The notes beneath the pieces are model-generated. The model had not been told where the DNA came from. It ran no database searches and saw only the letters and a list, made by a program, of their open reading frames with translations. From Carnobacterium sp. CP1 (GTDB lineage: Bacteria; Bacillota; Bacilli; Lactobacillales; Carnobacteriaceae): a stretch of DNA of 64,000 bases. The position numbers were made by a program, and so were the translations under genes. Of the stretch, positions 1-64,000 are shown piece by piece; the first letter of the stretch is position 1, and each line of letters starts with the position of its first letter. The stretch spans positions 2,029,501-2,093,500 of the forward strand of contig NZ_CP010796.1 in NCBI RefSeq assembly GCF_001483965.1, read 5' to 3'.

Positions 1-1
1 A

Positions 2-661
<660 letters not shown>

Positions 662-675
662 CCCAGTTAAACAAC

Positions 676-717
676 AAAAAGGTTCCAGCAGAATAATTTC
701 TACTGGAACCTTTTTTG
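676..717. terminator. Bidirectional intrinsic terminator
   Basis: A 12-bp stem (AAAAAGGTTCCAG against CTGGAACCTTTTT, with a short loop) flanked by A and T runs lies between the convergent glucosidase and Ca2+-ATPase genes, so it can serve both. Confidence 0.85.
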
Positions 718-729
718 TTAGTATTCATT

Positions 730-3372
730 TTAGAATGCTTTTCCAATCTTCTTAAAGACCAATTTTTGTATTTCCACGAATATCAATGGAAGTATCGACA
801 AAACAACCACAATGATCCAATGGGTCAAACTCATTGGAACAAGAAAGAAAATGTTTGCTAAGAAAGGTACCAAAGCAACGATTGTTAAAATCGAAATGGA
901 TAAAAGAGATGTCCAGAAAACAGTTGGATTTGATAAGAAACCAATTTTAAAAATGGATTCTTTACTTCGGGCATTGAAGATGTGAATAACGGAAGACCAA
1001 CCTAGGATAAGGAAAGCCATCGTTTGTCCAACTTCATGACTTGCGCCGATAGTAGCATCAACCGTGACAGAAGATCCAATATAAAAACCAAGCAAAGTGA
1101 TAATAGTAAAAATAGTCGCGACGATCGCAATGTTACGAGTCATACCACGAGCGAAAATACTTTCGCCTTTTTTCGTTGGTTTTTGTTCCATCAGCGTTGG
1201 ATCTGCCTTTTCTCTACTTAAGCCGAAACCTGGTATTCCATCTGCTACTACGTTAATAAATAAGAGTTGAATAGAAACAACTGGAAGGCCCCAACCAAAG
1301 AGAACAGCAAGCAACATAATAAAAATTTCTGAAATGTTACACGCTAATAAGAAATAGACAGTTTTTTTGATGTTTTCGTAGACTCGACGGCCTTCTTCAA
1401 CGGTATGAACGATTGTAGCAAAGTTATCATCTGTTAAAACCATATCTGCTGCATTTTTAGCAACTTCTGTACCAGCGATTCCCATCGCAGTACCAACATC
1501 TGCTGCTTTTAAAGCTGGCGCATCATTGACTCCGTCACCGGTCATGGCAACTATTTCATCATTGGCTTGCCATGCTTTAACGATTCGAATCTTGTCTTCA
1601 GGCGAGACGCGTGCATAAACGGAAAAGTCTCTAACATTTCCTTTTAGTTCTTCATCCGATAATTTGCTAAGCTCAGCACCCGTAATGGTCTTATCACCTG
1701 GTTCAAAAATCCCGATTTGTTTAGCGATAGCAGTCGCTGTAACAGCGTGGTCACCAGTAATCATAATCGTTTTAATACCAGCTGCTTTTGCTTCTTTAAC
1801 TGCGTCACGACTTTCTTCACGAGGAGGATCGATCATGCCGACGATTCCAGCAAATAGAATATCTTTTTCTAATTCCTCAACTGATAAATCTTTAGGCAAA
1901 TCATCGTATTTTTTGTATCCTACGCCAATCACACGTAAAGCATCTTGTGCAAATGAATCATGTATTTCATGAGCTCTAGTTCCAACTTCATCTGTAATAG
2001 ATGAAAAGTGAACCGGTATACGGTCAAAAGCCCCTTTAGTAATGGAAATATACCCATCTTCTGTTTTATGAACAGTGGTCATTAATTTACGTTCAGAATC
2101 AAACGGAATTTCGTGAACACGTGGGTATTCTTTTTCTAATTCTTTTTTAGGCATTCCTTTTTCTTGCAATAAGCGAATGATGGCTGATTCTGTTGGGTCA
2201 CCAGCAATAACTTCTTCACCATCACGATCTTCGACGGTGGCATTCGAAGCTAAACTCATCATCTTCAAGAGCATTTTCTCATCTTCACCAAATTCAGCAG
2301 TAGCATCAATAGGCGGATGCGGGAAAGCCCACAATTTTTGAATAGTCATTTTATTTTGAGTTAATGTTCCGGTTTTATCTGAAGCAATGACAGAAGCACT
2401 GCCTAATGTCTCAACCGAAGGAATCGTACGGATGATCGCATTGCGTTTGACCATGTTTTGTACCCCGAAAGCTAAACTAATGGTCACAATCACTGGCAAA
2501 GTTTCTGGAACAGCGGCAACAGCTAACGTAACAGCGGTCATTAAGGTTGTAATGAAATCTTCACCTTGGAAAAAATTCAAAATGAAAATCAAAACACCAG
2601 CTAATACAGCAATGATACTTAATTGTTTGCCCAGCTTGTTCATCCGGTCTTGCAGTGGCGTTCTTCCTTGTTTGGTGTTATTAAGTAGACTTGCTACAGC
2701 ACCCATTTCAGTGTCCATTCCAGTTGCAGTAATTATCGTCTTTGCACGACCATTGGTAACCAATGACCCTGAAAAAACGGTATGAAAGACATCCCCAACT
2801 GGAGCATCTTCGTCAACAACGGCATTTTCATCTTTTTCAATAGGCAAACTTTCACCTGTTAAAGCAGATTCTTCCGTTTGTAAATTGCTGCTAGAGATCA
2901 TACGAGCATCTGCTGGAACCATGTCACCAGCTTCAAGAAGTAAAATATCACCGGGTACTAAATCGACGGCGTCAATTTCTTCTGTTTGGTTATCACGGAT
3001 AACCCGAGCTTTTGGAGCAGATAAGCTCTTTAACGATTCTAAAGCGGCTTCTGCATTTCCTTCTTGGCGAATCGCGATGAAAACATTTAAAGCGATGATA
3101 GCGAAAATAACGATTGGTTCTGATAAGTCAGAGGGGTGTTGAGTAATGGCGATGTACGTGGAAATGATTCCAGCTATAATCAAAATAATAACTGTCACTT
3201 CTTTTAAATGATTCAGTATTTTTTTGAAAAGCGAAATGCGTTCCTCTTCTGTAAATTGGTTAGCACCAAATTCTTTCTTTTTTTGTTCAACTTGCTGCGA
3301 CGTAAGCCCGTTTTTCTCGTCGCTCTTTAATGTCTTTATAATGGACTTGATCTGTTTTGTTTTGAAATCCAT
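730..3372 (-). CDS. P-type calcium-transporting ATPase (PacL/LMCA1-like)
   Basis: This is a P2-type ATPase of 880 residues that pumps cations, probably Ca2+, out across the membrane. It has an N-terminal actuator with LTGES, the phosphorylation motif DKTGTLT, the hinge TGDGVND and about ten membrane segments. The M4 motif PETLP and the M5 Glu of NISE match Ca2+-ATPases. M6 reads NVVADGIPG, where SERCA-type pumps have NLVTDGLPA, so one cation ligand (Thr) is Ala. I start at 3372 because AGGAGG lies 5 bases before that ATG; an upstream in-frame ATG at 3408 has no such site. The length equals that of the Listeria LMCA1 pump. Confidence 0.9.
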   Translation of the reverse strand: MDFKTKQIKSIIKTLKSDEKNGLTSQQVEQKKKEFGANQFTEEERISLFKKILNHLKEVTVIILIIAGIISTYIAITQHPSDLSEPIVIFAIIALNVFIAIRQEGNAEAALESLKSLSAPKARVIRDNQTEEIDAVDLVPGDILLLEAGDMVPADARMISSSNLQTEESALTGESLPIEKDENAVVDEDAPVGDVFHTVFSGSLVTNGRAKTIITATGMDTEMGAVASLLNNTKQGRTPLQDRMNKLGKQLSIIAVLAGVLIFILNFFQGEDFITTLMTAVTLAVAAVPETLPVIVTISLAFGVQNMVKRNAIIRTIPSVETLGSASVIASDKTGTLTQNKMTIQKLWAFPHPPIDATAEFGEDEKMLLKMMSLASNATVEDRDGEEVIAGDPTESAIIRLLQEKGMPKKELEKEYPRVHEIPFDSERKLMTTVHKTEDGYISITKGAFDRIPVHFSSITDEVGTRAHEIHDSFAQDALRVIGVGYKKYDDLPKDLSVEELEKDILFAGIVGMIDPPREESRDAVKEAKAAGIKTIMITGDHAVTATAIAKQIGIFEPGDKTITGAELSKLSDEELKGNVRDFSVYARVSPEDKIRIVKAWQANDEIVAMTGDGVNDAPALKAADVGTAMGIAGTEVAKNAADMVLTDDNFATIVHTVEEGRRVYENIKKTVYFLLACNISEIFIMLLAVLFGWGLPVVSIQLLFINVVADGIPGFGLSREKADPTLMEQKPTKKGESIFARGMTRNIAIVATIFTIITLLGFYIGSSVTVDATIGASHEVGQTMAFLILGWSSVIHIFNARSKESIFKIGFLSNPTVFWTSLLSISILTIVALVPFLANIFFLVPMSLTHWIIVVVLSILPLIFVEIQKLVFKKIGKAF

Positions 3373-3444
3373 AACATTCCTCCTATATAGTTTTTTTGCT
3401 GATTTCATTCAGTAGGAAGCAGATGTTTGCTCCTTATATCTATA

Positions 3445-3473
3445 ATTCTAACAAAAAGTAAGAGGTAATGCAA
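3445..3473 (-). promoter_or_regulatory. Promoter of the Ca2+-ATPase gene
   Basis: On the minus strand TTGCAT (3473-3468), a 17-base spacer and TAGAAT (3450-3445) make a good vegetative promoter about 75 bases before the ATG. Confidence 0.6.
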
Positions 3474-3610
3474 GACGGAAACCTTGACAAATAGGTTATT
3501 TTGAGCGACGCCTAAAAAATCAATCGCTTTCATCGTTGCGATGGGGATAATCTCGAAACATTTGTTTGAATTGTTATATTTTTATTAAATTTAAGTAAAA
3601 GATCGTATAC

Positions 3611-3731
3611 ACAAAAAAAGCCACTTGTAAAAACAAGTGGCTAAAAGGAGTAATACCTATTACTTTGGAGGAGTAAAAGGTAAAAATGAAAATATAAAAA
3701 AGTTGGTTGTTATTGGTATGTTTCTACTATA
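3611..3731 (-). ncRNA. Candidate small RNA 1 (C-rich motifs plus terminator)
   Basis: On the minus strand a possible -10 TATAGT (3731-3726) is followed by roughly 105 bases with no plausible ORF and then a strong intrinsic terminator (9-bp stem 3620-3628 with 3633-3641, then seven U). The body carries single-strand CTCCTCC and TTACTCC motifs, complementary to Shine-Dalgarno sequences, as in csRNA- or LhrC-type sRNAs. The neighbouring candidate at 3784-3894 has the same layout. I see no good -35, so the promoter is inferred. Confidence 0.4.
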
Positions 3732-3783
3732 ACGATGAGATATGAAGAAAGTGTGACTAAAGATTAATTTTTATGTTAAGACG

Positions 3784-3894
3784 TAAAAAAAGCTGCCTCA
3801 CATTTGTGAGACAGCTAGGGGATAAGACTCTTTTCATAGGGGAGAAAAGAGAGTAAAAATAAATTGAATTTATTTAAACGACTTGTTGATTCTA
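3784..3894 (-). ncRNA. Candidate small RNA 2, paralogous in layout to candidate 1
   Basis: On the minus strand TAGAAT (3894-3889) precedes about 98 bases ending in a terminator (stem 3791-3802 with 3805-3816 containing one C/A mismatch, then six U). C-rich TCTCCCC and TATCCCC motifs occur in the body, and CTCTTTTC/GAAAAGAG could form a small hairpin. An alternative is that this is only the 3' end of the upstream PfpI-family transcript, about 150 bases away. Confidence 0.4.
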
Positions 3895-3969
3895 TCAGAA
3901 AAAGATGAGAAGAACATGAAAGTCGGTTAAAGGTTTTAATAGTTTCAATGAAGCAGTCGCATTGCTATT

Positions 3970-4485
3970 CTAAGCTAACGCTTCTACGATGGCTTTATTA
4001 AAAGCCGGCAAGTCTTTAGGGGTACGGCTGGTAATCAAGCCGCTCTCGTCGGTCACAACTTCGCTGTCTTCATATAAAGCACCGGCATTTTTCAAATCAA
4101 CACCGACTTGTTTAACAGAAGTCATTTTTTTGCCTTTGACTACTTCAGCATTGATGAGAAGCTGTGGACCATGACAAATAGCAAAAATCGGTTTTTTAGC
4201 ATCCGCAAATTGTTTAACAAATGTTAAAAAGCGCTCATCTGCACGTAATTGGTCAGGCGAGAAGCCTCCTGGGATGAGTAAAGCATCAAACTCGTCTGGA
4301 GAAACATCATCGATACTTTTATCAATTGTGATCGTCGCATCGCCTTTTTCTCCCGTAACTTGATTGCCTGCTTTTTCTTCAATAGTAGTAACTTCATGTC
4401 CAGCTTTTTCCAATGCATCTTTTGGGGAGGTGAATTCGACATCTTCAAATAAATTCGTAACAACTACTGCAACTTTTTTTCCCAT
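3970..4485 (-). CDS. PfpI/DJ-1 family stress protein (protein/glyoxal deglycase-like)
   Basis: The 171-residue product belongs to the class I glutamine amidotransferase-like PfpI/YhbO/YraA group, cytoplasmic proteins tied to carbonyl and oxidative stress. The nucleophile elbow AICHGPQ holds the conserved Cys-His, and LLIPGGFSPD is the usual family loop. GAGGG precedes the start. The next gene, transcribed divergently, is methylglyoxal synthase, so both neighbours concern methylglyoxal chemistry; that functional link is my inference. The exact activity (protease, deglycase or glyoxalase III) cannot be told from sequence alone. Confidence 0.85.
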   Translation of the reverse strand: MGKKVAVVVTNLFEDVEFTSPKDALEKAGHEVTTIEEKAGNQVTGEKGDATITIDKSIDDVSPDEFDALLIPGGFSPDQLRADERFLTFVKQFADAKKPIFAICHGPQLLINAEVVKGKKMTSVKQVGVDLKNAGALYEDSEVVTDESGLITSRTPKDLPAFNKAIVEALA

Positions 4486-4765
4486 GTTTTTATTCCCTCT
4501 TTCTATGGTTGATTAATTTAAGTGTAACGTAAGTGAAAAAGCGACTCAAGAATAAACACTCATTGTAAAACTTACTGCGTTTTTTTGGGGCGGAATCCTA
4601 TAACAGAGGATGAGCTGCAATTAAAAGAAATTTTCTCTTTTCTATTACTTTCCCAAAAAAAATTGATACTATCCGGTTTTTCAATAAAGTATGCGATTCC
4701 ACAATTTGCATGTTATTATTAATATAGGACAGAAGAAGTAAAGGATAAAGGATGGAGGAATAAAA

Positions 4766-5194
4766 ATGAATATTGCACTGATTGCTCACGATAAGAAAAA
4801 AGATGAAATGGTTAAATTAATTTCATCTTATCAAGATATTTTGAAAGAGCATGTCCTTTATGCGACAGGAACCACGGGACAAAGAATCGTGGATGCTACA
4901 GGATTAGACGTTCACCGGTTTAAGTCAGGGCCATTAGGTGGCGACCAACAAATTGGAGCCTATATTTCAGATGATAAAATAGACATGGTGATTTTTTTAA
5001 GAGACCCGTTAACAGCTCAGCCTCATGAACCAGATATCACTGCATTGCTCCGCTTGAGCGATGTCTATGAAATTCCATTAGCAACGAATATGGGAACAGG
5101 TGAAATTTTATTGCGTGGATTAGGCGAAGGGTTAGTAGATTGGCGCAAAATCCACCACCATGCTGGACGAGAAATATTGAATACAGATGTTTAA
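4766..5194 (+). CDS. mgsA: Methylglyoxal synthase
   Basis: The 142-residue product converts dihydroxyacetone phosphate to methylglyoxal and phosphate, a bypass of lower glycolysis. It starts [12 protein letters not shown] and shows TGTTG and [10 protein letters not shown], the phosphate-binding and catalytic Asp region of MgsA, and [18 protein letters not shown] precedes the ATG. It stands alone, with a terminator directly behind it. Confidence 0.96.
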
Positions 5195-5200
5195 TAAGAA

Positions 5201-5244
5201 ATGAGTTCCTTCATTAATAACACAATGAAGGAACTCATTTTTTT
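5201..5244. terminator. Intrinsic terminator, probably bidirectional
   Basis: GAGTTCCTTCATT pairs with AATGAAGGAACTC and is followed by a T run. It sits between mgsA and the convergent hypothetical gene. Confidence 0.85.
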
Positions 5245-5246
5245 GA

Positions 5247-5813
5247 TTATTTTAGTGAATCCATTGTTTCTTTGAAGGTTATCTGACTTTCTTTAAAATC
5301 ATCCAGTGCATCACTTAAATGATCAATACTGATTTCATCATTCGTAATTCCTATTTCGTTTATAAGGTCTTCAAAATGAATTAAGGTATCCTGTGTTTTT
5401 TGAGCACTGGAAACAGCAGCATCTCTGCTTTCTTTAAAGGTATCAGCGGTATCAGGAACTCGTTTTAAAAAATCACTAACTAATATTTCGAAATCTTCAA
5501 TGACTTTATTAAAACTTTCTTCTGTGGTTTCTCCGCTTTCTATCCCATCCATTTGTTTGGAAAAAGCACTCATAAGATACACATAGGCTATTTCATATTC
5601 TGGATAAAGAGATTGATAGGTCGTATCGTTTTGGCTTAGATTAGCAAGAGCAGCTTCTTGAGCGCTGGTCTCAGAGATAGGCGTTTCAGAACGATTCGGA
5701 CCACTGATCGTTAAGTAGGCCGTTAATCCAATCATACATACGACTATGATTGCTGCAATGATTAAAACTATTTTCCATGGTTGTTTCTTATTCGGGTCTG
5801 TTTCGTTTTTGAT
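5247..5813 (-). CDS. Hypothetical membrane-anchored protein, unusual start
   Basis: I do not recognise this protein of about 188 residues. One hydrophobic segment near the N terminus (KIVLIIAAIIVVCMIGLTAYL) would anchor it, with an acidic, mostly helical remainder outside the cell. A TTG at 5828 opens the longest frame, but that codon is part of the Shine-Dalgarno-like TTGGAGGGG itself. Six bases after GGAGGGG the frame reads ATC AAA AAC GAA, exactly where ATG would be expected, and no ATG, GTG or TTG follows before the membrane segment. Translation may start at ATC (5813), as infC uses a non-AUG codon, or the start codon is mutated. Confidence 0.6.
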   Translation of the reverse strand: MKNETDPNKKQPWKIVLIIAAIIVVCMIGLTAYLTISGPNRSETPISETSAQEAALANLSQNDTTYQSLYPEYEIAYVYLMSAFSKQMDGIESGETTEESFNKVIEDFEILVSDFLKRVPDTADTFKESRDAAVSSAQKTQDTLIHFEDLINEIGITNDEISIDHLSDALDDFKESQITFKETMDSLK

Positions 5814-5887
5814 AAAGCACCCCTCCAACTCTATATATAGTGATCAGTGTAACTTTAAGGTTTCTCTGCTGTTTTGTCAATCAACGA

Positions 5888-6814
5888 TTAAAATTGAGCG
5901 AACACTACTCCAATCGTATACAAAATAGGGTAAAGCATCATGATAGCAGCCATATTTTTTAAGGCAACTGGAAAGGTTTTTTGTTTATCTTGAACTTCAA
6001 AATAAGGCGATAAGCTTTTCCAATATTTGGGAAACAAAAGAACCAGCAACAAGATAGGGAATGGAGCTAACTTCAAGTAAACCAGCAAAATCAACCATAA
6101 AAAATTAAAAACAAATACGACTTTAAATAATTGCACAGCTTTCTTTTTACCTAAGTAATAGACTAATGTTTTTCGCCCATTTACAATATCTTCTTCTAGG
6201 TCACAAGTATTATTGGCCAATAAGTTGTTAAACATCATGACCACCATTGGCAAACTAATGAAGAAAACTAATTTTATGGTGTGGAAAGAAAAATCAACCT
6301 GATCATACAAACACAAATAAGCACCAATTAAAGGAATGACAAAACCGCTGAACAAAGAGGTAACTGTTTCAGCAATGGGCAAACTATTTAATGGTTTTGG
6401 CCCTGATGAGTAAAATAAACCAACATAAAAACCTAGTACGCCTAATCCCAATAACACTAAATTGGTAGACCAGACTAGTAGCAGACCAAAAAAAGAAGCC
6501 AATGCTAAAAAGAATAGAAAAGCTTTCTTTACCGTTGCTAGATTCAGATTTTCTCTTCCGATGATATTTGATTTTACTTTGTAATCATGAGCGTCTGAAG
6601 CATTTTTATAATCCATATAGTTATTAAAAATATTAACGGCCACATGGAAAAAAAGAATCGTTAAAACGTATAAAATTATCCGCCAGTTCCAAGTATGGTT
6701 GTAGTGGTAAGTTGAAAAAGAAACTCCTAATAGAATTAAAAAAAGGTTTAAGGGAGAAGTGTAGATTTCTCCAAGTTCCCATAATACTTTAAATTTAGCT
6801 TTGATCGTATCCAT
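5888..6814 (-). CDS. menA: UbiA-family prenyltransferase, MenA-like
   Basis: The 308-residue, multi-pass membrane protein resembles 1,4-dihydroxy-2-naphthoate polyprenyltransferase of menaquinone synthesis. The first Asp-rich motif is NIFNNYMDYKNASDAHD and the second is NNLLANNTCDLEEDIVNGRKT, the latter ending in the NGRKTL typical of MenA. About eight hydrophobic helices are visible. AGGAG directly abuts the ATG at 6814, which is tighter than normal, so the true start is uncertain. No other men gene is nearby, so use for demethylmenaquinone in a respiring lactic acid bacterium is inferred from family. Confidence 0.8.
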   Translation of the reverse strand: MDTIKAKFKVLWELGEIYTSPLNLFLILLGVSFSTYHYNHTWNWRIILYVLTILFFHVAVNIFNNYMDYKNASDAHDYKVKSNIIGRENLNLATVKKAFLFFLALASFFGLLLVWSTNLVLLGLGVLGFYVGLFYSSGPKPLNSLPIAETVTSLFSGFVIPLIGAYLCLYDQVDFSFHTIKLVFFISLPMVVMMFNNLLANNTCDLEEDIVNGRKTLVYYLGKKKAVQLFKVVFVFNFLWLILLVYLKLAPFPILLLVLLFPKYWKSLSPYFEVQDKQKTFPVALKNMAAIMMLYPILYTIGVVFAQF

Positions 6815-7139
6815 CTCCTGAAAATAAGCCTGTAACAGACAGGTTTAATGTAATAGTATAGTTGTAAATTTGGCAACCATTTTATGTACAAAAAGAACGG
6901 CAGTCTATGCGCGTTAGACTCTGTTCAAAATGGTTTATCGGACTAAGCACAGGATGATTTTTTATGCCTCCTAACATTGAATTGCCTAGTTTGATCGCCC
7001 AGTGAAACGATTTAAGTACAGTTTTAAATGGGTTTCTCCTTAAGAAGTATATCAGTTACTATCTTACAACGATAGTTAATTTGAGTCGATTTCAAGAGCT
7101 TTTTATGACGGATAGTGACGTCCTGTTATAGATCAACAT
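6815..7139. other. Intergenic stretch without a recognised gene
   Basis: This 325-base gap before the MenA-like gene must hold its promoter. Only a short inverted repeat (AGTCTA/TAGACT near 6903-6922) stands out. I see no coding potential on either strand beyond very short frames without ribosome sites. Confidence 0.4.
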
Positions 7140-7186
7140 AAAAAAAGCTAAAGTCATGGACTGCTTGGGCATACATGGCTTTAGTT
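7140..7186 (-). terminator. Terminator of the FMN reductase gene
   Basis: Minus-strand stem ACTAAAGCCATG against CATGACTTTAGC followed by seven U, 40 bases after the stop codon. Confidence 0.7.
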
Positions 7187-7224
7187 TCTGACAGAATTTA
7201 TTTATACTGATAAGCAAAGAGAAC

Positions 7225-7779
7225 TCAACTGTTTTTTTCAATCAATTCAACAAAAGCATTGACGATGGATTGGAAAAACTGCAGAGTATTTGGATTAGTG
7301 ATGGAGCCGTCTTCTTGAAGCAGCTTTGTTACGTTTCCGATATAAGCTTCTGGTTGTTGGACAGTCGGCATGTTTAGGAACACTAAGGATTGGCGTAAAT
7401 GATGATTTGCACCGAATCCGCTGATAGCTCCTGGAGAAACACTGACGATAGCTGCGGGTTTAGCATTCCAAACACTCGAACCGGCTGGACGTGACCCAAT
7501 ATCTAGCGCATTTTTTAACACGCCGGGAACGGAACGGTTGTATTCAGGGGTTACGAATAAAATAGCATCCATTTTGCCAATCGCATTACGGAAGGTCTTC
7601 CAATTTTCAGGAACGTTTCCTTCATCATCAAAATCCTGATTATAGATATCTAACCCATTGATATCAATAAAGGAGATATGGTATTCTTCAGGAAATAAGG
7701 TAGAAAATACTTTTGCAACTTGTTTGCTGTAAGAACCTTTACGAAGACTTCCAACTAAGACACCGATATTTTTTGTCAT
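7225..7779 (-). CDS. NADPH-dependent FMN reductase family protein
   Basis: The 184-residue flavodoxin-fold protein belongs to the FMN_red family (azoreductase/chromate reductase/YwqN type). The phosphate-binding loop GSLRKGSYSKQ is near the N terminus and TPEYNRSVPGVLKNALD is the strongly conserved second flavin-binding motif. It is expected to bind FMN and reduce quinones, azo compounds or metal oxyanions with NAD(P)H; the substrate cannot be read from sequence. The DHFR-family gene next door is divergently transcribed and may share the intergenic promoter region. Confidence 0.88.
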   Translation of the reverse strand: MTKNIGVLVGSLRKGSYSKQVAKVFSTLFPEEYHISFIDINGLDIYNQDFDDEGNVPENWKTFRNAIGKMDAILFVTPEYNRSVPGVLKNALDIGSRPAGSSVWNAKPAAIVSVSPGAISGFGANHHLRQSLVFLNMPTVQQPEAYIGNVTKLLQEDGSITNPNTLQFFQSIVNAFVELIEKNS

Positions 7780-7950
7780 AATGATGAACTCCTTTTAATG
7801 AATTATTTTCGTTACTTCAAATTTACCGCTCATAATTTAAAAACGCAACTAATGACGCTTGTTGCTAGCGAACAAGTCAACAGTCAAGAAAGGCACAATT
7901 TGATAGCCATTCTTTTAATGGAACAACTAAATCATATGGAGGTTTATACG

Positions 7951-8484
7951 ATGAGCAAACAAAGAAAAACAGTATTTTATGGGGCGATCAGTTTAGACGG
8001 GTATTTAGCAAGAAAAAACCATTTATTGGATTGGTTAATAGGGACTGAAGGTGAAAATGACACCAGCTATCCAGAATTTTATGAAACCGTTGATACGCTG
8101 ATCATGGGCAGAAAAACCTATGAACAAATGCTGTTGCTTTCGCCGGAAGAATTTCCTTACAAAGGTAAAAAATGTTATGTTTTTTCAAGAACGTTGACCG
8201 GTTCAACTGAGTTTGTCACGTTTGTAAATTCCGACTTAGCGAATTTTGTTAAATCGTTAACCAGCCAAACAGGTAAAAGGATTTGGATCGTGGGTGGTGG
8301 CGAAGTGCTGAAGCCTCTTCTTGAAGAGAAACTGGTAGATGAATTTATCATACAGCTCACTCCAGTTATTATTGGGAACGGCATTCCGTTATTTGTACCT
8401 GGTGATTATGAAAATAAATTGTTATTGAAAGACGTAAAGCAATACCACCAATTTGTAGAAGTTCATTACGAACAAACTGAATAA
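7951..8484 (+). CDS. Dihydrofolate reductase / RibD C-terminal family protein
   Basis: The 177-residue product is of the YwjB/YyaP/RibD_C type, NADPH-dependent reductases of unknown substrate. Visible are FYGAISLDGYLAR at the N terminus, LIMGRKTYEQML, and GGGEVLKPLLEEKLVDEF, the dinucleotide-binding region. The frame is open from 7798, but TGGAGG lies 8 bases before the ATG at 7951 and homologous proteins begin at this point, so I use 7951. It is not the essential FolA type. A terminator follows at 8572. Confidence 0.85.
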   Translation: MSKQRKTVFYGAISLDGYLARKNHLLDWLIGTEGENDTSYPEFYETVDTLIMGRKTYEQMLLLSPEEFPYKGKKCYVFSRTLTGSTEFVTFVNSDLANFVKSLTSQTGKRIWIVGGGEVLKPLLEEKLVDEFIIQLTPVIIGNGIPLFVPGDYENKLLLKDVKQYHQFVEVHYEQTE

Positions 8485-8571
8485 AAAAAGTGAACCAGCT
8501 GATACCAAGCGGATGAAGGCAGAAATGTCTGATTAGGTACCATCTCTGACTGCTGATCAACTTACTCGATC

Positions 8572-8602
8572 AACCCGTTTCTCTTATTGAAACGGGTTTT
8601 TA
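8572..8602 (+). terminator. Intrinsic terminator
   Basis: AACCCGTTTC pairs with GAAACGGGTT across a 7-base loop and is followed by T-rich sequence. Confidence 0.75.
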
Positions 8603-8631
8603 TGTTTAACCGTCTATCAAATAACCGTCTA

Positions 8632-9480
8632 TCAAAGTTTCGTCTGAGAAATCACTTTCCGGACTTCTTCAAGTGAATGCGTCGCAAAATCACCCGTTTT
8701 AAACATAACACTAACAAATAAAGCATCTATCAAACTTAGCTGTGTGATGCGAGAAGTCAGAGCCTCAGAACGATAGTCGGTTTCTTCAGCGGTCGATAAC
8801 AACAAAGCATCTGCGAATTTCGCTAAAGGAGAAAGCGAGTAACTAGTGATAATGATTGCTTTGGCTTTTTTTTCTTTAATGATTTCTGCCAATTGTATAG
8901 TGTCTTTGGTGATGCCAGAATGAGAAATAATGATGGCACAATCGTTTTCAGTTAACCGAGAGGCTTGCATCATTTGGATATGAGTGTCTTGTGTATACAT
9001 ACAATTTAGTGGCGTACGTAAAAATTTATGATAGGCATCCATGGCAATAATACTAGAGCCGCCGACACCAAAGAAACCAACCGTTTTGGCAGCAGTCAGA
9101 AACTGGACAGCTTTGATCAGTTCTTGTTCATCCAATAACTTTTTTGTGTCATTTAAGGATTTAATATTGGATTCAAAGACTTTTTGTGCCATTAGCAGTT
9201 CATTATCTTCTTTAGAAATATTTTCGTGGATAGATAAAGCCCCGTTTACTTTTTCTGAAGCTAAGGCAATTTTGAAATCTTGAAACCCTTTATAACCTAA
9301 CCGCTTACAAAAACGGAAAAAAGTAGCATCAGCAACTTGAATCGTATCGGAGATATTGCTGATGGTTCCATGCATGACTTCTTCGGGATGCAAAAGAATA
9401 AAATCCGCAATCTTTTTTTCTTTGCTGCTTAAATCACGATAGATAGATTTGATTTTTAAGTTGATATCTTGGTTTTTCAT
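8632..9480 (-). CDS. RpiR-family transcriptional regulator
   Basis: The 282-residue regulator has an N-terminal HTH_6 domain (residues about 1-77, with ATFFRFCKRLGYKGFQDFK as recognition region) and a C-terminal SIS sugar-phosphate domain (about 120-250, with GFFGVGGSSIIA and IIISHSGITKDT). Such proteins sense phosphosugars. It is divergent from the 6-phosphogluconate dehydrogenase gene and very likely controls it; two copies of GAAAAAATATT lie in between. AGGTGA precedes the ATG. The 14-base AACCGTCTATCAAA is duplicated in tandem at its 3' end. Confidence 0.88.
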   Translation of the reverse strand: MKNQDINLKIKSIYRDLSSKEKKIADFILLHPEEVMHGTISNISDTIQVADATFFRFCKRLGYKGFQDFKIALASEKVNGALSIHENISKEDNELLMAQKVFESNIKSLNDTKKLLDEQELIKAVQFLTAAKTVGFFGVGGSSIIAMDAYHKFLRTPLNCMYTQDTHIQMMQASRLTENDCAIIISHSGITKDTIQLAEIIKEKKAKAIIITSYSLSPLAKFADALLLSTAEETDYRSEALTSRITQLSLIDALFVSVMFKTGDFATHSLEEVRKVISQTKL

Positions 9481-9531
9481 GTTTTCACCTGCTTAAAAGA
9501 GTTGAGATAAGTATAGCATATCGCTACCGAA

Positions 9532-9574
9532 GAAAAAATATTTTTTTATTATTGTTGCAAAAAGAAAAAATATT
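9532..9574. promoter_or_regulatory. Candidate RpiR operator, two GAAAAAATATT repeats
   Basis: GAAAAAATATT occurs at 9532-9542 and again at 9564-9574, 32 bases apart (about three helical turns). The first copy lies within the perfect palindrome AAAAAATATTTTTT. The second overlaps the spacer of the plus-strand promoter. Confidence 0.4.
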
Positions 9575-9583
9575 CCATATACT
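9555..9583 (+). promoter_or_regulatory. Promoter of the 6-phosphogluconate dehydrogenase gene
   Basis: TTGCAA (9555-9560), a 17-base spacer and TATACT (9578-9583) lie about 30 bases before the start codon. Confidence 0.65.
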
Positions 9584-9613
9584 GAGACCATAAATATATA
9601 AGGAGTGGTGAAA

Positions 9614-10510
9614 TTGGATATTGGATTAATCGGATTAGGAAAAATGGGTTACAACTTAGCTTTAAACTTACAAAAAAATGGGCATCAGGTTGTGGGATAC
9701 GACAGCGTAGAAGAGGTTAGAAAACAAGCAGATGAAAACGGAATCAAAACCGCGGGGGATTTAAAAGAACTGGTTACGGGGTTCAAACAAACTAAAATTA
9801 TTTGGATCATGGTGCCAGCAGGAAAACCATTAGAAAATGTACTAAGCGAAGTCAATGAGTTACTAGAACCGAATGATATCATCATCGATGGAGGAAATTC
9901 ACACTACAAAGATTCTATCCGGCATGCTGAAGTATCCGCAGAAAAAGGCATCCATTTCTTAGATATGGGCACATCAGGCGGCACGAGCGGAGCGAATGCA
10001 GGTGCTTGTTTAATGGTTGGCGGCAACCCAGAAGCATTTGCGGTAATTGAACCAGTTTTAAAAGGCATTTGTGTGGAAGACGGGTATTTGTATACTGGGA
10101 AATCCGGCAGTGGACATTACTTGAAAATGGTACACAATGGGATTGAATACGGCATGATGCAAGCGATGGCAGAGGGATTTGAAGTCGTTGAGAAAAGTGA
10201 ATTCGAGTATGATTTGGCCGATGTGGCAAAAGTTTGGAATAATGGATCGGTTATTAGAAGCTGGTTAATGGAATTGGCCGAAAATGCGTTTCAAAAAGAC
10301 GCTCATCTTGATGAAATAAAAGGCATTATGCAATCTTCTGGTGAAGGTAAATGGACTGTAGAAGCGGCCTTGGAAGCAAAAGTTCCGACGCCTGTGATTG
10401 CACTCTCTCTAATGATGCGGTACCGATCATTAGAAGAAGATACGTTTACGGGAAAAGTAGTTGCAGCTCTTAGAAATGAGTTTGGCGGCCATGAGGTCAC
10501 GAAGAAGTAA
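9614..10510 (+). CDS. 6-phosphogluconate dehydrogenase, decarboxylating (short GntZ/YqeC type)
   Basis: The product of about 298 residues oxidises 6-phosphogluconate to ribulose 5-phosphate and CO2. It has an N-terminal Rossmann motif GLIGLGKMG, the substrate loop DMGTSGGTSGANAGACLMVGG split around residue 130, and the catalytic GSGHYLKMVHNGIEYGM (Lys and His-Asn). At about 300 residues it is the short bacterial form, not the 470-residue Gnd. GTG at 9605 and 9608 are possible starts, but AAGGAG is 8 bases before TTG at 9614, which I prefer. The RpiR gene upstream is its likely regulator. Confidence 0.88.
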   Translation: MDIGLIGLGKMGYNLALNLQKNGHQVVGYDSVEEVRKQADENGIKTAGDLKELVTGFKQTKIIWIMVPAGKPLENVLSEVNELLEPNDIIIDGGNSHYKDSIRHAEVSAEKGIHFLDMGTSGGTSGANAGACLMVGGNPEAFAVIEPVLKGICVEDGYLYTGKSGSGHYLKMVHNGIEYGMMQAMAEGFEVVEKSEFEYDLADVAKVWNNGSVIRSWLMELAENAFQKDAHLDEIKGIMQSSGEGKWTVEAALEAKVPTPVIALSLMMRYRSLEEDTFTGKVVAALRNEFGGHEVTKK

Positions 10511-10514
10511 ACTA

Positions 10515-10567
10515 AACCAAAAAGAGTCGCTATTTCGCTTTTTGAAATAATGACTCTTTTTGGTTTT
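10515..10567 (+). terminator. Intrinsic terminator
   Basis: AACCAAAAAGAGTC pairs with GACTCTTTTTGGTT, a 14-bp stem ending in T's, separating the dehydrogenase from the mannitol genes. Confidence 0.8.
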
Positions 10568-10636
10568 AAAAGCACATAGAATAAGTTTTTTTAAAACTTG
10601 TCAATTTTCTTTTGACAAGTTTGTATTCACTAACCA

Positions 10637-10660
10637 TTGAAAGCGGAAACAAACGCTTGT
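10637..10660 (+). promoter_or_regulatory. mtlA promoter with catabolite-repression (cre) site
   Basis: TGAAAGCGGAAACA (10638-10651) fits the relaxed cre consensus WTGNAANCGNWNNCW. It overlaps TTGAAA, which with a 17-base spacer and TAAGAT forms a plausible promoter. CcpA binding here would block initiation. A further palindrome, ACTTGTCAA/TTGACAAGT, lies just upstream at about 10596-10620. Confidence 0.55.
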
Positions 10661-10707
10661 AAGATAATACTATCAAAGAAATAAACGAATTTTGGGAGGA
10701 AAACAAA

Positions 10708-12183
10708 ATGGAAGCTGTAACGAGCAAAGAAAGAATAAAAGATAAAACGACCATCAAAGTCGGCGCCCAAAAAGTGGGTACATTTTTAAGCAATATGGTT
10801 ATTCCGAATATAGGTGCCTTTATAGCTTGGGGAATAGTCACTGCATTGTTCATTCCAAACGGGTATTTTCCAAGTGAGACGCTTGCTCAGTTAGTGACGC
10901 CGATGATTACTTATCTGCTGCCGTTGTTAATAGGGTATTCCGGCGGAAAGATGATTTCAGGACATCGCGGAGGCGTAGTAGGAGCAGTTGCTTCGATCGG
11001 TGTTATTGTTGGAACCGATGTGCCGATGTTTATTGGCGCAATGATTATGGGGCCATTCGGCGGTTGGGCTATTAAAAAGTTTGACGCTATTTTTCAACCT
11101 AAAATAAAAGCTGGATTTGAAATGTTGGTCAATAACTTTTCTAGTGGGATTATTGGATTTGTACTAGCAATCATAGGGTTTTTAGGAATTGGGCCAATCG
11201 TATCAATCATAATGGCTTTTTTAGGCAATGGTATCGAATTTATGATCGATGCAAATTTACTGCCATTAGTTAATATTTTTACTGAACCTGGAAAAGTTAT
11301 TTTTTTAAATAATGCAATCAATCACGGAATTTTAGGGCCGCTCGGCGTTGAACAGGCAGCTCAAACAGGAAAGTCAGTATTGTTTATTCTATCCGGAAAC
11401 CCTGGTCCTGGATTTGGAGTTTTACTAGCGTATATGTTGTTTGGTAAAGGAACAGCCAAAGCTTCTGCACCTGGTGCTGCGATCATCCAATTTATTGGCG
11501 GCATACATGAATTGTACTTCCCGTATGTATTAATGAAACCTTTAATGATTTTGGCAGTCATGGCTGGTGGAGTAGCAGGAACTTTAACGTTTACACTATT
11601 TGATACAGGTTTAGTTGCTACTGCGTCTCCGGGTTCTATTCTTTCCGTCATTGCTATGACGCCTAAAGGAGAATATTTGCAAATATTAGCCGGTGTTTTA
11701 GCGTCGATTATAGCGTCATTTGTTGTGGCGATGCTTATTTTAAAAGCAGACCGTTCTGAAAATGAAGATTTTGAAAGCAATGTAACTAAAATGCAAGGTA
11801 TGAAAGCTGAGTCAAAAGGCACAGTCATGAATTCAGTTTCTGAAGCTTCTGCTAGCGCAACAACTGAAACTGCAACCGTTGAAGCAGATATTTCTTCAGC
11901 AACCGTTAAACGAATTATTTTTGCTTGTGATGCAGGAATGGGTTCCAGTGCTATGGGCGCTTCGATTTTAAGAAATAAAGCTAAAAAAGCCGGATTGGAT
12001 ATACCGGTTACGAATTCGGCCATCAGTGATTTGGAAGATGAAAAAGAAACGTTGATTATCACACAAATAGAATTAAATGCCAGAGCGCGGCAAAAGACGC
12101 CAAGCGGAATACATGAAACCGTCGATAATTTTTTAAGCAGCCCTAAATACGATGAAGTTATTGAAAGCTTACTCCGTTCTTGA
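10708..12183 (+). CDS. mtlA: PTS mannitol-specific EIICB component
   Basis: The 491-residue membrane protein transports and phosphorylates mannitol. Residues about 25-350 form the EIIC channel, including the signature GGIHELYFPYVLMKP. A Ser/Thr/Ala-rich linker (about 375-400) leads to EIIB, whose phospho-cysteine lies in FACDAGMGSSAMGAS. As in many Firmicutes, EIIA is a separate protein (the gene at 14359). A good Shine-Dalgarno, GGGAGG, precedes the ATG. It heads an mtlA-mtlR-mtlF cluster with a cre-like promoter. Confidence 0.95.
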   Translation: MEAVTSKERIKDKTTIKVGAQKVGTFLSNMVIPNIGAFIAWGIVTALFIPNGYFPSETLAQLVTPMITYLLPLLIGYSGGKMISGHRGGVVGAVASIGVIVGTDVPMFIGAMIMGPFGGWAIKKFDAIFQPKIKAGFEMLVNNFSSGIIGFVLAIIGFLGIGPIVSIIMAFLGNGIEFMIDANLLPLVNIFTEPGKVIFLNNAINHGILGPLGVEQAAQTGKSVLFILSGNPGPGFGVLLAYMLFGKGTAKASAPGAAIIQFIGGIHELYFPYVLMKPLMILAVMAGGVAGTLTFTLFDTGLVATASPGSILSVIAMTPKGEYLQILAGVLASIIASFVVAMLILKADRSENEDFESNVTKMQGMKAESKGTVMNSVSEASASATTETATVEADISSATVKRIIFACDAGMGSSAMGASILRNKAKKAGLDIPVTNSAISDLEDEKETLIITQIELNARARQKTPSGIHETVDNFLSSPKYDEVIESLLRS

Positions 12184-12233
12184 TGATATAATAAAAGAGC
12201 AAGGAAAAAAGAGAGTAGGAACGAGGGTAAGAA

Positions 12234-14339
12234 ATGTATTTTTCAATTAGGGAAAAGCAGCTCTTAGAATTGCTTTTACTGAATAAAACAGGGATTTCGC
12301 TAGAAGTTTTGGCTAGAGAACTGGAAGTGAGCAGCCGAACCGTTTATCGCGAACTGGCCATAGCTGAAGATACGTTATCTCTTTATCAGGTTACACTGAC
12401 TAAAAAGTTAGGTGCCGGCTTTTATTTAAGCGGTGAAAGAGAAGAATTAAACCGATTAAAAAAAGACTTATTGAACACGGACCTGATCTTTGATTCGAAA
12501 GACCGGCAGAGTTACCTGATCTGCCAGTTGCTGTTGACAAAAGATAACGTTAAATTAATAGGGTTAGCACAAGACTTTAATGTTAGTCTAGGAACGATTA
12601 ATAATGATTTAACTAAAATAGCAGAAATTGTTGAAGAATTTCAAATGACTTTGCAGCGAGGGAAAGGCAAAGTTGTTTCCATCAAAAGTAATGAAGAATC
12701 GCTGCGACTGATCGTCAGCGGTATCATCACTAGTAAATTGAATGAATATGAATTTCTTAATCTTTTTCAAAAGGATTATAATGAAGAGTATTTTGAAAAA
12801 GTAAAGAAAACCAGAATGCCTTTTCTATCTTTTCTAACGTATCGTGACTTTAAAATAGCTGTGCAGGTCACATTTCGTATGAAGCAACATTTTTTTGAAG
12901 ATATATCAAATAGCGGGTTGATGCAATTCATTGTCATTTTAACCTTGATGATCATGCGTTTATCGGAAGATAATCAGTTAAAAGACATCCACTTTGAAAA
13001 AAAAGAAAATTCTGATCTTACTAAAGACATAACGGATTATGTGATCAAAGAAATTTCTCAAGAAACAGCGTTGGAATTTTCAATATCAGAACGAACTTTT
13101 TTAAAAAAAGCTGTAAACGGTGTGCGTTTTTTTCAAAAACAAGATTTGTTTTCGACAGATTACAACGTGGAACTAACTTACCAAGTTAAGCACTTTATTC
13201 GTTTAGTTGCAACAGAAGTTCAGTGGGACTTTAACAAAGACTATACGCTGTTTTCAGGCCTATTGACACATATGGAATCTTTACTGAATCGAACATTTCC
13301 GCCGGTTCTTCAAGTAGAAGACAGTCTGTACGGAACTATTCGTGAACGGTATCCGGAAATTTATAAAGGCGTAGTACTAGGATTAAAAAGTGTTTTTCCA
13401 AATGATTATTTTTCAGAAAATGATTATATTTATCTGATCATTCATTTTGCTTCTTCCTGGGAAAATTCCAAAAAAGTATACGGCTTAAAAGCAATGGTCA
13501 TTTGTTCCAGCGGAATCGGAACCTCAAGGATATTAGAAAACCGATTGCGCAAAAACTTTTCTGAATTGAAAGAAATAACCGTGGTTTCTCTTTCTGAAGT
13601 CAATGAACATAAACTAACAGACTTTGATTTTATCTTTTCAACCATTTTTTTGCCGCAATTTTCAGTCCGCTATCATCTGATCACGCCGATGCTTTTAAGC
13701 GAAGAAGTAGTGAAAATCAAAGGATTGATTGATGAATGCATCAATCAAAAGAAGCATTACACATTGACCAATTCGCTAAAAGAAATAAACGAACAGAGCA
13801 ATGAAGCACTGCCTACAGAAAAAACGCTGAAGGAAATACATCATTTATCGAAAACAGCATTAGGCATTTTAAATTATTTTTCAGTTGAGTCAGTTGATGG
13901 GAACCAGTCTTTAGAAGAAACGCTATTATGGATTTGTTGTCGGCTTCAAGAAATTGGGATTTTAACAGAAGCTGGTGACGTGCAGCAAAAGTTGATCGAA
14001 CGAGCAAACATTGCTCCAGTCGGAATACCGGGGTCTCAAATGGGCCTTTTCCATGTAAGAAATGCGAATGTTGCTTCCAGCTATTTTGGAATCTATCAAT
14101 TAGAAAAAGAGGTTCCGATCGTAGGAATTGATAGGAAAGATATGATTTTGAAACGGTTATTGATAATGGTTGCGCCTTACCCATTAAATGTAGTTGAACG
14201 TGATTTGTTAGGCTTGGTCAGCAGTATGATCATAGAAAATGACAGCACTACGGCCTTATTCGACAAGGGAACGGAAGAAGCGGTTCGACAGAAGATGGAA
14301 AAAGAATTTAAAGCATATGTGTTAAGAAAGTCTCATTAA
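12234..14339 (+). CDS. mtlR: PRD-containing transcriptional activator of the mannitol PTS
   Basis: The 701-residue regulator is of the MtlR/BglG group. In order it has an N-terminal HTH (GISLEVLARELEVSSRTVYRE), a second HTH, PRD1 (about 180-290), PRD2 (about 300-405, with LTHMESL and LIIHFA histidines), an EIIB-like domain with Cys in VICSSGIGTSR, and an EIIA-like domain with His in MGLFH. PTS proteins phosphorylate these domains to switch the activator. It lies between mtlA and mtlF, the usual order in lactic acid bacteria. Confidence 0.93.
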   Translation: MYFSIREKQLLELLLLNKTGISLEVLARELEVSSRTVYRELAIAEDTLSLYQVTLTKKLGAGFYLSGEREELNRLKKDLLNTDLIFDSKDRQSYLICQLLLTKDNVKLIGLAQDFNVSLGTINNDLTKIAEIVEEFQMTLQRGKGKVVSIKSNEESLRLIVSGIITSKLNEYEFLNLFQKDYNEEYFEKVKKTRMPFLSFLTYRDFKIAVQVTFRMKQHFFEDISNSGLMQFIVILTLMIMRLSEDNQLKDIHFEKKENSDLTKDITDYVIKEISQETALEFSISERTFLKKAVNGVRFFQKQDLFSTDYNVELTYQVKHFIRLVATEVQWDFNKDYTLFSGLLTHMESLLNRTFPPVLQVEDSLYGTIRERYPEIYKGVVLGLKSVFPNDYFSENDYIYLIIHFASSWENSKKVYGLKAMVICSSGIGTSRILENRLRKNFSELKEITVVSLSEVNEHKLTDFDFIFSTIFLPQFSVRYHLITPMLLSEEVVKIKGLIDECINQKKHYTLTNSLKEINEQSNEALPTEKTLKEIHHLSKTALGILNYFSVESVDGNQSLEETLLWICCRLQEIGILTEAGDVQQKLIERANIAPVGIPGSQMGLFHVRNANVASSYFGIYQLEKEVPIVGIDRKDMILKRLLIMVAPYPLNVVERDLLGLVSSMIIENDSTTALFDKGTEEAVRQKMEKEFKAYVLRKSH

Positions 14340-14358
14340 AGATAGAGGAGTGAACGAA

Positions 14359-14802
14359 ATGGCAACATTAACAAAAGAGTTGATAGAATTAGGAGCAACA
14401 GCCGAAACTAAAGAAGAGGCTATTCGTTTAGTAGGTAATTTATTGGTTGAAAGCGGAGCAGTAAATGCAGAATATGTTGAAAGCATGCTGGAAAGAGAAC
14501 AGACCGTATCTACTTATATGGGGAATTTTATCGCTATTCCTCATGGTACCGATGCTTCAAAAAAAGACATTTATGAAACAGCGATTTCGGTAGCGACTTT
14601 TCCAAAAGGAATTGATTTTAGTGAAACAAGCGATGAAAACAAAGTCTTTGTTTTATTTGGAATCGCTGGAAAAGGCGACGAGCACTTAGATTTGTTGTCA
14701 TCCATTGCTATCTTTTGTTCAGAAATCGAAAATGTACAAAAATTGATTGAAGCCGCTACACCAGAAGAAGTTATTGAATTATTGAAAACGGCAAATGAAT
14801 AA
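14359..14802 (+). CDS. mtlF: PTS mannitol-specific EIIA component
   Basis: The 147-residue soluble EIIA passes phosphate from HPr to MtlA. The active histidine is in NFIAIPHGTD. GAGGAG is 8 bases before the ATG at 14359; an in-frame GTG at 14350 is too close to that site. Only 19 bases separate it from mtlR. A terminator follows at once, so mannitol-1-phosphate dehydrogenase (mtlD), normally next, is absent here. Confidence 0.94.
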   Translation: MATLTKELIELGATAETKEEAIRLVGNLLVESGAVNAEYVESMLEREQTVSTYMGNFIAIPHGTDASKKDIYETAISVATFPKGIDFSETSDENKVFVLFGIAGKGDEHLDLLSSIAIFCSEIENVQKLIEAATPEEVIELLKTANE

Positions 14803-14818
14803 GAGTTAATGAGAAAAC

Positions 14819-14856
14819 AAAAAGGAATCTATCACTATGATAGGTTCCTTTTTTTA
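14819..14856 (+). terminator. Terminator of the mtl operon
   Basis: AAAGGAATCTATCA pairs with TGATAGGTTCCTTT around CTAT, followed by a run of T. Confidence 0.88.
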
Positions 14857-14985
14857 TGGCTATAAAAGCAATAGGTTTTAATGCAAATGGTCGGCACATT
14901 TGTTAAGATAGAAGGATGAAATCAGTTAGAAAAAACATTAAAAAGTAGTTTAAAGGTGTTGGATAGAAAAGGGGTTATTTTTGTA

Positions 14986-15735
14986 ATGAGTGTCACGCTT
15001 ATTTTATTAGTAGTAGGAATTGTTTTCCTCGGTGCATTGATGCGGGCAGTTTTTGGTTTTGGAGATTCCATTATTAGTATGCCTTTGCTGGCGTTGCTGC
15101 CAATCAGTTTGGCTACATCCATTTCATTAATTGGTTTAGGCGGATTTACTGTTGCTGTATTAACGGTTTTTTCAGGATGGAAAGATGTTGACCGGCCAGT
15201 CTTAGGCCGGCTTTCCATTTCTACGTTATTCGGTATACCTGTTGGTTTGCTGTTGGTCAAGTTTGCACCTAATGCAGTGATCACTTATGGGTTAGGAATT
15301 TTTCTGATTGTTTATGGCATCTACTCGTTGATCAAACCGAAATTGCTTCAATCAAAACCACGTTTATGGTTAAATAAACCTGCCTGGTCATTGCCATTTG
15401 GTTTTGCAGCTGGGATGTTCGGGAGTGCTTATAATATGAACGGCGTACCCATTGTTATTTATGGTACGATGCGCGATTGGAAACCAGCAGTTTTTAGAGG
15501 GACGCTGCAAGCCCATTTTCTGGTTTCGAGTTCGTTGATCATTATCGGTCAGTTTATGGGAGGATTTTGGTCTAAAGAGTTATTTGTTTTATATGTTTTT
15601 TCATTGCCGGCGATTGGTTTAGCCATCTTGCTGGGAACCTTTATCCATGGGCGGATCCCAAGTTATAAATTTGAGCGTTATGTCTTTATCGTTGTTATCC
15701 TATTAGGTATTATGTTATTGATCAATCCAGCTTAA
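14986..15735 (+). CDS. TauE/SafE (TSUP) family permease
   Basis: The protein of about 249 residues has some eight hydrophobic segments. The N-terminal RAVFGFGDSIISMPLLA and the second-half repeat GFAAGMFGSAYNMNGVPIVIYG are the two halves of the TSUP sulfite/sulfonate exporter family. Substrate (sulfite, sulfoacetate or another anion) is not deducible. The frame is open from a GTG at 14956; I use ATG 14986, preceded by AAGGGG at a long spacing, so the start is uncertain. It appears to be monocistronic. Confidence 0.82.
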   Translation: MSVTLILLVVGIVFLGALMRAVFGFGDSIISMPLLALLPISLATSISLIGLGGFTVAVLTVFSGWKDVDRPVLGRLSISTLFGIPVGLLLVKFAPNAVITYGLGIFLIVYGIYSLIKPKLLQSKPRLWLNKPAWSLPFGFAAGMFGSAYNMNGVPIVIYGTMRDWKPAVFRGTLQAHFLVSSSLIIIGQFMGGFWSKELFVLYVFSLPAIGLAILLGTFIHGRIPSYKFERYVFIVVILLGIMLLINPA

Positions 15736-15764
15736 ACAGTATCTTTTGATCAAATGACAATAAG

Positions 15765-15806
15765 AAAAAAACCATCGCATTCAGTTTAATGAATGCGATG
15801 GTTTTT
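15765..15806. terminator. Bidirectional terminator
   Basis: AAAAACCATCGCATTCA pairs with TGAATGCGATGGTTTTT between the convergent TSUP and RNR genes. Confidence 0.9.
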
Positions 15807-15814
15807 CAGTTCTC

Positions 15815-18349
15815 TTATAGACCACATTTTAATTGAGCGTTGCAATTGGTACAAGTGTTGCAGCCGCCTAAATCTTCAACCGTTCCTTGCCGGCAGATTG
15901 GGCAAGTATCGCCAACTTCATTGCCAAAAACAGCTTCTTGGGTAGGTGCAGCGACGTGTACTGTTTTTTCAGTTTGAACAGCATCTTCTTCCCAGTTGTT
16001 TTCTTCAGCTTTTAACGTTAATACTTGCGAGTCGCGACTGCCGTCCACATAAACTGTGCCGCCTTTAGCACCGCCTTTGTATAAACGTTCGTAAATACTT
16101 TGGACTTGTTCGACACTATAGCCGCGAGGTGCATTGACAGTTTTAGAAATCGAACTGTCTACCCACCGTTGGATAACACATTGTACGTCGACGTGTGCTT
16201 CAGGTGCCAAACTCATAGCTGAGACAAATTGACTCGGCAGGTTGTCTGGATCCGCTTCTGGATGACGGCTTAAGTAATCTTGAACAATAGCCGCTTTGAC
16301 TTCAATAAACTTGCCTAAACGTCCACTTCTGAAATAACTGAAAGAGAAGTAAGGCTCCAAACCAGTTGACACTCCAACCATCGTACCAGTTGAACCTGTT
16401 GGAGCAACCGTCAGCAAGTGAGAGTTGCGAATACCATAGGTCAAAATATCTTGACGGATGTGTTCTGGCATTTGCTTCATGTATCCAGTATTGATGAAGT
16501 TTTTGCGCAATTGAGCTGTTTCTTCCTCTGTTTTACCAATCAAGAACGGAAAGCTGCCTTTTTCTTTAGCTAATTCAATGGATGTTTCATAAGCGGTGAC
16601 AGCAATAGCTTCAAATACTTGATCGACCAACTCGTTCCCCTCAGGAGAACCGTATTCTTTACCAGCGTAGATGAGCAAATCAGCTAATCCCATAATGCCA
16701 AGGCCCACTCGGCGCTCGCCTAATGCTTGCTTTTCGTTGTCTTCTAAAAAGTAAGGTGTAGCATCAATAACGTTATCTTGCATCCGCACACCGGTTTTAA
16801 CAGTTTGTTTTAGTTTAGCAAAGTCGATCGTTTCGCTATCTTTATTAACCATTTCAGCTAAATTGATAGCAGCTAAGTTACAAACGGAATAAGGAGCAAG
16901 GGGTTGTTCGCCACAAGGGTTTGTTGCGACCACTTTTTGTCCATAAGCAGCTGCATTCGTCATTTTATTGGCATTATCGATAAAGAAAATACCAGGTTCA
17001 GCAGAATAAGTTGCACAAATATTGATCAGTTTCCAGAGTTCCCGAGCTTTAATGGTTCGATAAGTCCGAACCGCATGTCCACTGGCTTCCCATTCGCGAA
17101 CATCGCCAACTTCTGTCCAATGAGCGTCGTAATAAGCCATTTCAGCTTCATTGTAGGATTCAACAGCTGGGAAACGCAAAGCGTAATCTTCATCATTTTC
17201 AACAGCTTGCATAAAGTCATCCGTTAAACAAATCGAAATATTGGCACCAGTCAAGAAATCGGGGTGATGAACTCCATATGTTCCGCCGGTTCTCACTTTA
17301 TCTTCAACTTCTTTTAAGGTAGCTTGGTCAAATCCGCCAGTACCCGGGATGTGTTTGTAATTTAAGATGTTTTGGTACATCGCTGCTTCACGTTCCGTGA
17401 AAGGCGTGAATTTTAATTTTTCAGAAGCCATTTTTTTAATTTGTGCATCTTCTGTATTTTCAATCAAATAGCGGAGGATCCGCGGGTTTTGCATTTTAGA
17501 AATAATGAATTCAATAATATCAGGATGCCAATCAGTCAACATGATCATTTGAGCACCACGTCGGCTGCCGCCTTGTTCAACTAAATGAGTTAATTGAGCA
17601 ATGTCATCTAACCATGAAACCGACCCTGATGACTTGCCATTCACACCGCGAACCAATGCATTACGCGGACGTAAGGTAGAACCATTCGTGCCGACTCCGC
17701 CGCCGCGACTCATGATTTCCATAATTTTTTTACGGTGATCTGAAATTCCGCCGCGTGAATCAGGAACAAAAGGCATAACGTAACAATTGAAATAGGTTAC
17801 TTCAGTATCCGAACCAGCACCGTATAAAACGCGTCCAGCAGGAATAAAGTTTAACTGCACTAATTCATTGTAAAAGAGTTGGTAAGACGCTTCACGCTGT
17901 TCAGCCGTTTTTTCGACTGCAGACAATCCTGTTGCATTGCGTTTCGCGATTTGCTCGTAATAGATTTCTAATGGTTTTTCGATAGCGTCTAAATTACATG
18001 TAACGATACCCGTTTCTTGTGCCGCCGAATCTTCAATAACGCCGCGGTATTCTTCTTCAACCAAAACTTGAGCGGTATGCTGCTCATGGTCGATGTGAGT
18101 CACGAAGCCAGTGCCGCGAGTTGGATAGCTGGGATCCGGTTTGACCGTTAAAATAACCAAGTCTCCCACGGATAGAGTCACTTTAGATGTATCTTTAAAA
18201 GCGTAGCGATCCAACATCACAAGACGCGAGACGCCTTTATGGGTCAGCTTCATTTCCGCTGTAATCGGATGAACTTGAGGAAAAGCCTGAATATCCTCAT
18301 TCAATTTTTTTATATTTACTGTTGCATCGGTAGTTACGTTCATCACCAT
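15815..18349 (-). CDS. nrdJ: Adenosylcobalamin-dependent (class II) ribonucleotide reductase
   Basis: The 844-residue enzyme reduces ribonucleotides to deoxyribonucleotides with vitamin B12 coenzyme. The radical-enzyme core shows RGGGVGTNGSTLRPRNA, NPCGEQPLAPYSVCN and the loop PTGSTGTMVGVSTG. The C-terminal tail CPICRQGTVEDLGGCNTC resembles the zinc-binding tail of class II enzymes. AAGGAG lies 8 bases before ATG 18349; the frame extends to a GTG at 18358 that overlaps that site. Two NrdR boxes 31 bp apart lie upstream. A B12-dependent RNR implies cobalamin uptake or synthesis elsewhere. Confidence 0.94.
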   Translation of the reverse strand: MVMNVTTDATVNIKKLNEDIQAFPQVHPITAEMKLTHKGVSRLVMLDRYAFKDTSKVTLSVGDLVILTVKPDPSYPTRGTGFVTHIDHEQHTAQVLVEEEYRGVIEDSAAQETGIVTCNLDAIEKPLEIYYEQIAKRNATGLSAVEKTAEQREASYQLFYNELVQLNFIPAGRVLYGAGSDTEVTYFNCYVMPFVPDSRGGISDHRKKIMEIMSRGGGVGTNGSTLRPRNALVRGVNGKSSGSVSWLDDIAQLTHLVEQGGSRRGAQMIMLTDWHPDIIEFIISKMQNPRILRYLIENTEDAQIKKMASEKLKFTPFTEREAAMYQNILNYKHIPGTGGFDQATLKEVEDKVRTGGTYGVHHPDFLTGANISICLTDDFMQAVENDEDYALRFPAVESYNEAEMAYYDAHWTEVGDVREWEASGHAVRTYRTIKARELWKLINICATYSAEPGIFFIDNANKMTNAAAYGQKVVATNPCGEQPLAPYSVCNLAAINLAEMVNKDSETIDFAKLKQTVKTGVRMQDNVIDATPYFLEDNEKQALGERRVGLGIMGLADLLIYAGKEYGSPEGNELVDQVFEAIAVTAYETSIELAKEKGSFPFLIGKTEEETAQLRKNFINTGYMKQMPEHIRQDILTYGIRNSHLLTVAPTGSTGTMVGVSTGLEPYFSFSYFRSGRLGKFIEVKAAIVQDYLSRHPEADPDNLPSQFVSAMSLAPEAHVDVQCVIQRWVDSSISKTVNAPRGYSVEQVQSIYERLYKGGAKGGTVYVDGSRDSQVLTLKAEENNWEEDAVQTEKTVHVAAPTQEAVFGNEVGDTCPICRQGTVEDLGGCNTCTNCNAQLKCGL

Positions 18350-18414
18350 ATCAATCACTCCTTGTATTAGTTAAGCTCTTAATAAGTATGTATAGTAAGG
18401 TTAATCACCTTTTT

Positions 18415-18461
18415 ATACCATATAGTGTTGCTCTGTTTTTATTGTACACCATATATAGTGT
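18415..18461 (-). promoter_or_regulatory. NrdR box pair in front of nrdJ
   Basis: ACACCATATATAGTGT (18446-18461) matches the NrdR-box consensus ACACWATATATWGTGT at all but one position. A weaker copy, ATACCATATAGTGTTG, starts at 18415, exactly 31 bases away, the helical-phase spacing usual for NrdR. The weaker box overlaps a TGGTATAAA extended -10 on the minus strand, so bound NrdR would repress nrdJ. Confidence 0.8.
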
Positions 18462-18686
18462 TAAATCACTATTGAAGTTCTAAGGAAGTTATGTTTTATT
18501 TGTGAAATGTTGAGACATCAATCATTCCGGTCTTGAAGAAATTTTAATTGAGTTTGAATGCTTTTATTGTCAGCACTCCTTTGCTTGTTGGTTAACTTCA
18601 CCTCACAGTAATCGTATTATTTTTGGCTTTAGTGTATTTTTTTCAGTTGGCCTGCTATTTGTGCAGAATTAATCCAATGCGTTAAA

Positions 18687-18731
18687 ACACAACATATTGT
18701 GTCTTGTTTTAAATTATTCGGCATATGGTGT
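18687..18731 (+). promoter_or_regulatory. Second NrdR box pair, before the deoxynucleoside kinase operon
   Basis: ACACAACATATTGTGT (18687-18702) is a near-perfect NrdR box. ATTCGGCATATGGTGT (18716-18731) is a degenerate partner 29 bases downstream. A promoter, TTGAAA-16-TATCAT (about 18739-18766), follows directly. This places nucleoside salvage under the same deoxynucleotide-sensing repressor as nrdJ. Confidence 0.65.
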
Positions 18732-18766
18732 GATTTTTTATTGAAAAAACAAAAAAACAGTGTATC

Positions 18767-18973
18767 ATAGCTAATGTATTAATATATATAATTGCGAATA
18801 TCTATTAAAAGAGCAAACGATAAGCATGCGGGAGGTAGTATATCACTAGAGCTAAGCGTATAGGAGATAAAACAGGAAAAAGATTGGATAGTTCATTCAC
18901 CTAGTGAGTAACGATCAAAGCTGCAAAAACTTAGGTTATAAAATAAAATCAACAAGAACAAGGAGAGGGGTAG
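18767..18973 (+). other. Long 5' leader of the deoxynucleoside kinase operon
   Basis: About 200 bases lie between the promoter and the ATG. TCACTAG near 18844 and CTAGTGA near 18901 could close a stem. I cannot match it to a known riboswitch, and no terminator is visible in it. The last bases, AAGGAG and GGGG, provide the ribosome site for the kinase. Confidence 0.35.
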
Positions 18974-19639
18974 ATGGCGATTTTAGTAATAGGCGGAATG
19001 ATTGGTGCGGGAAAAACAAGTGTAGCTAATCTTTTAGGAGGAGCTTTAGATAGTGAAGTGTTTTATGAAAATGTAGAGGATAACGAAATCTTGCCTTTGT
19101 TTTATACAGCAAGCGAGGAGGAACAAAGCTTAAAAAGGTATCCGTTTTTATTGCAACTGGAATTTTTAAATAGTCGTTTTAAAAGTATTAAAGAGGCGTT
19201 ACATAATAAAAACAATGTTTTAGATCGTTCCATCTATGAAGACTGGTATTTTGCTAAAGTAAACGCAAATTTAGGGCGCATTTCAGACACCGAGTTTAAT
19301 ATATACGAGAAATTGCTCAATAATATGATGGAAGAATTACAAGAACTTCCTAAAAAGTCCCCGGATCTAATGGTCTATTTGCAAGGGTCTTTTGAAACGA
19401 TTCTTTACCGTATCGGTTTGAGAGGCAGAGACTTTGAGCAAGACCAAAGTTTACTTGATTACTATAAAGCGCTTTGGGAAGGATATGACCATTGGGTTAC
19501 GAAACACTACAATGCTTCTGATGTGCTGATCATTAACATTGACGATATTGATGTAGTCAATAACCCAGAGGATGCCTATGCTGTTGTAACAATGGTCAAA
19601 GATAAATTAGCAGAGATGGAGAATAGAATGAATGAATAA
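18974..19639 (+). CDS. Deoxynucleoside kinase (deoxyadenosine/deoxyguanosine kinase type)
   Basis: The 221-residue kinase has the P-loop GGMIGAGKTS, the DRS motif in VLDRSIYEDWYF that binds phosphate and sugar, and a lid region with RGRDFEQD. The dNK family phosphorylates imported deoxynucleosides to dNMPs. Lactobacilli carry paired dAK/dGK enzymes of this type; the base specificity here is not determinable. The nucleoside permease gene overlaps its 3' end by 8 bases, which supports a salvage operon controlled by NrdR boxes. Confidence 0.93.
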   Translation: MAILVIGGMIGAGKTSVANLLGGALDSEVFYENVEDNEILPLFYTASEEEQSLKRYPFLLQLEFLNSRFKSIKEALHNKNNVLDRSIYEDWYFAKVNANLGRISDTEFNIYEKLLNNMMEELQELPKKSPDLMVYLQGSFETILYRIGLRGRDFEQDQSLLDYYKALWEGYDHWVTKHYNASDVLIINIDDIDVVNNPEDAYAVVTMVKDKLAEMENRMNE

Positions 19640-20810
19640 ATTAGTAACAATTTTGGGCATTATAGTCATGCTGGGGATTTTATATCTCTTATCAGATAAT
19701 AAAAAAGCAATCAATAAAAGAACCGTAGCTACTGCTTTGGGAGCGCAGTTAGTTTTGTCGCTATTCTTAATTAAAGTTCCTGTGGGCAGCTGGATCATTG
19801 AACAGTTAGCAGGAGCTGTAACTAAGTTGTTTAGTTTTGCTAACGAGGGGCTTGCTTTTGTTTTTGGGGATTTATTTGGAAAAGGGTATTTCTTTATTGA
19901 TGTACTAGGCGTCATTATTTTCTTATCTGCCTTAACAGGTATTTTAGGCTATTTAGGTATAGTAGGTTGGGTAGTTAAAGTAATCGGAGGGGCTGTAGGC
20001 AAATTATTAGGCACCGAGAAAGCGGAGTCTTTTGTAGCTGTAGCTAATATGTTGTTAGGCCAGACAGAAGCACCTTTCTTAGTTGCTAAGTATCTGCCTA
20101 ACATGACGAAGTCAGAATTGATGACCGTTTTGGTTTCAGGTATGGGATCCATGTCCGCTTCTATCTTAGTTGGGTATAGTTTGCTCGGTATTCCTATGAA
20201 ATGGCTTTTGATTACAACGGCTTTGGTTCCTTTTGGGTCATTGCTCGTCGCTAAGATCTTAACGCCAGAGACAGAAATCAGTAAAGTATCAGACGTAACA
20301 TTAGACCGCAAAGGCGCTAACACATCCGTTTTTTCCGCTATGGCTGAGGGAATCAACAACGGGTTGCAAATGGTTTTAGGTATCGGTGCTAGTTTGATTG
20401 CAGGTATTTCTATTGTAGCGCTGTTAAACAGTTTGTTAGGTTTAGTCGGTACTAGCTTTACAGGGGCTTTAGGCTATATCTTTATGCCTATCGGTTGGCT
20501 AATGGGCTTAGCTGGTTCCGAGGCCATGATAGCCGGGCAGCTTTTAGGGACAAAATTATCGATTAATGAATTCGTAGCTTATGCAGATCTAGCGCCTTTG
20601 ATGACAGATTTATCTGAGAGAGCCATAGCGATGTTATCCGTTGCTGTGGGTAGCTTTGGAGCGTTCTCTAGTATAGCTATTTGTGTGACAGGTTTATCAG
20701 TATTTGCTCCAACTAGAAAAAATGATTTGTCTAAACTAGCTTTGCGAGGAATGTTAGGCGGCTTTATTGTTCCGATATTATCTGCAATGTTTATAGGGTT
20801 ATTTTTATAA
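19632..20810 (+). CDS. nupC: Concentrative nucleoside transporter (NupC family)
   Basis: The 392-residue membrane protein belongs to the CNT family of cation-coupled nucleoside importers. The core motifs GQTEAPFLV and AGSEAMIAGQ are the family's paired nucleoside/Na+ binding regions (LGQTEAP, then GSEAM). Its start lies within the end of the kinase gene with GGAG upstream, indicating translational coupling. It would supply the deoxynucleosides that the kinase phosphorylates. Confidence 0.95.
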   Translation: MNKLVTILGIIVMLGILYLLSDNKKAINKRTVATALGAQLVLSLFLIKVPVGSWIIEQLAGAVTKLFSFANEGLAFVFGDLFGKGYFFIDVLGVIIFLSALTGILGYLGIVGWVVKVIGGAVGKLLGTEKAESFVAVANMLLGQTEAPFLVAKYLPNMTKSELMTVLVSGMGSMSASILVGYSLLGIPMKWLLITTALVPFGSLLVAKILTPETEISKVSDVTLDRKGANTSVFSAMAEGINNGLQMVLGIGASLIAGISIVALLNSLLGLVGTSFTGALGYIFMPIGWLMGLAGSEAMIAGQLLGTKLSINEFVAYADLAPLMTDLSERAIAMLSVAVGSFGAFSSIAICVTGLSVFAPTRKNDLSKLALRGMLGGFIVPILSAMFIGLFL

Positions 20811-20839
20811 AAAAGTCATTTTGTTAAGTGCTATAAGTA

Positions 20840-20886
20840 AAAATAAGACCGCTGATCCTAACAAATCAGCAGGTCTTATTTTTTTC
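20840..20886 (+). terminator. Terminator of the kinase-nupC operon
   Basis: AAATAAGACC and CTGAT pair with ATCAG and GGTCTTATTT, followed by a T run. Confidence 0.88.
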
Positions 20887-20929
20887 ATTTTTAATTAAAA
20901 AAACATTCAGTTAGTGCTCTTTTTAAAAC

Positions 20930-21040
20930 ACTATTCAATTACTAGAACTGGTCCTTTTGAAGAAATACTGTGTATCGCTAAAAATAAAGCACTCAATGAA
21001 GCGTGGGAAGCTGTATTGAACTTATACAGTGAACAGTAGA
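20930..21040 (+). pseudogene. Possible gene remnant
   Basis: An open frame without a start codon reads TRTGPFEEILCIAKNKALNE and ends LNLYSEQ at a stop near 21040. It looks like the C-terminal end of a lost gene, but I do not recognise the family and the evidence is only that the frame is protein-like. Confidence 0.25.
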
Positions 21041-21047
21041 AGAAAGA

Positions 21048-22082
21048 CTAAAACAACCAGATAATCAATAAAACGGCAATGATGACTTGGAAAAGGCCGA
21101 TCAATAGCCCGTAAAGCATAGTTTTTGGTCCTTCTTTAATAATATCCGAAAAATTTACACGTAAGCCAATTGCAGCTAAAGCAGCAATCTCAAATTGATT
21201 GCTGATGGTTTCTGCACCGTGAAGGGCTGATTGAGGCAGCTGAGTAAAACTTCTAAGGATAAATAAAAGAAAGAAACCAATAATAAACCAAGGAATGCCA
21301 ATTGATTTTTCCGGATTTTTATCAGCAGCCGAGACAACAGTTGTTTTAGAAAACAACGGCTCTTCTTCATTTACATTTAATTTACCGTATATAAGTGCAA
21401 CAGCTACAATAAGAAGAACTCTCATCAATTTGAATACAATGGCTAAATTAGTTACTTCTCCGCTGACTAATTTAGCAGATGCGATAACTTGACCGATTGA
21501 TTGGACTGTTCCGCCGATTAGAGCTGAGGTTTGAACAGCTTCGTTATGGTAAAGAACAGAAGAAATAAGCGGCAATAAAATCATCAAGAATGTTCCTACA
21601 ATGTTGACAGCCGTAATGGACATGCCTTTGTCTTTATCGTTTGCTTTAATGACAGGAGAAACTGTACCGATTGCAGAAGAACCGCAAACGGCGTTACCGG
21701 CCCCCATTAATAATGAAAATTTCTTGTTAAATTTCATAGCACGGCCAATCCAATAAGTTATAAAAATAGTAGCAATCATTTGAAGAAGAATGAAAATAAA
21801 ACCGATAGAGCCAACTTGTTTGATGATTTGGAAATTAAGAATCAATCCATTTAAAACAATGGACAGTTCTAACAATGTCTTTTCAGAGAATTTGGTACCG
21901 CTGTTTAAAGAAGGTTTATTTAATAGTGTATTTCCTAGTAAAATTCCTATAAAAATAGCAATTAATGCCGAACCCATAGTAGGCAGAAAAACAGCTAGGT
22001 ATTGACTAAATATAGAAACAATTATACTGATAAATAAACCAGGCAGAATAAGTTTTGATTTTTTCTTTAGTTGAGTTAGCAT
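21048..22082 (-). CDS. YeiH-family putative sulfate exporter (UPF0324)
   Basis: The 344-residue protein has about ten membrane helices. The motif MGAGNAVCGSSAIGTVSPVIK and the following IGGTVQSIGQVIASA are characteristic of the YeiH/UPF0324 family, often annotated as sulfate exporters, though transport has rarely been shown. The frame extends upstream to 22442 across the divergent LysR gene, but AAGGAGAG lies just before ATG 22082, which I take as the start. The paired LysR gene resembles the yeiH-yeiE arrangement. Confidence 0.87.
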   Translation of the reverse strand: MLTQLKKKSKLILPGLFISIIVSIFSQYLAVFLPTMGSALIAIFIGILLGNTLLNKPSLNSGTKFSEKTLLELSIVLNGLILNFQIIKQVGSIGFIFILLQMIATIFITYWIGRAMKFNKKFSLLMGAGNAVCGSSAIGTVSPVIKANDKDKGMSITAVNIVGTFLMILLPLISSVLYHNEAVQTSALIGGTVQSIGQVIASAKLVSGEVTNLAIVFKLMRVLLIVAVALIYGKLNVNEEEPLFSKTTVVSAADKNPEKSIGIPWFIIGFFLLFILRSFTQLPQSALHGAETISNQFEIAALAAIGLRVNFSDIIKEGPKTMLYGLLIGLFQVIIAVLLIIWLF

Positions 22083-22199
22083 CTTGTCTCTCCTTTGTAT
22101 AAACTCTTTTATAAGGGAAAGTTTACGCTTTAATTTGCATAAGTTAAAATAATCATTTATTATACATTTATAAATTAGATTTATAAATGAGGGAAAGCC

Positions 22200-23078
22200 A
22201 TGTTGGACTATCGCTATCAAACATTTCTTACACTTGTGGAAGAAATGAATTACACTCGAACAGCAAAAAAGTTGCATATTACTCAGCCGGCTGTTACGCA
22301 GCACATTCAATACTTGCAGAATCAATTGGAAGTTGAGTTGGTTCATTATGAAGGCAGACAGTTGACGATAACTGAAAAAGGAAAGCAATTGCAAAAAGAC
22401 CTTTTCTTGCTGCAAAAAGAAATACAGCAAATTCAAGAACAATTAAATCCAAAAGAAGAAAGACCTTTCTTTACATTTGGAGCGACACTAACGATCGGCG
22501 AATATATGATGCCAGATCTTATTGAATCTTATATGCAGACTTATCCTACGCACGAGCTTTCTATGGTTGCAGATAATACAAAATCATTGGTTGATTTGTT
22601 GAAACATGGAAAAATTGATTTCGCTTTTGTGGAAGGAGAATTTAACCAGCACTTTTTTGGGTTTCATAAAATTTCTACAGAACCGTTTATTGCAGTATGT
22701 TCAGAAAAAAGCTTTTTATGGAAAAAAGAACAGAACATTACTGATTTATTTTCATATCAATTGTTGACACGAGAACAAGGATCAGGCTCACGTCTAATTT
22801 TAGAGACAGCTTTAAAAAATCAAGGGATTCATTTAGATAGTTTTATAAAAACCATGACGATTGGAAGTATTGGTTCCATCAAGAAGTTAGTGGAAAAGAA
22901 TCTCGGAATCACTTTTTTATATCGTAGAGCGGTTGAAGAAGAACTTAAAAATAACAAGTTAAAAGAAATTAAATTAAAGGATTTTACTATTGAACACCCT
23001 TTTCATTTAATTTATTTAAAGGAAACAAATTTAAAAGGAATGAAAGCAGCAAAAAATTTTATGAATTTTATAAAGTAA
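22200..23078 (+). CDS. LysR-family transcriptional regulator
   Basis: The 292-residue regulator begins with the LysR winged helix (TRTAKKLHITQPAVTQHIQYL) and continues into a substrate-binding-like effector domain (about 90-290). It is divergent from the YeiH-type exporter and likely regulates it, as YeiE does for yeiH in other bacteria; the effector is unknown. GAGGG precedes the ATG. Confidence 0.9.
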   Translation: MLDYRYQTFLTLVEEMNYTRTAKKLHITQPAVTQHIQYLQNQLEVELVHYEGRQLTITEKGKQLQKDLFLLQKEIQQIQEQLNPKEERPFFTFGATLTIGEYMMPDLIESYMQTYPTHELSMVADNTKSLVDLLKHGKIDFAFVEGEFNQHFFGFHKISTEPFIAVCSEKSFLWKKEQNITDLFSYQLLTREQGSGSRLILETALKNQGIHLDSFIKTMTIGSIGSIKKLVEKNLGITFLYRRAVEEELKNNKLKEIKLKDFTIEHPFHLIYLKETNLKGMKAAKNFMNFIK

Positions 23079-23145
23079 ACTCAGATAAAAATCAACTGTT
23101 ATTTCATAAACACATGAAATGGCTTAAACTCATATATCTATAAAC

Positions 23146-23185
23146 AAAAGCAGCAGCTAATTTAATTGGCTGCTGCTTTTGTTTT
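23146..23185 (+). terminator. Terminator of the LysR gene
   Basis: AAAAGCAGCAGC pairs with GCTGCTGCTTTT, followed by T-rich sequence. Confidence 0.85.
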
Positions 23186-23420
23186 AATCCTTAGATTAAT
23201 TAGTTCATACGGATAAGTTGAACGTTGCATTTTAAAATGAAAAACTCAACTCATATTATATTCTGTAATAGTACCTTATTTCTATAGGAAAATAAAACAC
23301 ATGAATTTTTTTGGAGAAGTGCATTGAGATAAGCCACAAGCTTGGAGACGTCTGTTGGTTAGAAGTTATTTTCTATAGTTAGCAAAAGTGAAGGCTCTCT
23401 TATTTTCTACCTCTATTTTC

Positions 23421-23469
23421 TTTCATCAGAACAAGTAGCCTTGCTTAAAAAATACTTGTTCTGATGAAA
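23421..23469. repeat. 17-bp perfect inverted repeat in a gene-free stretch
   Basis: TTTCATCAGAACAAGTA (23421-23437) is repeated in inverted orientation at 23453-23469 with a 15-base loop. There is no T run, so it is not a standard terminator. The surrounding gap (23186-23601) otherwise shows nothing coding. Confidence 0.6.
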
Positions 23470-23601
23470 TATTCTGGCGGGTTCATTATTTAAAATTAAG
23501 TTATCTTCTTGAAAAACTGCCAAATAAATGCAAAATGACAATTCCATTTTTTTTGTCAGCTTACGAAAAAATTAGTTTATGTAAAATCATATGTTGTAAC
23601 C

Positions 23602-23647
23602 AAACAGGTCCTCTAACGCTTTTGCTGTAGCGTTAGAGGACCTGTTT
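23602..23647. terminator. Strong hairpin terminator of the OppA-like gene
   Basis: AAACAGGTCCTCTAACGCT pairs perfectly with AGCGTTAGAGGACCTGTTT around an 8-base loop. It lies 24 bases past the stop codon of the minus-strand gene. Confidence 0.8.
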
Positions 23648-23670
23648 CAATTAATTTATCCTATCAAGGC

Positions 23671-25332
23671 TTAATCTTCAACACTTGCGCGACTTAAGTC
23701 AAACTCTACACCAACGGGGTGGAGAATGATTCCCTTAACAGCAGGATTACGAAGTTGTGTTTCTGCTTCTTGATACAATGGAATGAAGGCAAAGTCATCG
23801 GTCAAGACTTTATGTGCTTGTTGAAGATCGTTCCAACGTTTTTCGTCATCATTGGCATTCGTTGTTTTTGCTAAATCAATAAGAGCGTCAAAATCGGTAT
23901 TTGTGTAGCCGCCTTCGTTGTATGAAGAACCGCTGTATAGAAGGTCCATGAAGTTGATGGCATCAGCGAAGTCAGCTCCCCAACCAGTTTGAAGAATATC
24001 GAAGTCGCGAGAATCAGCTAGAGCAAGACGGTTTTTCTTAGGAACGTTACGCAAATCAAGGGTGATACCTGGTAAGTTGTTTTGAACTTGACCTTGAACA
24101 TATTGGCTGATTTTTTTGTTTTTCTCATCATCATCACCAACTAGAGATAACGTAAGGGTATCAACGCCTAGTTCAGTTTTTGCTTCTTCCCATAGCTCTT
24201 GAGCACGTTGGATGTCGTAAGATAGGAACGTTCCTGCTTCTTCAGCGAAATCAGTACCGGTAGCTGGATTAGTTACAAAGTCAGCTGGTAAAAATCCGCC
24301 GATTTCAGTAGAACCGTCACCTAAAACGGTGTTTACTAAATCATTTGCGTTGATAACTAGACCTAATGCTTCTCTTAATTTAGCATTTTTCAGGTATTCA
24401 TTATCCCAGTTAAATTCCAAATAGGCTGTTCGAGCTTTCTTTTGAACGACAACATTTTCATCACCAGTATACTGTTTTACCATTTCTCCAGTTAGATGAG
24501 CATTATCAACTTGGCCACCTTCAAATAAGTTAACAGCGGTACTTGTTTCTTTTATGACTTGAACATTGATAGTGTCTAAAGCAACGTCATCAGCTGCATA
24601 GTAATCCTCGTTCTTTACTAAGTCCCAAGTTAATCCAGTTCCATCCCAATTTTCCAATACAAATGGACCATTAGCGATGATTGCATCACTAGATGTGCCG
24701 TATTGTTCTCCTTGTTCTTCAACAAAGGCTTGATTTTGGGGAAAGAAAGCCGTGAAGGATAACAAGAATTCAAAATAAGGCGTTGGTTGCGTTAAGTTAA
24801 AAGTAATTTCATAGTCGCCATCAGCAGTAACTCCCAACTCATTTGCATCTTTTTCTCCAGACATAATTTCGTTGGCATTTATAATGGTTTCAGCTAAATA
24901 ACTATACGATGCACCAGTGTCAGGATTTACTAATTTTTGTATGCCATACACGAAATCATGGGCAGTAACAGGATCCCCATTAGACCATACAGCATCTTCA
25001 CGAAGTTTATATGTATAAGTCAGTCCGTCTTCCGAGATAACTCCTTCTTCAGCTGCAATTGCCGGTACGGGGTCTCCCTCTTCGTCGATCCTCAATAACC
25101 CTTCGATAACATGGCCTAAATAGTTTGCACTATTGTTATCGGTAATTAAAGTAGTATCCATGGTAGCTAATTCTGTGGGTGCAGTATAATGAACAACCTG
25201 CCCCTCGGGATTTACGCTTGTGCTGCTTGCGGATTCAGTACTCGTTGAACTTGAAGAGTCTCCATTTCCGCTACATGCTGTTAATAAAAGTGCAGCCCCA
25301 ATTGAAGCCGCTAATTTGTAAGACAATTTCAT
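23671..25332 (-). CDS. Oligopeptide ABC transporter substrate-binding lipoprotein (OppA family)
   Basis: The 553-residue protein is a family 5 extracellular solute-binding protein. A signal peptide ends in the lipobox LLTACSGNG, so it is lipid-anchored outside the cell. TYKLREDAVWSNGDPVTAHDF is the SBP_bac_5 signature. No permease or ATPase gene accompanies it, so it must work with an Opp system elsewhere or act as a peptide/pheromone receptor, as known for orphan OppA paralogues. AAGGAG precedes the ATG. Confidence 0.93.
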   Translation of the reverse strand: MKLSYKLAASIGAALLLTACSGNGDSSSSTSTESASSTSVNPEGQVVHYTAPTELATMDTTLITDNNSANYLGHVIEGLLRIDEEGDPVPAIAAEEGVISEDGLTYTYKLREDAVWSNGDPVTAHDFVYGIQKLVNPDTGASYSYLAETIINANEIMSGEKDANELGVTADGDYEITFNLTQPTPYFEFLLSFTAFFPQNQAFVEEQGEQYGTSSDAIIANGPFVLENWDGTGLTWDLVKNEDYYAADDVALDTINVQVIKETSTAVNLFEGGQVDNAHLTGEMVKQYTGDENVVVQKKARTAYLEFNWDNEYLKNAKLREALGLVINANDLVNTVLGDGSTEIGGFLPADFVTNPATGTDFAEEAGTFLSYDIQRAQELWEEAKTELGVDTLTLSLVGDDDEKNKKISQYVQGQVQNNLPGITLDLRNVPKKNRLALADSRDFDILQTGWGADFADAINFMDLLYSGSSYNEGGYTNTDFDALIDLAKTTNANDDEKRWNDLQQAHKVLTDDFAFIPLYQEAETQLRNPAVKGIILHPVGVEFDLSRASVED

Positions 25333-25474
25333 TATTATTACTCCTTTATCTACTTAGTTTAATACAGCTGTGTTTGTCATGAAATTCTCCCATCAAACAA
25401 TAGATTGTGAGATGGGAAAGGATCCTTAAACAACTAGTTTGAGGACTCATTAGTACAAAGAATTGTCTATCCGG

Positions 25475-26557
25475 TTAGATTGCAACCGATTGAGTCAAAG
25501 ATTCCACAGCTTTCATTGCCTGTAACACATCTTCTTTTGTAACTCCCGGTACCGCCAAATTAAAGGTTTCAGCATCAGATGCAGCGAATGCAGCTACTTT
25601 TTCAGCTTTTTTCAATACTTCTTCAGTTACGCCAAAATCAGAAAAACGATGAGGGAATTGGTTTTCCACAAAGAAAGGCAGTAATTTTCGGACTTCTGCT
25701 TGGTCACCGGAAGCCCAAAGCTGAACAAGAACCCCATAAGCTACTTTTACACCATGTTCAAAAGCATGGGTTTCGTGAACGAGCGACATTCCGTTATGAA
25801 TGGCATGTGCTCCAGCCATTCGACCATATTCACCGGCAAATCCGCCAACTGTTCCAGCAATCGCCACAACTGCTTCTGCAACGCGCTGGAATGCAGGTGT
25901 TAATTCACCGCGTTCCAAACTTTCTAATGCTTCTTTGCTGTCTTTTAGAAGCAGCTCTTGAGTAACTTTTGCAGTTTTCAATCCGACTTGTACCATAGCA
26001 GGCAATTCAGTAGCTACATGTCGAGTGATGCCTTCTGCTTCATACCATTTAGCCAACGTATCTCCGATGCCGCCCATAAAATATTTTTTAGGAGATTCTA
26101 CCAATAAATCTAAATCCATTAAACACAACAGAGCAGCTTTTTCGTAATAATCAACGACTTTAAATGAGTGATCAGGATGATAAACGGCGGAAAGTGGAGT
26201 ATAGGCAGCACAGGTTCCTAATACAGTAGGAATGGTGACATACTCAACTTGTAATAAATCCGCTGTTCCTTTTGCAGTATCCAAAGCACGTCCACCGCCG
26301 ATTCCGACTATACAATCGGTACCTTCTATAAGTTTGGAGAGGCGAGCCATATCTTCATGGGAAGCAGTGCCATCATACTGATAAACAGGTAATTCTAAAG
26401 AACCTTTATAATATTTTTGGAAAGCTTTATATGACAACTCGCCAGTGATGATAACGGGAGTGGCAAAAGAGGATAACTTTTCATCTAAATAGTTTAGTGC
26501 TCCTGGTTCACACAAAAACTGACCGGGACCTGGACGAACAACTTGACTTAAACGCAT
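25475..26557 (-). CDS. Iron-containing alcohol dehydrogenase family oxidoreductase (HcxA/GldA-like)
   Basis: The 360-residue protein has the GldA-type NAD-binding motif GIGGGRALDTAKG. Metal ligands are suggested by GGIGDTLAKWYEAEG, HAIHNGMS and HETHAFEHG. The GDTLAKWYEA segment resembles E. coli HcxA (YbdH), which reduces 2-oxo acids such as 2-oxobutanoate, more than true glycerol dehydrogenase; this assignment is from memory of the family. A structured leader with a short Ile-rich ORF lies upstream (26734-26912). AGAAGG precedes the ATG at a distance of about 9 bases. Confidence 0.8.
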   Translation of the reverse strand: MRLSQVVRPGPGQFLCEPGALNYLDEKLSSFATPVIITGELSYKAFQKYYKGSLELPVYQYDGTASHEDMARLSKLIEGTDCIVGIGGGRALDTAKGTADLLQVEYVTIPTVLGTCAAYTPLSAVYHPDHSFKVVDYYEKAALLCLMDLDLLVESPKKYFMGGIGDTLAKWYEAEGITRHVATELPAMVQVGLKTAKVTQELLLKDSKEALESLERGELTPAFQRVAEAVVAIAGTVGGFAGEYGRMAGAHAIHNGMSLVHETHAFEHGVKVAYGVLVQLWASGDQAEVRKLLPFFVENQFPHRFSDFGVTEEVLKKAEKVAAFAASDAETFNLAVPGVTKEDVLQAMKAVESLTQSVAI

Positions 26558-26619
26558 AATAAATACCTTCTTTCTGTTATTTAAGAGATTATCTTGCTAA
26601 AGAGACTGCAGTAGGAAAT

Positions 26620-26709
26620 TCATAAGAATAGTTCCAATTTGTGCTGGTGAAATTTGTATCTACAGTTCAGTTTCATTAAATATTTAATAAAACTAATGTC
26701 ACTTTCCAT
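26620..26709 (-). CDS. Small ORF between attenuator and dehydrogenase gene
   Basis: This 29-codon frame begins MESDISFIKYLMKLN and ends LELFL. AAAGGA and GGTGAT precede the ATG. It lies after the leader terminator and before the dehydrogenase, in the same direction. I do not recognise the peptide; it may be translated, or be chance. Confidence 0.3.
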   Translation of the reverse strand: MESDISFIKYLMKLNCRYKFHQHKLELFL

Positions 26710-26733
26710 ATCACCACATCCTTTCGAGAAAAT

Positions 26734-26912
26734 AAAAAGACCACCTATTCAATAAATGAATGGGTGATCTAAATCCCATTCAACCAAACAAGCGTGAATA
26801 GGACTTAAACTACTGTAAAAAACCTACAGTGCTTAAATCCTGGTTCTAATAATAATAGCTGTTTGGTTGAGTAAATATGTCATGGGATCTTTCCTCTCAT
26901 AAGTTAATAATG
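26734..26912 (-). promoter_or_regulatory. Leader-peptide transcription attenuator
   Basis: On the minus strand a short ORF is followed by mutually exclusive stems. Strand 1 (26840-26833) pairs with strand 2 (26809-26801), with an inner CTGTA/TACAG. The terminator is 26769-26757 with 26751-26739, then five U. Strand 2's CCTATTCA (26802-26795) can instead pair with TGAATAGG (26751-26744) in the terminator. A further long-range pairing, CAACCAAACA (26869-26860) with TGTTTGGTTG (26790-26781), is possible. This is the logic of amino-acid attenuation. Confidence 0.6.
26833..26883 (-). CDS. Candidate leader peptide, 16 residues
   Basis: The ORF encodes MTYLLNQTAIIIRTRI. AGAGGAAAG stands at normal distance before the ATG. 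Three consecutive Ile codons (ATT) and a fourth before the stop would let ribosomes stall when isoleucine is scarce; the stop codon lies in strand 1 of the first hairpin. Translation is inferred from position and ribosome site only. Confidence 0.5.
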   Translation of the reverse strand: MTYLLNQTAIIIRTRI

Positions 26913-26914
26913 AT

Positions 26915-26943
26915 AGCATAACGCTTTATGGTTAAAAACTCAA
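26915..26943 (-). promoter_or_regulatory. Promoter of the attenuator-dehydrogenase transcript
   Basis: TTGAGT (26943-26938), a 17-base spacer and TATGCT (26920-26915), about 30 bases before the leader ORF. Confidence 0.5.
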
Positions 26944-27074
26944 CCCTTTTTATCATCGTATTGTAATCTTAAGTTAATGAAGCGGCTTGAATTAAACACT
27001 GTAAACCAACATATCCTATTAATTCTAAATTATTTTAGGCATAATGGAATGACAAACAAAAAAGGAGTTTAACT

Positions 27075-27236
27075 ATGAAGCTAACTAACGCATCACTGAT
27101 TATCGCAATAATCTTCGGAGTAGGTCTGATGTTAATGAAAGTTCCTTATCCTTCTTTATTCCTGTATTTTATTCCGGCAATTATTATTGTAAATGTTATT
27201 AGGATATGGGAAAAAAACAAACTGAAAAAAGACTGA
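27075..27236 (+). CDS. Small membrane protein, 53 residues
   Basis: AAAGGAG lies 7 bases before the ATG. The peptide starts MKLTNASLIIAIIFGVGLML, has two hydrophobic segments (about 8-22 and 28-42) and a basic tail EKNKLKKD. No family is recognised. The ribosome site and membrane-protein composition argue that it is real. Confidence 0.6.
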   Translation: MKLTNASLIIAIIFGVGLMLMKVPYPSLFLYFIPAIIIVNVIRIWEKNKLKKD

Positions 27237-27423
27237 TTATTCTAAAAATCCGATATAGCAATTTTATCGTACTCTATTAGGAAGTTTCTAATATCTAATG
27301 CTTTAATTCTTATTTATGCAATTCAACTGTAACTTATCGTTTAATCAACGGGTTCGATTGTTATGTTATTTTAATCAGTTAAACTATACTTGTAGTGAAG
27401 CGAAAAAAGGGACGGTGTCTATT

Positions 27424-27630
27424 ATGAAGATTAAAGGAACAGCAATCAACATGTTGAAAAGCTATATTGAATTAGTCATAATTACTTTAGTTATTCACTT
27501 TATAAGCAACCTCAGTTTCAAAGGTTTTTTCCCTATTCCCCTATGGCTAATACCAGTATCTATTTTTATGGTAGGAACGGGTCTTGATAAAAAAATTGAA
27601 AAGATTTCTCCCAAAAAGGTATTTAAGTGA
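27424..27630 (+). CDS. Small membrane protein, 68 residues
   Basis: The frame is open from 27316, but the part from ATG 27424 reads like a protein: MKIKGTAINMLKSYIELVI, two hydrophobic segments and a basic C terminus KIEKISPKKVFK. The ribosome site is weak (GGGACGG, distant), so the start is uncertain. It loosely resembles the 53-residue protein upstream in layout (two helices, basic tail). Function unknown. Confidence 0.5.
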   Translation: MKIKGTAINMLKSYIELVIITLVIHFISNLSFKGFFPIPLWLIPVSIFMVGTGLDKKIEKISPKKVFK

Positions 27631-27822
27631 AATTAACAAGAACACTACGGGCTAATGAAAGCGTTGTTTTAATTAGCGGTAGCTATTGCAGCATTCATTA
27701 TTCAAATCGAAAGTTGTTTAGCTGGTTTTCTAAGGATCGTTAGAGTTAACATTAAGTGGGATTGTAAAAGGCAATGGAAGAATAAAATAATTTTCGTTTT
27801 ATCAAAATTAGGAGGGAAATAA

Positions 27823-28803
27823 ATGGACTATATAAAATTTGGAAATACTGGAATGGATGTTTCACCGATTTGTCTTGGGTGCATGAGTTTTGGCGACCCT
27901 GATACATGGCTGCATAAGTGGGCTTTAAAAGAAGAAGAAAGCCTTCAGATTATTAAAAAAGCCATTGAATTAGGCATTAACTTTTTTGATACCGCTAACG
28001 TTTATTCTTTAGGAAAAAGCGAAGAAATTCTTGGGAAAGCTATAAAAAAATATGCTAACCGGGAAGATGTGGTCATTGCCACGAAAGTCCATGGGAAAAT
28101 GAACGACAGACCGAATGGATCAGGCTTATCAAGAAAAGCGATCATGTCTGAAATAGACAATAGTTTAAACCGTTTGGATATGGATTATGTAGATTTATAC
28201 ATCATCCACCGTTGGGATTACGACACACCTATTGAAGAAACTATGGAAGCTTTACACGATGTCGTTAAATCGGGTAAAGCAAGATATATTGGTGCTTCTT
28301 CGATGGCTGCTTGGCAATTTCAAAAAGCTAATAATGTTGCCAAACAGAACGGTTGGACACCTTTTGTCTCAATGCAAAATCATTATAATTTGATGTATCG
28401 AGAAGAAGAAAGAGAAATGCTGCCTTTCTGCGAAGACCAAAAAATCGCAGTAACGCCTTATAGCCCACTTGCATCAGGTCGGCTGACAAGGGATTGGACT
28501 GAAGTAACTAAAAGATCCGAAACCGATTTTATCGCTGAATCCAAATATGGTTCCACAGAAGCTGTAGACAAAGTCATTGCAGACAGAGTAGCAGAACTTG
28601 CAACGCATAAACAAGTAGAACGCGTCCATATTGCTTTGGCGTGGCTGCTGCAAAAAGAAGCTGTTACAGCTCCTGTTATTGGAGCAACTAAAATGGCTCA
28701 TTTAGAAGATGCGGTAACTGCTTTAAGCGTGAAATTATCTAATGAGGAAGTAGCTTACCTTGAAGAACCTTATACTCCACATACTATTGTTGGGTATAGT
28801 TAA
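27823..28803 (+). CDS. Aldo/keto reductase
   Basis: The 326-residue (beta/alpha)8 protein is an NADPH-dependent aldo/keto reductase of the YhdN/YajO type. The catalytic tetrad is visible: Asp and Tyr in FFDTANVYSLG, Lys in IATKVHG and His in YIIHRWD. The C-terminal half holds the NADP-binding strand PVIGATKMAHLEDA. GGAGGG precedes the ATG. The substrate is unknown. It is followed by the dispersed repeat described below. Confidence 0.92.
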   Translation: MDYIKFGNTGMDVSPICLGCMSFGDPDTWLHKWALKEEESLQIIKKAIELGINFFDTANVYSLGKSEEILGKAIKKYANREDVVIATKVHGKMNDRPNGSGLSRKAIMSEIDNSLNRLDMDYVDLYIIHRWDYDTPIEETMEALHDVVKSGKARYIGASSMAAWQFQKANNVAKQNGWTPFVSMQNHYNLMYREEEREMLPFCEDQKIAVTPYSPLASGRLTRDWTEVTKRSETDFIAESKYGSTEAVDKVIADRVAELATHKQVERVHIALAWLLQKEAVTAPVIGATKMAHLEDAVTALSVKLSNEEVAYLEEPYTPHTIVGYS

Positions 28804-28822
28804 GAAAAATAGGATTTCAAAA

Positions 28823-28997
28823 GGGGAGTGAGACAAAAAGCGTTTAGACCCGAATCACTGGAACGAATAAGCGCAGTATGGTCACAGACCATCGAGCATT
28901 ATTCGTGAAGTGGACGTCGGGTCTGCTTTTTGGAACACGTTCTAGAATAAATATTCGGATATGCAAAAGAGGTTGGGACTTTTGTCCCAACCTCTTT
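28823..28997 (+). repeat. Dispersed structured repeat, copy A
   Basis: This element of about 175 bases recurs inverted at 61209-61438. It begins GGGGAGTGAGACAAAAAGCG and ends in the hairpin GAGGTTGGGAC/GTCCCAACCTC. Between lie nested inverted repeats: AAAAAGC with GCTTTTT, AGACCCGA with TCGGGTCT, CGAATAA with TTATTCG, and ATGGTC with GACCAT. Copy A lacks a 53-base segment present in copy B. The final hairpin can terminate the aldo/keto reductase transcript. Confidence 0.85.
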
Positions 28998-29149
28998 CAC
29001 TGTGTTTATTCTTGAAAAGTCCGAATATACACCGGATTTTTACATGGCCAGAGAAACAGAAGCTGAAAACACTTTTGCAACCAACAGTTGCGGGATTTCC
29101 AGCTATGGATGGTGGGATGCAACCAAGCATCATGGTAAACTTAAGATAG

Positions 29150-29683
29150 AAAACAGGAGGTGCTTCTTTACCTGACGTAGAAAACATCATAGAAATAAGC
29201 CGTTTTTTTGATACTTCGATAGATTATCTGCTGAGAGATGATTTTCAAGAAGGCAATGAAAAAATTGAAAACAAGTCGAAAAAAAGTACTGCTGTTTTAT
29301 CTAGTACGGTATTGTTAATGATGTCGACTGCATTTATGATCGTAGGTTTGCTCATTTCGTTCAGCACATGGTACGATCATCAGACCTCCGAAGCAATCGT
29401 AAGCGGTATGATCATACAAATCGTTGGTGCAATTCTTTATGGTATTGGAAAAATGTTGTCTAAATCAACTACCATTTTGGTTAGTCCTCTGTTGAATGTT
29501 CTGTTAATTACACTCATACCAGCTTCAGTCTTATCAAATCTGCTAGTTGGACAATCACTTGCACCATACCCAACAGAGAAAAACGCGGTATTAGTTTTTA
29601 CCATCCTGATCCTCGCAGTTTTAGGAGTAAGTTATGGAGTTATTCGAAGACGCAATATAAATAAGAAACAGTTCAAATGTTAG
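29150..29683 (+). pseudogene. 5'-truncated XRE-family regulator with membrane domain
   Basis: An open frame without proper start reads GGASLPDVENIIEISRFF then DTSIDYLLRDD, which is the last part of an XRE/Cro helix-turn-helix domain. A linker and about four hydrophobic segments (from 29312 on) follow. The first 50 or so residues, including the DNA-recognition helix, are missing. A stop at 29147 precedes it, and unrelated sequence plus repeat copy A replace the 5' part. An internal ATG at 29312 could still give a 123-residue membrane protein. Confidence 0.7.
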
Positions 29684-29712
29684 AAAATAAGGAAATCTAA
29701 TTTTAAAAAAAT

Positions 29713-29765
29713 AAAAATAAACCGCCAATCCTCTGCTTTGTGGAGAGGGAGACGGTTTATTTTTG
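29713..29765. terminator. Bidirectional terminator
   Basis: AAAAATAAACCG and ATCCTCT pair with GGAGAGG and CGGTTTATTTTT. It lies between the truncated regulator and the 3' end of the methionine operon. Confidence 0.8.
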
Positions 29766-29793
29766 GTTTTCTCGAGTCATTTCTGAAATAGGA

Positions 29794-30990
29794 TTAAAGG
29801 TCGTTTAGATAACCCAAAGCATATTTGACATGTAATTCAGTAGCAACCGCTAAGCCACGCTCGTCAATATCGAAGTTTTCGTGATGGTGGCCGAACCATG
29901 TGTCTGGGTCTTCAGGGTTTTTCGTGCCGACACGAGCGTAGACTCCTTCAGCAACCGCTAAAAAGTCAGCAAAATCATCGGCTCCTAAACTTTTTTCGTT
30001 GTCTTTGATGACATTTTCTTCACCCACTATTTCAGCACCAATGCGAGCTGCACGGTTTGTTGCGGTTGGATGATTGATCAGCGGAGCAGCAGCATCGTAG
30101 TTTTTAAATTCAATCGTTGTACGATGTGCTTTTGCAACATCCTGTGCAATACGTTCCACGGCTTCTAAAACGAATTTGCGTGTTTCATGGCTAAAAGTAC
30201 GAACCGTTCCTTCTAATGTGGCTTCGTTTGCGATGATGTTATACCGCGTTCCAGCTTTTAAGACACCAACAGCTACAACGACGTTATCTAATGGGCTAAC
30301 TTCACGACTGACGATGCTTTGCAGTTCGACGGTGATTGCTGCAGCCGTCAGTAAAGCGTCGCGTCCCAAATCAGGACGAGCGGCATGTCCGCTTTCACCG
30401 CGAACAGTGATTGAAAAGATGTCGCAAGAAGCGTTGGTCGGACCAGCTGTTGCTACGATCTTGCCGGTTTCAACGGACGAATCTAAATGAAGGCCAAAAA
30501 CTTGATCGACTCCTTCAACGAAACCACCCTCTACAAATTGACGTGCACCGGCTCCGATTTCTTCGGCTTGTTGAAAAGCTAGTTTGATTGTTCCGTAAAA
30601 ATCAGCTTCGTGTTGTTTCAAGATTTTGGCTGCGCCTAATAAAGCGGAGGTATGTCCGTCATGTCCGCAAGCATGATGCAATCCTGGTTGCGTGGATTTA
30701 TACGATTTATCTTTGGCATCTTCTAATTCTAATGCATCGATATCCGCTCGCAGCAACAGTGTTTTTCCCGGACCTTTTCCGCCGACGATCGTTCCAATAG
30801 CACCCGTTTCGCCAACTGCTTCATAAGGAATCGCTAACTTGTCGAGTTCTGCTTTGATGCGTTTGATCGTTTCATATTCTTTTAAACTCGGTTCAGGGTG
30901 TTGGTGAAAGTAGCGACGTAAGGCAATCACGTCTTCGGCTCCTTGTTGGACTTCTTCTTTAATGGTCGAACTGGTCAATGTAGTGGTCAT
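29794..30990 (-). CDS. M20-family amidohydrolase (N-acyl amino acid / peptidase type)
   Basis: The protein of 398 residues belongs to the M20D amidohydrolases (hippurate hydrolase, N-acetyl-diaminopimelate deacetylase, YtnL). Metal-binding motifs HHACGHDGHTSALLGAA, EEIGAGA and HLDSSVETG are present, and GADDFADF and GHHHENFDIDE lie near the C terminus. It is last in the methionine transporter operon, so hydrolysis of an imported N-acyl-methionine or similar conjugate is a reasonable inference. AAAGGATG favours ATG 30990 over 30999. Confidence 0.86.
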   Translation of the reverse strand: MTTTLTSSTIKEEVQQGAEDVIALRRYFHQHPEPSLKEYETIKRIKAELDKLAIPYEAVGETGAIGTIVGGKGPGKTLLLRADIDALELEDAKDKSYKSTQPGLHHACGHDGHTSALLGAAKILKQHEADFYGTIKLAFQQAEEIGAGARQFVEGGFVEGVDQVFGLHLDSSVETGKIVATAGPTNASCDIFSITVRGESGHAARPDLGRDALLTAAAITVELQSIVSREVSPLDNVVVAVGVLKAGTRYNIIANEATLEGTVRTFSHETRKFVLEAVERIAQDVAKAHRTTIEFKNYDAAAPLINHPTATNRAARIGAEIVGEENVIKDNEKSLGADDFADFLAVAEGVYARVGTKNPEDPDTWFGHHHENFDIDERGLAVATELHVKYALGYLNDL

Positions 30991-31053
30991 GAAAATCATC
31001 CTTTCAAATTGTAGTAGTGGGGAACAAGTACGTCATGAATAGTGGAAATAGAA

Positions 31054-31875
31054 TTAATTTTCATCCCAAGCAGGAACAGAAGAACCTTTGGACGTTTCTG
31101 CAATGACTTCTTTGGTGTCTTCTGCTTGATAAGCTTTGACAACTTTTTGATAGATATCATTTTCTGCATCTTCAGAATTGGCGACAATAATATTGATATA
31201 AGGATCAGATTTCTCATCTACTGGTTCTAAGAAAACTGCATCTTCAGTTGGGATAAAGCCAGCATCAACGGCCATCCCGCTGTTAATAACAGAAATGGCA
31301 ACATCGGGCAGAGAACGAGCGGTTTGGGCAGCATCTAATTCTTTGATTTCTAAATCTAATGGATTTTCTGTAATATCGTTGACAGTTGGCGTTGTTCCGG
31401 CAGCAGGGTCGACGGTCAGTAAGCCAGCAGTTTGCAGAAGCAGTAGTGCCCGTCCGCCATTGGTTACATCATTAGGAATTGCGACCACATCTTTTTCTTT
31501 GACTTCATCAATTGAAGTTAAGTCGTTGGAATAAAGGCCTAAGGGAGCAATATAGGTTTTCCCAATAGTGACTAAGTCATTGCCGCTTTCAGCATTGTAA
31601 GTATCCAGAAAAATTTGATGTTGAAAAGAATTCAAATCGATTTCACCCTCGGCGAGAGCAGTATTGGGTTGTGTATAATCCGTTAGTTTAACGAGTTCTA
31701 GTGTGATGTTTTCTTTTGCCAACTTATCGGCAACGAATTCCCATACATCTTGTTCTTCACCGACCACACCTAATTTAACGACAGGTGTTTCATCTGCAGC
31801 AGAACGGCCGCACGCTGCTAAGAAGAGGGATAAAACAAGTAAAGCAGATAAATAATATTTTTTAGTGATTTTCAT
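31054..31875 (-). CDS. metQ: Methionine ABC transporter substrate-binding lipoprotein, copy 2
   Basis: The protein of 273 residues is of the NlpA/MetQ family. The signal peptide ends in the lipobox FLAACGRS. VKLGVVGEEQDVWEFV, LAEGEIDLNSFQHQIFLD and NSGMAVDAGFIPTEDAVFLE are family hallmarks and nearly identical to its neighbour. AAAGGAG is 13 bases from ATG 31875; a TTG at 31887 is too close. It is the second of two adjacent metQ genes, evidently a tandem duplication. Confidence 0.92.
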   Translation of the reverse strand: MKITKKYYLSALLVLSLFLAACGRSAADETPVVKLGVVGEEQDVWEFVADKLAKENITLELVKLTDYTQPNTALAEGEIDLNSFQHQIFLDTYNAESGNDLVTIGKTYIAPLGLYSNDLTSIDEVKEKDVVAIPNDVTNGGRALLLLQTAGLLTVDPAAGTTPTVNDITENPLDLEIKELDAAQTARSLPDVAISVINSGMAVDAGFIPTEDAVFLEPVDEKSDPYINIIVANSEDAENDIYQKVVKAYQAEDTKEVIAETSKGSSVPAWDEN

Positions 31876-31918
31876 AGTAGAATTCAAGCTCCTTTAGCGT
31901 TAGTTTAACTGTAAATGA

Positions 31919-32746
31919 TTATTTCCAAACAGGAATCGATGATCCTTTAGATGTTTTTTCAATAACTTCTTTCGTACCATCTGTTTGATAAGCCGCAACA
32001 ATTTTATTGTATAACTCATTGTCTTTGTCTTCTCCGCGAACAACGATAGCATTCACATATGGATCAGAAGATTCTGTTACCGGTTCAAGGAAAATAGCAT
32101 CTTCAGTTGGGATAAATCCAGCATCGACGGCCATGCCGCTATTGATCACTGAAGCCGCAACATCTTCTAACGCCCGAGCTGTTTGCGAAGAATCTAACGG
32201 TTGGAGGGTCAGGTTCAATGGATTAGAAGTCACATCTTCAACAACGGGGACCTGGCCTTTAGCTGGGTCCACTTCAATCAAACCTGCTGTTTGCAATAAC
32301 AATAAAGCACGTCCTTCGTTAGAAACGTCATTTGGAATGGCGATAGTGTCATTTTCTTTGATTTCACTAATATCTTTTAAATCTGATGAATAAATTCCCA
32401 ATGGGGCAATAACCGTATCGCCGATGGGTGTCAAATCTTCGCCGTGATCTTCATTAAAAGCTTCCATGAAAATTTTGGTTTGGAAAGAATTTAAATCTAA
32501 TTCGCCTTCTGCCAGAGCAGTGTTTGGAGTAGCGTAGTCAGAAAATTTGACCAATTCAAGATTGATGCCATCTGCTGCAAGTTGTTCTTTAACATATTCC
32601 CAAGGTTCATTCACTTCGCCAACCACTCCTAATTTAACGGTAGTCGTTTCTTCTCCGGTTGCTTTATTGCCGTTGCCGCAAGCAGCAGTCAACAGGACTC
32701 CTGCTGTCAAAATAGTTCCAATAGCTAATTTTTTAAGTTTTTTCAT
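31919..32746 (-). CDS. metQ: Methionine ABC transporter substrate-binding lipoprotein, copy 1
   Basis: The 275-residue lipoprotein has a signal peptide with lipobox LTAACGNG and the MetQ motifs VKLGVVGEVNEPWEYV and NSGMAVDAGFIPTEDAIFLE. It binds methionine, or a derivative, outside the cell for the MetN-MetI transporter. AAGGGG precedes ATG 32746, chosen over an upstream in-frame start at 32797 that overlaps metI. Confidence 0.94.
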   Translation of the reverse strand: MKKLKKLAIGTILTAGVLLTAACGNGNKATGEETTTVKLGVVGEVNEPWEYVKEQLAADGINLELVKFSDYATPNTALAEGELDLNSFQTKIFMEAFNEDHGEDLTPIGDTVIAPLGIYSSDLKDISEIKENDTIAIPNDVSNEGRALLLLQTAGLIEVDPAKGQVPVVEDVTSNPLNLTLQPLDSSQTARALEDVAASVINSGMAVDAGFIPTEDAIFLEPVTESSDPYVNAIVVRGEDKDNELYNKIVAAYQTDGTKEVIEKTSKGSSIPVWK

Positions 32747-32793
32747 TTTTGATTTCCCCTTTTTTCTGTTTTTTTTAGTTTTTGTAAACTGGA

Positions 32794-33474
32794 TCAATGT
32801 GTGGTTCTTTTAACCAATTGGTTTCCGATAAATTGGCTGATGAAAACAATCAGTAAAATAATTAACGTAGCGACCAAAGTAACGTCACCTTGGAATCGGT
32901 TATAACCGCGAGCAATGGCTAAGTTGCCAAGACCGCCGCCGCCAATCGCACCTGCCATAGCAGTCAGCCCGACTAAGTTGATAATGGTTAAAGAAGAAAC
33001 GCGAATAATGGCGGTCAAGCCTTCTTTTAAGTAAACACGGAAAATGATTTCTAACGGACTAGAGCCCATTGATTGAGCAGCTTCAATGACGCCGGGGTCA
33101 ACTTCTAGTAGAGCAATTTGAATTTGTCTGGCATAGAAAGGCACTGTTCCAATCACTAACGGCACGATAGCGGCGGTTGTTCCGATAGAAGTGTGGACCA
33201 GAAACCGCGTTAATGGAACGACCAAAGCCATCAGGATAATAAAGGGCAGTGAGCGGAAGACATTGACAAATTTATCTAGAATATTGTAAAGCGGTGCGTT
33301 TTCTAGGATACCGTTGTTATCCGTAACCACGAGAATCACACCTAAAATGATGCCTAAAACACCTGCGATCAGGCCAGTCACGCCCACCATGTAAAGCGTT
33401 TGAAGAGTGCTGGCAATGATTTCATCTTTTAAAGGAATAACATTTTCAAAGTAAGTTGTTAAGAAATTCGTCAT
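32794..33474 (-). CDS. metI: Methionine ABC transporter permease
   Basis: The 226-residue protein has about five membrane helices and the EAA loop AAQSMGSSPLEIIFRVYLKEG, typical of MetI. It forms the channel driven by MetN. Its start is 15 bases after the metN stop, with AGGAGG upstream. Confidence 0.95.
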   Translation of the reverse strand: MTNFLTTYFENVIPLKDEIIASTLQTLYMVGVTGLIAGVLGIILGVILVVTDNNGILENAPLYNILDKFVNVFRSLPFIILMALVVPLTRFLVHTSIGTTAAIVPLVIGTVPFYARQIQIALLEVDPGVIEAAQSMGSSPLEIIFRVYLKEGLTAIIRVSSLTIINLVGLTAMAGAIGGGGLGNLAIARGYNRFQGDVTLVATLIILLIVFISQFIGNQLVKRTTH

Positions 33475-33489
33475 AATTTTTCCTCCTTA

Positions 33490-34563
33490 TTAAATAGCTT
33501 TGGTTTCTTTTTTAAATTGAATGACTTTTTGCTGGTGATTGATCAAGTTGACTTTTACCTGATTTGATTGCAGATAAGCAATAGCTTTGCTGCGCTGGCT
33601 GGATTCTCCAGAAAAGACAACGATTAAATTTCCGACAGGCGTTTCTTGTAAAAATTCAACATTTCCAAACAAAATATTGGTGGTCACTCCAAAGCGAGTC
33701 GATAAAGCCGCAATCAACGGTTCACTGGTACTTGCACCGACATAGGAAATATTGGCTAAGACATCATCCGATTGCAAGTTCAATAAGGTCGGGTGTTTAA
33801 GCAGATTTGCTAATGCACGATCCGTGTGAGTAGCGGTACTGATAAATTCTTTAGTGAGTTGTTCTGTTGGTTCAGTGAAGATGGAAACAATGTCGCCAGC
33901 TTCAACGACATGTCCATTTTCCATGACTGCGACTCGATGGCAAATCTCTTTTACAACTTGCATTTCATGAGTGATAATGACAATGGTTAAAGCAAGTTTT
34001 TGGTTTAATTCTTTTAACAATTCTAAAATAGAAAGGGTCGTTTTAGGATCTAATGCGCTGGTAGCTTCATCACATAACAAAACTTCAGGGTCGTTGGCCA
34101 GTGAACGAGCAATCGCAACACGCTGCTTTTGACCGCCGGAAAGTTGAGAAGGGTAAGCACTGCTTTTATCGGATAAACCGACCAAGTCCAGTAATTCAGC
34201 GACACGTGCTTTGATCTCAGGTTTGGTCAATCCTGATTTCCTTAATGGATAAGCGACGTTTTCTGCAATGGTCCGTGAAGCCATCAAGTTAAAGTGCTGA
34301 AAAATCATGCCGATTTTTTTGCGTGCAGCCCGTAATTCTTTTGGTTTTAACTGGATCAGATTTTGATCGGCTACGATAACTGAACCTGCTGTGGGGCGTT
34401 GTAGTAAATTGATCGTTCTTACCAAGGTACTTTTTCCAGCACCGCTGTAGCCCACAATACCGAATACTTCACCTTTTGGGATGGTGAGGGTAACGTCGTT
34501 CACTGCATGGATATCTTGTTCTTTGCTGTTAAATGTGACGCTGACATTTTTTAATGAAATCAT
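33490..34563 (-). CDS. metN: Methionine ABC transporter ATP-binding protein
   Basis: The 357-residue ATPase has Walker [10 protein letters not shown], signature [13 protein letters not shown], Walker [13 protein letters not shown], and a C-terminal NIL/ACT domain (from about 270) that binds methionine and inhibits transport. AGGAGG precedes ATG 34563; the frame continues upstream into the T-box terminator but without a matching site. First gene of the operon metN-metI-metQ-metQ-amidohydrolase. Confidence 0.95.
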
Positions 34564-34593
34564 TTTATAGCCTCCTAATAGTTGTTGTAGAAA

Positions 34594-34900
34594 TAAAAAA
34601 GCGCTCATCCAATAATCTACTTTGCAATAGATTAAAGGACGAACGCTTGAACATTCGTGTTACCACCTTTGTTTAAGTTATTTTCGCAAATAACTCCTTA
34701 TAAAGTACAAGAACAGATTGTTCTGATACTCGAGCACGTTAATGGGTGCACCCATGATAGCCTGATGTCTGGTCTTATCTGACACTTGGTATCCCGCTCG
34801 GAGGCCATTTTCGTTCTACTTTTGCAAACCTGTTTTCAGCTGCCAGGCTCTCTGTTGTTGCAATCGATAGAAGTACTTTTCTCGTCACTGCGTTTAAGAC
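34594..34900 (-). promoter_or_regulatory. Methionine T-box leader, proximal copy
   Basis: The minus strand shows a complete T-box. Stem I carries an AGTA turn, AGAGAGCC with GCAGCTG in its apical part, and the specifier region GAAAATGGCCTCCGAG, read as AUG (Met). The antiterminator holds AAAGGTGGTAACACG (34671-34657) and the terminator stem 34601-34642 is followed by six U. Uncharged initiator/elongator Met-tRNA should allow readthrough into metN. Confidence 0.92.
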
Positions 34901-34908
34901 TATTAAAA

Positions 34909-35212
34909 TAAAAAATCGTCCTTAAAAAGAAACAGAAAAACTGTCTCTTTTTAAGGACGAAAGCCATTAGCTCTTTCGTGTTACCACCTTAGTTTATAAA
35001 ACCATCACTGGTTTTACCTCATTCAGTCTAAAAAGATTATTGCATCTTAATGTAACTGAGGCACTGTAACGGGTGCACCCGGAATAAGCTAAAATGAATC
35101 TAATCATTGTTTGCATCATTCCACTCCAAGACCATCTTCAGCTCGACATCCTTCCCCATTTGCAGCAAGTTACTGGGTTCTCTAAAAAGTTCTGTCGGAA
35201 CGTACTCTTCTT
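34909..35212 (-). promoter_or_regulatory. Methionine T-box leader, distal copy
   Basis: A second full T-box precedes the first. It has the AGTA turn, apical AGAGAACCCA with TTGCTG, and a specifier context GAAGATGGTCTTGGAG, again AUG. AAGGTGGTAACACGAAAG forms the antiterminator. The terminator is a long stem (CGTCCTTAAAAAGA pairing with TCTTTTTAAGGACG) followed by six U. Confidence 0.92.
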
Positions 35213-35361
35213 ATCATAGTGTTTGGTTAGTTGACTTGCTTTTAAATATACAGGGACAAAATGAGAAAGTCAACCATTAAATGAGAATAAGATGAAAAAC
35301 ATATGTGAGGAAAAGAGTGGGAGAAATAGCAGGTTTTGTGGAAGAGGAGTTTGAAACATGC

Positions 35362-35511
35362 TATAGTAGGATTTGTTAAAGGAGAGGCATCTCCGATGAC
35401 AAAATAAACAGAGTAGGAAATAAAGCGTTAAGTGTTGATGGGATGGGATGTTGCCCTCAAACGAAAAATTGTCTTGGCAATTTGCGGTTTTATTTCTGCA
35501 TTCGCTGCATA
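35362..35511 (+). promoter_or_regulatory. Tetrahydrofolate (THF) riboswitch and promoter of folT
   Basis: An extended -10 (TGC-TATAGT, 35362-35367) starts a leader whose part from 35409 matches the THF riboswitch: GAGTAGG, GCGTTAAGTGT, GGGATGGGATGTTGCC and, at the 3' end, GCGGTTTTATTTCTGCATTCGC. No terminator follows, so control is probably at translation of folT, whose ribosome site is about 25 bases on. Confidence 0.88.
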
Positions 35512-35548
35512 GTTTTTATGTGGGGAGCTCTTAAAGGAGATCTTCAAA

Positions 35549-36067
35549 ATGAACAAAAGTAAGTTTGATGCAAGAAGTATTTCGATTATTGGCTTGTTGA
35601 TGGCGTTGGAAATTATATTGACCCGCTTTGTTTCAATAGAAACTCCCATTGTCCGAATTGGTTTTGGGTTTTTGCCAGTAGCGATTATCGCTATGTTGTA
35701 TGGCCCTTGGATTGCAGGAGTGGCCGCAGCGATCACTGATTTTATGGGAATTATACTTTTTCCAAAGACAGCACTTTTTTTTCCAGGGTTTACGTTATCT
35801 GCTTTTTTAGGTGGCGTGATTTATGGATTGGTTTTGTACAAAAAGCCAAAAACACTTGGACGAGTGATTCTTGCAGTAGTTCTAGTGGCCGTTATCGTCA
35901 ACTTGGGATTGAACACGTGGTGGTTAACCATTTTATTGGATAAAGCTGCCTATGTTATTTTCCCTGCACGAGTGATTCAGAACCTTGTGCTGGCTCCAAT
36001 CAATGTGGCATTATTATACTTTGTGTTGCAAAACAAAACCTTGCGTAAAGCAACGGGAATCCAGTGA
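35549..36067 (+). CDS. folT: Folate ECF transporter S component
   Basis: The 172-residue membrane protein has six hydrophobic segments and FolT-like motifs: RIGFGFLPVAIIAMLYGP, FPGFTLSAFLGGVIYGL and NLGLNTWWL. S components capture the vitamin and dock on a shared EcfAA'T module encoded elsewhere. The THF riboswitch in front supports folate as substrate. AAAGGAG precedes the ATG. Confidence 0.93.
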   Translation: MNKSKFDARSISIIGLLMALEIILTRFVSIETPIVRIGFGFLPVAIIAMLYGPWIAGVAAAITDFMGIILFPKTALFFPGFTLSAFLGGVIYGLVLYKKPKTLGRVILAVVLVAVIVNLGLNTWWLTILLDKAAYVIFPARVIQNLVLAPINVALLYFVLQNKTLRKATGIQ

Positions 36068-36091
36068 AAATTGTCCATTTAATAGTTGTTC

Positions 36092-36126
36092 AAAAAGTAT
36101 GTCCTTTTTAGGATATGCTTTTTTTG
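36092..36126 (+). terminator. Terminator of folT
   Basis: AAGTATGTCCT pairs (with G-U pairs) with AGGATATGCTT, followed by a T run. Confidence 0.75.
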
Positions 36127-36231
36127 AAAGAATAAAATTGACTCCTCTATAGAAAAAAGTTAGAATAATGAGAATAAGATGAGGAATGGTTTTGTGAAAA
36201 AATTCAAAGCAAATAAATGGAGGCAACAAAA

Positions 36232-36681
36232 ATGAAACCCTATACTTTCGGAGAGCGGCAAGCAGACGTAGATTACCAATTGCGTATTGGCGTATATGGA
36301 ATCGTCTATGATTCAGAAAAGGACAAACTGCTGCTGGTTTCTCCGCCTAATGGATCGTATTTGCTTCCAGGCGGTGAAAAAGAAAATCAGGAAACAGATG
36401 AAGAGACCTTGCAACGCGAATCTCTGGAAGAATTAGGTTACCAAATCGAAGTAGGACCCCATTTAGGCGATGCAGAAGATTATTTTTATTCTACTCATCG
36501 CAAACAGTATTACCACAATCCAGCATACTTTTATGTCATTAAAAAATGGGAAGCTGTGAGTGAACCGTTAGAAGATTTTAATGAATTAGAATGGATGACT
36601 GTAACGGAAGCCCTAAAAAAATTGAAGCGCGGCAGCCATCAGTGGGCCGTTGAACAATGGCTGAAAAACCAAAAAAAATAA
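36232..36681 (+). CDS. NUDIX hydrolase
   Basis: The 149-residue protein has the Nudix box GGEKENQETDEETLQRESLE followed by ELGY, fitting GX5EX7REUXEEXGU with the metal-binding glutamates. It hydrolyses a nucleoside diphosphate linked to another group; the substrate is unknown. TGGAGG is 7 bases before ATG 36232, chosen over an in-frame ATG at 36217 that includes that site. Confidence 0.88.
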   Translation: MKPYTFGERQADVDYQLRIGVYGIVYDSEKDKLLLVSPPNGSYLLPGGEKENQETDEETLQRESLEELGYQIEVGPHLGDAEDYFYSTHRKQYYHNPAYFYVIKKWEAVSEPLEDFNELEWMTVTEALKKLKRGSHQWAVEQWLKNQKK

Positions 36682-36690
36682 AAAAATAGT

Positions 36691-36723
36691 AAAAGACCAG
36701 CTGGCATAGTCAGCTGGTCTTTT
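36691..36723. terminator. Bidirectional terminator
   Basis: AAAAGACCAGCTG pairs with CAGCTGGTCTTTT between the convergent NUDIX and ohr genes. Confidence 0.9.
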
Positions 36724-36741
36724 GGTAAAGAATGTTAAAAA

Positions 36742-37182
36742 TTATTTGTCTGCTTGGTATTCAACTGCTGTCACCGTAGCATCAATATTGCCTTTGGTGG
36801 CTTTTGAATAAGGACAAAAAGCGTGAGCTTTGTCTGCTAATTTTTGTGTTTCTTCTGTGTTTTTGCCTTCAACAGCTACTTCAATTTTAGCAGCCAATTT
36901 AAATCCATTGTCTGTCGGATCGGAAAGCAATTCGACGGTCAATGTTACTTGTGACTTTCCAGTAACATTTTCTTCTTTCATCATATGTTCTAGAGCGGAG
37001 TTGAAACAAGCACTGTATCCAAGCGCGAACAATTGCTCTGGGTTGCTGCCTTGTCCAGGACCGCCCATTGCTTTTGGAGTTGATACACGAACTGAGAAGG
37101 ATTTATCTGGTAAATGACTTTCACCGTCACGTCCACCTGTATTGATAGCCGTAGTTTGGTACATAACTTTTGATTCTGACAT
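36742..37182 (-). CDS. ohr: Organic hydroperoxide resistance protein
   Basis: The 146-residue OsmC/Ohr-family peroxidase reduces organic hydroperoxides using two cysteines, visible in GYSACFNSAL and AHAFCPYSKATKGN. SNPEQLFALGYSACF is the typical Ohr segment. No OhrR (MarR) regulator gene lies beside it. AGGAG precedes the ATG. Confidence 0.94.
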   Translation of the reverse strand: MSESKVMYQTTAINTGGRDGESHLPDKSFSVRVSTPKAMGGPGQGSNPEQLFALGYSACFNSALEHMMKEENVTGKSQVTLTVELLSDPTDNGFKLAAKIEVAVEGKNTEETQKLADKAHAFCPYSKATKGNIDATVTAVEYQADK

Positions 37183-37222
37183 TTAATAAAAACTCCTTTC
37201 TGATATCATCGTACATATTGAT

Positions 37223-37594
37223 TATACAAAAGAACGGAAGAAAACCCTAACAAAACGCTTTACAAAAAAGCATAGCAGCTGCAGTTCTTATAAGGGATTC
37301 GTTGAATTTTTGGTCGGAAGTTTGCGTGCCTTATCTTTACGCTTGTCGCATCCTTAAGTTCCGCAAGATGTGTTTGCCTACCTTAAAGATAGAGGTTTAA
37401 CCTTATTAAGGTACTCAAAAGAGGTTTGGGTGCCCTGTGGATAGAGATTTAAATTCCTTTACTCACTTTCGAACGATAAAAAAACCTAAAATGACTGTTA
37501 TAAAGGCATTTCAGGTTTTTTTACTGTCAAGCGTGAGGATATACAAAAAAGAAGGAAACCTTAACAAAATGCCTTACAAAAGGAGGCAGCTGAA
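37223..37594. repeat. Imperfect direct repeat behind asnB
   Basis: About 55 bases at 37223-37280 and 37541-37594 share a common backbone (TATACAAAA.., CCTAACAAAA/CTTAACAAAA, CTTTACAAAA/CCTTACAAAA, GCAGCTG). The second copy ends in the asnB stop region, so an old duplication of the asnB 3' flank is likely. The gap 37183-37597 holds no gene. Confidence 0.5.
37478..37523 (-). terminator. Terminator of asnB
   Basis: AAAAAAACCT and AAATG pair with CATTT and AGGTTTTTTT; on the minus strand it follows asnB by about 75 bases. Confidence 0.65.
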
Positions 37595-37597
37595 GAC

Positions 37598-39508
37598 TTA
37601 ATTAGGGAATGGCTGTTTGATTTTATCACGCAAAGGTTTGGGTTCAGTTAAAAACATTTGCGGCTCTTCGACATAAATGCGGTGCCAAACCATAAAAGTT
37701 AAAGCTGTCCAAATTTTGCGAGAATGATCTATTTTTCCAGTTCGATGTTTTTCCAGCAAATTGATGAGGTAAGGCTTCTCTAATAAGTGTTCGGTTTTAG
37801 ATTCTTTCATGATGGCAAGTGCCCATTCATACAGTTCATCTTTTAACCAATGGCGGATAGGAACTGGGAAACCAAGTTTTTTTCGGTAAATCACATTATC
37901 TGGAACAATGCCTTCTACTGCTTTTCGCAAGATGTATTTTGTTGTTCCGTTAGCGATTCGAAGTTTTGCCGGTATTTTTCGGGCAACTTCAAATACTTCT
38001 TTGTCTAAGAAAGGCGTTCTTAATTCCAATGAATAGGCCATCGTTGTCCGATCTGCATTCAAAAGCAAATCTCCGCTCAACCACGTATTGATATCAATTA
38101 ATTGCATTCTATCGATAGGATCATAATTAATGGTTTGCTCGTAAAAAGGTTTTGTGACTGCTTGATAAGGAAAATGCAAATCATAGTTTACTAAGATTTT
38201 CTTTTTTTCAAATTCATCAAAAATTTTTGCGTTGCCCACGTATCGATCTTCTAAAGCCATCGTTCCTCCTATAAGGAAGCTTTTGCCTTTAACACCTTCT
38301 GGCATCAGCCGAGCCAATCGATTAAGGGCTCGGTTCGTCATTTTCCCTGTGTTTTTAAACAGTTTTAAGGAGTTTGGCTCATTATAAATGCCATATCCGC
38401 CAAACAACTCATCAGCACCTTCGCCAGACAAAGCAACCTTTACATGTTTTCGGGCCAATCTTGATAAAAAGAATTGAGGAACAGCGGCCGGGTCTGCTAA
38501 AGGATCATCCATATGCCATACAAAACGAGGAAATTCATCCATGAATTCCTGTGCAGTGATCGTGTAGCTGAAATTTTCTACTTTTAACTCTTCAGCGGTT
38601 TCTTCTGCTAAATTTATTTCGCTGTAACCTTCTCTTTCAAAACCAACCGAAAGTGTTTTTAATTTCGGATTGAATTCACGTGCAATAGCTACGACGATGG
38701 AAGAGTCGATTCCTCCTGACAAAAAAGCTCCTACAGGAACATCTGAACGCATATGTTTTTCGATCGAATCAAATAAGGCAGCTCTTATTTCTGCTGTAAT
38801 GTGTTCTTCAGAATTGGCTGCAGGAGTAAAGTCGGCTTGCCAATATTTAGAAATCGTCAGATCCTCATTCATTTTTTTTATGATAAAGTGCCCAGGAGCT
38901 AATGCTTTAATCGCAGTATGCATCGTTTCTGGTCCTGGAACGTATTGGAAAGTCAAATAATTCTGTAGAGAAGCTTGGTTTAGCGGTTGAGGATCAAGGA
39001 CACTTAAAATAGATTTTTTCTCTGAAGCTATGTATAAACAGTTGTTTTCAACGGCGTAATAAAAAGGTTTTATTCCAAATTGATCGCGTGCTCCAAAAAG
39101 TGTTTTTTCATGCTTATCCCAAATAACAAAAGCGAACATTCCTCTTAACTTACTAGTCACTTCTTCTTTATAAAATAGATAAGCTGCTAGAATCACCTCT
39201 GTATCGCTGTCGGTTTGAAAAGCGAATCCTTTTTCAATCAGTTCATTTCTTAATTCGATGTAATTGTAAATCTCACCATTAAAAATAACTCGGTACCGAT
39301 CACCCTCATAAGAGAGAGGCTGGTGCCCATTTTCAATATCGATAATGCTAAGTCTTCTAAAACCTAGTGCAATGGCATCATCGAAATAGTACCCTTCGTC
39401 ATCTGGTCCCCTATGAATAATTTGTTTGTTCATTTTCTCAACGACAGCTTTTTGTTCCTCTAACCACGTTTCTCCATCATTTGATAAGCATCCTACAAAT
39501 CCACACAT
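37598..39508 (-). CDS. asnB: Asparagine synthetase, glutamine-hydrolysing
   Basis: The 636-residue enzyme makes asparagine from aspartate, ATP and glutamine. Processing after Met exposes the nucleophile Cys2 (MCGFVGC), followed by the glutaminase domain (HRGPDDEG, GFRRLSIID, FNGEIYNY). The synthetase domain has the PP-loop FLSGGIDSS and GEGADELFGGY. GAGG upstream and the need for N-terminal Cys fix the start at 39508, not 39526. Confidence 0.95.
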   Translation of the reverse strand: MCGFVGCLSNDGETWLEEQKAVVEKMNKQIIHRGPDDEGYYFDDAIALGFRRLSIIDIENGHQPLSYEGDRYRVIFNGEIYNYIELRNELIEKGFAFQTDSDTEVILAAYLFYKEEVTSKLRGMFAFVIWDKHEKTLFGARDQFGIKPFYYAVENNCLYIASEKKSILSVLDPQPLNQASLQNYLTFQYVPGPETMHTAIKALAPGHFIIKKMNEDLTISKYWQADFTPAANSEEHITAEIRAALFDSIEKHMRSDVPVGAFLSGGIDSSIVVAIAREFNPKLKTLSVGFEREGYSEINLAEETAEELKVENFSYTITAQEFMDEFPRFVWHMDDPLADPAAVPQFFLSRLARKHVKVALSGEGADELFGGYGIYNEPNSLKLFKNTGKMTNRALNRLARLMPEGVKGKSFLIGGTMALEDRYVGNAKIFDEFEKKKILVNYDLHFPYQAVTKPFYEQTINYDPIDRMQLIDINTWLSGDLLLNADRTTMAYSLELRTPFLDKEVFEVARKIPAKLRIANGTTKYILRKAVEGIVPDNVIYRKKLGFPVPIRHWLKDELYEWALAIMKESKTEHLLEKPYLINLLEKHRTGKIDHSRKIWTALTFMVWHRIYVEEPQMFLTEPKPLRDKIKQPFPN

Positions 39509-39612
39509 TCTATTTCCTCTTTTCAATGTTAGTCTAACGTTTAATTTGTAAATCCAAAAAACCAGTTTAATTAATTTGCTTTTATTATTATAACCGATTA
39601 GACTTCGGAATG

Positions 39613-39646
39613 TTACATAAATTACATAATTTTTAAATTTATGTAA
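39613..39646. promoter_or_regulatory. Inverted repeat between divergent asnB and tautomerase genes
   Basis: TTACATAAAT and ATTTATGTAA, 14 bases apart, form a dyad in a very AT-rich stretch; it may be an operator. A TATAAT for asnB lies nearby on the minus strand. Confidence 0.35.
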
Positions 39647-39780
39647 TAAAAGTAATAAACAAAGTTTTTAAGCGTTATAATTTGTAAAAAATTCGCTGGT
39701 TGTATAAATATACTGAATGTAAGGCTGAAAAGTAGTACACTATAGTAAAAATACTTACGTTAAAGAAAGCAGGAATCAGA

Positions 39781-39960
39781 ATGCCATTTATCCATATCGA
39801 ATTAGTTGAAGGCCGGACAGCAGAACAGAAAGCCAATTTAGTGAAAGAAGTAACCGAGGCTGTAGTAAAAAACACGGGTGCTTCCAAAGAAAGTGTCCAT
39901 GTCATTCTCAATGAAATGAAAAAAAGCAATTACGCTAAAGGCGGAGAGCTGCTAGGGTAA
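39781..39960 (+). CDS. 4-oxalocrotonate tautomerase family protein
   Basis: The 59-residue protein starts [13 protein letters not shown], giving the catalytic Pro1 after Met removal. The spacing and the segment [19 protein letters not shown] match 4-OT/YwhB tautomerases, which form hexamers and interconvert enol and keto acids. The biological substrate in lactic acid bacteria is unknown. AGGA precedes the ATG. Confidence 0.9.
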
Positions 39961-39979
39961 ATGCAAAAAATAAAGTTAG

Positions 39980-40016
39980 AAAAAACCGCTGAGATTATTT
40001 TCTCAGCGGTTTTTTC
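39980..40016. terminator. Bidirectional terminator
   Basis: AAAAAACCGCTGAG pairs with CTCAGCGGTTTTTT. Confidence 0.9.
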
Positions 40017-40024
40017 TAAGGCTA

Positions 40025-40840
40025 TTAATCTTTAAAAGCTAGTTTTTCGATCGCAGTAGCAACGCCGTCTAGTTCATTAGAGTGTGTAATGTGGTCGCTA
40101 ATGTCTTTGATGCTGTCGATGGCATTATCCATAGCAACACCGATACCTGCGAAAACAAGCATATCGCGGTCGTTCTCATTGTCTCCGATCGCCATGATTT
40201 GTTCTCTAGGGATATCTAAAATAGATGACAAATCTTTTAACGCTTGGCCTTTACTAGCAGATTTATTTAAGACTTCCAAGTAAAATGCTTCGCTTTTTAA
40301 AACGGTGTATTTTTCATAAAATTCTGCGGGGAATTGAGCAATGCCGCGGTCTAAAATGGAAGGTTCGTCAATCATCATCATTTTGCTGATTTCTAAATTT
40401 GGATCCATTTCTTCGACACTGCGGTATTTGATAGGCATATTCACCAGCGAAGATTCTCTGACCGTATAAGGGCTGATGTCTTTATTCGCCGTATAGATAG
40501 CTTCTTGATCGATCGTTTGGCAGTGAACGCCAACTTTGCGGCTCATGGCTTCGACTTCTAAAAAGTCTTCAAATGTCATCGTGTGGTGAGCGATAGCTTT
40601 TCCATCATAAGCTTGTTGAACTAAGGCACCATTGTAAGTGATAACATAGTCGCCTTTTTCTTCCAAATTCAATTCTTTCAAGAAGCCGATGACGCCTGGT
40701 AAAGGCCGGCCGGTACAAACAACGATTTTAATGCCTTTTTCTTTGGCTTTGATAAGGGTTGCTTTTACTTTCGGGCTGATTGTTTTTGCATCTGTTAGTA
40801 GTGTGCCATCTAAATCGATAGCGATTAGTTTAATTGTCAT
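40025..40840 (-). CDS. Cof-type HAD-superfamily sugar phosphatase (YidA-like)
   Basis: The 271-residue enzyme has HAD motif I IAIDLDGTLL, motif II VCTGRP and motifs III/IV in GDNENDRDML. The type IIB cap between residues about 85 and 190 marks the Cof subfamily, which dephosphorylates sugar phosphates or flavin precursors; the substrate is not fixed by sequence. It starts 6 bases after the HD-domain gene and belongs to the same transcript. Confidence 0.9.
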   Translation of the reverse strand: MTIKLIAIDLDGTLLTDAKTISPKVKATLIKAKEKGIKIVVCTGRPLPGVIGFLKELNLEEKGDYVITYNGALVQQAYDGKAIAHHTMTFEDFLEVEAMSRKVGVHCQTIDQEAIYTANKDISPYTVRESSLVNMPIKYRSVEEMDPNLEISKMMMIDEPSILDRGIAQFPAEFYEKYTVLKSEAFYLEVLNKSASKGQALKDLSSILDIPREQIMAIGDNENDRDMLVFAGIGVAMDNAIDSIKDISDHITHSNELDGVATAIEKLAFKD

Positions 40841-40846
40841 GTAGTA

Positions 40847-42229
40847 TTATTCCTCCAATGGGTTAGTGGGTTGTATGATTGCATCATTTTTGATGTAACG
40901 TTTGAAATCTTGGTAAATCGGTTCGAATAGAGTGATTTCTTTAGGCGTTTTAGGTTTTAAAAACTCTTTTGGAAAATAAAACCGTTCATCTCCGCGGACT
41001 TTACCCGTAAGCGAAGAAACGATTTCACTCACTTTTGACAATTCGATGAATGAACCGTCTTGGTACATCAACTCTATTTGCGTCCGGTTGGCAATTTGGT
41101 TCGGACGGTAAAAATCGTATGGTAAATCGTAACTGTTATTAATGGCTGTGTAGTAATCAATGTCGTAACCAGCTTCTTGGATCAAAACTTGCAGTTTATG
41201 CAAGATGGGCTCATCGTATTTACTCGAGAAATTAACCGATTTGAACGGTTTACGATCGAGAAAACGCGTCGCTAAGTCGCTTAAAATCGGATCTTGTTCA
41301 TCGCGCCAAAGAGTGAAATACGTACTCAACACGCCATCATCTAGTTTTAAATAGTCTTCCAATGTAAATGTTTGGTCGAAAAAGGGAACCAATAAGTCTG
41401 CTTTGTTTTTCATTTGCAAATCAGATTCTTCGTATAGCCGTTTAGCCCGTTTCAATAAGTGATCGAGAATCACTTCCATACTGCGAGAAACAGGGTGGAA
41501 ATAAACTTGCATATACATTTGATAGCGGCTGACGATGTAGTCTTCAACAGCGTGCATCCCAGAAATTTGAAACGCAATGCCGTCTTTATAAGGACGAATC
41601 ACGCGCAGGATCCTGGTCAAATCAAACGTTCCGTAGTTTACGCCGGTAAAGTAAGCATCACGCAGCAGGTAATCCATTCGATCAGCATCGATTTGGCTGG
41701 AAATCAGCTGCACGACTTGCGGGTTTGAGTAGGTTTTTTGAATCACGCTGGCAACTTTTCCGGGAAAGTCAAGAGCGACTTTAGCTAAGATTTGGTGGAC
41801 TTCCGTTGTAGGAGACGTGATGATTTCTACCGTGATGGCTTCATGGTCAGTCTGGAAAATACGTTCGAATGTATGCGAGTAAGGGCCGTGTCCAATATCG
41901 TGCAGCAAAGCAGCACATAAAACGACTAAACGTTCCGAATCGTCCCAACCGCCGTCGCCAGGAACTTTTGTGGCATAATTACGAGCGAATTTATCACAGA
42001 TCCGTCGAGTGATTTCATAAACGCCCAACGAGTGAGTGAAGCGGGAATGCTCCGCACCATGGAATGTAAAAGAAGACGTTCCCAGTTGTTTGATACGACG
42101 CAGCCGTTGAAATTCTCTTGAATCAATCAAATCTAAAATCACTTGATGTTGGACATGAATGTAATCGTGAACGGGGTCACGGAAAACCTGTTCCATAGGC
42201 AATTGTTGATTTGCATCGTATCTAGGCAT
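40847..42229 (-). CDS. HD-domain phosphohydrolase (YwfO-like, dNTPase type)
   Basis: The 460-residue protein carries the metal-binding HD motifs EHSRFTHSLGVYE and LHDIGHGPYSHTFE and the later SSQIDADRMDYLLRD, all typical of SAMHD1-like dNTP triphosphohydrolases; the homologue EF1143 of Enterococcus faecalis has that activity. It overlaps the LipL-like gene by one base (TGATG), indicating translational coupling. Confidence 0.88.
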   Translation of the reverse strand: MPRYDANQQLPMEQVFRDPVHDYIHVQHQVILDLIDSREFQRLRRIKQLGTSSFTFHGAEHSRFTHSLGVYEITRRICDKFARNYATKVPGDGGWDDSERLVVLCAALLHDIGHGPYSHTFERIFQTDHEAITVEIITSPTTEVHQILAKVALDFPGKVASVIQKTYSNPQVVQLISSQIDADRMDYLLRDAYFTGVNYGTFDLTRILRVIRPYKDGIAFQISGMHAVEDYIVSRYQMYMQVYFHPVSRSMEVILDHLLKRAKRLYEESDLQMKNKADLLVPFFDQTFTLEDYLKLDDGVLSTYFTLWRDEQDPILSDLATRFLDRKPFKSVNFSSKYDEPILHKLQVLIQEAGYDIDYYTAINNSYDLPYDFYRPNQIANRTQIELMYQDGSFIELSKVSEIVSSLTGKVRGDERFYFPKEFLKPKTPKEITLFEPIYQDFKRYIKNDAIIQPTNPLEE

Positions 42230-43101
42230 CAGTCTAACAGCTCCTTTTCTAAGTCATCTTGCAGCATTTGGACATTGCGTCGAATCATTTTTTGCTTGGC
42301 TTCTTCATAAGAGGCTAGAATATCGGGTGTATAGTTGCCGTTTTGAATCGTACAATGGTTTTTTTGCAAGGCTTGAAGGATCTTTTCCTCCACATCTGCA
42401 ACAGTTAGGGAAACACCTAATAGTTCTTCCAACGTTCCCATTACCGCAGGATCGATCGTTGGGAAGTGCCATTTGACCGTTTCGCCTTTTAATCCAGCAG
42501 CATAAAAGTCATGCAGCATTTGAGCGCGTTTTTGCTGGTTGCCGTTGACGCTCAAGTAAATCATGACAGCGACCCCGTTTTTCAAGCGGCGTTGAGCAAT
42601 TCCCGCAAATTTTTTGCCATCAATGCTCAGATCGAAATCGCCAGGGCAATAAGAATCTGGAATCTCATAAGCTTCAATCGTTTTAGCATAAGCCCCAAAG
42701 GCCTCGCGAATCAAACGCAACATAAATTCGTAGCCTTCATCGATGCTGATCTTGTTTTCAGGATCTTCGGGAAAAATCAAAGAAAAGTTCAAGACGCCTT
42801 CGTCTCCGACAACCGCTAAACCGCCTGAATTACGCACAATGTAATGCTGATCATTGGCTTTGAGGCTAGCTAAAGCATCCCTGAAGTAGGGCAATTTTGT
42901 ATCCATCATACCCAAAATCACCAAATCGCTCGTTGGCCAAAAATGAAGAGCTGCTTGCTGCTGGTTTTTTCCAATGTACGTCATCAAGCTGTCTGCCAAA
43001 GCGAAATGGGCTACTGGCTGGTTATTGAACGGCATCGTTGCCGCATCAAATAGTAAATAAGAGTGGTTGGTCAAAAAGTCAGTTTTTTCAATTTCAGGCA
43101 T
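42229..43101 (-). CDS. lipL: LipL/LplA-family lipoate (octanoate) transferase
   Basis: The 290-residue BPL_LplA_LipB-fold protein resembles B. subtilis LipL (YwfL), which moves octanoyl or lipoyl groups from GcvH to E2 proteins. RNSGGLAVVGDEGVLNFSL is the ligase-fold signature, and Cys in SYCPGDFDLSIDGKKFAG fits the LipL catalytic cysteine. The ywfL-ywfO neighbourhood also matches B. subtilis. A lipoate ligase role is the alternative. AAAGGAAG precedes the ATG. Confidence 0.8.
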   Translation of the reverse strand: MPEIEKTDFLTNHSYLLFDAATMPFNNQPVAHFALADSLMTYIGKNQQQAALHFWPTSDLVILGMMDTKLPYFRDALASLKANDQHYIVRNSGGLAVVGDEGVLNFSLIFPEDPENKISIDEGYEFMLRLIREAFGAYAKTIEAYEIPDSYCPGDFDLSIDGKKFAGIAQRRLKNGVAVMIYLSVNGNQQKRAQMLHDFYAAGLKGETVKWHFPTIDPAVMGTLEELLGVSLTVADVEEKILQALQKNHCTIQNGNYTPDILASYEEAKQKMIRRNVQMLQDDLEKELLD

Positions 43102-43222
43102 AGGTTTACTTCCTTTATTTAAAGTTCAAATCTGTTCATTCATCTTATTATAACAAATTTTAGGATAGACTCCTATGAAACCGAGCATTTAGCAAGAAAA
43201 TAATGAGAGTTATCAAGATTCA

Positions 43223-43252
43223 TTGACCCGTTTGTATCGATAAGGCTATACT
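43223..43252 (+). promoter_or_regulatory. Promoter of the E1 alpha-beta operon
   Basis: TTGACC (43223-43228), 18-base spacer, TATACT (43247-43252), about 50 bases before the start codon. Confidence 0.5.
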
Positions 43253-43302
43253 GGGTACAATTAAAGAACATAAAGAAAGAGGAAGAAAAAGAGGCGATTG
43301 AG

Positions 43303-44289
43303 ATGATACAAACCTTGCCAAATCAAGCCAATCTAACGATGAAAGATTTCTCAAATCTGTACCGGATGATGTGGGAGATCCGCTATTTTGATGAGCAAGT
43401 GGAAGAATTATTCGCTGCTGGGAAAATTCATGGCACGACCCATTTGTCGATTGGGCAAGAAGCTACCGCAGCTGGAAGCGGGTATTTATTAAAACCAACT
43501 GATTACATCACTACGACTCACCGCGGTCATGGCAATACGATTGCTAAAGGAACCGATATGGCAGCTATGATGGCAGAATTGTTTGGTAAAAAAGGCGGAA
43601 CCAACCACGGGAAAGGCGGCAGCATGCATATCGCCGACAGTGCAACGGGCAACTTAGGTTCCAATGGAATCGTTGGCGGCGGATATCCGATTGCTGTAGG
43701 TGCAGCTTTGACTGCTCAAATGACTAAAACTGAAGATGTCGTTATTTGTTACACTGGTGACGGATCTACTAATGAAGGAAGTTTTCATGAAGCGTTGAAT
43801 TTAGCTTCTATTTGGCAATTGCCGGTTATCTTCTTTATTGAAAACAATCAGTATGGAATGAGCAGTTCTATTGAACAGATGGTCAATATTCCGGAATTAT
43901 CCAAACGAGCTGAAAGTTATGGTTTTGAAGGGAAAACGATCGACGGCAATAATTGGCTGGAAGTTATCGATGCAACAGCCGCGGCCATTGAAAAAGCACG
44001 GAAAGGCGGCGGGCCCACCTTGATCGAGGCGTTGACTTATCGGTTTAGAGGTCATTCAAAATCAGACAAGCGGGAATACCGCAGTGCGCAGGAAGAAGCG
44101 GAGTGGTACGAAAAAGATCCGATTTTACTGGCAGAACAACAATTATTAGCAGCAGATTTGGCGACTCCTGCAGATTTGGCTAAATGGCAAAAAGCAGCCT
44201 ATCAAAAAGTCCAGCAGGCAATAGCAACAGCTGAAAAAATGGAAGATGCCACATTGGCGGATCTAGAAACAAATGTATATGCCGATTAG
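43303..44289 (+). CDS. acoA: Thiamine-diphosphate dehydrogenase E1 component, alpha subunit (AcoA-like)
   Basis: The 328-residue protein is the alpha subunit of a heterotetrameric 2-oxo acid or acetoin dehydrogenase E1. The ThDP-binding motif runs from [18 protein letters not shown] to ENNQYGMSS, and [10 protein letters not shown] is the phosphorylation-loop region. It resembles acetoin dehydrogenase AcoA more than PdhA, but this is a judgement from memory. The beta gene overlaps or abuts it; E2 and E3 genes are absent here. Confidence 0.85.
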
Positions 44290-44299
44290 GAGGAATAGC

Positions 44300-45280
44300 A
44301 TGCGCGAGATAACGTATTTAGCAGCGATCAATGAAGCGTTGGATGAAGCATTGGCTGAAGACGACCGTGTCTTTTTGATGGGGGAAGATATCGGCCTTTA
44401 TGGCGGTGGTTTTGGTGCGACAAAAGGATTGATCGAAAAATATGGTGCAGAAAGGATTCGCAATACGCCGATCTCAGAGAGCGCTTTAGCTGGAGCTGCA
44501 GTAGGTTCGGCAATGACAGGACTGCGTCCGATCATTGAAATACAATTTTCAGATTTTATTACGATTGCAATGGATCAGCTCGTCAATCAAGCGGCCAAAA
44601 TCCATTATATGTATGGCGGCAAAGCGACGGTTCCGCTTGTGATGCGAACAGCCGGCGGTTCAGGGACTGGACATGCGGCTCAGCATTCACAAAGTTTAGA
44701 AAACTGGACAGCGCATATCCCGGGGTTGAAAGTGGTGCAACCATCGACTGCTTATGATGCTAAAGGGCTGTTGCATGCTGCCATTGAAGACAATAACCCA
44801 GTCATGTTTTACGAGCATAAGCTAAGTTACAAAACAAAGGGCACGGTGCCAGCCGGAAAATATGTTATTCCTTTAGGAGTGGCTGATATCAAACGCTTAG
44901 GTACTCATGTTACAGTCGTTGCCACGGGCATCATGGTCGAAAAAAGCTTAGCTGCCGCCGAACAATTAGCAGCAGAAGGCATTTCGCTTGAGGTGATCGA
45001 TCCACGTACACTGGTTCCGTTGGATACCAAAACGATTATCCAGTCTGTTCAAAAAACTGGACGCTTGTTGATTGTCCATGAAGCAGTTAAGCGCAGCGGA
45101 TTTGGCGGCGAGGTTGCAAGCCTAGTAGCAGAAAGTGAAGCTTTTTATGCTTTGCGAAAACCGATTCAACGTTTAGGAGGGAAAGCTATTCCGATGCCTT
45201 ACCAAAAAGAATTGGAGTATCATGCTATCCCGCAGCTAGAAGATATTTTGGCAGCTGTTCGCCACTTGATGGATCGCTAA
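44300..45280 (+). CDS. acoB: Thiamine-diphosphate dehydrogenase E1 component, beta subunit (AcoB-like)
   Basis: The 326-residue beta subunit starts [18 protein letters not shown] and has [17 protein letters not shown] and [20 protein letters not shown], which contribute to the ThDP site, and a C-terminal transketolase domain. TAGGAGG precedes ATG 44300. The pair needs a lipoylated E2 encoded elsewhere; the divergent LipL gene could service it. Confidence 0.88.
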
Positions 45281-45378
45281 GCGAAAAAAAACTGAAAAAT
45301 AGATAAAATGTGCTAAACTAGCACTAAACAAATGAAAAATAAAAAGAAGTGCATTCGCCGGAAATAGGCGAGAAGTCA

Positions 45379-45834
45379 ATGAAGGGACTGTCAATAGTGG
45401 AAACAGATTTAAGCAAAGGCATGCCGGCTAGAATACAAATGGAAATGATTATTTTGCAAGGTCGAGCAACAGAAAATTATGTATTTGATGAAACAGGTAA
45501 AGTGGTTCAAATGAATGGTGCATATTATGTTCGCTACCAAGAAACGTATGACAATGTGGAGATTCCAGTGACCGTTAAATTAGATGCAGCTGGCGTCGTC
45601 ACCATCATTCGCCGTGGCGAAACAACAACTCGTCTGCGTTTTGATAAAGGAGAACGTTATGAAACACACTATCAAACCCCGCAAGGATTGATCGTAATGG
45701 AGACTGTCACCCGCCAATTGCAAATCAGCTATACAGAACAACCTTTTTCTGGAAGATTACAGCTGGAATATGATTTGTATTTAGGACAAGAAAAATTAGG
45801 AGAATACAAATTACAATTGCTTTTTACTGTCTAA
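45379..45834 (+). CDS. DUF1934 (YwiB-like) beta-barrel protein
   Basis: The protein of about 150 residues resembles YwiB/DUF1934, small lipocalin-like barrels of unknown function often next to rpoE or argS. The pattern MNGAYYVRYQETYDN and IVMETVTRQLQISYTEQPFSGRL (split at FSGRL) is typical, ending in a strand with YDLYLG. The start is uncertain: GTG 45349, ATG 45379 and GTG 45397 are in frame, the last preceded by AAGGGA. Confidence 0.75.
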   Translation: MKGLSIVETDLSKGMPARIQMEMIILQGRATENYVFDETGKVVQMNGAYYVRYQETYDNVEIPVTVKLDAAGVVTIIRRGETTTRLRFDKGERYETHYQTPQGLIVMETVTRQLQISYTEQPFSGRLQLEYDLYLGQEKLGEYKLQLLFTV

Positions 45835-45878
45835 ATATTGTATGATAGAGAGTAGACTGTTGAAAGGACGTGGCTTTC

Positions 45879-46487
45879 GTGGAATTTGAAAGATTTAATG
45901 GACAAAATAGAAATGAATTATCATTGATTGAAGTAGCTCATGCCATTTTAGAACAAAATGGAGAAGTAGTAGAATTTGCAACATTGCTTAAACAAATCAA
46001 AGAGTTTCTAGGACTTAGCGCGGAAGTAGTGCAACGTGAAACGCCTCAATTTTATACAGATTTAAATATTGACGGCAGCTTTATTTCGCTTGGAGAAAAC
46101 CGTTGGGGATTACGCTCATGGTATCCAGTTGATTTTATTGATGAAGAAGTCACTCAAGGAAACGAAGATGAAACTCCACGTCGTAAAAAACGTAAAAAAG
46201 TTAGTGCATTTGTTTCGAGCGAAGATGAAATTGATTACAGCAACGACGATCCAGAAGACGATGAAGAAGAGGAAGAAGAAGAACTTCTCGTTGACAGTGA
46301 TGGCGTTGTAATTGAGCATGAAGACAAAGAAGACCTTGGAAAATACAAAAAAGATTTAACTGAAATTGGTGCAGATGAAGATGCAGAAGATGAATTGCCG
46401 GATGGTGTAGAAGGCGATTTGACGGTCGTTGACGAGGATGAAGAACCTGGCGATGACGATGACGATTTTAATTTAAGCACTCACTAA
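45879..46487 (+). CDS. rpoE: DNA-directed RNA polymerase delta subunit
   Basis: The 202-residue protein has the folded HARE-HTH N domain (about 1-90, with SLIEVAHAILEQNGE and NRWGLRSWYP) and a long, extremely acidic disordered C-terminal half rich in Asp and Glu. It raises transcription specificity and RNA polymerase recycling. AAAGGAC sits best for the GTG at 45879 rather than the GTG at 45870. It precedes pyrG, as usual. Confidence 0.95.
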   Translation: MEFERFNGQNRNELSLIEVAHAILEQNGEVVEFATLLKQIKEFLGLSAEVVQRETPQFYTDLNIDGSFISLGENRWGLRSWYPVDFIDEEVTQGNEDETPRRKKRKKVSAFVSSEDEIDYSNDDPEDDEEEEEEELLVDSDGVVIEHEDKEDLGKYKKDLTEIGADEDAEDELPDGVEGDLTVVDEDEEPGDDDDDFNLSTH

Positions 46488-46539
46488 TAAGTATGAAACC
46501 TGTGTTTTAGATAAGCAATCAAAAAATAATACAAAGTCC

Positions 46540-46580
46540 TTGACGATGGTAAGCTAAGGCTGTATCATTTTTATTGGGCT
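46540..46580 (+). promoter_or_regulatory. pyrG promoter with GGGCT initiation site
   Basis: TTGACG-17-TATCAT is followed 8 bases later by GGGCT (46576-46580). In B. subtilis pyrG, low CTP at such a start causes reiterative G addition. Confidence 0.8.
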
Positions 46581-46668
46581 CCCTTAAAATTTTTTTTAAG
46601 GGACAAGGACTAAAAGGTATTTATTTAGCTCCCTATTCTTAGTTGAATAGGGAGCTTTATTTTTTTGT
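46576..46668 (+). promoter_or_regulatory. pyrG attenuator
   Basis: The leader begins GGGCTCCC and ends in a terminator, GCTCCCTATTC (46628-46638) with GAATAGGGAGC (46645-46655) and a T run. Extra 5' G residues added at low CTP can pair with GCTCCC and prevent the terminator, as established for B. subtilis pyrG. An extra hairpin, CCCTTAAAA/TTTTAAGGG-like (46581-46602), lies between. Confidence 0.85.
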
Positions 46669-46704
46669 TTTACCACCCAAATCGAATAGAAGGAGTTTGG
46701 TAGA

Positions 46705-48303
46705 ATGACAAAGTATATTTTTGTAACAGGCGGGGTAGTTTCTTCGATTGGAAAAGGCATTGCGGCAGCTTCTTTGGGAAGGTTATTGAAAAACCGCGGA
46801 CTGAAAGTGACGATTCAAAAATTTGATCCTTATATCAACGTTGATCCAGGAACAATGAGTCCTTATCAACATGGAGAAGTTTTTGTGACCGATGACGGAG
46901 CAGAAACAGATTTGGATTTGGGTCACTATGAACGGTTTATTGATATCAACTTAAATCAATATTCGAATGTAACAACCGGAAAAGTTTATTCTGAAGTTAT
47001 TCGTAAAGAGCGTAAAGGCGAATACTTAGGAGCTACTGTTCAAGTGATTCCGCACATTACCAATGAAATCAAAGAGAAAATCATGCGTGCCGCTCAAACA
47101 ACAGATGCAGACATCATCATTACTGAAGTTGGAGGAACTGTCGGGGACATCGAATCCTTGCCTTTCTTAGAAGCTTTACGTCAAATGAAAAGCGATATGG
47201 GTGCAGACAATGTGATGTACATTCATACAACCTTGATTCCTTATCTTGGTGCAGCTGGGGAAATGAAAACTAAACCTACGCAACACAGTGTTAAAGAATT
47301 ACGCAGTTTAGGGATTCAACCTAACGTATTGGTTATCCGGACTGAAAGACCTGTACCGCAAGGGCTAAAAGATAAACTGGCTTCTTTTTGTGATGTTGAA
47401 CCTGAAGCCGTCATTGAATCCCTTGATGTGGATACACTTTATTCCATTCCATTGAACCTGCAAAAACAAAATATGGACCAAATCGTTTGCGATCACTTAA
47501 AAATTGAAGCACCAAAGGCTGATATGACTGAATGGATCAAATTAGAAGAAAAAGTTTTAAATTTATCGAAAAAAACTAAAATTGCATTAGTTGGAAAATA
47601 TGTTGAATTGCCAGATGCTTATTTGTCAGTGGTTGAATCCTTGAATCATGCTGGTTACGCAATTGATTCAGAGATTGAAATAGATTGGGTCAATGCTGAC
47701 GAAGTGACGGCTGATACTGTTGTCAGTAAACTGAAAGATGCTGATGGAATCTTAGTTCCGGGCGGATTTGGGGACCGTGGTTTGGAAGGCAAAATCGTTG
47801 CTATTCAGTACGCCCGTGAAAATAACGTACCGTTCTTAGGTATTTGTCTCGGCATGCAACTGGCTTGTGTCGAATATGCTCGAAATGTAGCTGGTTTAGA
47901 GGGAGCTCATTCAACTGAAACAAATCCAGAAACGCCATACAATATCATTGATTTGATGAACGATCAAAAAGGCGTAATCGATTTAGGCGGAACATTGCGC
48001 TTGGGTCTTTATCCATGTCACTTGAAAGCTGGGACAGTTGCGGCGAAATGGTATGATAATGAAGAAGTCGTTCAAGAGCGCCACCGTCACCGTTATGAAT
48101 TCAACAACGAGTACCGTCCTTTATTGGAAGAGAAAGGTTTAGTCTTCTCAGGCGTTTCACCTGATAACCGTTTAGTTGAGATCGTTGAGTTGTCAGACCA
48201 CCCGTTTTACGTAGCTTGTCAATTTCATCCAGAATTTCTTTCACGTCCAAATCGCCCGCAAAAACTATTTTTAGGTTTTGTAACAGCAGCATTGGGAAAA
48301 TAA
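46705..48303 (+). CDS. pyrG: CTP synthase
   Basis: The 532-residue enzyme aminates UTP to CTP with glutamine and ATP. The synthetase domain begins [18 protein letters not shown]; the glutaminase half has GGFGDRG and the nucleophile elbow [10 protein letters not shown], with His and Glu in QFHPEF. AAGGAG precedes the ATG. The leader predicts CTP-sensing attenuation. Confidence 0.98.
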
Positions 48304-48449
48304 AAAGAATTGCTGGGTAAAACGATCGATAGTTCCTATAACAATCATCAGTTATGAGTAGAAATTCTTGACTTTGTTTGGTATAATAAAAATGTTGGTC
48401 AAGAATCATCTTGGCAACCAAATTCTTTTCCTTAAGGAGGAAAATATAT

Positions 48450-49307
48450 ATGAGTCGTTTAGTTAGTATGACGGATATGTTAAATAAAGCTTTAGAAGGT
48501 AAATATGCTGTTGGGCAATTCAACATCAACAACCTTGAGTGGACACAAGCTGTACTTGAAGCTGCAGAAGCAGAAAAATCACCAGTTATTTTAGGTGTTT
48601 CTGAAGGCGCAGCAAAATACATGGGTGGTACAAAAGTTGTTGCTGCAATGACAGAAGCATTAATGGAAACAATGAACATCACTGTTCCTGTTGCTTTACA
48701 CTTAGACCATGGTTCTTCATATGATAACTGTAAAGAAGCAATTGATGCAGGATTTTCTTCTGTAATGATCGATAATTCAGCATACCCGATTGATGAAAAC
48801 ATTTCTGCAACTAAAAAAGTCGTAGAATACGCTCATTCAAAAGGCGCTTCTGTTGAAGCAGAAGTTGGAACTGTTGGAGGAACTGAAGACGGTGTTACCG
48901 GCGGAGTTTCATACGCTGATGCTCAAGAATGTTTACGTATGGTCAAAGAAGCGAACGTTGATGCACTAGCTGCAGCTTTAGGTTCTGTTCACGGAGACTA
49001 CGAAGGCGAACCTGTTTTAGGATTTGACGAAATGAAAGAAATTTCTGAGTTGACAAATGCACCACTTGTTTTACACGGTGGATCTGGAATTCCTGAATTC
49101 CAAATTAAAAAAGCAATTGAAAACGGACATTCTAAAATCAATGTGAACACTGAATTACAACAAGTTTGGACAGCAGCTGTTCGTGAAAAATTAAACTCAG
49201 ACGATAAAGTTTATGATCCTCGTAAAGTTATCGCTCCTGGTAAAGAAAAAATCGTTGAAAAAGTTAAAGAAACAATGCAACGTTTTGGTTCTTCAAATAA
49301 AGCATAA
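48450..49307 (+). CDS. fba: Fructose-bisphosphate aldolase, class II
   Basis: The 285-residue zinc aldolase of glycolysis starts [30 protein letters not shown] carries zinc-binding His and catalytic Asp, and [10 protein letters not shown] and INVNTELQ bind dihydroxyacetone phosphate. AAGGAGG precedes ATG 48450; the longer frame from 48411 lacks a site. An extended -10 (TGG-TATAAT) lies at about 48380. Codon use is strongly biased, as expected for a highly expressed gene. Confidence 0.97.
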
Positions 49308-49336
49308 GAATAGTTAAATTTTGTGCAAGAATAAAT

Positions 49337-49390
49337 AAGAGTCTAAAGAGTGAAGGGATAACCTCATTCTTGAGACTCTTATATTTTTTA
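49337..49390 (+). terminator. Terminator of fba
   Basis: AAGAGTCT and GAA pair with TTC and AGACTCTT, followed by a T run. Confidence 0.75.
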
Positions 49391-49921
49391 TCATTGTATT
49401 CTCATCTAAAGTTAACTTAAATGAGAGGGGATAGATAAGGATTGTATGTTAGGCTAAAGTATAGTAATATAAACCAGATATGTTAATACGTATACTTATA
49501 CGAAAAATAAAATTATTTTAATGGCTCTCACCTAAATCGCATTTTATGCTGGTTATCTTGCTTCCTCGTATCTTCTATTTCAATCTGTCCAGTTCTTTTT
49601 ACAAGGTGTTTGTATTTTCTGGATTCACTGATTTTTCAATCTCACTAGCGCAAATGTACCTAAGTTCTTCCTCTGATTGCTTAATAGGAAGTTTTTTAAG
49701 TTTTTTTAAAATTGAAAGAGTCAATAGAAAAAGCAGCTGGAACGGACATAGATTCTAATACATGGCATGTTTTTCCCATTATTGTATAATTACTGTATGA
49801 AAAAATAAAAAGTAGAATAAGGCAACGATTTATTATTTTAAAGATAAGGCGGTTTGTCAGGTTGTTTTATGTATTATAAAAACCCAGATGGACTGCTAAT
49901 TTAATGAAGTGAGGGTATTAA
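49391..49921. other. 530-base intergenic stretch before murZ
   Basis: The interval is AT-rich. A frame of 70 codons from 49546 has no ribosome site and an unusual composition, so I do not call it a gene. A TATAAT near 49787 may belong to a murZ promoter. Nothing else is recognised. Confidence 0.4.
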
Positions 49922-51196
49922 ATGAAAAAATTAATTATTAACGGAGGCAAAAAATTATCAGGTAACGTAACGATTACTGGAGCTAAAAATAGTGCAGTTG
50001 CATTAATTCCAGCTTCCATTTTAGCGGATTCTCCAGTGACATTGGAAGGCGTGCCAGATATACAAGATGTGCACTCGTTAATTGAGATTTTAAATGTGAT
50101 GAACGTTAAAACGGATTTTGATGGGTCGACATTAGTTATTGATCCAACCGAAATGGTTTCTATTCCAATGCCAAGTGGAAAGATCCAAAGTTTGCGGGCA
50201 TCTTATTATTTTATGGGTGCGTTATTAACCAAATATGGACAAGGAGTTGTCGGGCTGCCTGGTGGCTGCTTTTTAGGGCCGCGTCCCATAGACCAGCATT
50301 TGAAAGGCTTTCGTGCTTTAGGAGCAACGGTTGAAAATGAATTGGGTGCAATGTATTTAAGAACACCTGAAGAAGGCTTGGTCGGCACTCGAATTTATTT
50401 GGACGTCGTTTCCATTGGAGCAACCATCAATGTGTTGTTGGCTGCTGTTAAGGCCAAGGGAAAAACCATTATTGAAAATGCTGCACGTGAGCCAGAAATT
50501 ATCGACGTTGCTACATTGTTGAACAATATGGGTGCAAAAATACGAGGAGCAGGAACGGATATTCTTCGTATTGAAGGCGTTGAAGAGCTGCATGGTTGTC
50601 GCCATACCGTTATTCCGGATAGAATCGAAGCAGGTACTTACTTAGCGTTAGCTGGAGCTGCAGGATCCGATATTTTAGTGCAAAACGTGATCGTGGAACA
50701 CCTTGAAGGTCCGTTAGCGAAAATGGAAGAAATGGGCGTTCCAATGGAAATCGGAGAAGACAGTGTTCGTGTAAAAGAAGCGCAGTCTCCTTTAAAACCA
50801 GTGGATGTTAAAACACTGCCATATCCTGGGTTTGCAACGGATCTGCAACAACCGTTAACACCATTGATGTTAAAAGCGGTAGGAGAATCTTCTATTTTAG
50901 ATACGATTTATGCTAAACGTGTGAAACACATTCCTGAATTAGTCAGAATGGGAGCGAAAGCAAGAGTAGAAGGAGACCTGATTTTATTAGAAGGCCCAAG
51001 TAAATTAAAAGGTGTAGAAGTTGAAGCCAGTGACTTGAGAGCAGGAGCTTGTCTGGTGATAGCCGGTTTGATGGCAGAAGGCACTACAACGATCACAGGT
51101 GTTGAGAACATTTTGCGAGGTTATGATCATATTGTTGAGAAACTAACTGCATTAGGCGCCGACATCAAAATGATAGAAGCTGATGACGATATATAG
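49922..51196 (+). CDS. murZ: UDP-N-acetylglucosamine 1-carboxyvinyltransferase 2
   Basis: The 424-residue enzyme transfers enolpyruvate to UDP-GlcNAc, the first committed step of peptidoglycan synthesis and the target of fosfomycin. The catalytic Cys is in [16 protein letters not shown], followed by the EPSP-synthase repeats. Position between fba and rho marks it as the second paralogue (MurZ/MurA2) of Firmicutes. GTGAGGG precedes the ATG. Confidence 0.95.
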
Positions 51197-51207
51197 GAGC
51201 TAAAAAA

Positions 51208-52503
51208 ATGAGCGAAATACTAACCCTAGAGCAATTAGAAGAGAAGACTTTAAAAGAAATATACAACTACGCCAAAGAATTGAAAATTCCTTATTACAGC
51301 CAAATGAATAAAAAAGAATTATCGTTAGCTGTGATTCGGGCACAAGAAGAAAAGCAAGGATTTTTTATGGCAGAAGGCGTTTTAGATATCATGGCCCAAC
51401 AAGACTTCGGTTTTTTGCGTCCGATCAACTATACGGCTAGTAAAGAAGATATTTACATTTCTGCTTCACAAATCAAACGATTTGGTTTGAGAAACGGCGA
51501 TAAAGTTTCTGGTAAAGCCAGACCGCCCAAACCATCTGAACGGTATTATGGTTTAATGCACGTCAGTAAAGTAAATGGAAAAGCTCCGGAAGAAGCAAAA
51601 GAACGGTCGCATTTTCCGGCATTGACTCCGCTTTATCCAGACCGCCAAATGGTGTTAGAAACTGAAAAAATGAAGATTTCTAATCGAATGATCGACATTG
51701 TGGCTCCTGTTGGATTCGGACAACGTGGGTTGATCGTTGCTCCGCCTAAAGCTGGTAAAACCACGCTATTAAAAGAAATCGCAAACGGTATTGCTGAAAA
51801 TCATCCGGAAGCTGAATTGATCGTCTTGTTGATCGATGAGCGTCCAGAAGAAGTGACGGATATTGAACGCAGCGTAAAAGGCGAAGTTGTTTCTTCAACA
51901 TTTGATCAGCAACCGCAAAATCACGTACGGGTCACTGAATTGGTTTTAGAAAGAGCGATGCGTTTAGTAGAAGACAAACGCGATGTGATTATTTTGATGG
52001 ACAGTCTTACTCGATTAGCTCGTGCCTATAACTTAGTGGTCCCTGCTAGCGGCCGGACATTAAGTGGGGGGATCGATCCAGCGGCTTTGCATCGTCCTAA
52101 ACGATTCTTCGGTGCTGCACGGAATATTGAAGAAGGCGGCAGTTTGACGATATTAGCTACAGCTTTAGTTGATACCGGCAGCCGGATGGATGACATTATT
52201 TATGAAGAGTTTAAAGGAACCGGGAATTCAGAGCTGCACTTGTCAAGAGAATTAGCTGAACGCCGAATTTTTCCTGCTATTGATATCAAAAAATCAGGTA
52301 CGCGAAAAGAAGAATTGTTATTGCCGGGCAACCGCTTAGAAGAAATTTGGAAATTGCGACATGCAATGGTCGGCGATGCCTTAGAATTCACGGATCAATT
52401 CATCAAAATATTGCGTAATTCTGATAACAATCAAGCGTTTTTCAATAGTTTTTCAGAAAAAGCCTTTACCCAAACTAAAAATACGCGTAATGCGCGCAGA
52501 TAA
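51208..52503 (+). CDS. rho: Transcription termination factor Rho
   Basis: The 431-residue helicase has the N-terminal Rho-N and cold-shock RNA-binding domains (about 1-125), then the ATPase with P-loop [24 protein letters not shown], and Q/R-loop regions [11 protein letters not shown] and [13 protein letters not shown]. It starts 11 bases after murZ with AGGAG upstream, so the two are cotranscribed. Confidence 0.97.
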
Positions 52504-52538
52504 AAACCAAACAATTAGAGAATAAAAGCAAGAAAATA

Positions 52539-52567
52539 TTGCATTAACAAGTTCATTATGTTAATAT
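52539..52567 (+). promoter_or_regulatory. rpmE2 promoter
   Basis: TTGCAT, 17-base spacer, TAATAT, about 70 bases before the gene. Confidence 0.6.
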
Positions 52568-52637
52568 TCTACTGTTGTCTAAAAAATAAAAAAAACTCTG
52601 GTTCAGCAAATGTATCAGGGCAAAGGAGCGAAAGCAC

Positions 52638-52907
52638 ATGAAACAAGCAATTCATCCAGAATATAAGCAAGTTGTTTTCATGGATACTACAACAGGTTTC
52701 AAATTCTTGTCTGGTTCTACTAAACATTCAAGCGAAACTGTTGAATGGGAAGATGGTAACACATACCCATTGATCCGTGTCGAAATTACATCTGATTCAC
52801 ATCCATTCTACACTGGGCGTCAAAAATTTACCCAAGCCGATGGACGTGTCGACCGTTTCAACAAAAAATACGGTTTGGCAGATGCAAACGCAACAGAAGA
52901 AAACTAA
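52638..52907 (+). CDS. rpmE2: Ribosomal protein L31, type B
   Basis: The 89-residue protein is the zinc-free (YtiA) form of L31: it starts [16 protein letters not shown] and lacks the four-cysteine ribbon. [13 protein letters not shown] and [10 protein letters not shown] are family hallmarks. AAAGGAG precedes the ATG, and codon use is strongly biased. Confidence 0.97.
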
Positions 52908-52913
52908 TTTTTC

Positions 52914-52987
52914 AAAAAAGTTCTGGAGATCCAGGACTTTTTTTGTTGGTTTTATTTTATCGCAGCACGTCATATGACGTGCTTTTT
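52914..52987 (+). terminator. Double terminator behind rpmE2
   Basis: First AAAAAAGTTCTGGA/CCAGGACTTTTTTT (52914-52944), then the perfect 20-bp palindrome AGCACGTCATATGACGTGCT with T run (52964-52987). Confidence 0.85.
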
Positions 52988-53038
52988 ACCCCTTTCTTTG
53001 GTACGATGAGTAAAAGAATCGGAGAGGTGTGAGCTAGT

Positions 53039-53593
53039 ATGAGTTGGATTATTGCCCTGGTCATTATTATTGCATTAGTACTCGCATACGTTGGATTATA
53101 CAATAATTTAGTTAAAACCAGAATGTGGGTCAGAGAAGCATGGAGTCAAATTGACGTTCAGTTGAAGCGGCGCAATGATTTGATTCCGAATTTAGTTGAG
53201 ACTGTTAAAGGATACGCCAAACATGAACAAGAAACGCTCGCTAAAGTCATTCAAATGAGAAATCAATTGACTCAAATTCCTGCTGAAAACCGTGAAGAAC
53301 AAATGCAGGTCTCAAATCAATTAACGGACTCTTTGAAAACGATTTTTGCGCTCAGTGAAAGCTACCCTGACTTGAAAGCAAATCAAAACTTTATTCAATT
53401 GCAGGAAGAACTGACTTCAACGGAGAATAAGATTTCTTATGCCCGTCAATTGTATAATTCAAGTGTAGCAACGTACAATATTAAATTACAAGCTTTTCCA
53501 AGCAATTTAATAGCAGGCATTCATGGATTTAAAGAAGAAGCAATGTTGGAAACGCCGAATGAAGAAAAAGCGGTGCCTAAAGTTTCTTTTTAA
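53039..53593 (+). CDS. lemA: LemA family protein
   Basis: The 184-residue protein has one N-terminal membrane helix and a long helical domain with [21 protein letters not shown] and [10 protein letters not shown], the LemA signatures. Its function is unclear; it is usually encoded next to the HtpX protease, as here. GGAGAGG precedes the ATG. Confidence 0.94.
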
Positions 53594-53617
53594 AGTTACT
53601 AATGAGAATGTGAATCG

Positions 53618-53676
53618 AAAAAACCCTTGCTGAGGAAGGAGAAGGAAAGCCCTTCTTCGGAATGGTAAGGGTTTTT
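53618..53676 (+). terminator. Hairpin between lemA and htpX
   Basis: AAAAACCCTT pairs with AAGGGTTTTT, enclosing a second stem AGAAGG/CCTTCT. It may be a partial terminator giving less htpX than lemA. Confidence 0.6.
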
Positions 53677-53722
53677 AATGATTTTTGTGCCTAATATAAA
53701 AATGAGAGCAGGTGAGAAGCGG

Positions 53723-54613
53723 ATGTTATTTCAGCAAATCGAACAAAATAAGCGAAAAACAGTATTTTTGATCATTGGTTTTTTTATTTTGGTATTGGCT
53801 CTTGGCGGTGCTGTCGGTTACTTGAATTTCAGCAATGCTCTGAGCGGTATTATTTTAGCGGCAGTGATCGCCCTGATTTATATGGGGCTAATGATTGCTA
53901 ATTCTACTAAAGTAGTCATGGGACTGAACAAAGGGAAAGAAATCACACATAAAGACCAATACCCGCTTTTATGGAACGTAGTGGAAGAAATGGCGCTGAT
54001 CGGCAGAGTTCCTATGCCTAAAATTTATGTTATCAACGACCCTAGTCCGAATGCTTTTGCTTCGGGAAATTCGCCAGACAAAGCAGCAGTTGCAGTTACG
54101 ACAGGTATTATGGAGCGCTTGAATCGGGAAGAATTAGAAGGAGTTATCGCTCATGAAATTTCACATATCCGCAACTACGATATCCGTTTATCGACGATTG
54201 CACTAGCTTTAGCAGCAGTAATCGCGTTGCTGGCCAATATTGGAACCCGGATGTTGTGGTTTGGAGGAGGCGGACGCCGAAAAAACAATAACAATAATAA
54301 TGGAGGAGCGATCATGATGCTGATTTCGCTGGCGTTTATTATTCTAGCACCGCTTGCTGCTGCCATGGTACAGATGGCGCTATCGCGGAACAGAGAATAC
54401 TTGGCAGATGCTTCTGCTGTGGAATTGACCCGTAATCCACAAGGGTTGATTTCGGCATTGACCAAGATTTCTGACAGCCCGCCAATGCAGCAAGCAGACC
54501 CTACAAGTGCAGCATTGTATATTGAGAACCCTTTTAAAAAGAAAAAAAGCAATTCTTTATTGGCGACACATCCTCCGATTGAAGCCCGGATTGAACGTTT
54601 GCAGGCAATGTAA
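53723..54613 (+). CDS. htpX: Membrane zinc metalloprotease HtpX
   Basis: The 296-residue M48 protease has two N-terminal membrane helices, the zinc site [13 protein letters not shown], a second pair of helices, and the downstream zinc ligand Glu in [13 protein letters not shown]. It degrades misfolded membrane proteins. An Asn-rich cytoplasmic stretch (NNNNNNGG) lies between. AGGTGAG fits ATG 53723 better than upstream ATGs. Confidence 0.94.
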
Positions 54614-54751
54614 GAACATTTGTTACCGAACTGTCGTAATAGAACGCTTCCACCCTTGTCTTTGTAATCTTAATATCACCTAATTGATACAGATAAATTG
54701 GAGATTTCATAGTATACTATAAAGTAGTATGAAATAAGGGGGAAGGGTCTC

Positions 54752-55519
54752 GTGGCTTCAGAATATATTTATGTTCATTTAGATAGTGTAACCAACTCTG
54801 TCTTGAGTAAAGGTGTTACATTAGTGAATTATGCTAAAATCATTAAAAAAATGCCTAAAAATATTCTGTTACTGAATGCCCCAAAAGGCGTAGGGGAATT
54901 AGATGCCCATACTGGCTTTCGGATAATCCGCGGAACAGAAAATGTTGCTGCTTATTTCAAAGAAAATCTGCAAACGGCCGATGGGTCGATCAAATGGATC
55001 GATTTTGAAAATATGGAACTGTTGAGACAATTAACGCCCGTAGAAATATCCGAGCTTTTGTACATTGCTCATGCCTATACGCATTTGCATTCTCCGTTCT
55101 ATTATAAATTGCAAAACAATTTCATTTACTTGACCATGCCAGATGACATCAGGAAAATTTATTTTCGTTATTTGGAACAATTTTATGGCTTTTTAGGCGA
55201 CAGCTTAACGAGGTCATTAGAAATGAAAATCAATGAGAAGAAAAAATTCTTTCAAAAGAGTCAAACGATCGAACCCATTCCGATTGAATTAGTTCGAGAG
55301 TTGGTTCCTTATCTTAGGGAAGGTGCTTTGTTCTCATTTAAGCAAATGCAGCACCAAGATACGGTCTGCGAAATTCCCATCTTCTTAGTTGAAGATCGAT
55401 TGAGAGATGTAGAGCATACATTTTCAGAAAAAGATTTGATGGGTACCGTTTGCTACGATAATCATGAAAAAAATTGGTTTCTTAAAGAGGAAGACGTTTT
55501 AGAACCGTTATTAAGATAA
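54752..55519 (+). CDS. Conserved hypothetical protein, 255 residues
   Basis: I do not recognise this protein. It is soluble, with no signal peptide or membrane segment, and has aromatic- and charge-rich blocks such as ELLYIAHAYTHLHSPFYYKL and MPDDIRKIYFRYLEQFYGFL. It has its own -10 (TATACTATAAAG region), a GGGGAAGGG ribosome site before GTG 54752, and a terminator, so it is a single-gene unit between htpX and ddl. Confidence 0.75.
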   Translation: MASEYIYVHLDSVTNSVLSKGVTLVNYAKIIKKMPKNILLLNAPKGVGELDAHTGFRIIRGTENVAAYFKENLQTADGSIKWIDFENMELLRQLTPVEISELLYIAHAYTHLHSPFYYKLQNNFIYLTMPDDIRKIYFRYLEQFYGFLGDSLTRSLEMKINEKKKFFQKSQTIEPIPIELVRELVPYLREGALFSFKQMQHQDTVCEIPIFLVEDRLRDVEHTFSEKDLMGTVCYDNHEKNWFLKEEDVLEPLLR

Positions 55520-55558
55520 AAAAGGCTATAGAAACTAAGTGTTTCTAGGCTTTTTTTA
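55518..55558 (+). terminator. Terminator of the 255-residue gene
   Basis: AAAAGGCT and AGAAAC pair with GTTTCT and GGCTTTTTTT. Confidence 0.75.
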
Positions 55559-55766
55559 TTTGATTTTATTTTTATATAGTAAAAAAGCAAAATGACTGTT
55601 GATCCGCAACACTCCTTAGTGAAGGGATCTGTAAAAATCAGCTGGAACATTATCTAAAAGACCTGCTACTTTTATCGAAAAAAATATGATACAATAACTT
55701 TTGAATTCAAAAGAACTCTAGGTTAAATAAAAGAACCTATAAGTTACAACTCGGAGGACAAACTAG

Positions 55767-56864
55767 ATGAAAATCTTTCTGATCTATGGAGGAAAGAGTG
55801 CAGAACATGATATTTCGATATTAACTGCTTTCTCCATTATAAAAGAAGTATATTATAATTATTATGAAGTTGAACCCATTTATATTACAAAAGACGGCGA
55901 GTGGATCAGGGGAGCAACGATCAAACAAGCAGACACTGTCCCATTTTCTGAAGCATTGCGTTTGTCTGCAGCTGATAACCGCAGCTTTGCTGTTAAAGAG
56001 GGCGAAATTTCCACAGGTAACGCTATCCGTCCCTCAGAATTAAAAGAAGACAATGCGGTTATATTCCCGGTATTGCATGGTCCAAATGGCGAAGATGGTA
56101 CTGTTCAAGGCTTATTTGAAGTCATTGGAATGCCTTATGTTGGAGCAGGGGTACTGGCTAGTGCTTGCGGTATGGATAAAATCATCAGCAAACAGTTGTT
56201 TCAATTAGCCGGATTGCCTCAAGTTCCTTACGTTCCGATTCGCAAAAATGAGTGGTTGACCGATGCTCCTGAAGTCTTTAAAAGATGCGAAGGCTCATTG
56301 ATTTACCCGATGTACGTAAAACCTGCGAATCTTGGTTCGAGTGTCGGCATCAGCAAAACAGAAAATCGTGAAGAATTGAAAGCAGCTATTGAATTGGCTT
56401 TGCGCTACGACCGTCGAGTGGTGGTTGAGCAAGGGATTGAAGCTCGTGAAATAGAAGTAGCTGTTTTAGGAAATGACGATATCCATACGTCCGTACCAGG
56501 TGAGCTCGTTAAAGAAATTGATTTTTACGATTTTGATGCAAAGTATATCAATAACGATGTGACTCTCCAAATTCCAGCGCATGTATCTGAAGAAGTAAAA
56601 AGTCAGCTTCGCGATTATTCAGTGCGTGCTTTTCAAGCAATCGACGGAAGCGGCTTAAGTCGTTGTGATTTCTTTTTAACATCGAATGACGAGATTTTTA
56701 TTAATGAAGTAAATACCATGCCAGGGTTTACTCAATTTAGTATGTATCCTTTGTTATGGCAAAATACCGGTTTGAACTATGGTGATTTAGTTGAAGAGTT
56801 GATCCAATTGGCACTAAAACGATTCAATGAATCTCTTGCTTTTGAGCAAACAGACCGGGTATAA
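55767..56864 (+). CDS. ddl: D-alanine--D-alanine ligase
   Basis: The 365-residue ATP-grasp enzyme makes the D-Ala-D-Ala end of the peptidoglycan precursor. HGPNGEDGTVQGLFE, KPANLGSSVGISK and INEVNTMPGFTQFSMYP are the ligase signatures. The omega loop FYDFDAKY has Tyr where D-lactate ligases of intrinsically vancomycin-resistant lactic acid bacteria have Phe, so a D-Ala-D-Ala product is predicted. CGGAGG precedes the ATG. Confidence 0.96.
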   Translation: MKIFLIYGGKSAEHDISILTAFSIIKEVYYNYYEVEPIYITKDGEWIRGATIKQADTVPFSEALRLSAADNRSFAVKEGEISTGNAIRPSELKEDNAVIFPVLHGPNGEDGTVQGLFEVIGMPYVGAGVLASACGMDKIISKQLFQLAGLPQVPYVPIRKNEWLTDAPEVFKRCEGSLIYPMYVKPANLGSSVGISKTENREELKAAIELALRYDRRVVVEQGIEAREIEVAVLGNDDIHTSVPGELVKEIDFYDFDAKYINNDVTLQIPAHVSEEVKSQLRDYSVRAFQAIDGSGLSRCDFFLTSNDEIFINEVNTMPGFTQFSMYPLLWQNTGLNYGDLVEELIQLALKRFNESLAFEQTDRV

Positions 56865-56893
56865 GAGAACCCTTTAATCAAAAAAGCACAATA

Positions 56894-56931
56894 AAGAAGG
56901 ACCTGAGACATCTGCCTCAGCCCTTTTTTTC
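56894..56931 (+). terminator. Terminator of ddl
   Basis: AAGG and CTGAG pair with CTCAG and CCTT, followed by seven T. Confidence 0.75.
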
Positions 56932-56972
56932 ATTTATACACAAAAAATTACGTTATAGACGGAGGAACGAAG

Positions 56973-58349
56973 ATGTTTTCTTTAACAGTAAGAGAAATTG
57001 CATCAGCAGTCGGTGCGCAAAATGCGACAGATAAATGGGCTGATGTGGAAATTTCTGCAGTTGGTTTTGATACTCGGAAATTATTCAGCGGTTCATTGTT
57101 TGTTCCATTGATAGGGGATAATGACGGCCATGCCTTTATTGAAAAAGCGATTGAAAATGGAGCAAAAGCTGCTTTTTGGAGTCGGCCTTTAGACGAAGCT
57201 CCCACTGAGATCCCGGTCATTCAAGTGGAAGATACATTAAAAGCCCTGCAGGCATTAGCCAGCTATTATTTGAAAAAAATCCATCCGAAAGTAATCGGTA
57301 TTACTGGCAGTAATGGAAAAACAACAACTAAAGACATGACTGAAGCGGTTGTTTCCAGTGCATACCGAGTGCACAAGACCCAAGGGAACTTTAACAACCA
57401 TATCGGTTTGCCGATGACCATCTTGGAAATGCCCGAAGATACAGAAGTTATTATTTTAGAAATGGGCATGAACCATGCGGATGAGATTAGAGTGTTGTCC
57501 GACTTGGCTGAGCCGGACATTGCCATCATCACGATGATTGGAGAGTCTCATATCGAATATTTGGGTTCGCGTGCCGGCATTGCAGATGCTAAAATGGAAA
57601 TCATTTCGGGCTTAAAGCCAGATGGTGTTTTGATTTATCCTGGAGAAGAACCCTTATTGGAAGAACGCGTCCATTCACTGGTTAAAGAACAACTCAAAAC
57701 ATTTGGGACAACTGAAAAAAATGATTTGTATCCTTTGACCATTGATGCACAGATGACAGAAACAACTTTCACAACGAATGCAGAACCTGATCTTTCTATT
57801 ACATTGCCTGTTCTGGGAACGTACAATGTGACGAATGCTTTAGCGGCATTATCTGCTGGTCTGGTATTAGGCATTTCTATTGAACAGGCTGCGCCAAAAC
57901 TGTCTGTGTTCCAATTGACGAAAAATCGAACAGAATGGTTGACTGGAATTCACGAGAGCATGATTTTGAACGATGCATACAATGCGAATCCGACAGCAAT
58001 GAAACTGGTTTTAACTAATTTTAGTGCTTTGCCGAATACAGGCCGAAAGATTGTGGTTTTAGGGGATATGCTGGAACTGGGCCAACAGTCACGAGAGCTG
58101 CATAAAAGCATCGAAGAGGTGCTGTCGGCAGAGAGTATTGATCAGGTATTTTTATACGGCAACGAAATGCATGTATTGTATGCAGCGTTGTTAGGCAAAT
58201 TTGCTGAAGGACACCTTCATTACTTTACAGGGGATAAAGAACCGATGATTCATCAGTTGAAACAATTGATTCAGCCAAAAGACCATATTTTGATAAAATC
58301 CAGTTTAGGAACGGATTTGTTAACGGTGGTTCAAGAACTTAAAGTTTAA
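56973..58349 (+). CDS. murF: UDP-N-acetylmuramoyl-tripeptide--D-alanyl-D-alanine ligase
   Basis: The 458-residue Mur ligase adds D-Ala-D-Ala, the product of the preceding gene, to the UDP-MurNAc tripeptide. The N domain precedes the P-loop GITGSNGKTTTKD; EMGMNHADEI and LNDAYNANPTAM are MurF signatures. GGAGG precedes the ATG. Confidence 0.97.
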   Translation: MFSLTVREIASAVGAQNATDKWADVEISAVGFDTRKLFSGSLFVPLIGDNDGHAFIEKAIENGAKAAFWSRPLDEAPTEIPVIQVEDTLKALQALASYYLKKIHPKVIGITGSNGKTTTKDMTEAVVSSAYRVHKTQGNFNNHIGLPMTILEMPEDTEVIILEMGMNHADEIRVLSDLAEPDIAIITMIGESHIEYLGSRAGIADAKMEIISGLKPDGVLIYPGEEPLLEERVHSLVKEQLKTFGTTEKNDLYPLTIDAQMTETTFTTNAEPDLSITLPVLGTYNVTNALAALSAGLVLGISIEQAAPKLSVFQLTKNRTEWLTGIHESMILNDAYNANPTAMKLVLTNFSALPNTGRKIVVLGDMLELGQQSRELHKSIEEVLSAESIDQVFLYGNEMHVLYAALLGKFAEGHLHYFTGDKEPMIHQLKQLIQPKDHILIKSSLGTDLLTVVQELKV

Positions 58350-58450
58350 CCAAAGGGTTCGCGAGAAAGAATCCGACTTAAGACGGAGTTAGCGAATAAG
58401 AAAATTTGCTATACTAGTGTTAATAATTCAGTCGAAGGAGGAAAACAAAT

Positions 58451-59161
58451 TTGAACGTTCAACGAAGAGATGTAACCAATGATCATGTCAATGAAGATAC
58501 GATGGCCAAATTTTTCGCTTCCGTTTATGGCTATATGACTTTAGGGTTAGCTATTTCAGGAATCACGGCCTTCTATACTGCTCAAAGTACGTTTATGCTC
58601 AATTTAGTTTACGGCAGTCCGTTTGGAATGATCGGTTTATTTATAGCCGAATTGTTTTTAGTCATGAAATTGGCGTCTAATGGTGCGAAGTTGAAATCAG
58701 CCGGTGCATCTTTGGTCGGCTTCATAGCCTTTGCATTATTGAATGGCGTTACTCTGGCCAGTATTTTTTTAATCTACGAATTAGGCAGTATTGGATCAGC
58801 ATTCTTAATGACTGCGGGTACATTTGCTGGAATGAGCCTAGTTGGCTTTTTTACAAAGCGCGATATGTCGTCGTTCGGAGGGCAATTAAGAGGAGCTTTG
58901 ATCGGTCTGATCATCGCTATGGTTGTGAATGGCTTGTTCTTGCACAGCGGTCCTGCTGATTTTGTCTTGTCGATCATTACAGTCTTTATCTTTATTGGTT
59001 TCACAGCTTACGACACTCATAAATTAAAACAAATCTATATCCGTTTTGGCGGACAACAACCGTTAGGTGCGGTGGCTATCACTGGAGCACTTAACTTGTA
59101 TTTAGATTTCATTAACATTTTCATCAGCTTGTTGCGTATTTTTGGAGACAGACGAAGCTAA
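58451..59161 (+). CDS. Bax inhibitor-1/YccA family membrane protein (YetJ-like)
   Basis: The 236-residue protein has seven hydrophobic helices typical of the BI-1/TMBIM family, pH-sensitive Ca2+ leak channels (YetJ). FTAYDTHKLKQIY and the C-terminal LYLDFINIFISLLRIFG are the family's signature, with the Asp pair that senses pH. It starts with TTG after AAGGAGG. It may oppose the Ca2+-ATPase of this genome in calcium handling; that is inference. Confidence 0.92.
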   Translation: MNVQRRDVTNDHVNEDTMAKFFASVYGYMTLGLAISGITAFYTAQSTFMLNLVYGSPFGMIGLFIAELFLVMKLASNGAKLKSAGASLVGFIAFALLNGVTLASIFLIYELGSIGSAFLMTAGTFAGMSLVGFFTKRDMSSFGGQLRGALIGLIIAMVVNGLFLHSGPADFVLSIITVFIFIGFTAYDTHKLKQIYIRFGGQQPLGAVAITGALNLYLDFINIFISLLRIFGDRRS

Positions 59162-59181
59162 GAGCTGTTTAAAATAACTAG

Positions 59182-59222
59182 AAAAAGCCTTCACTCTAAT
59201 TAAATTAGAATGGAGGCTTTTT
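59182..59222 (+). terminator. Terminator of the Bax-inhibitor gene
   Basis: AAAAAGCCT and TCTAAT pair with ATTAGA and AGGCTTTTT. Confidence 0.85.
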
Positions 59223-59345
59223 GCTTTTGAGACGTCTATTCTGTGAAGGTGATGAGGGCGAAGGACGAGAAAGCGCAACCGGAAACCACATCGGAACGAT
59301 ATTTAGAAAAGGAAACGTGTTCATCAAATCTAATAAGCAATTTGT

Positions 59346-59374
59346 TTGATAAACCTGTATAGACGTGGTAAGAT
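59346..59374 (+). promoter_or_regulatory. cshA promoter
   Basis: TTGATA, 17-base spacer, TAAGAT, giving a start near 59381 and a 250-base leader. Confidence 0.5.
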
Positions 59375-59380
59375 TGTTTA

Positions 59381-59631
59381 GATTAAACGAAAGATTTAAT
59401 TAAAAGATAAAACCAATGAGGGTTTTGTGAAAATAGATAAGCAGAGGAGCTTGGGAAATAATCCAAGCTTTTGATATGAAATGAGAAATCAGGTGAAACA
59501 TTCATTATGAATGGGCACTAGGTTTTTATATGGAGTGACAAGCAACAGGTGCATCTGATGTGAAGCAATGATGGTACCTGTATTTCGCAAAAATCTCTCT
59601 TTAAGGTTTTCTAAAATTGGGAGGAAATATA
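59381..59631 (+). other. Long structured 5' leader of the DEAD-box helicase gene
   Basis: GAGCTTGG/CCAAGCTT (about 59448-59472) forms a terminator-like hairpin, and ACAGGT-CATC with GATG-ACCTGT (59547-59582) forms a second stem. Long leaders on RNA helicase genes often serve cold or autoregulatory control; here that is inference. Confidence 0.4.
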
Positions 59632-61194
59632 TTGAAATTTTCAGAATTAGGATTAATACCAGAATTGCTACAATCAGTGGAACGTTTAGGATTTGAGGAA
59701 GCAACTCCGATTCAAGAACAAACTATTCCATTGGCATTGGCAGGCAAAGATGTTATCGGGCAGGCACAAACAGGTACAGGTAAAACAGCAGCATTCGGTT
59801 TGCCAATGTTACAAAAAATTGATGTTACCAACCGTGCAGTTCAAGGATTAGTTATTGCACCAACACGTGAATTAGCAATCCAAACACAAGAAGAACTATT
59901 CCGTTTGAGCCGCGATAAAAAAATTCGCGTTCAAGTAGTTTACGGTGGAGCAGATATTAGCCGTCAGATTCGTGCTTTGAAAGACCAACCGCATATTGTT
60001 GTTGGAACTCCAGGTCGTCTATTGGACCATATCAAACGTAAAACATTGAAATTAAACCATGTAGAAACACTAGTATTAGATGAAGCAGATGAAATGCTGA
60101 ATATGGGATTCATTGATGATATCGAAACAATCATTCATGAAGTTCCAGCAGAACGTCAAACATTGTTGTTCTCAGCAACTATGCCAAGCCAAATCAAACG
60201 GATTGGTGTACGTTTCATGAAAGACCCTGAACACGTTAGTATCAAAGCTACTTCAATGTCTGACAGCTTGATCGAACAATTCTTCGTTCGTTGTAAAGAC
60301 TTCGAAAAATTCGACATCATGACACGTCTATTAGATGTTCAAGCTCCAGAATTGACGATCGTCTTTGGTCGTACTAAACGTCGTGTTGATGAATTAGCTA
60401 AAGGATTAGAAATGCGCGGCTACCGTGCTGAAGGAATCCATGGTGACCTTTCTCAACAAAAACGTATGAGTGTCTTGAAAGCATTTAAATCAGGTAAACT
60501 AGATATCTTAGTAGCAACAGACGTAGCAGCACGTGGATTAGATATTTCAGGTGTGACTCACGTTTACAACTATGATATTCCTCAAGATCCAGAAAGCTAC
60601 GTTCACCGTATTGGCCGTACTGGCCGTGCAGGGAACGAAGGAGTTTCTGTAACATTCATTACACCAAACGAAATGGGTTACTTGCGTGTGATTGAAGACT
60701 TGACGAAGAAAAAAATGACTGCTCTACGTCCACCGACAAATGCGGAAGCTTTTGAAGGACAAATCCAAGCAACAATCGATGCCGTTGGCAAAATTGTTGA
60801 CGCTAATGGATTAGACCGTTACGCTAAAGCAGCTGCTCAATTGTTAGAAACGTATACAGCTGAAGATTTAGCTGCAGCTTTCTTGAAGAGTGTTTCTAAA
60901 GACCCAAGCGAAGTTCCAGTTAAAATCACCCCTGAACGCCCATTACCTGGTCGTGGTGGCGGAGCTAAAGGTCGCAGCGGTTCTTCATCACGTGGACCTG
61001 CTAAAGGCAAGAGCGGCGGATACCGTGGCGGTAACCGCAACAGCAGTGGCAAACCAGCTGAACGTCGTGGTGGCGGAAGCTACAATGCTGACAAAAAACG
61101 CGGAACCGGTGGCGATAGCCGTCGTAGTAAACCTTCTTCTGATCGTCGTCAAGGCGGCGGAGAACGTAACTTTACTATCCGTAGCAAAGACTAA
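59632..61194 (+). CDS. cshA: DEAD-box ATP-dependent RNA helicase CshA
   Basis: The 520-residue helicase shows the Q motif ([16 protein letters not shown]), [22 protein letters not shown] (VLDEADEML), SAT and [11 protein letters not shown] long Gly/Arg/Ser-rich tail with many RGG-like repeats (about 440-520) resembles CshA of the RNA degradosome and cold adaptation. GGGAGG precedes the TTG at 59632, a rare start that may lower its expression. Confidence 0.95.
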
Positions 61195-61206
61195 ACCGAA
61201 AAAAGA

Positions 61207-61242
61207 TAAAAGAGGTTGGGACAAAAGTCCCAACCTCTTTTG
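61207..61242 (+). terminator. Terminator of cshA, within the repeat copy B
   Basis: AAGAGGTTGGGAC pairs with GTCCCAACCTCTT, followed by T; it is the end of repeat copy B and palindromic, so works both ways. Confidence 0.85.
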
Positions 61243-61438
61243 CATATCCAAATATTTATTCTAGAACGTGTTCCAAAAAGCAGATCCGACGTCGACTTCA
61301 CGAATAATGCTCGATGGTCTGTGACCATACTGCGCTTATTCGTTCCAGTTTCCTTAGCCCTTGCAGCTTTAGCTGCTTAGGGATACGGTATGCGAAGTAG
61401 AAGATTCGGGTCTAAACGCTTTTTGTCTCACTCCCTTT
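61209..61438 (-). repeat. Dispersed structured repeat, copy B (inverted, full length)
   Basis: On the minus strand this 230-base sequence matches copy A (28823-28997) almost base for base. It has a 53-base extra segment (61350-61402) with its own hairpin AGCAGC/GCTGCT. Both copies end in the same GAGGTTGGGAC hairpin and both follow a protein gene. Confidence 0.88.
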
Positions 61439-61617
61439 TTTATTATCTTAAACTAAATGCAGTAAAAAATACTAGGGACAAGATGGGTATTATTAAGTGA
61501 CAAGTATCTCATAATCTGCTAATATAAGCTCATGTATCTGATTAAGATACAATCGTTACATTATACATAGTGGAGTTCAACAAGTTTAAATACGTTACAT
61601 AAAAAGAGGGATTCAAG

Positions 61618-61971
61618 ATGATTGTAGGGATAGGTTTAGATATAACTGAAATTCAGCGTATCGAACATGCCTTTTTAAAAAGAGCGACATTTGCTGCACG
61701 AGTATTGACTTCAGCTGAGAGAGATATTTTTGAAAAATTAAAAGGAACCCGTCAAGTTGAGTTCTTAGCAGGACGTTATGCTGCGAAAGAAGCATTCTCA
61801 AAAGCTTATGGAACGGGCATCGGCAAGTTAGGTTTTCATGATTTGGAAATACTGCCAAATGCAAAAGGCAAACCCATTGTGACGAAAAGTCCGTTCGATG
61901 GGAATGTGTTTCTTTCAATCACGCATACAGATGCGATTGCTGCTGCCCAAGTAATCTTAGAAACAAACTAA
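61618..61971 (+). CDS. acpS: Holo-[acyl-carrier-protein] synthase
   Basis: The 117-residue phosphopantetheinyl transferase activates acyl carrier protein. GIGLDITEIQRIE holds the Mg-binding Asp, AGRYAAKEAFSKAYG the catalytic Glu-Lys, and LSITHTDAIAAAQ the C-terminal motif. It lies 30 bases before alr, the conserved acpS-alr order. Confidence 0.96.
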   Translation: MIVGIGLDITEIQRIEHAFLKRATFAARVLTSAERDIFEKLKGTRQVEFLAGRYAAKEAFSKAYGTGIGKLGFHDLEILPNAKGKPIVTKSPFDGNVFLSITHTDAIAAAQVILETN

Positions 61972-62001
61972 AAAGGTTTTGAAGGAGGGAGTTGTTTAGA
62001 A

Positions 62002-63120
62002 GTGGTCGTAGGAATACACCGAAAAACCATTGCTTATATTGATACGCAGGCCATCATTTCCAATATTCAACAGGAGATTCAGTGGATGGATAAAGGCACT
62101 GCTTTATATGCAGTGGTTAAAGCAGACGGCTACGGACATGGAGCCGTTGAAGTTGCAAAGGCAGCAAGAGAAGCTGGAGCAACAGGATTTTGTGTCGCTA
62201 TTTTAGATGAAGCATTAGAATTAAGGAAAGCTGGTTTTACTGAACCTATTTTAATATTGGGGTTGGTGGACGTAGCTTACACGGAATTGATGGCTTCGAA
62301 TAAACTTAGCGTTGCTGTAAGCAGTATCAAATGGCTTGATCAAGCTCAAGCTATTTTGAAGAAGAGTAACAGAACGGAAAAGCTAGCTGTGCATGTTGCT
62401 TTAGATACTGGAATGGGACGAATCGGATTTAAGACTGCCGATGAAGTTCAAGCTGTCGAAAAATGGTTTGAAGCAAATGAAAGCCTCTATTTTGAAGGCA
62501 TCTTTACCCATTTTGCTAAAGCAGATAGTAGAGATGAATCGCATTTCAATCAGCAAATGGAAAAATTCAACGTTTTAATCAGCAACCTGCATCAAAAACC
62601 ACCTTTCGTACACACCGCTAATAGTGCGACAGCATTATGGCATAAAGGATGCTCCTCGAACCTGATTCGCTTCGGTATCGCGATGTATGGTTTAAACCCA
62701 TCTGGAAGTCTGTTGCCAGAACCTTACCCTTTGAAACCTGTTATGAGAATCAGCAGCGAAATTAGTCACATCAAGCAAATGCAAGAAGGTGAAACGATTG
62801 GTTACGGCGCAACTTATCGCGCACATGAAGGAGAATGGATTGGGACGATTCCGATTGGTTATGGTGACGGTTGGCGTAGAGATTTACAAGGGCACGACGT
62901 ATTGGTTGAAGGGCACCGATGTGAAATAGTTGGGCGAGTTTGTATGGATCAATGCATGATTCGTTTGCCTTATGAAGTTGCAGAAAAAACAGAAGTGGTT
63001 TTAGTCGGCCAAAGTCAAAACGAAACTATTTCAATGCAGGAAATTGCGGATTATTTACATACCATTCACTATGAAGTTACATGTGGTTTAACCACCCGTA
63101 TTCCAAGGAAGTATATTTAA
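62002..63120 (+). CDS. alr: Alanine racemase
   Basis: The 372-residue PLP enzyme makes D-alanine for the cell wall. The PLP lysine is in AVVKADGYGHGA, the second catalytic Tyr in GETIGYGATYRA, and the C-terminal VCMDQCMI binds substrate carboxylate. It starts with GTG; GAAGGAGGG is about 12 bases upstream, a wide spacing. Followed by the antitoxin gene. Confidence 0.96.
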   Translation: MVVGIHRKTIAYIDTQAIISNIQQEIQWMDKGTALYAVVKADGYGHGAVEVAKAAREAGATGFCVAILDEALELRKAGFTEPILILGLVDVAYTELMASNKLSVAVSSIKWLDQAQAILKKSNRTEKLAVHVALDTGMGRIGFKTADEVQAVEKWFEANESLYFEGIFTHFAKADSRDESHFNQQMEKFNVLISNLHQKPPFVHTANSATALWHKGCSSNLIRFGIAMYGLNPSGSLLPEPYPLKPVMRISSEISHIKQMQEGETIGYGATYRAHEGEWIGTIPIGYGDGWRRDLQGHDVLVEGHRCEIVGRVCMDQCMIRLPYEVAEKTEVVLVGQSQNETISMQEIADYLHTIHYEVTCGLTTRIPRKYI

Positions 63121-63286
63121 TCATTTGTTCGCTATCTTCGAACAAACTATGGCAGAAAAATCAACTTTTATGAGAACTCTCTTTAGAAGGTTCCAAAGTC
63201 GAGTGTTTCATGTTACCATTGACCCATATATTAATACCGATTTACTTCATAAAAGAAGAGGGAATTATTCATTGGGGGTATGGTTC

Positions 63287-63538
63287 ATGGGGAGCGAAAA
63301 AGGCCGGTTCTTTAAGGTAGAATTGAACCGTCATATTACTGAAGATAGTCAACGCTATGAGATTCAATCAAAAATAAATAAAAACAATTTAACGAATGCA
63401 GTGGTAGATCAGTTTTCAGACCAAAACTTAACTATATATGATACCTTGCGTAAAGGATATGCGGAAATGTCTCGTATCAACCTTGATATTTGTAATGAAT
63501 TTGAAGTTTGTGAAAAAGAGGCCAGCGCCCATTTCTGA
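63287..63538 (+). CDS. mazE: MazE/NdoAI-type antitoxin
   Basis: The product of 83 residues ends in [20 protein letters not shown], close to the toxin-binding tail of B. subtilis NdoAI. The N-terminal half ([19 protein letters not shown]) is the expected ribbon-helix-helix DNA-binding part, though divergent. The frame is open from 63125, but GGGGG before ATG 63287 and the family length favour the short form. It lies 26 bases before mazF. Confidence 0.8.
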
Positions 63539-63564
63539 CCAGGTATTGTAAGGAGGAAATACCT

Positions 63565-63915
63565 ATGGTAAGACGGGGAGAGATTTATTACGCTGATTTA
63601 TCGCCTGTTGTAGGATCGGAGCAAGGCGGCATGCGTCCAGTTTTGATTATTCAAAACAATGTAGGAAACCACTACAGCCCAACAGTTATTGTGGCTGCGA
63701 TAACAGCGAAAATCCAAAAGGCAAAGATGCCTACCCATGTAGAGGTGTCAGCGGCAAATTTTGATTTAGAAAAGGACTCAGTTGTTTTGTTGGAGCAAAT
63801 ACGCACCATTGACAAACAACGCTTAAGAGAAAAAGTAACGCAATTAGACCAGCATATGATGAAAAAGATCAATGCAGCTTTAGAAATTAGTGTCGGTCTC
63901 TCAAAAACGATTTAA
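63565..63915 (+). CDS. mazF: mRNA interferase MazF/EndoA toxin
   Basis: The 116-residue endoribonuclease shows [32 protein letters not shown] and [14 protein letters not shown], the signatures of B. subtilis EndoA/NdoA, which cuts mRNA at UACAU. AAGGAGG precedes the ATG. With mazE it forms the toxin-antitoxin pair that follows alr in many Firmicutes. Confidence 0.97.
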
Positions 63916-63932
63916 CTCCATTTAATTAAACG

Positions 63933-63969
63933 AAAAAACATCCGCGGAATTGCTTGCGGGTGTTTTTTT
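63933..63969 (+). terminator. Terminator of the mazEF unit
   Basis: AAAAAACA and CCGC pair with GCGG and TGTTTTTTT. Confidence 0.8.
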
Positions 63970-64000
63970 GTCGGCAAACAATGGAGAGGCCAAAGGTTGC

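Follow-up and report, generated by a model that had tools for sequence, protein, structure and literature searches.

A leader peptide with consecutive isoleucine codons and a five-segment RNA switch predicted to control an HcxA-like dehydrogenase gene in Carnobacterium sp. CP1

The stretch of Carnobacterium sp. CP1 DNA analyzed here, referred to as the window, is 64,000 nucleotides long. On its minus strand, a leader of about 180 nt lies upstream of a gene encoding a 360-residue protein of the Fe-ADH family. The features of the locus, all on the minus strand, are the following.

26943-26938 and 26920-26915, minus strand: probable promoter, -35 TTGAGT and -10 TATGCT with a 17-nt spacer; 8/12 consensus; position shared with relatives.
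26889-26898, minus strand: Shine-Dalgarno-like GAGAGGAAAG of the leader ORF, recognized by sequence.
26883-26833, minus strand: leader ORF MTYLLNQTAIIIRTRI, 16 codons and a stop; an ORF with I/L/V codons is found in 87/87 of the aligned rows kept.
26860-26889, minus strand: segment 0, composed of GATCCCAT (26889-26882) and CAACCAAACA (26869-26860); in the fold without a ribosome, its predicted partners are segment 3 and the 2:3 loop.
26825-26841, minus strand: segment 1, AGGATTTAAGCACTGTA, putative 5' arm of hairpin 1:2, holding the leader stop; covariation of helix 1:2.
26795-26817, minus strand: segment 2, TACAGTAGTTTAAGTCCTATTCA, putative partner of 1 or 3; covariation of 1:2 and 2:3.
26772-26782, minus strand: segment 3, TGAATGGGATT, putative partner of 2 or 4; covariation of 2:3 and 3:4.
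26757-26769, minus strand: segment 4, GATCACCCATTCA, putative partner of 3 (antiterminator) or 5 (terminator); covariation of 3:4 and 4:5.
26739-26751, minus strand: segment 5, TGAATAGGTGGTC, putative distal terminator arm; covariation of 4:5.
26725-26738, minus strand: U-run of the intrinsic terminator with the bases that follow it, TTTTTATTTT, recognized by sequence.
26558-26733, minus strand: spacer between the terminator and hcxA, containing a 29-codon ORF.
26709-26620, minus strand: the 29-codon ORF, MESDISFIKYLMKLNCRYKFHQHKLELFL, behind a AAAGGATG-type site; possibly a remnant.
25475-26557, minus strand: the gene proposed to be regulated, encoding an HcxA/YbdH-like dehydrogenase of the Fe-ADH family, 360 residues (PF00465).

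The best NCBIfam matches of the dehydrogenase are glycerol dehydrogenase (PRK09423) and PRK10586, both below their curated cut-offs. PRK10586/NF007880, the model of E. coli YbdH/HcxA, scores it at 223.7 bits, under the NF007880 cut-off of 429. The Asp, His and His residues at the metal-ligand positions of glycerol dehydrogenase are conserved. Judged by its sequence, the protein is HcxA-like.

The first-pass annotation had described a promoter, a ribosome site, a 16-codon ORF with three ATT codons, a stop in the first hairpin, and a terminator. All of these lie where it had placed them, on the minus strand. The three ATT triplets are Ile codons 10-12 (26856-26848), the TAA stop sits within the 5' arm of the first hairpin (segment 1), and the terminator (26769-26739) runs into the U-run. 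A consensus scan listed neither a promoter nor a terminator at the leader. The terminator was presumably missed because of an internal mismatch in its stem. For the promoter, relatives were compared instead, and counterparts are found at the same position in two close relatives (TTGACT-17-TATCCT in L005 and TTGACT-17-TATTCT in L010). A scan with the CodY box consensus gave no match near the leader and 12 matches in the window, compared to 15.6 expected.

Thermodynamic folding, which the first-pass annotation had suggested as a check, shows that the leader is far more stable than shuffled sequences: -59.7 kcal/mol versus -31.4 +/- 3.8 for 200 shuffles (z -7.4), none of the 200 being as low. In the fold predicted without a ribosome, the mean pairing of segment 0 with segment 3 is 0.90. 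The 10-bp and 8-bp long-range pairings claimed previously are present in the sequence and are formed in this fold. The 8-bp part is absent in the close relatives L003 and L005, as judged by eye in a nine-sequence alignment, and on the same kind of inspection of nine aligned sequences start-codon sequestration was rejected as a general feature.

Among 59 genomes, a DNA search found related leaders in 8, one of them the window's own. These leaders keep a short ORF with an I/L/V codon run and are located before BASS and HcxA genes, HcxA alone, ilvD, or a branched-chain aminotransferase with an Fe-ADH relative. A covariance model, R1, built from nine sequences including the Listeria-like L008, matches 136 of the 395 order genomes sampled (38 of 80 genera; own genome and model members included) and 37 of the 398 class genomes (9 of 146 genera); some genomes are in both draws. 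Thirty of the 37 class genomes belong to a single family, f17, and are very probably staphylococci. The 28 f17 loci that were read each precede a gene beginning like ilvD and have leaders of 21-27 residues. For closer comparison, 78 regions, hand-picked for genus spread, were taken from the 150 order matches listed (more exist, so that further BASS/HcxA loci may be present outside these regions), together with two weak hits of the window's own genome. Scored together with the loci found earlier, these gave 96 matches, of which 87 were kept; those dropped were L009 (the same sequence as L064), L052, L053, window 15689, window 46565, and the reverse-strand matches of L003, L005, L064 and L068. 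L004, L006 and L011 duplicate the positions of L010, L055 and L054, respectively.

Among four genus mates, none has an R1 match under strict filters; two have an HcxA relative of 29-30% identity, and the other two have none at E 1e-40. The leader of Oceanobacillus piezotolerans (L012) is followed by BASS and a 78% identical HcxA, which suggests horizontal transfer of the whole leader-BASS-HcxA cassette. Three further R1 hits were rejected as second attenuators: C1:637762 (E 3e-4) and window 46565 are without a leader ORF by the rule used, and the leader ORF at window 15689 is without a run of three I/L/V. The weak hit at 46565-46661 (plus strand) has no leader peptide and lies 43 nt before a gene that resembles CTP synthase in its first residues; it may be a pyrG-type terminator leader. 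Rfam models also locate a THF riboswitch (35407-35509, plus strand, 79 bits) and an L31-Firmicutes leader (52596-52628, plus strand, 33.7 bits) in the window.

The five segments can pair as a chain, 1:2, 2:3, 3:4 and 4:5, of which only 1:2 and 4:5 are contained in R1. These two helices have 89.6% and 97.3% of their cells paired, respectively. Across the 87 aligned rows, helix 2:3, which is outside the model, has 93.9% of its cells paired and two-sided changes in 40 cells, compared to a mean of 9.9 in shuffles. Helix 3:4, also outside the model, has 85.8% of its cells paired and 34 changed on both sides, compared to 16.5. None of 500 shuffles was as high in either case, and controls in which the segments were slid reached at most 61.5% paired for 2:3 and 71.4% for 3:4. 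Helix 3:4 is the weakest of the four: five of its pairs have two-sided changes, and 36 of 500 shuffles had at least as many. Helices 1:2 and 4:5, to which the alignment was fitted, have segments 2 and 4 in common with the two other helices. Taken as a model derived from aligned sequences, the pattern supports four mutually exclusive helices, including a terminator and a competing antiterminator. The first-pass annotation had staked its reading on the fate of the short ORF, the Ile codons and the stems in homologues; in the relatives the ORF and the Ile codons are conserved and the stems are compensated.

To predict the consequences of ribosome position, we assumed that the edge of the ribosome lies 12 nt beyond the first base of the codon in the A-site and folded each of the 87 leaders from that edge through segment 4. 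Equilibrium folding with such an edge is a crude proxy for kinetics, and removing segment 1 makes the probability of 1:2 zero by construction. The predicted probability of 3:4 is larger for a ribosome stalled at the start of the codon run than for one at the stop in 87/87 leaders, by more than 0.3 in 56 of them. It exceeds 0.5 in 68/87 leaders in the stalled state (and is 0.5 or less in the other 19), in 15/87 with the ribosome at the stop, and in 29/87 without a ribosome. In the window, A-site codons 2-11 give 3:4 at 0.99 and codons 12-17 give 2:3 at 0.99-1.00. According to this calculation, a ribosome waiting at Ile 10 or 11 would switch the gene on, and one at Ile 12, too near segment 1, would lead to termination. 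Averaged over the loci, the switch occurs with the A-site some 10-12 nt upstream of segment 1. The I/L/V codons are dense at roughly 8-24 nt upstream of segment 1, so that most, though not all, are on the antitermination side; those at 8-10 nt occupy positions where 3:4 is already disfavored. The stop codons fall on the termination side.

Very likely, the leader attenuates transcription of hcxA by a ribosome-mediated mechanism that responds to charged tRNA-Ile and works through the alternating helices 1:2, 2:3, 3:4 and 4:5. The isoleucine control of the dehydrogenase by attenuation proposed previously is supported by the conserved ORF, the Ile codons and the compensated stems; translation of the leader, stalling of the ribosome and readthrough in vivo we infer. 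When isoleucine is ample, the ribosome would reach the stop inside segment 1 and block 1:2. Segment 2 would then take segment 3, leaving segment 4 for segment 5, and the resulting terminator would end transcription. When isoleucine is scarce, the ribosome would stall at Ile codon 10 or 11, just before segment 1, allowing 1:2 to form. The free segment 3 would take segment 4 before segment 5 is made, and RNA polymerase would continue into hcxA. For an untranslated leader, the prediction is that the region of the start codon pairs with segment 3 and its flank; the terminator would then win and hcxA would be off.

The codon run of the leader fits the next gene. Downstream genes were clustered, and representatives were typed by family models as ilvD, ilvB, leuA, ilvE_II, Liv-type binding protein, BrnQ, Rid family, BASS (SBF) and HcxA-like. 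Eighty-six loci were classed, with L061, which has a peptidase downstream, left out of the class test. In the class of 31 leaders preceding BASS/HcxA (16), ilvE (2), Liv-type binding protein (11), brnQ (1) and ridA (1), three consecutive Ile codons are present in 27 and three consecutive Leu codons beyond residue 4 in none. The BASS/HcxA leaders have the Ile triplet in 14 of 16, the other two having runs with two consecutive Ile, and 15 of the 16 have a Shine-Dalgarno match of at least 4 nt. The leaders of leuA have the Leu triplet beyond residue 4 in 8/8 and the Ile triplet in 0/8. Leaders of ilvD and ilvB contain Ile, Leu and Val all within the last 13 residues in 45 of 47 cases; III is also found in 6/47 and LLL in 16/47. 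Fisher tests on distinct C-termini gave p values of 1e-11 (III) and 3e-13 (I, L and V together), which are too small, because the rows are related. Since the Liv, BrnQ and ilvE leaders also mostly carry Ile runs, the Ile codons are no proof of an Ile-specific HcxA substrate.

Some loci carry more than one attenuator. In L074 (hits at 6034 and 4501, minus strand) and L076 (301 and 1849, plus strand), tandem attenuators precede two paralogous Liv-type binding proteins, with codons for SIIIII then VVVIVI in the former and VVV then IIIII in the latter. The paralogs may serve Ile and Val separately. L102 (301, 3493) and L107 have ilvD followed by a BASS gene and leuA, and L102 has a second, Leu-type attenuator before leuA. 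In L099, a Rid-family gene lies downstream of an Ile-codon attenuator, an arrangement that would tie imine detoxification to isoleucine supply.

The genomes in which the leader precedes BASS/HcxA are informative about the metabolic role. There are 17 of them, counting that of L007 (G042), which is outside the 87 rows. Neither ilvC nor ilvD has a match in 13 of the 17, the window's included (completeness 97-100%), and a branched-chain aminotransferase is present in all 17. As controls, three genomes with ilvD leaders and 14/14 named genomes match both ilvD and ilvC. Because ilvC and ilvD have no match, 2-oxobutanoate cannot reach isoleucine by the usual route in the 13 genomes. The first-pass annotation had rationalized the control by the role of 2-oxobutanoate as an isoleucine precursor, and in the window's genome this rationale fails.

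The BASS proteins provide another clue. The solved structure nearest to the L003 protein is that of a Neisseria meningitidis transporter with pantoate, a branched 2-hydroxy acid, whose 2-hydroxyl contacts Asn265 and Gly267. In that study, changing Asn265 to Ala abolished binding, Thr112 was replaceable, and Asn295 contacts the far hydroxyl of pantoate (PMC10645422). The 14 BASS proteins directly behind a leader keep Thr112 and Asn265 and have Thr in place of Asn295; the two behind ilvD (L102 and L107) have Asp at 265 and keep Asn295. Branched 2-hydroxy acids have been reported as products of lactic acid bacteria (PMC11432647).

The lack of ilvC and ilvD matches in 13 of the 17 genomes, the aminotransferase in 17/17, the BASS residue pattern and the production of 2-hydroxy acids reported for lactic acid bacteria led us to propose, tentatively and at a little under an even chance, that the regulation serves the salvage of isoleucine from branched 2-hydroxy or 2-oxo acids, not its synthesis from 2-oxobutanoate. 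The acids would be imported (by BASS, where present), oxidized by HcxA and transaminated by the aminotransferase. It is rather unlikely, although the attenuation itself would stand, that HcxA removes 2-oxobutanoate or other 2-oxo acids by reduction, as proposed previously, or serves redox balance. The E. coli HcxA does reduce 2-oxoglutarate and 2-oxobutanoate, and the Rid family, linked to 2-iminobutyrate, has a member behind such a leader in L099. However, 13 of the 17 genomes offer no usual route from 2-oxobutanoate to isoleucine, induction by lack of isoleucine fits uptake or salvage, and the BASS partner keeps the Asn265 required for pantoate binding in the homolog. Control by such a leader would tie these dehydrogenases, whose role as a family is uncertain, to the supply of isoleucine, and the BASS-HcxA cassettes would gain a testable function in bacteria seemingly unable to make branched-chain amino acids.

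In the window itself, hcxA follows the terminator without a BASS gene. The ends of the spacer match BASS-flanking sequence of L010 (Desemzia sp.) over 38 nt (92%, E 1e-9) and 25 nt (88%, E 1e-3). A search of the window's genome turned up no full-length BASS; the sole match was a partial one to SBF, at 37 bits and interrupted by a stop. Because both of its ends match sequences that flank BASS in L010, the spacer looks like the scar of a BASS gene lost in the window's lineage.

Two attenuators of this kind have been described. Rli60 is the ribosome-mediated ilv-leu attenuator of Listeria (PMC5864092; reviewed in PMC8079631), and another attenuator precedes ilvD in Staphylococcus aureus (PMC5794164). 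The Rli60 model of Rfam, RF02414, scores the window at 39.1 bits (E 5.8e-4), under the gathering cut-off of 60, and gives 180 bits for L008 and 74 bits for L129. The cut-off was reached in 2 of 4 loci and then in 0 of 16 others. The window leader and Listeria Rli60 may share a common descent: R1 aligns the window with L008, partly by construction, L008 being one of its nine sequences, and the sub-threshold RF02414 match of the window points the same way. The family very probably includes both Rli60 and the staphylococcal attenuator.

The published mutants of these systems bear on a simpler switch of the classic four-segment trp type, in which the stalled ribosome would block strand 1 and strand 2 would take the distal strand of the terminator. 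The first-pass annotation had noted the complementarity on which such a switch depends, and its 8 bp (CCTATTCA/TGAATAGG) are indeed in the sequence, but the switch is better explained by pairing of segment 3 with the proximal terminator arm. A ribosome stalled at either of the first two Ile codons would be too far 5' to reach over segment 1. Where segment 1 is covered, 2:3 results and the terminator arms are left free, and 3:4 covaries. In Listeria, start-codon or ribosome-binding-site mutations in the leader lower ilvD at low BCAA (PMC5864092), as trp-type super-attenuators would. These mutants fit the fold predicted for the window without a ribosome and conflict with that of L008, for which antitermination is predicted. 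In Staphylococcus, selection for growth without valine yielded a suppressor in which a leader Leu codon has become a stop, and the authors infer relief of repression (PMC5794164). Such a mutant is the opposite of a super-attenuator, and fits the five-segment relay, if the stop is far enough before segment 1. We regard the trp-type switch as quite improbable.

It is scarcely credible that the leader is an ordinary terminator with a chance ORF and that hcxA is read from another promoter, because, although there are promoter-like sites inside hcxA (11 in the region, 9.0 expected by chance), several families of the order have kept the ORF, the codon run, the position of the stop and the alternate helices. 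Equally remote is a tRNA- or metabolite-binding leader (a T-box or riboswitch), which the high degree of structure and the terminator might suggest; in the window leader every Rfam family stays below its cut-off, the highest-ranking being the ribosome-mediated rli60, T-box models are without a match up to E 5, and the leader codons track the gene.

The leader has close published relatives. Rli60 and the window leader share a leader peptide with branched-chain codons, a terminator and antiterminator, and the place before the gene. They differ in that the window has an Ile run without Val and is predicted to control hcxA, and in that the published model has four segments compared to the five proposed here. 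The published Rli60 antiterminator has -10.3 kcal/mol (PMC5864092), and 3:4 of L008, its possible counterpart, has a similar -10.7. The staphylococcal attenuator is similar in its Ile/Leu leader peptide, GAAUGG motif and terminator. It differs in controlling ilvD and in its antiterminator, described as GAAUGG paired with the U-tail (PMC5794164), whereas covariation here points to the proximal terminator arm. The open-access literature yielded no such mechanism for HcxA or BASS, in searches that did not pair those names directly with attenuation, and no report on the regulation of HcxA. Thus the earlier statement that no such attenuator is known for this enzyme family stands for the target, and hcxA appears to be new as a target of a branched-chain attenuator; the kind of RNA had already been described in Rli60 and staphylococcal ilvD.

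The most inclusive reading, held more tentatively than salvage by itself, is that an order-wide attenuator family with Rli60 as one branch was recruited, with Ile codons, to a transporter-dehydrogenase cassette, that the five-segment relay replaces the four-segment switch of the trp type, and that branched 2-hydroxy acids excreted by neighboring cells serve as an isoleucine source for bacteria without the Ile/Val pathway. If true, this would be a new regulated route of amino-acid salvage. The results suggest that Rli60, described in Listeria, belongs as a branch to a wide family of regulators in which the leader codons tell what the downstream genes do, and the relay would constitute a revised mechanism for two published attenuators. 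In the E. coli ilvGMEDA and trp-type attenuators, the position of the ribosome at the rich codons chooses the fold. The leader described here would differ from these in having five alternating segments: the ribosome that has finished the leader peptide acts on segment 1, and two pairing steps relay the signal onward.
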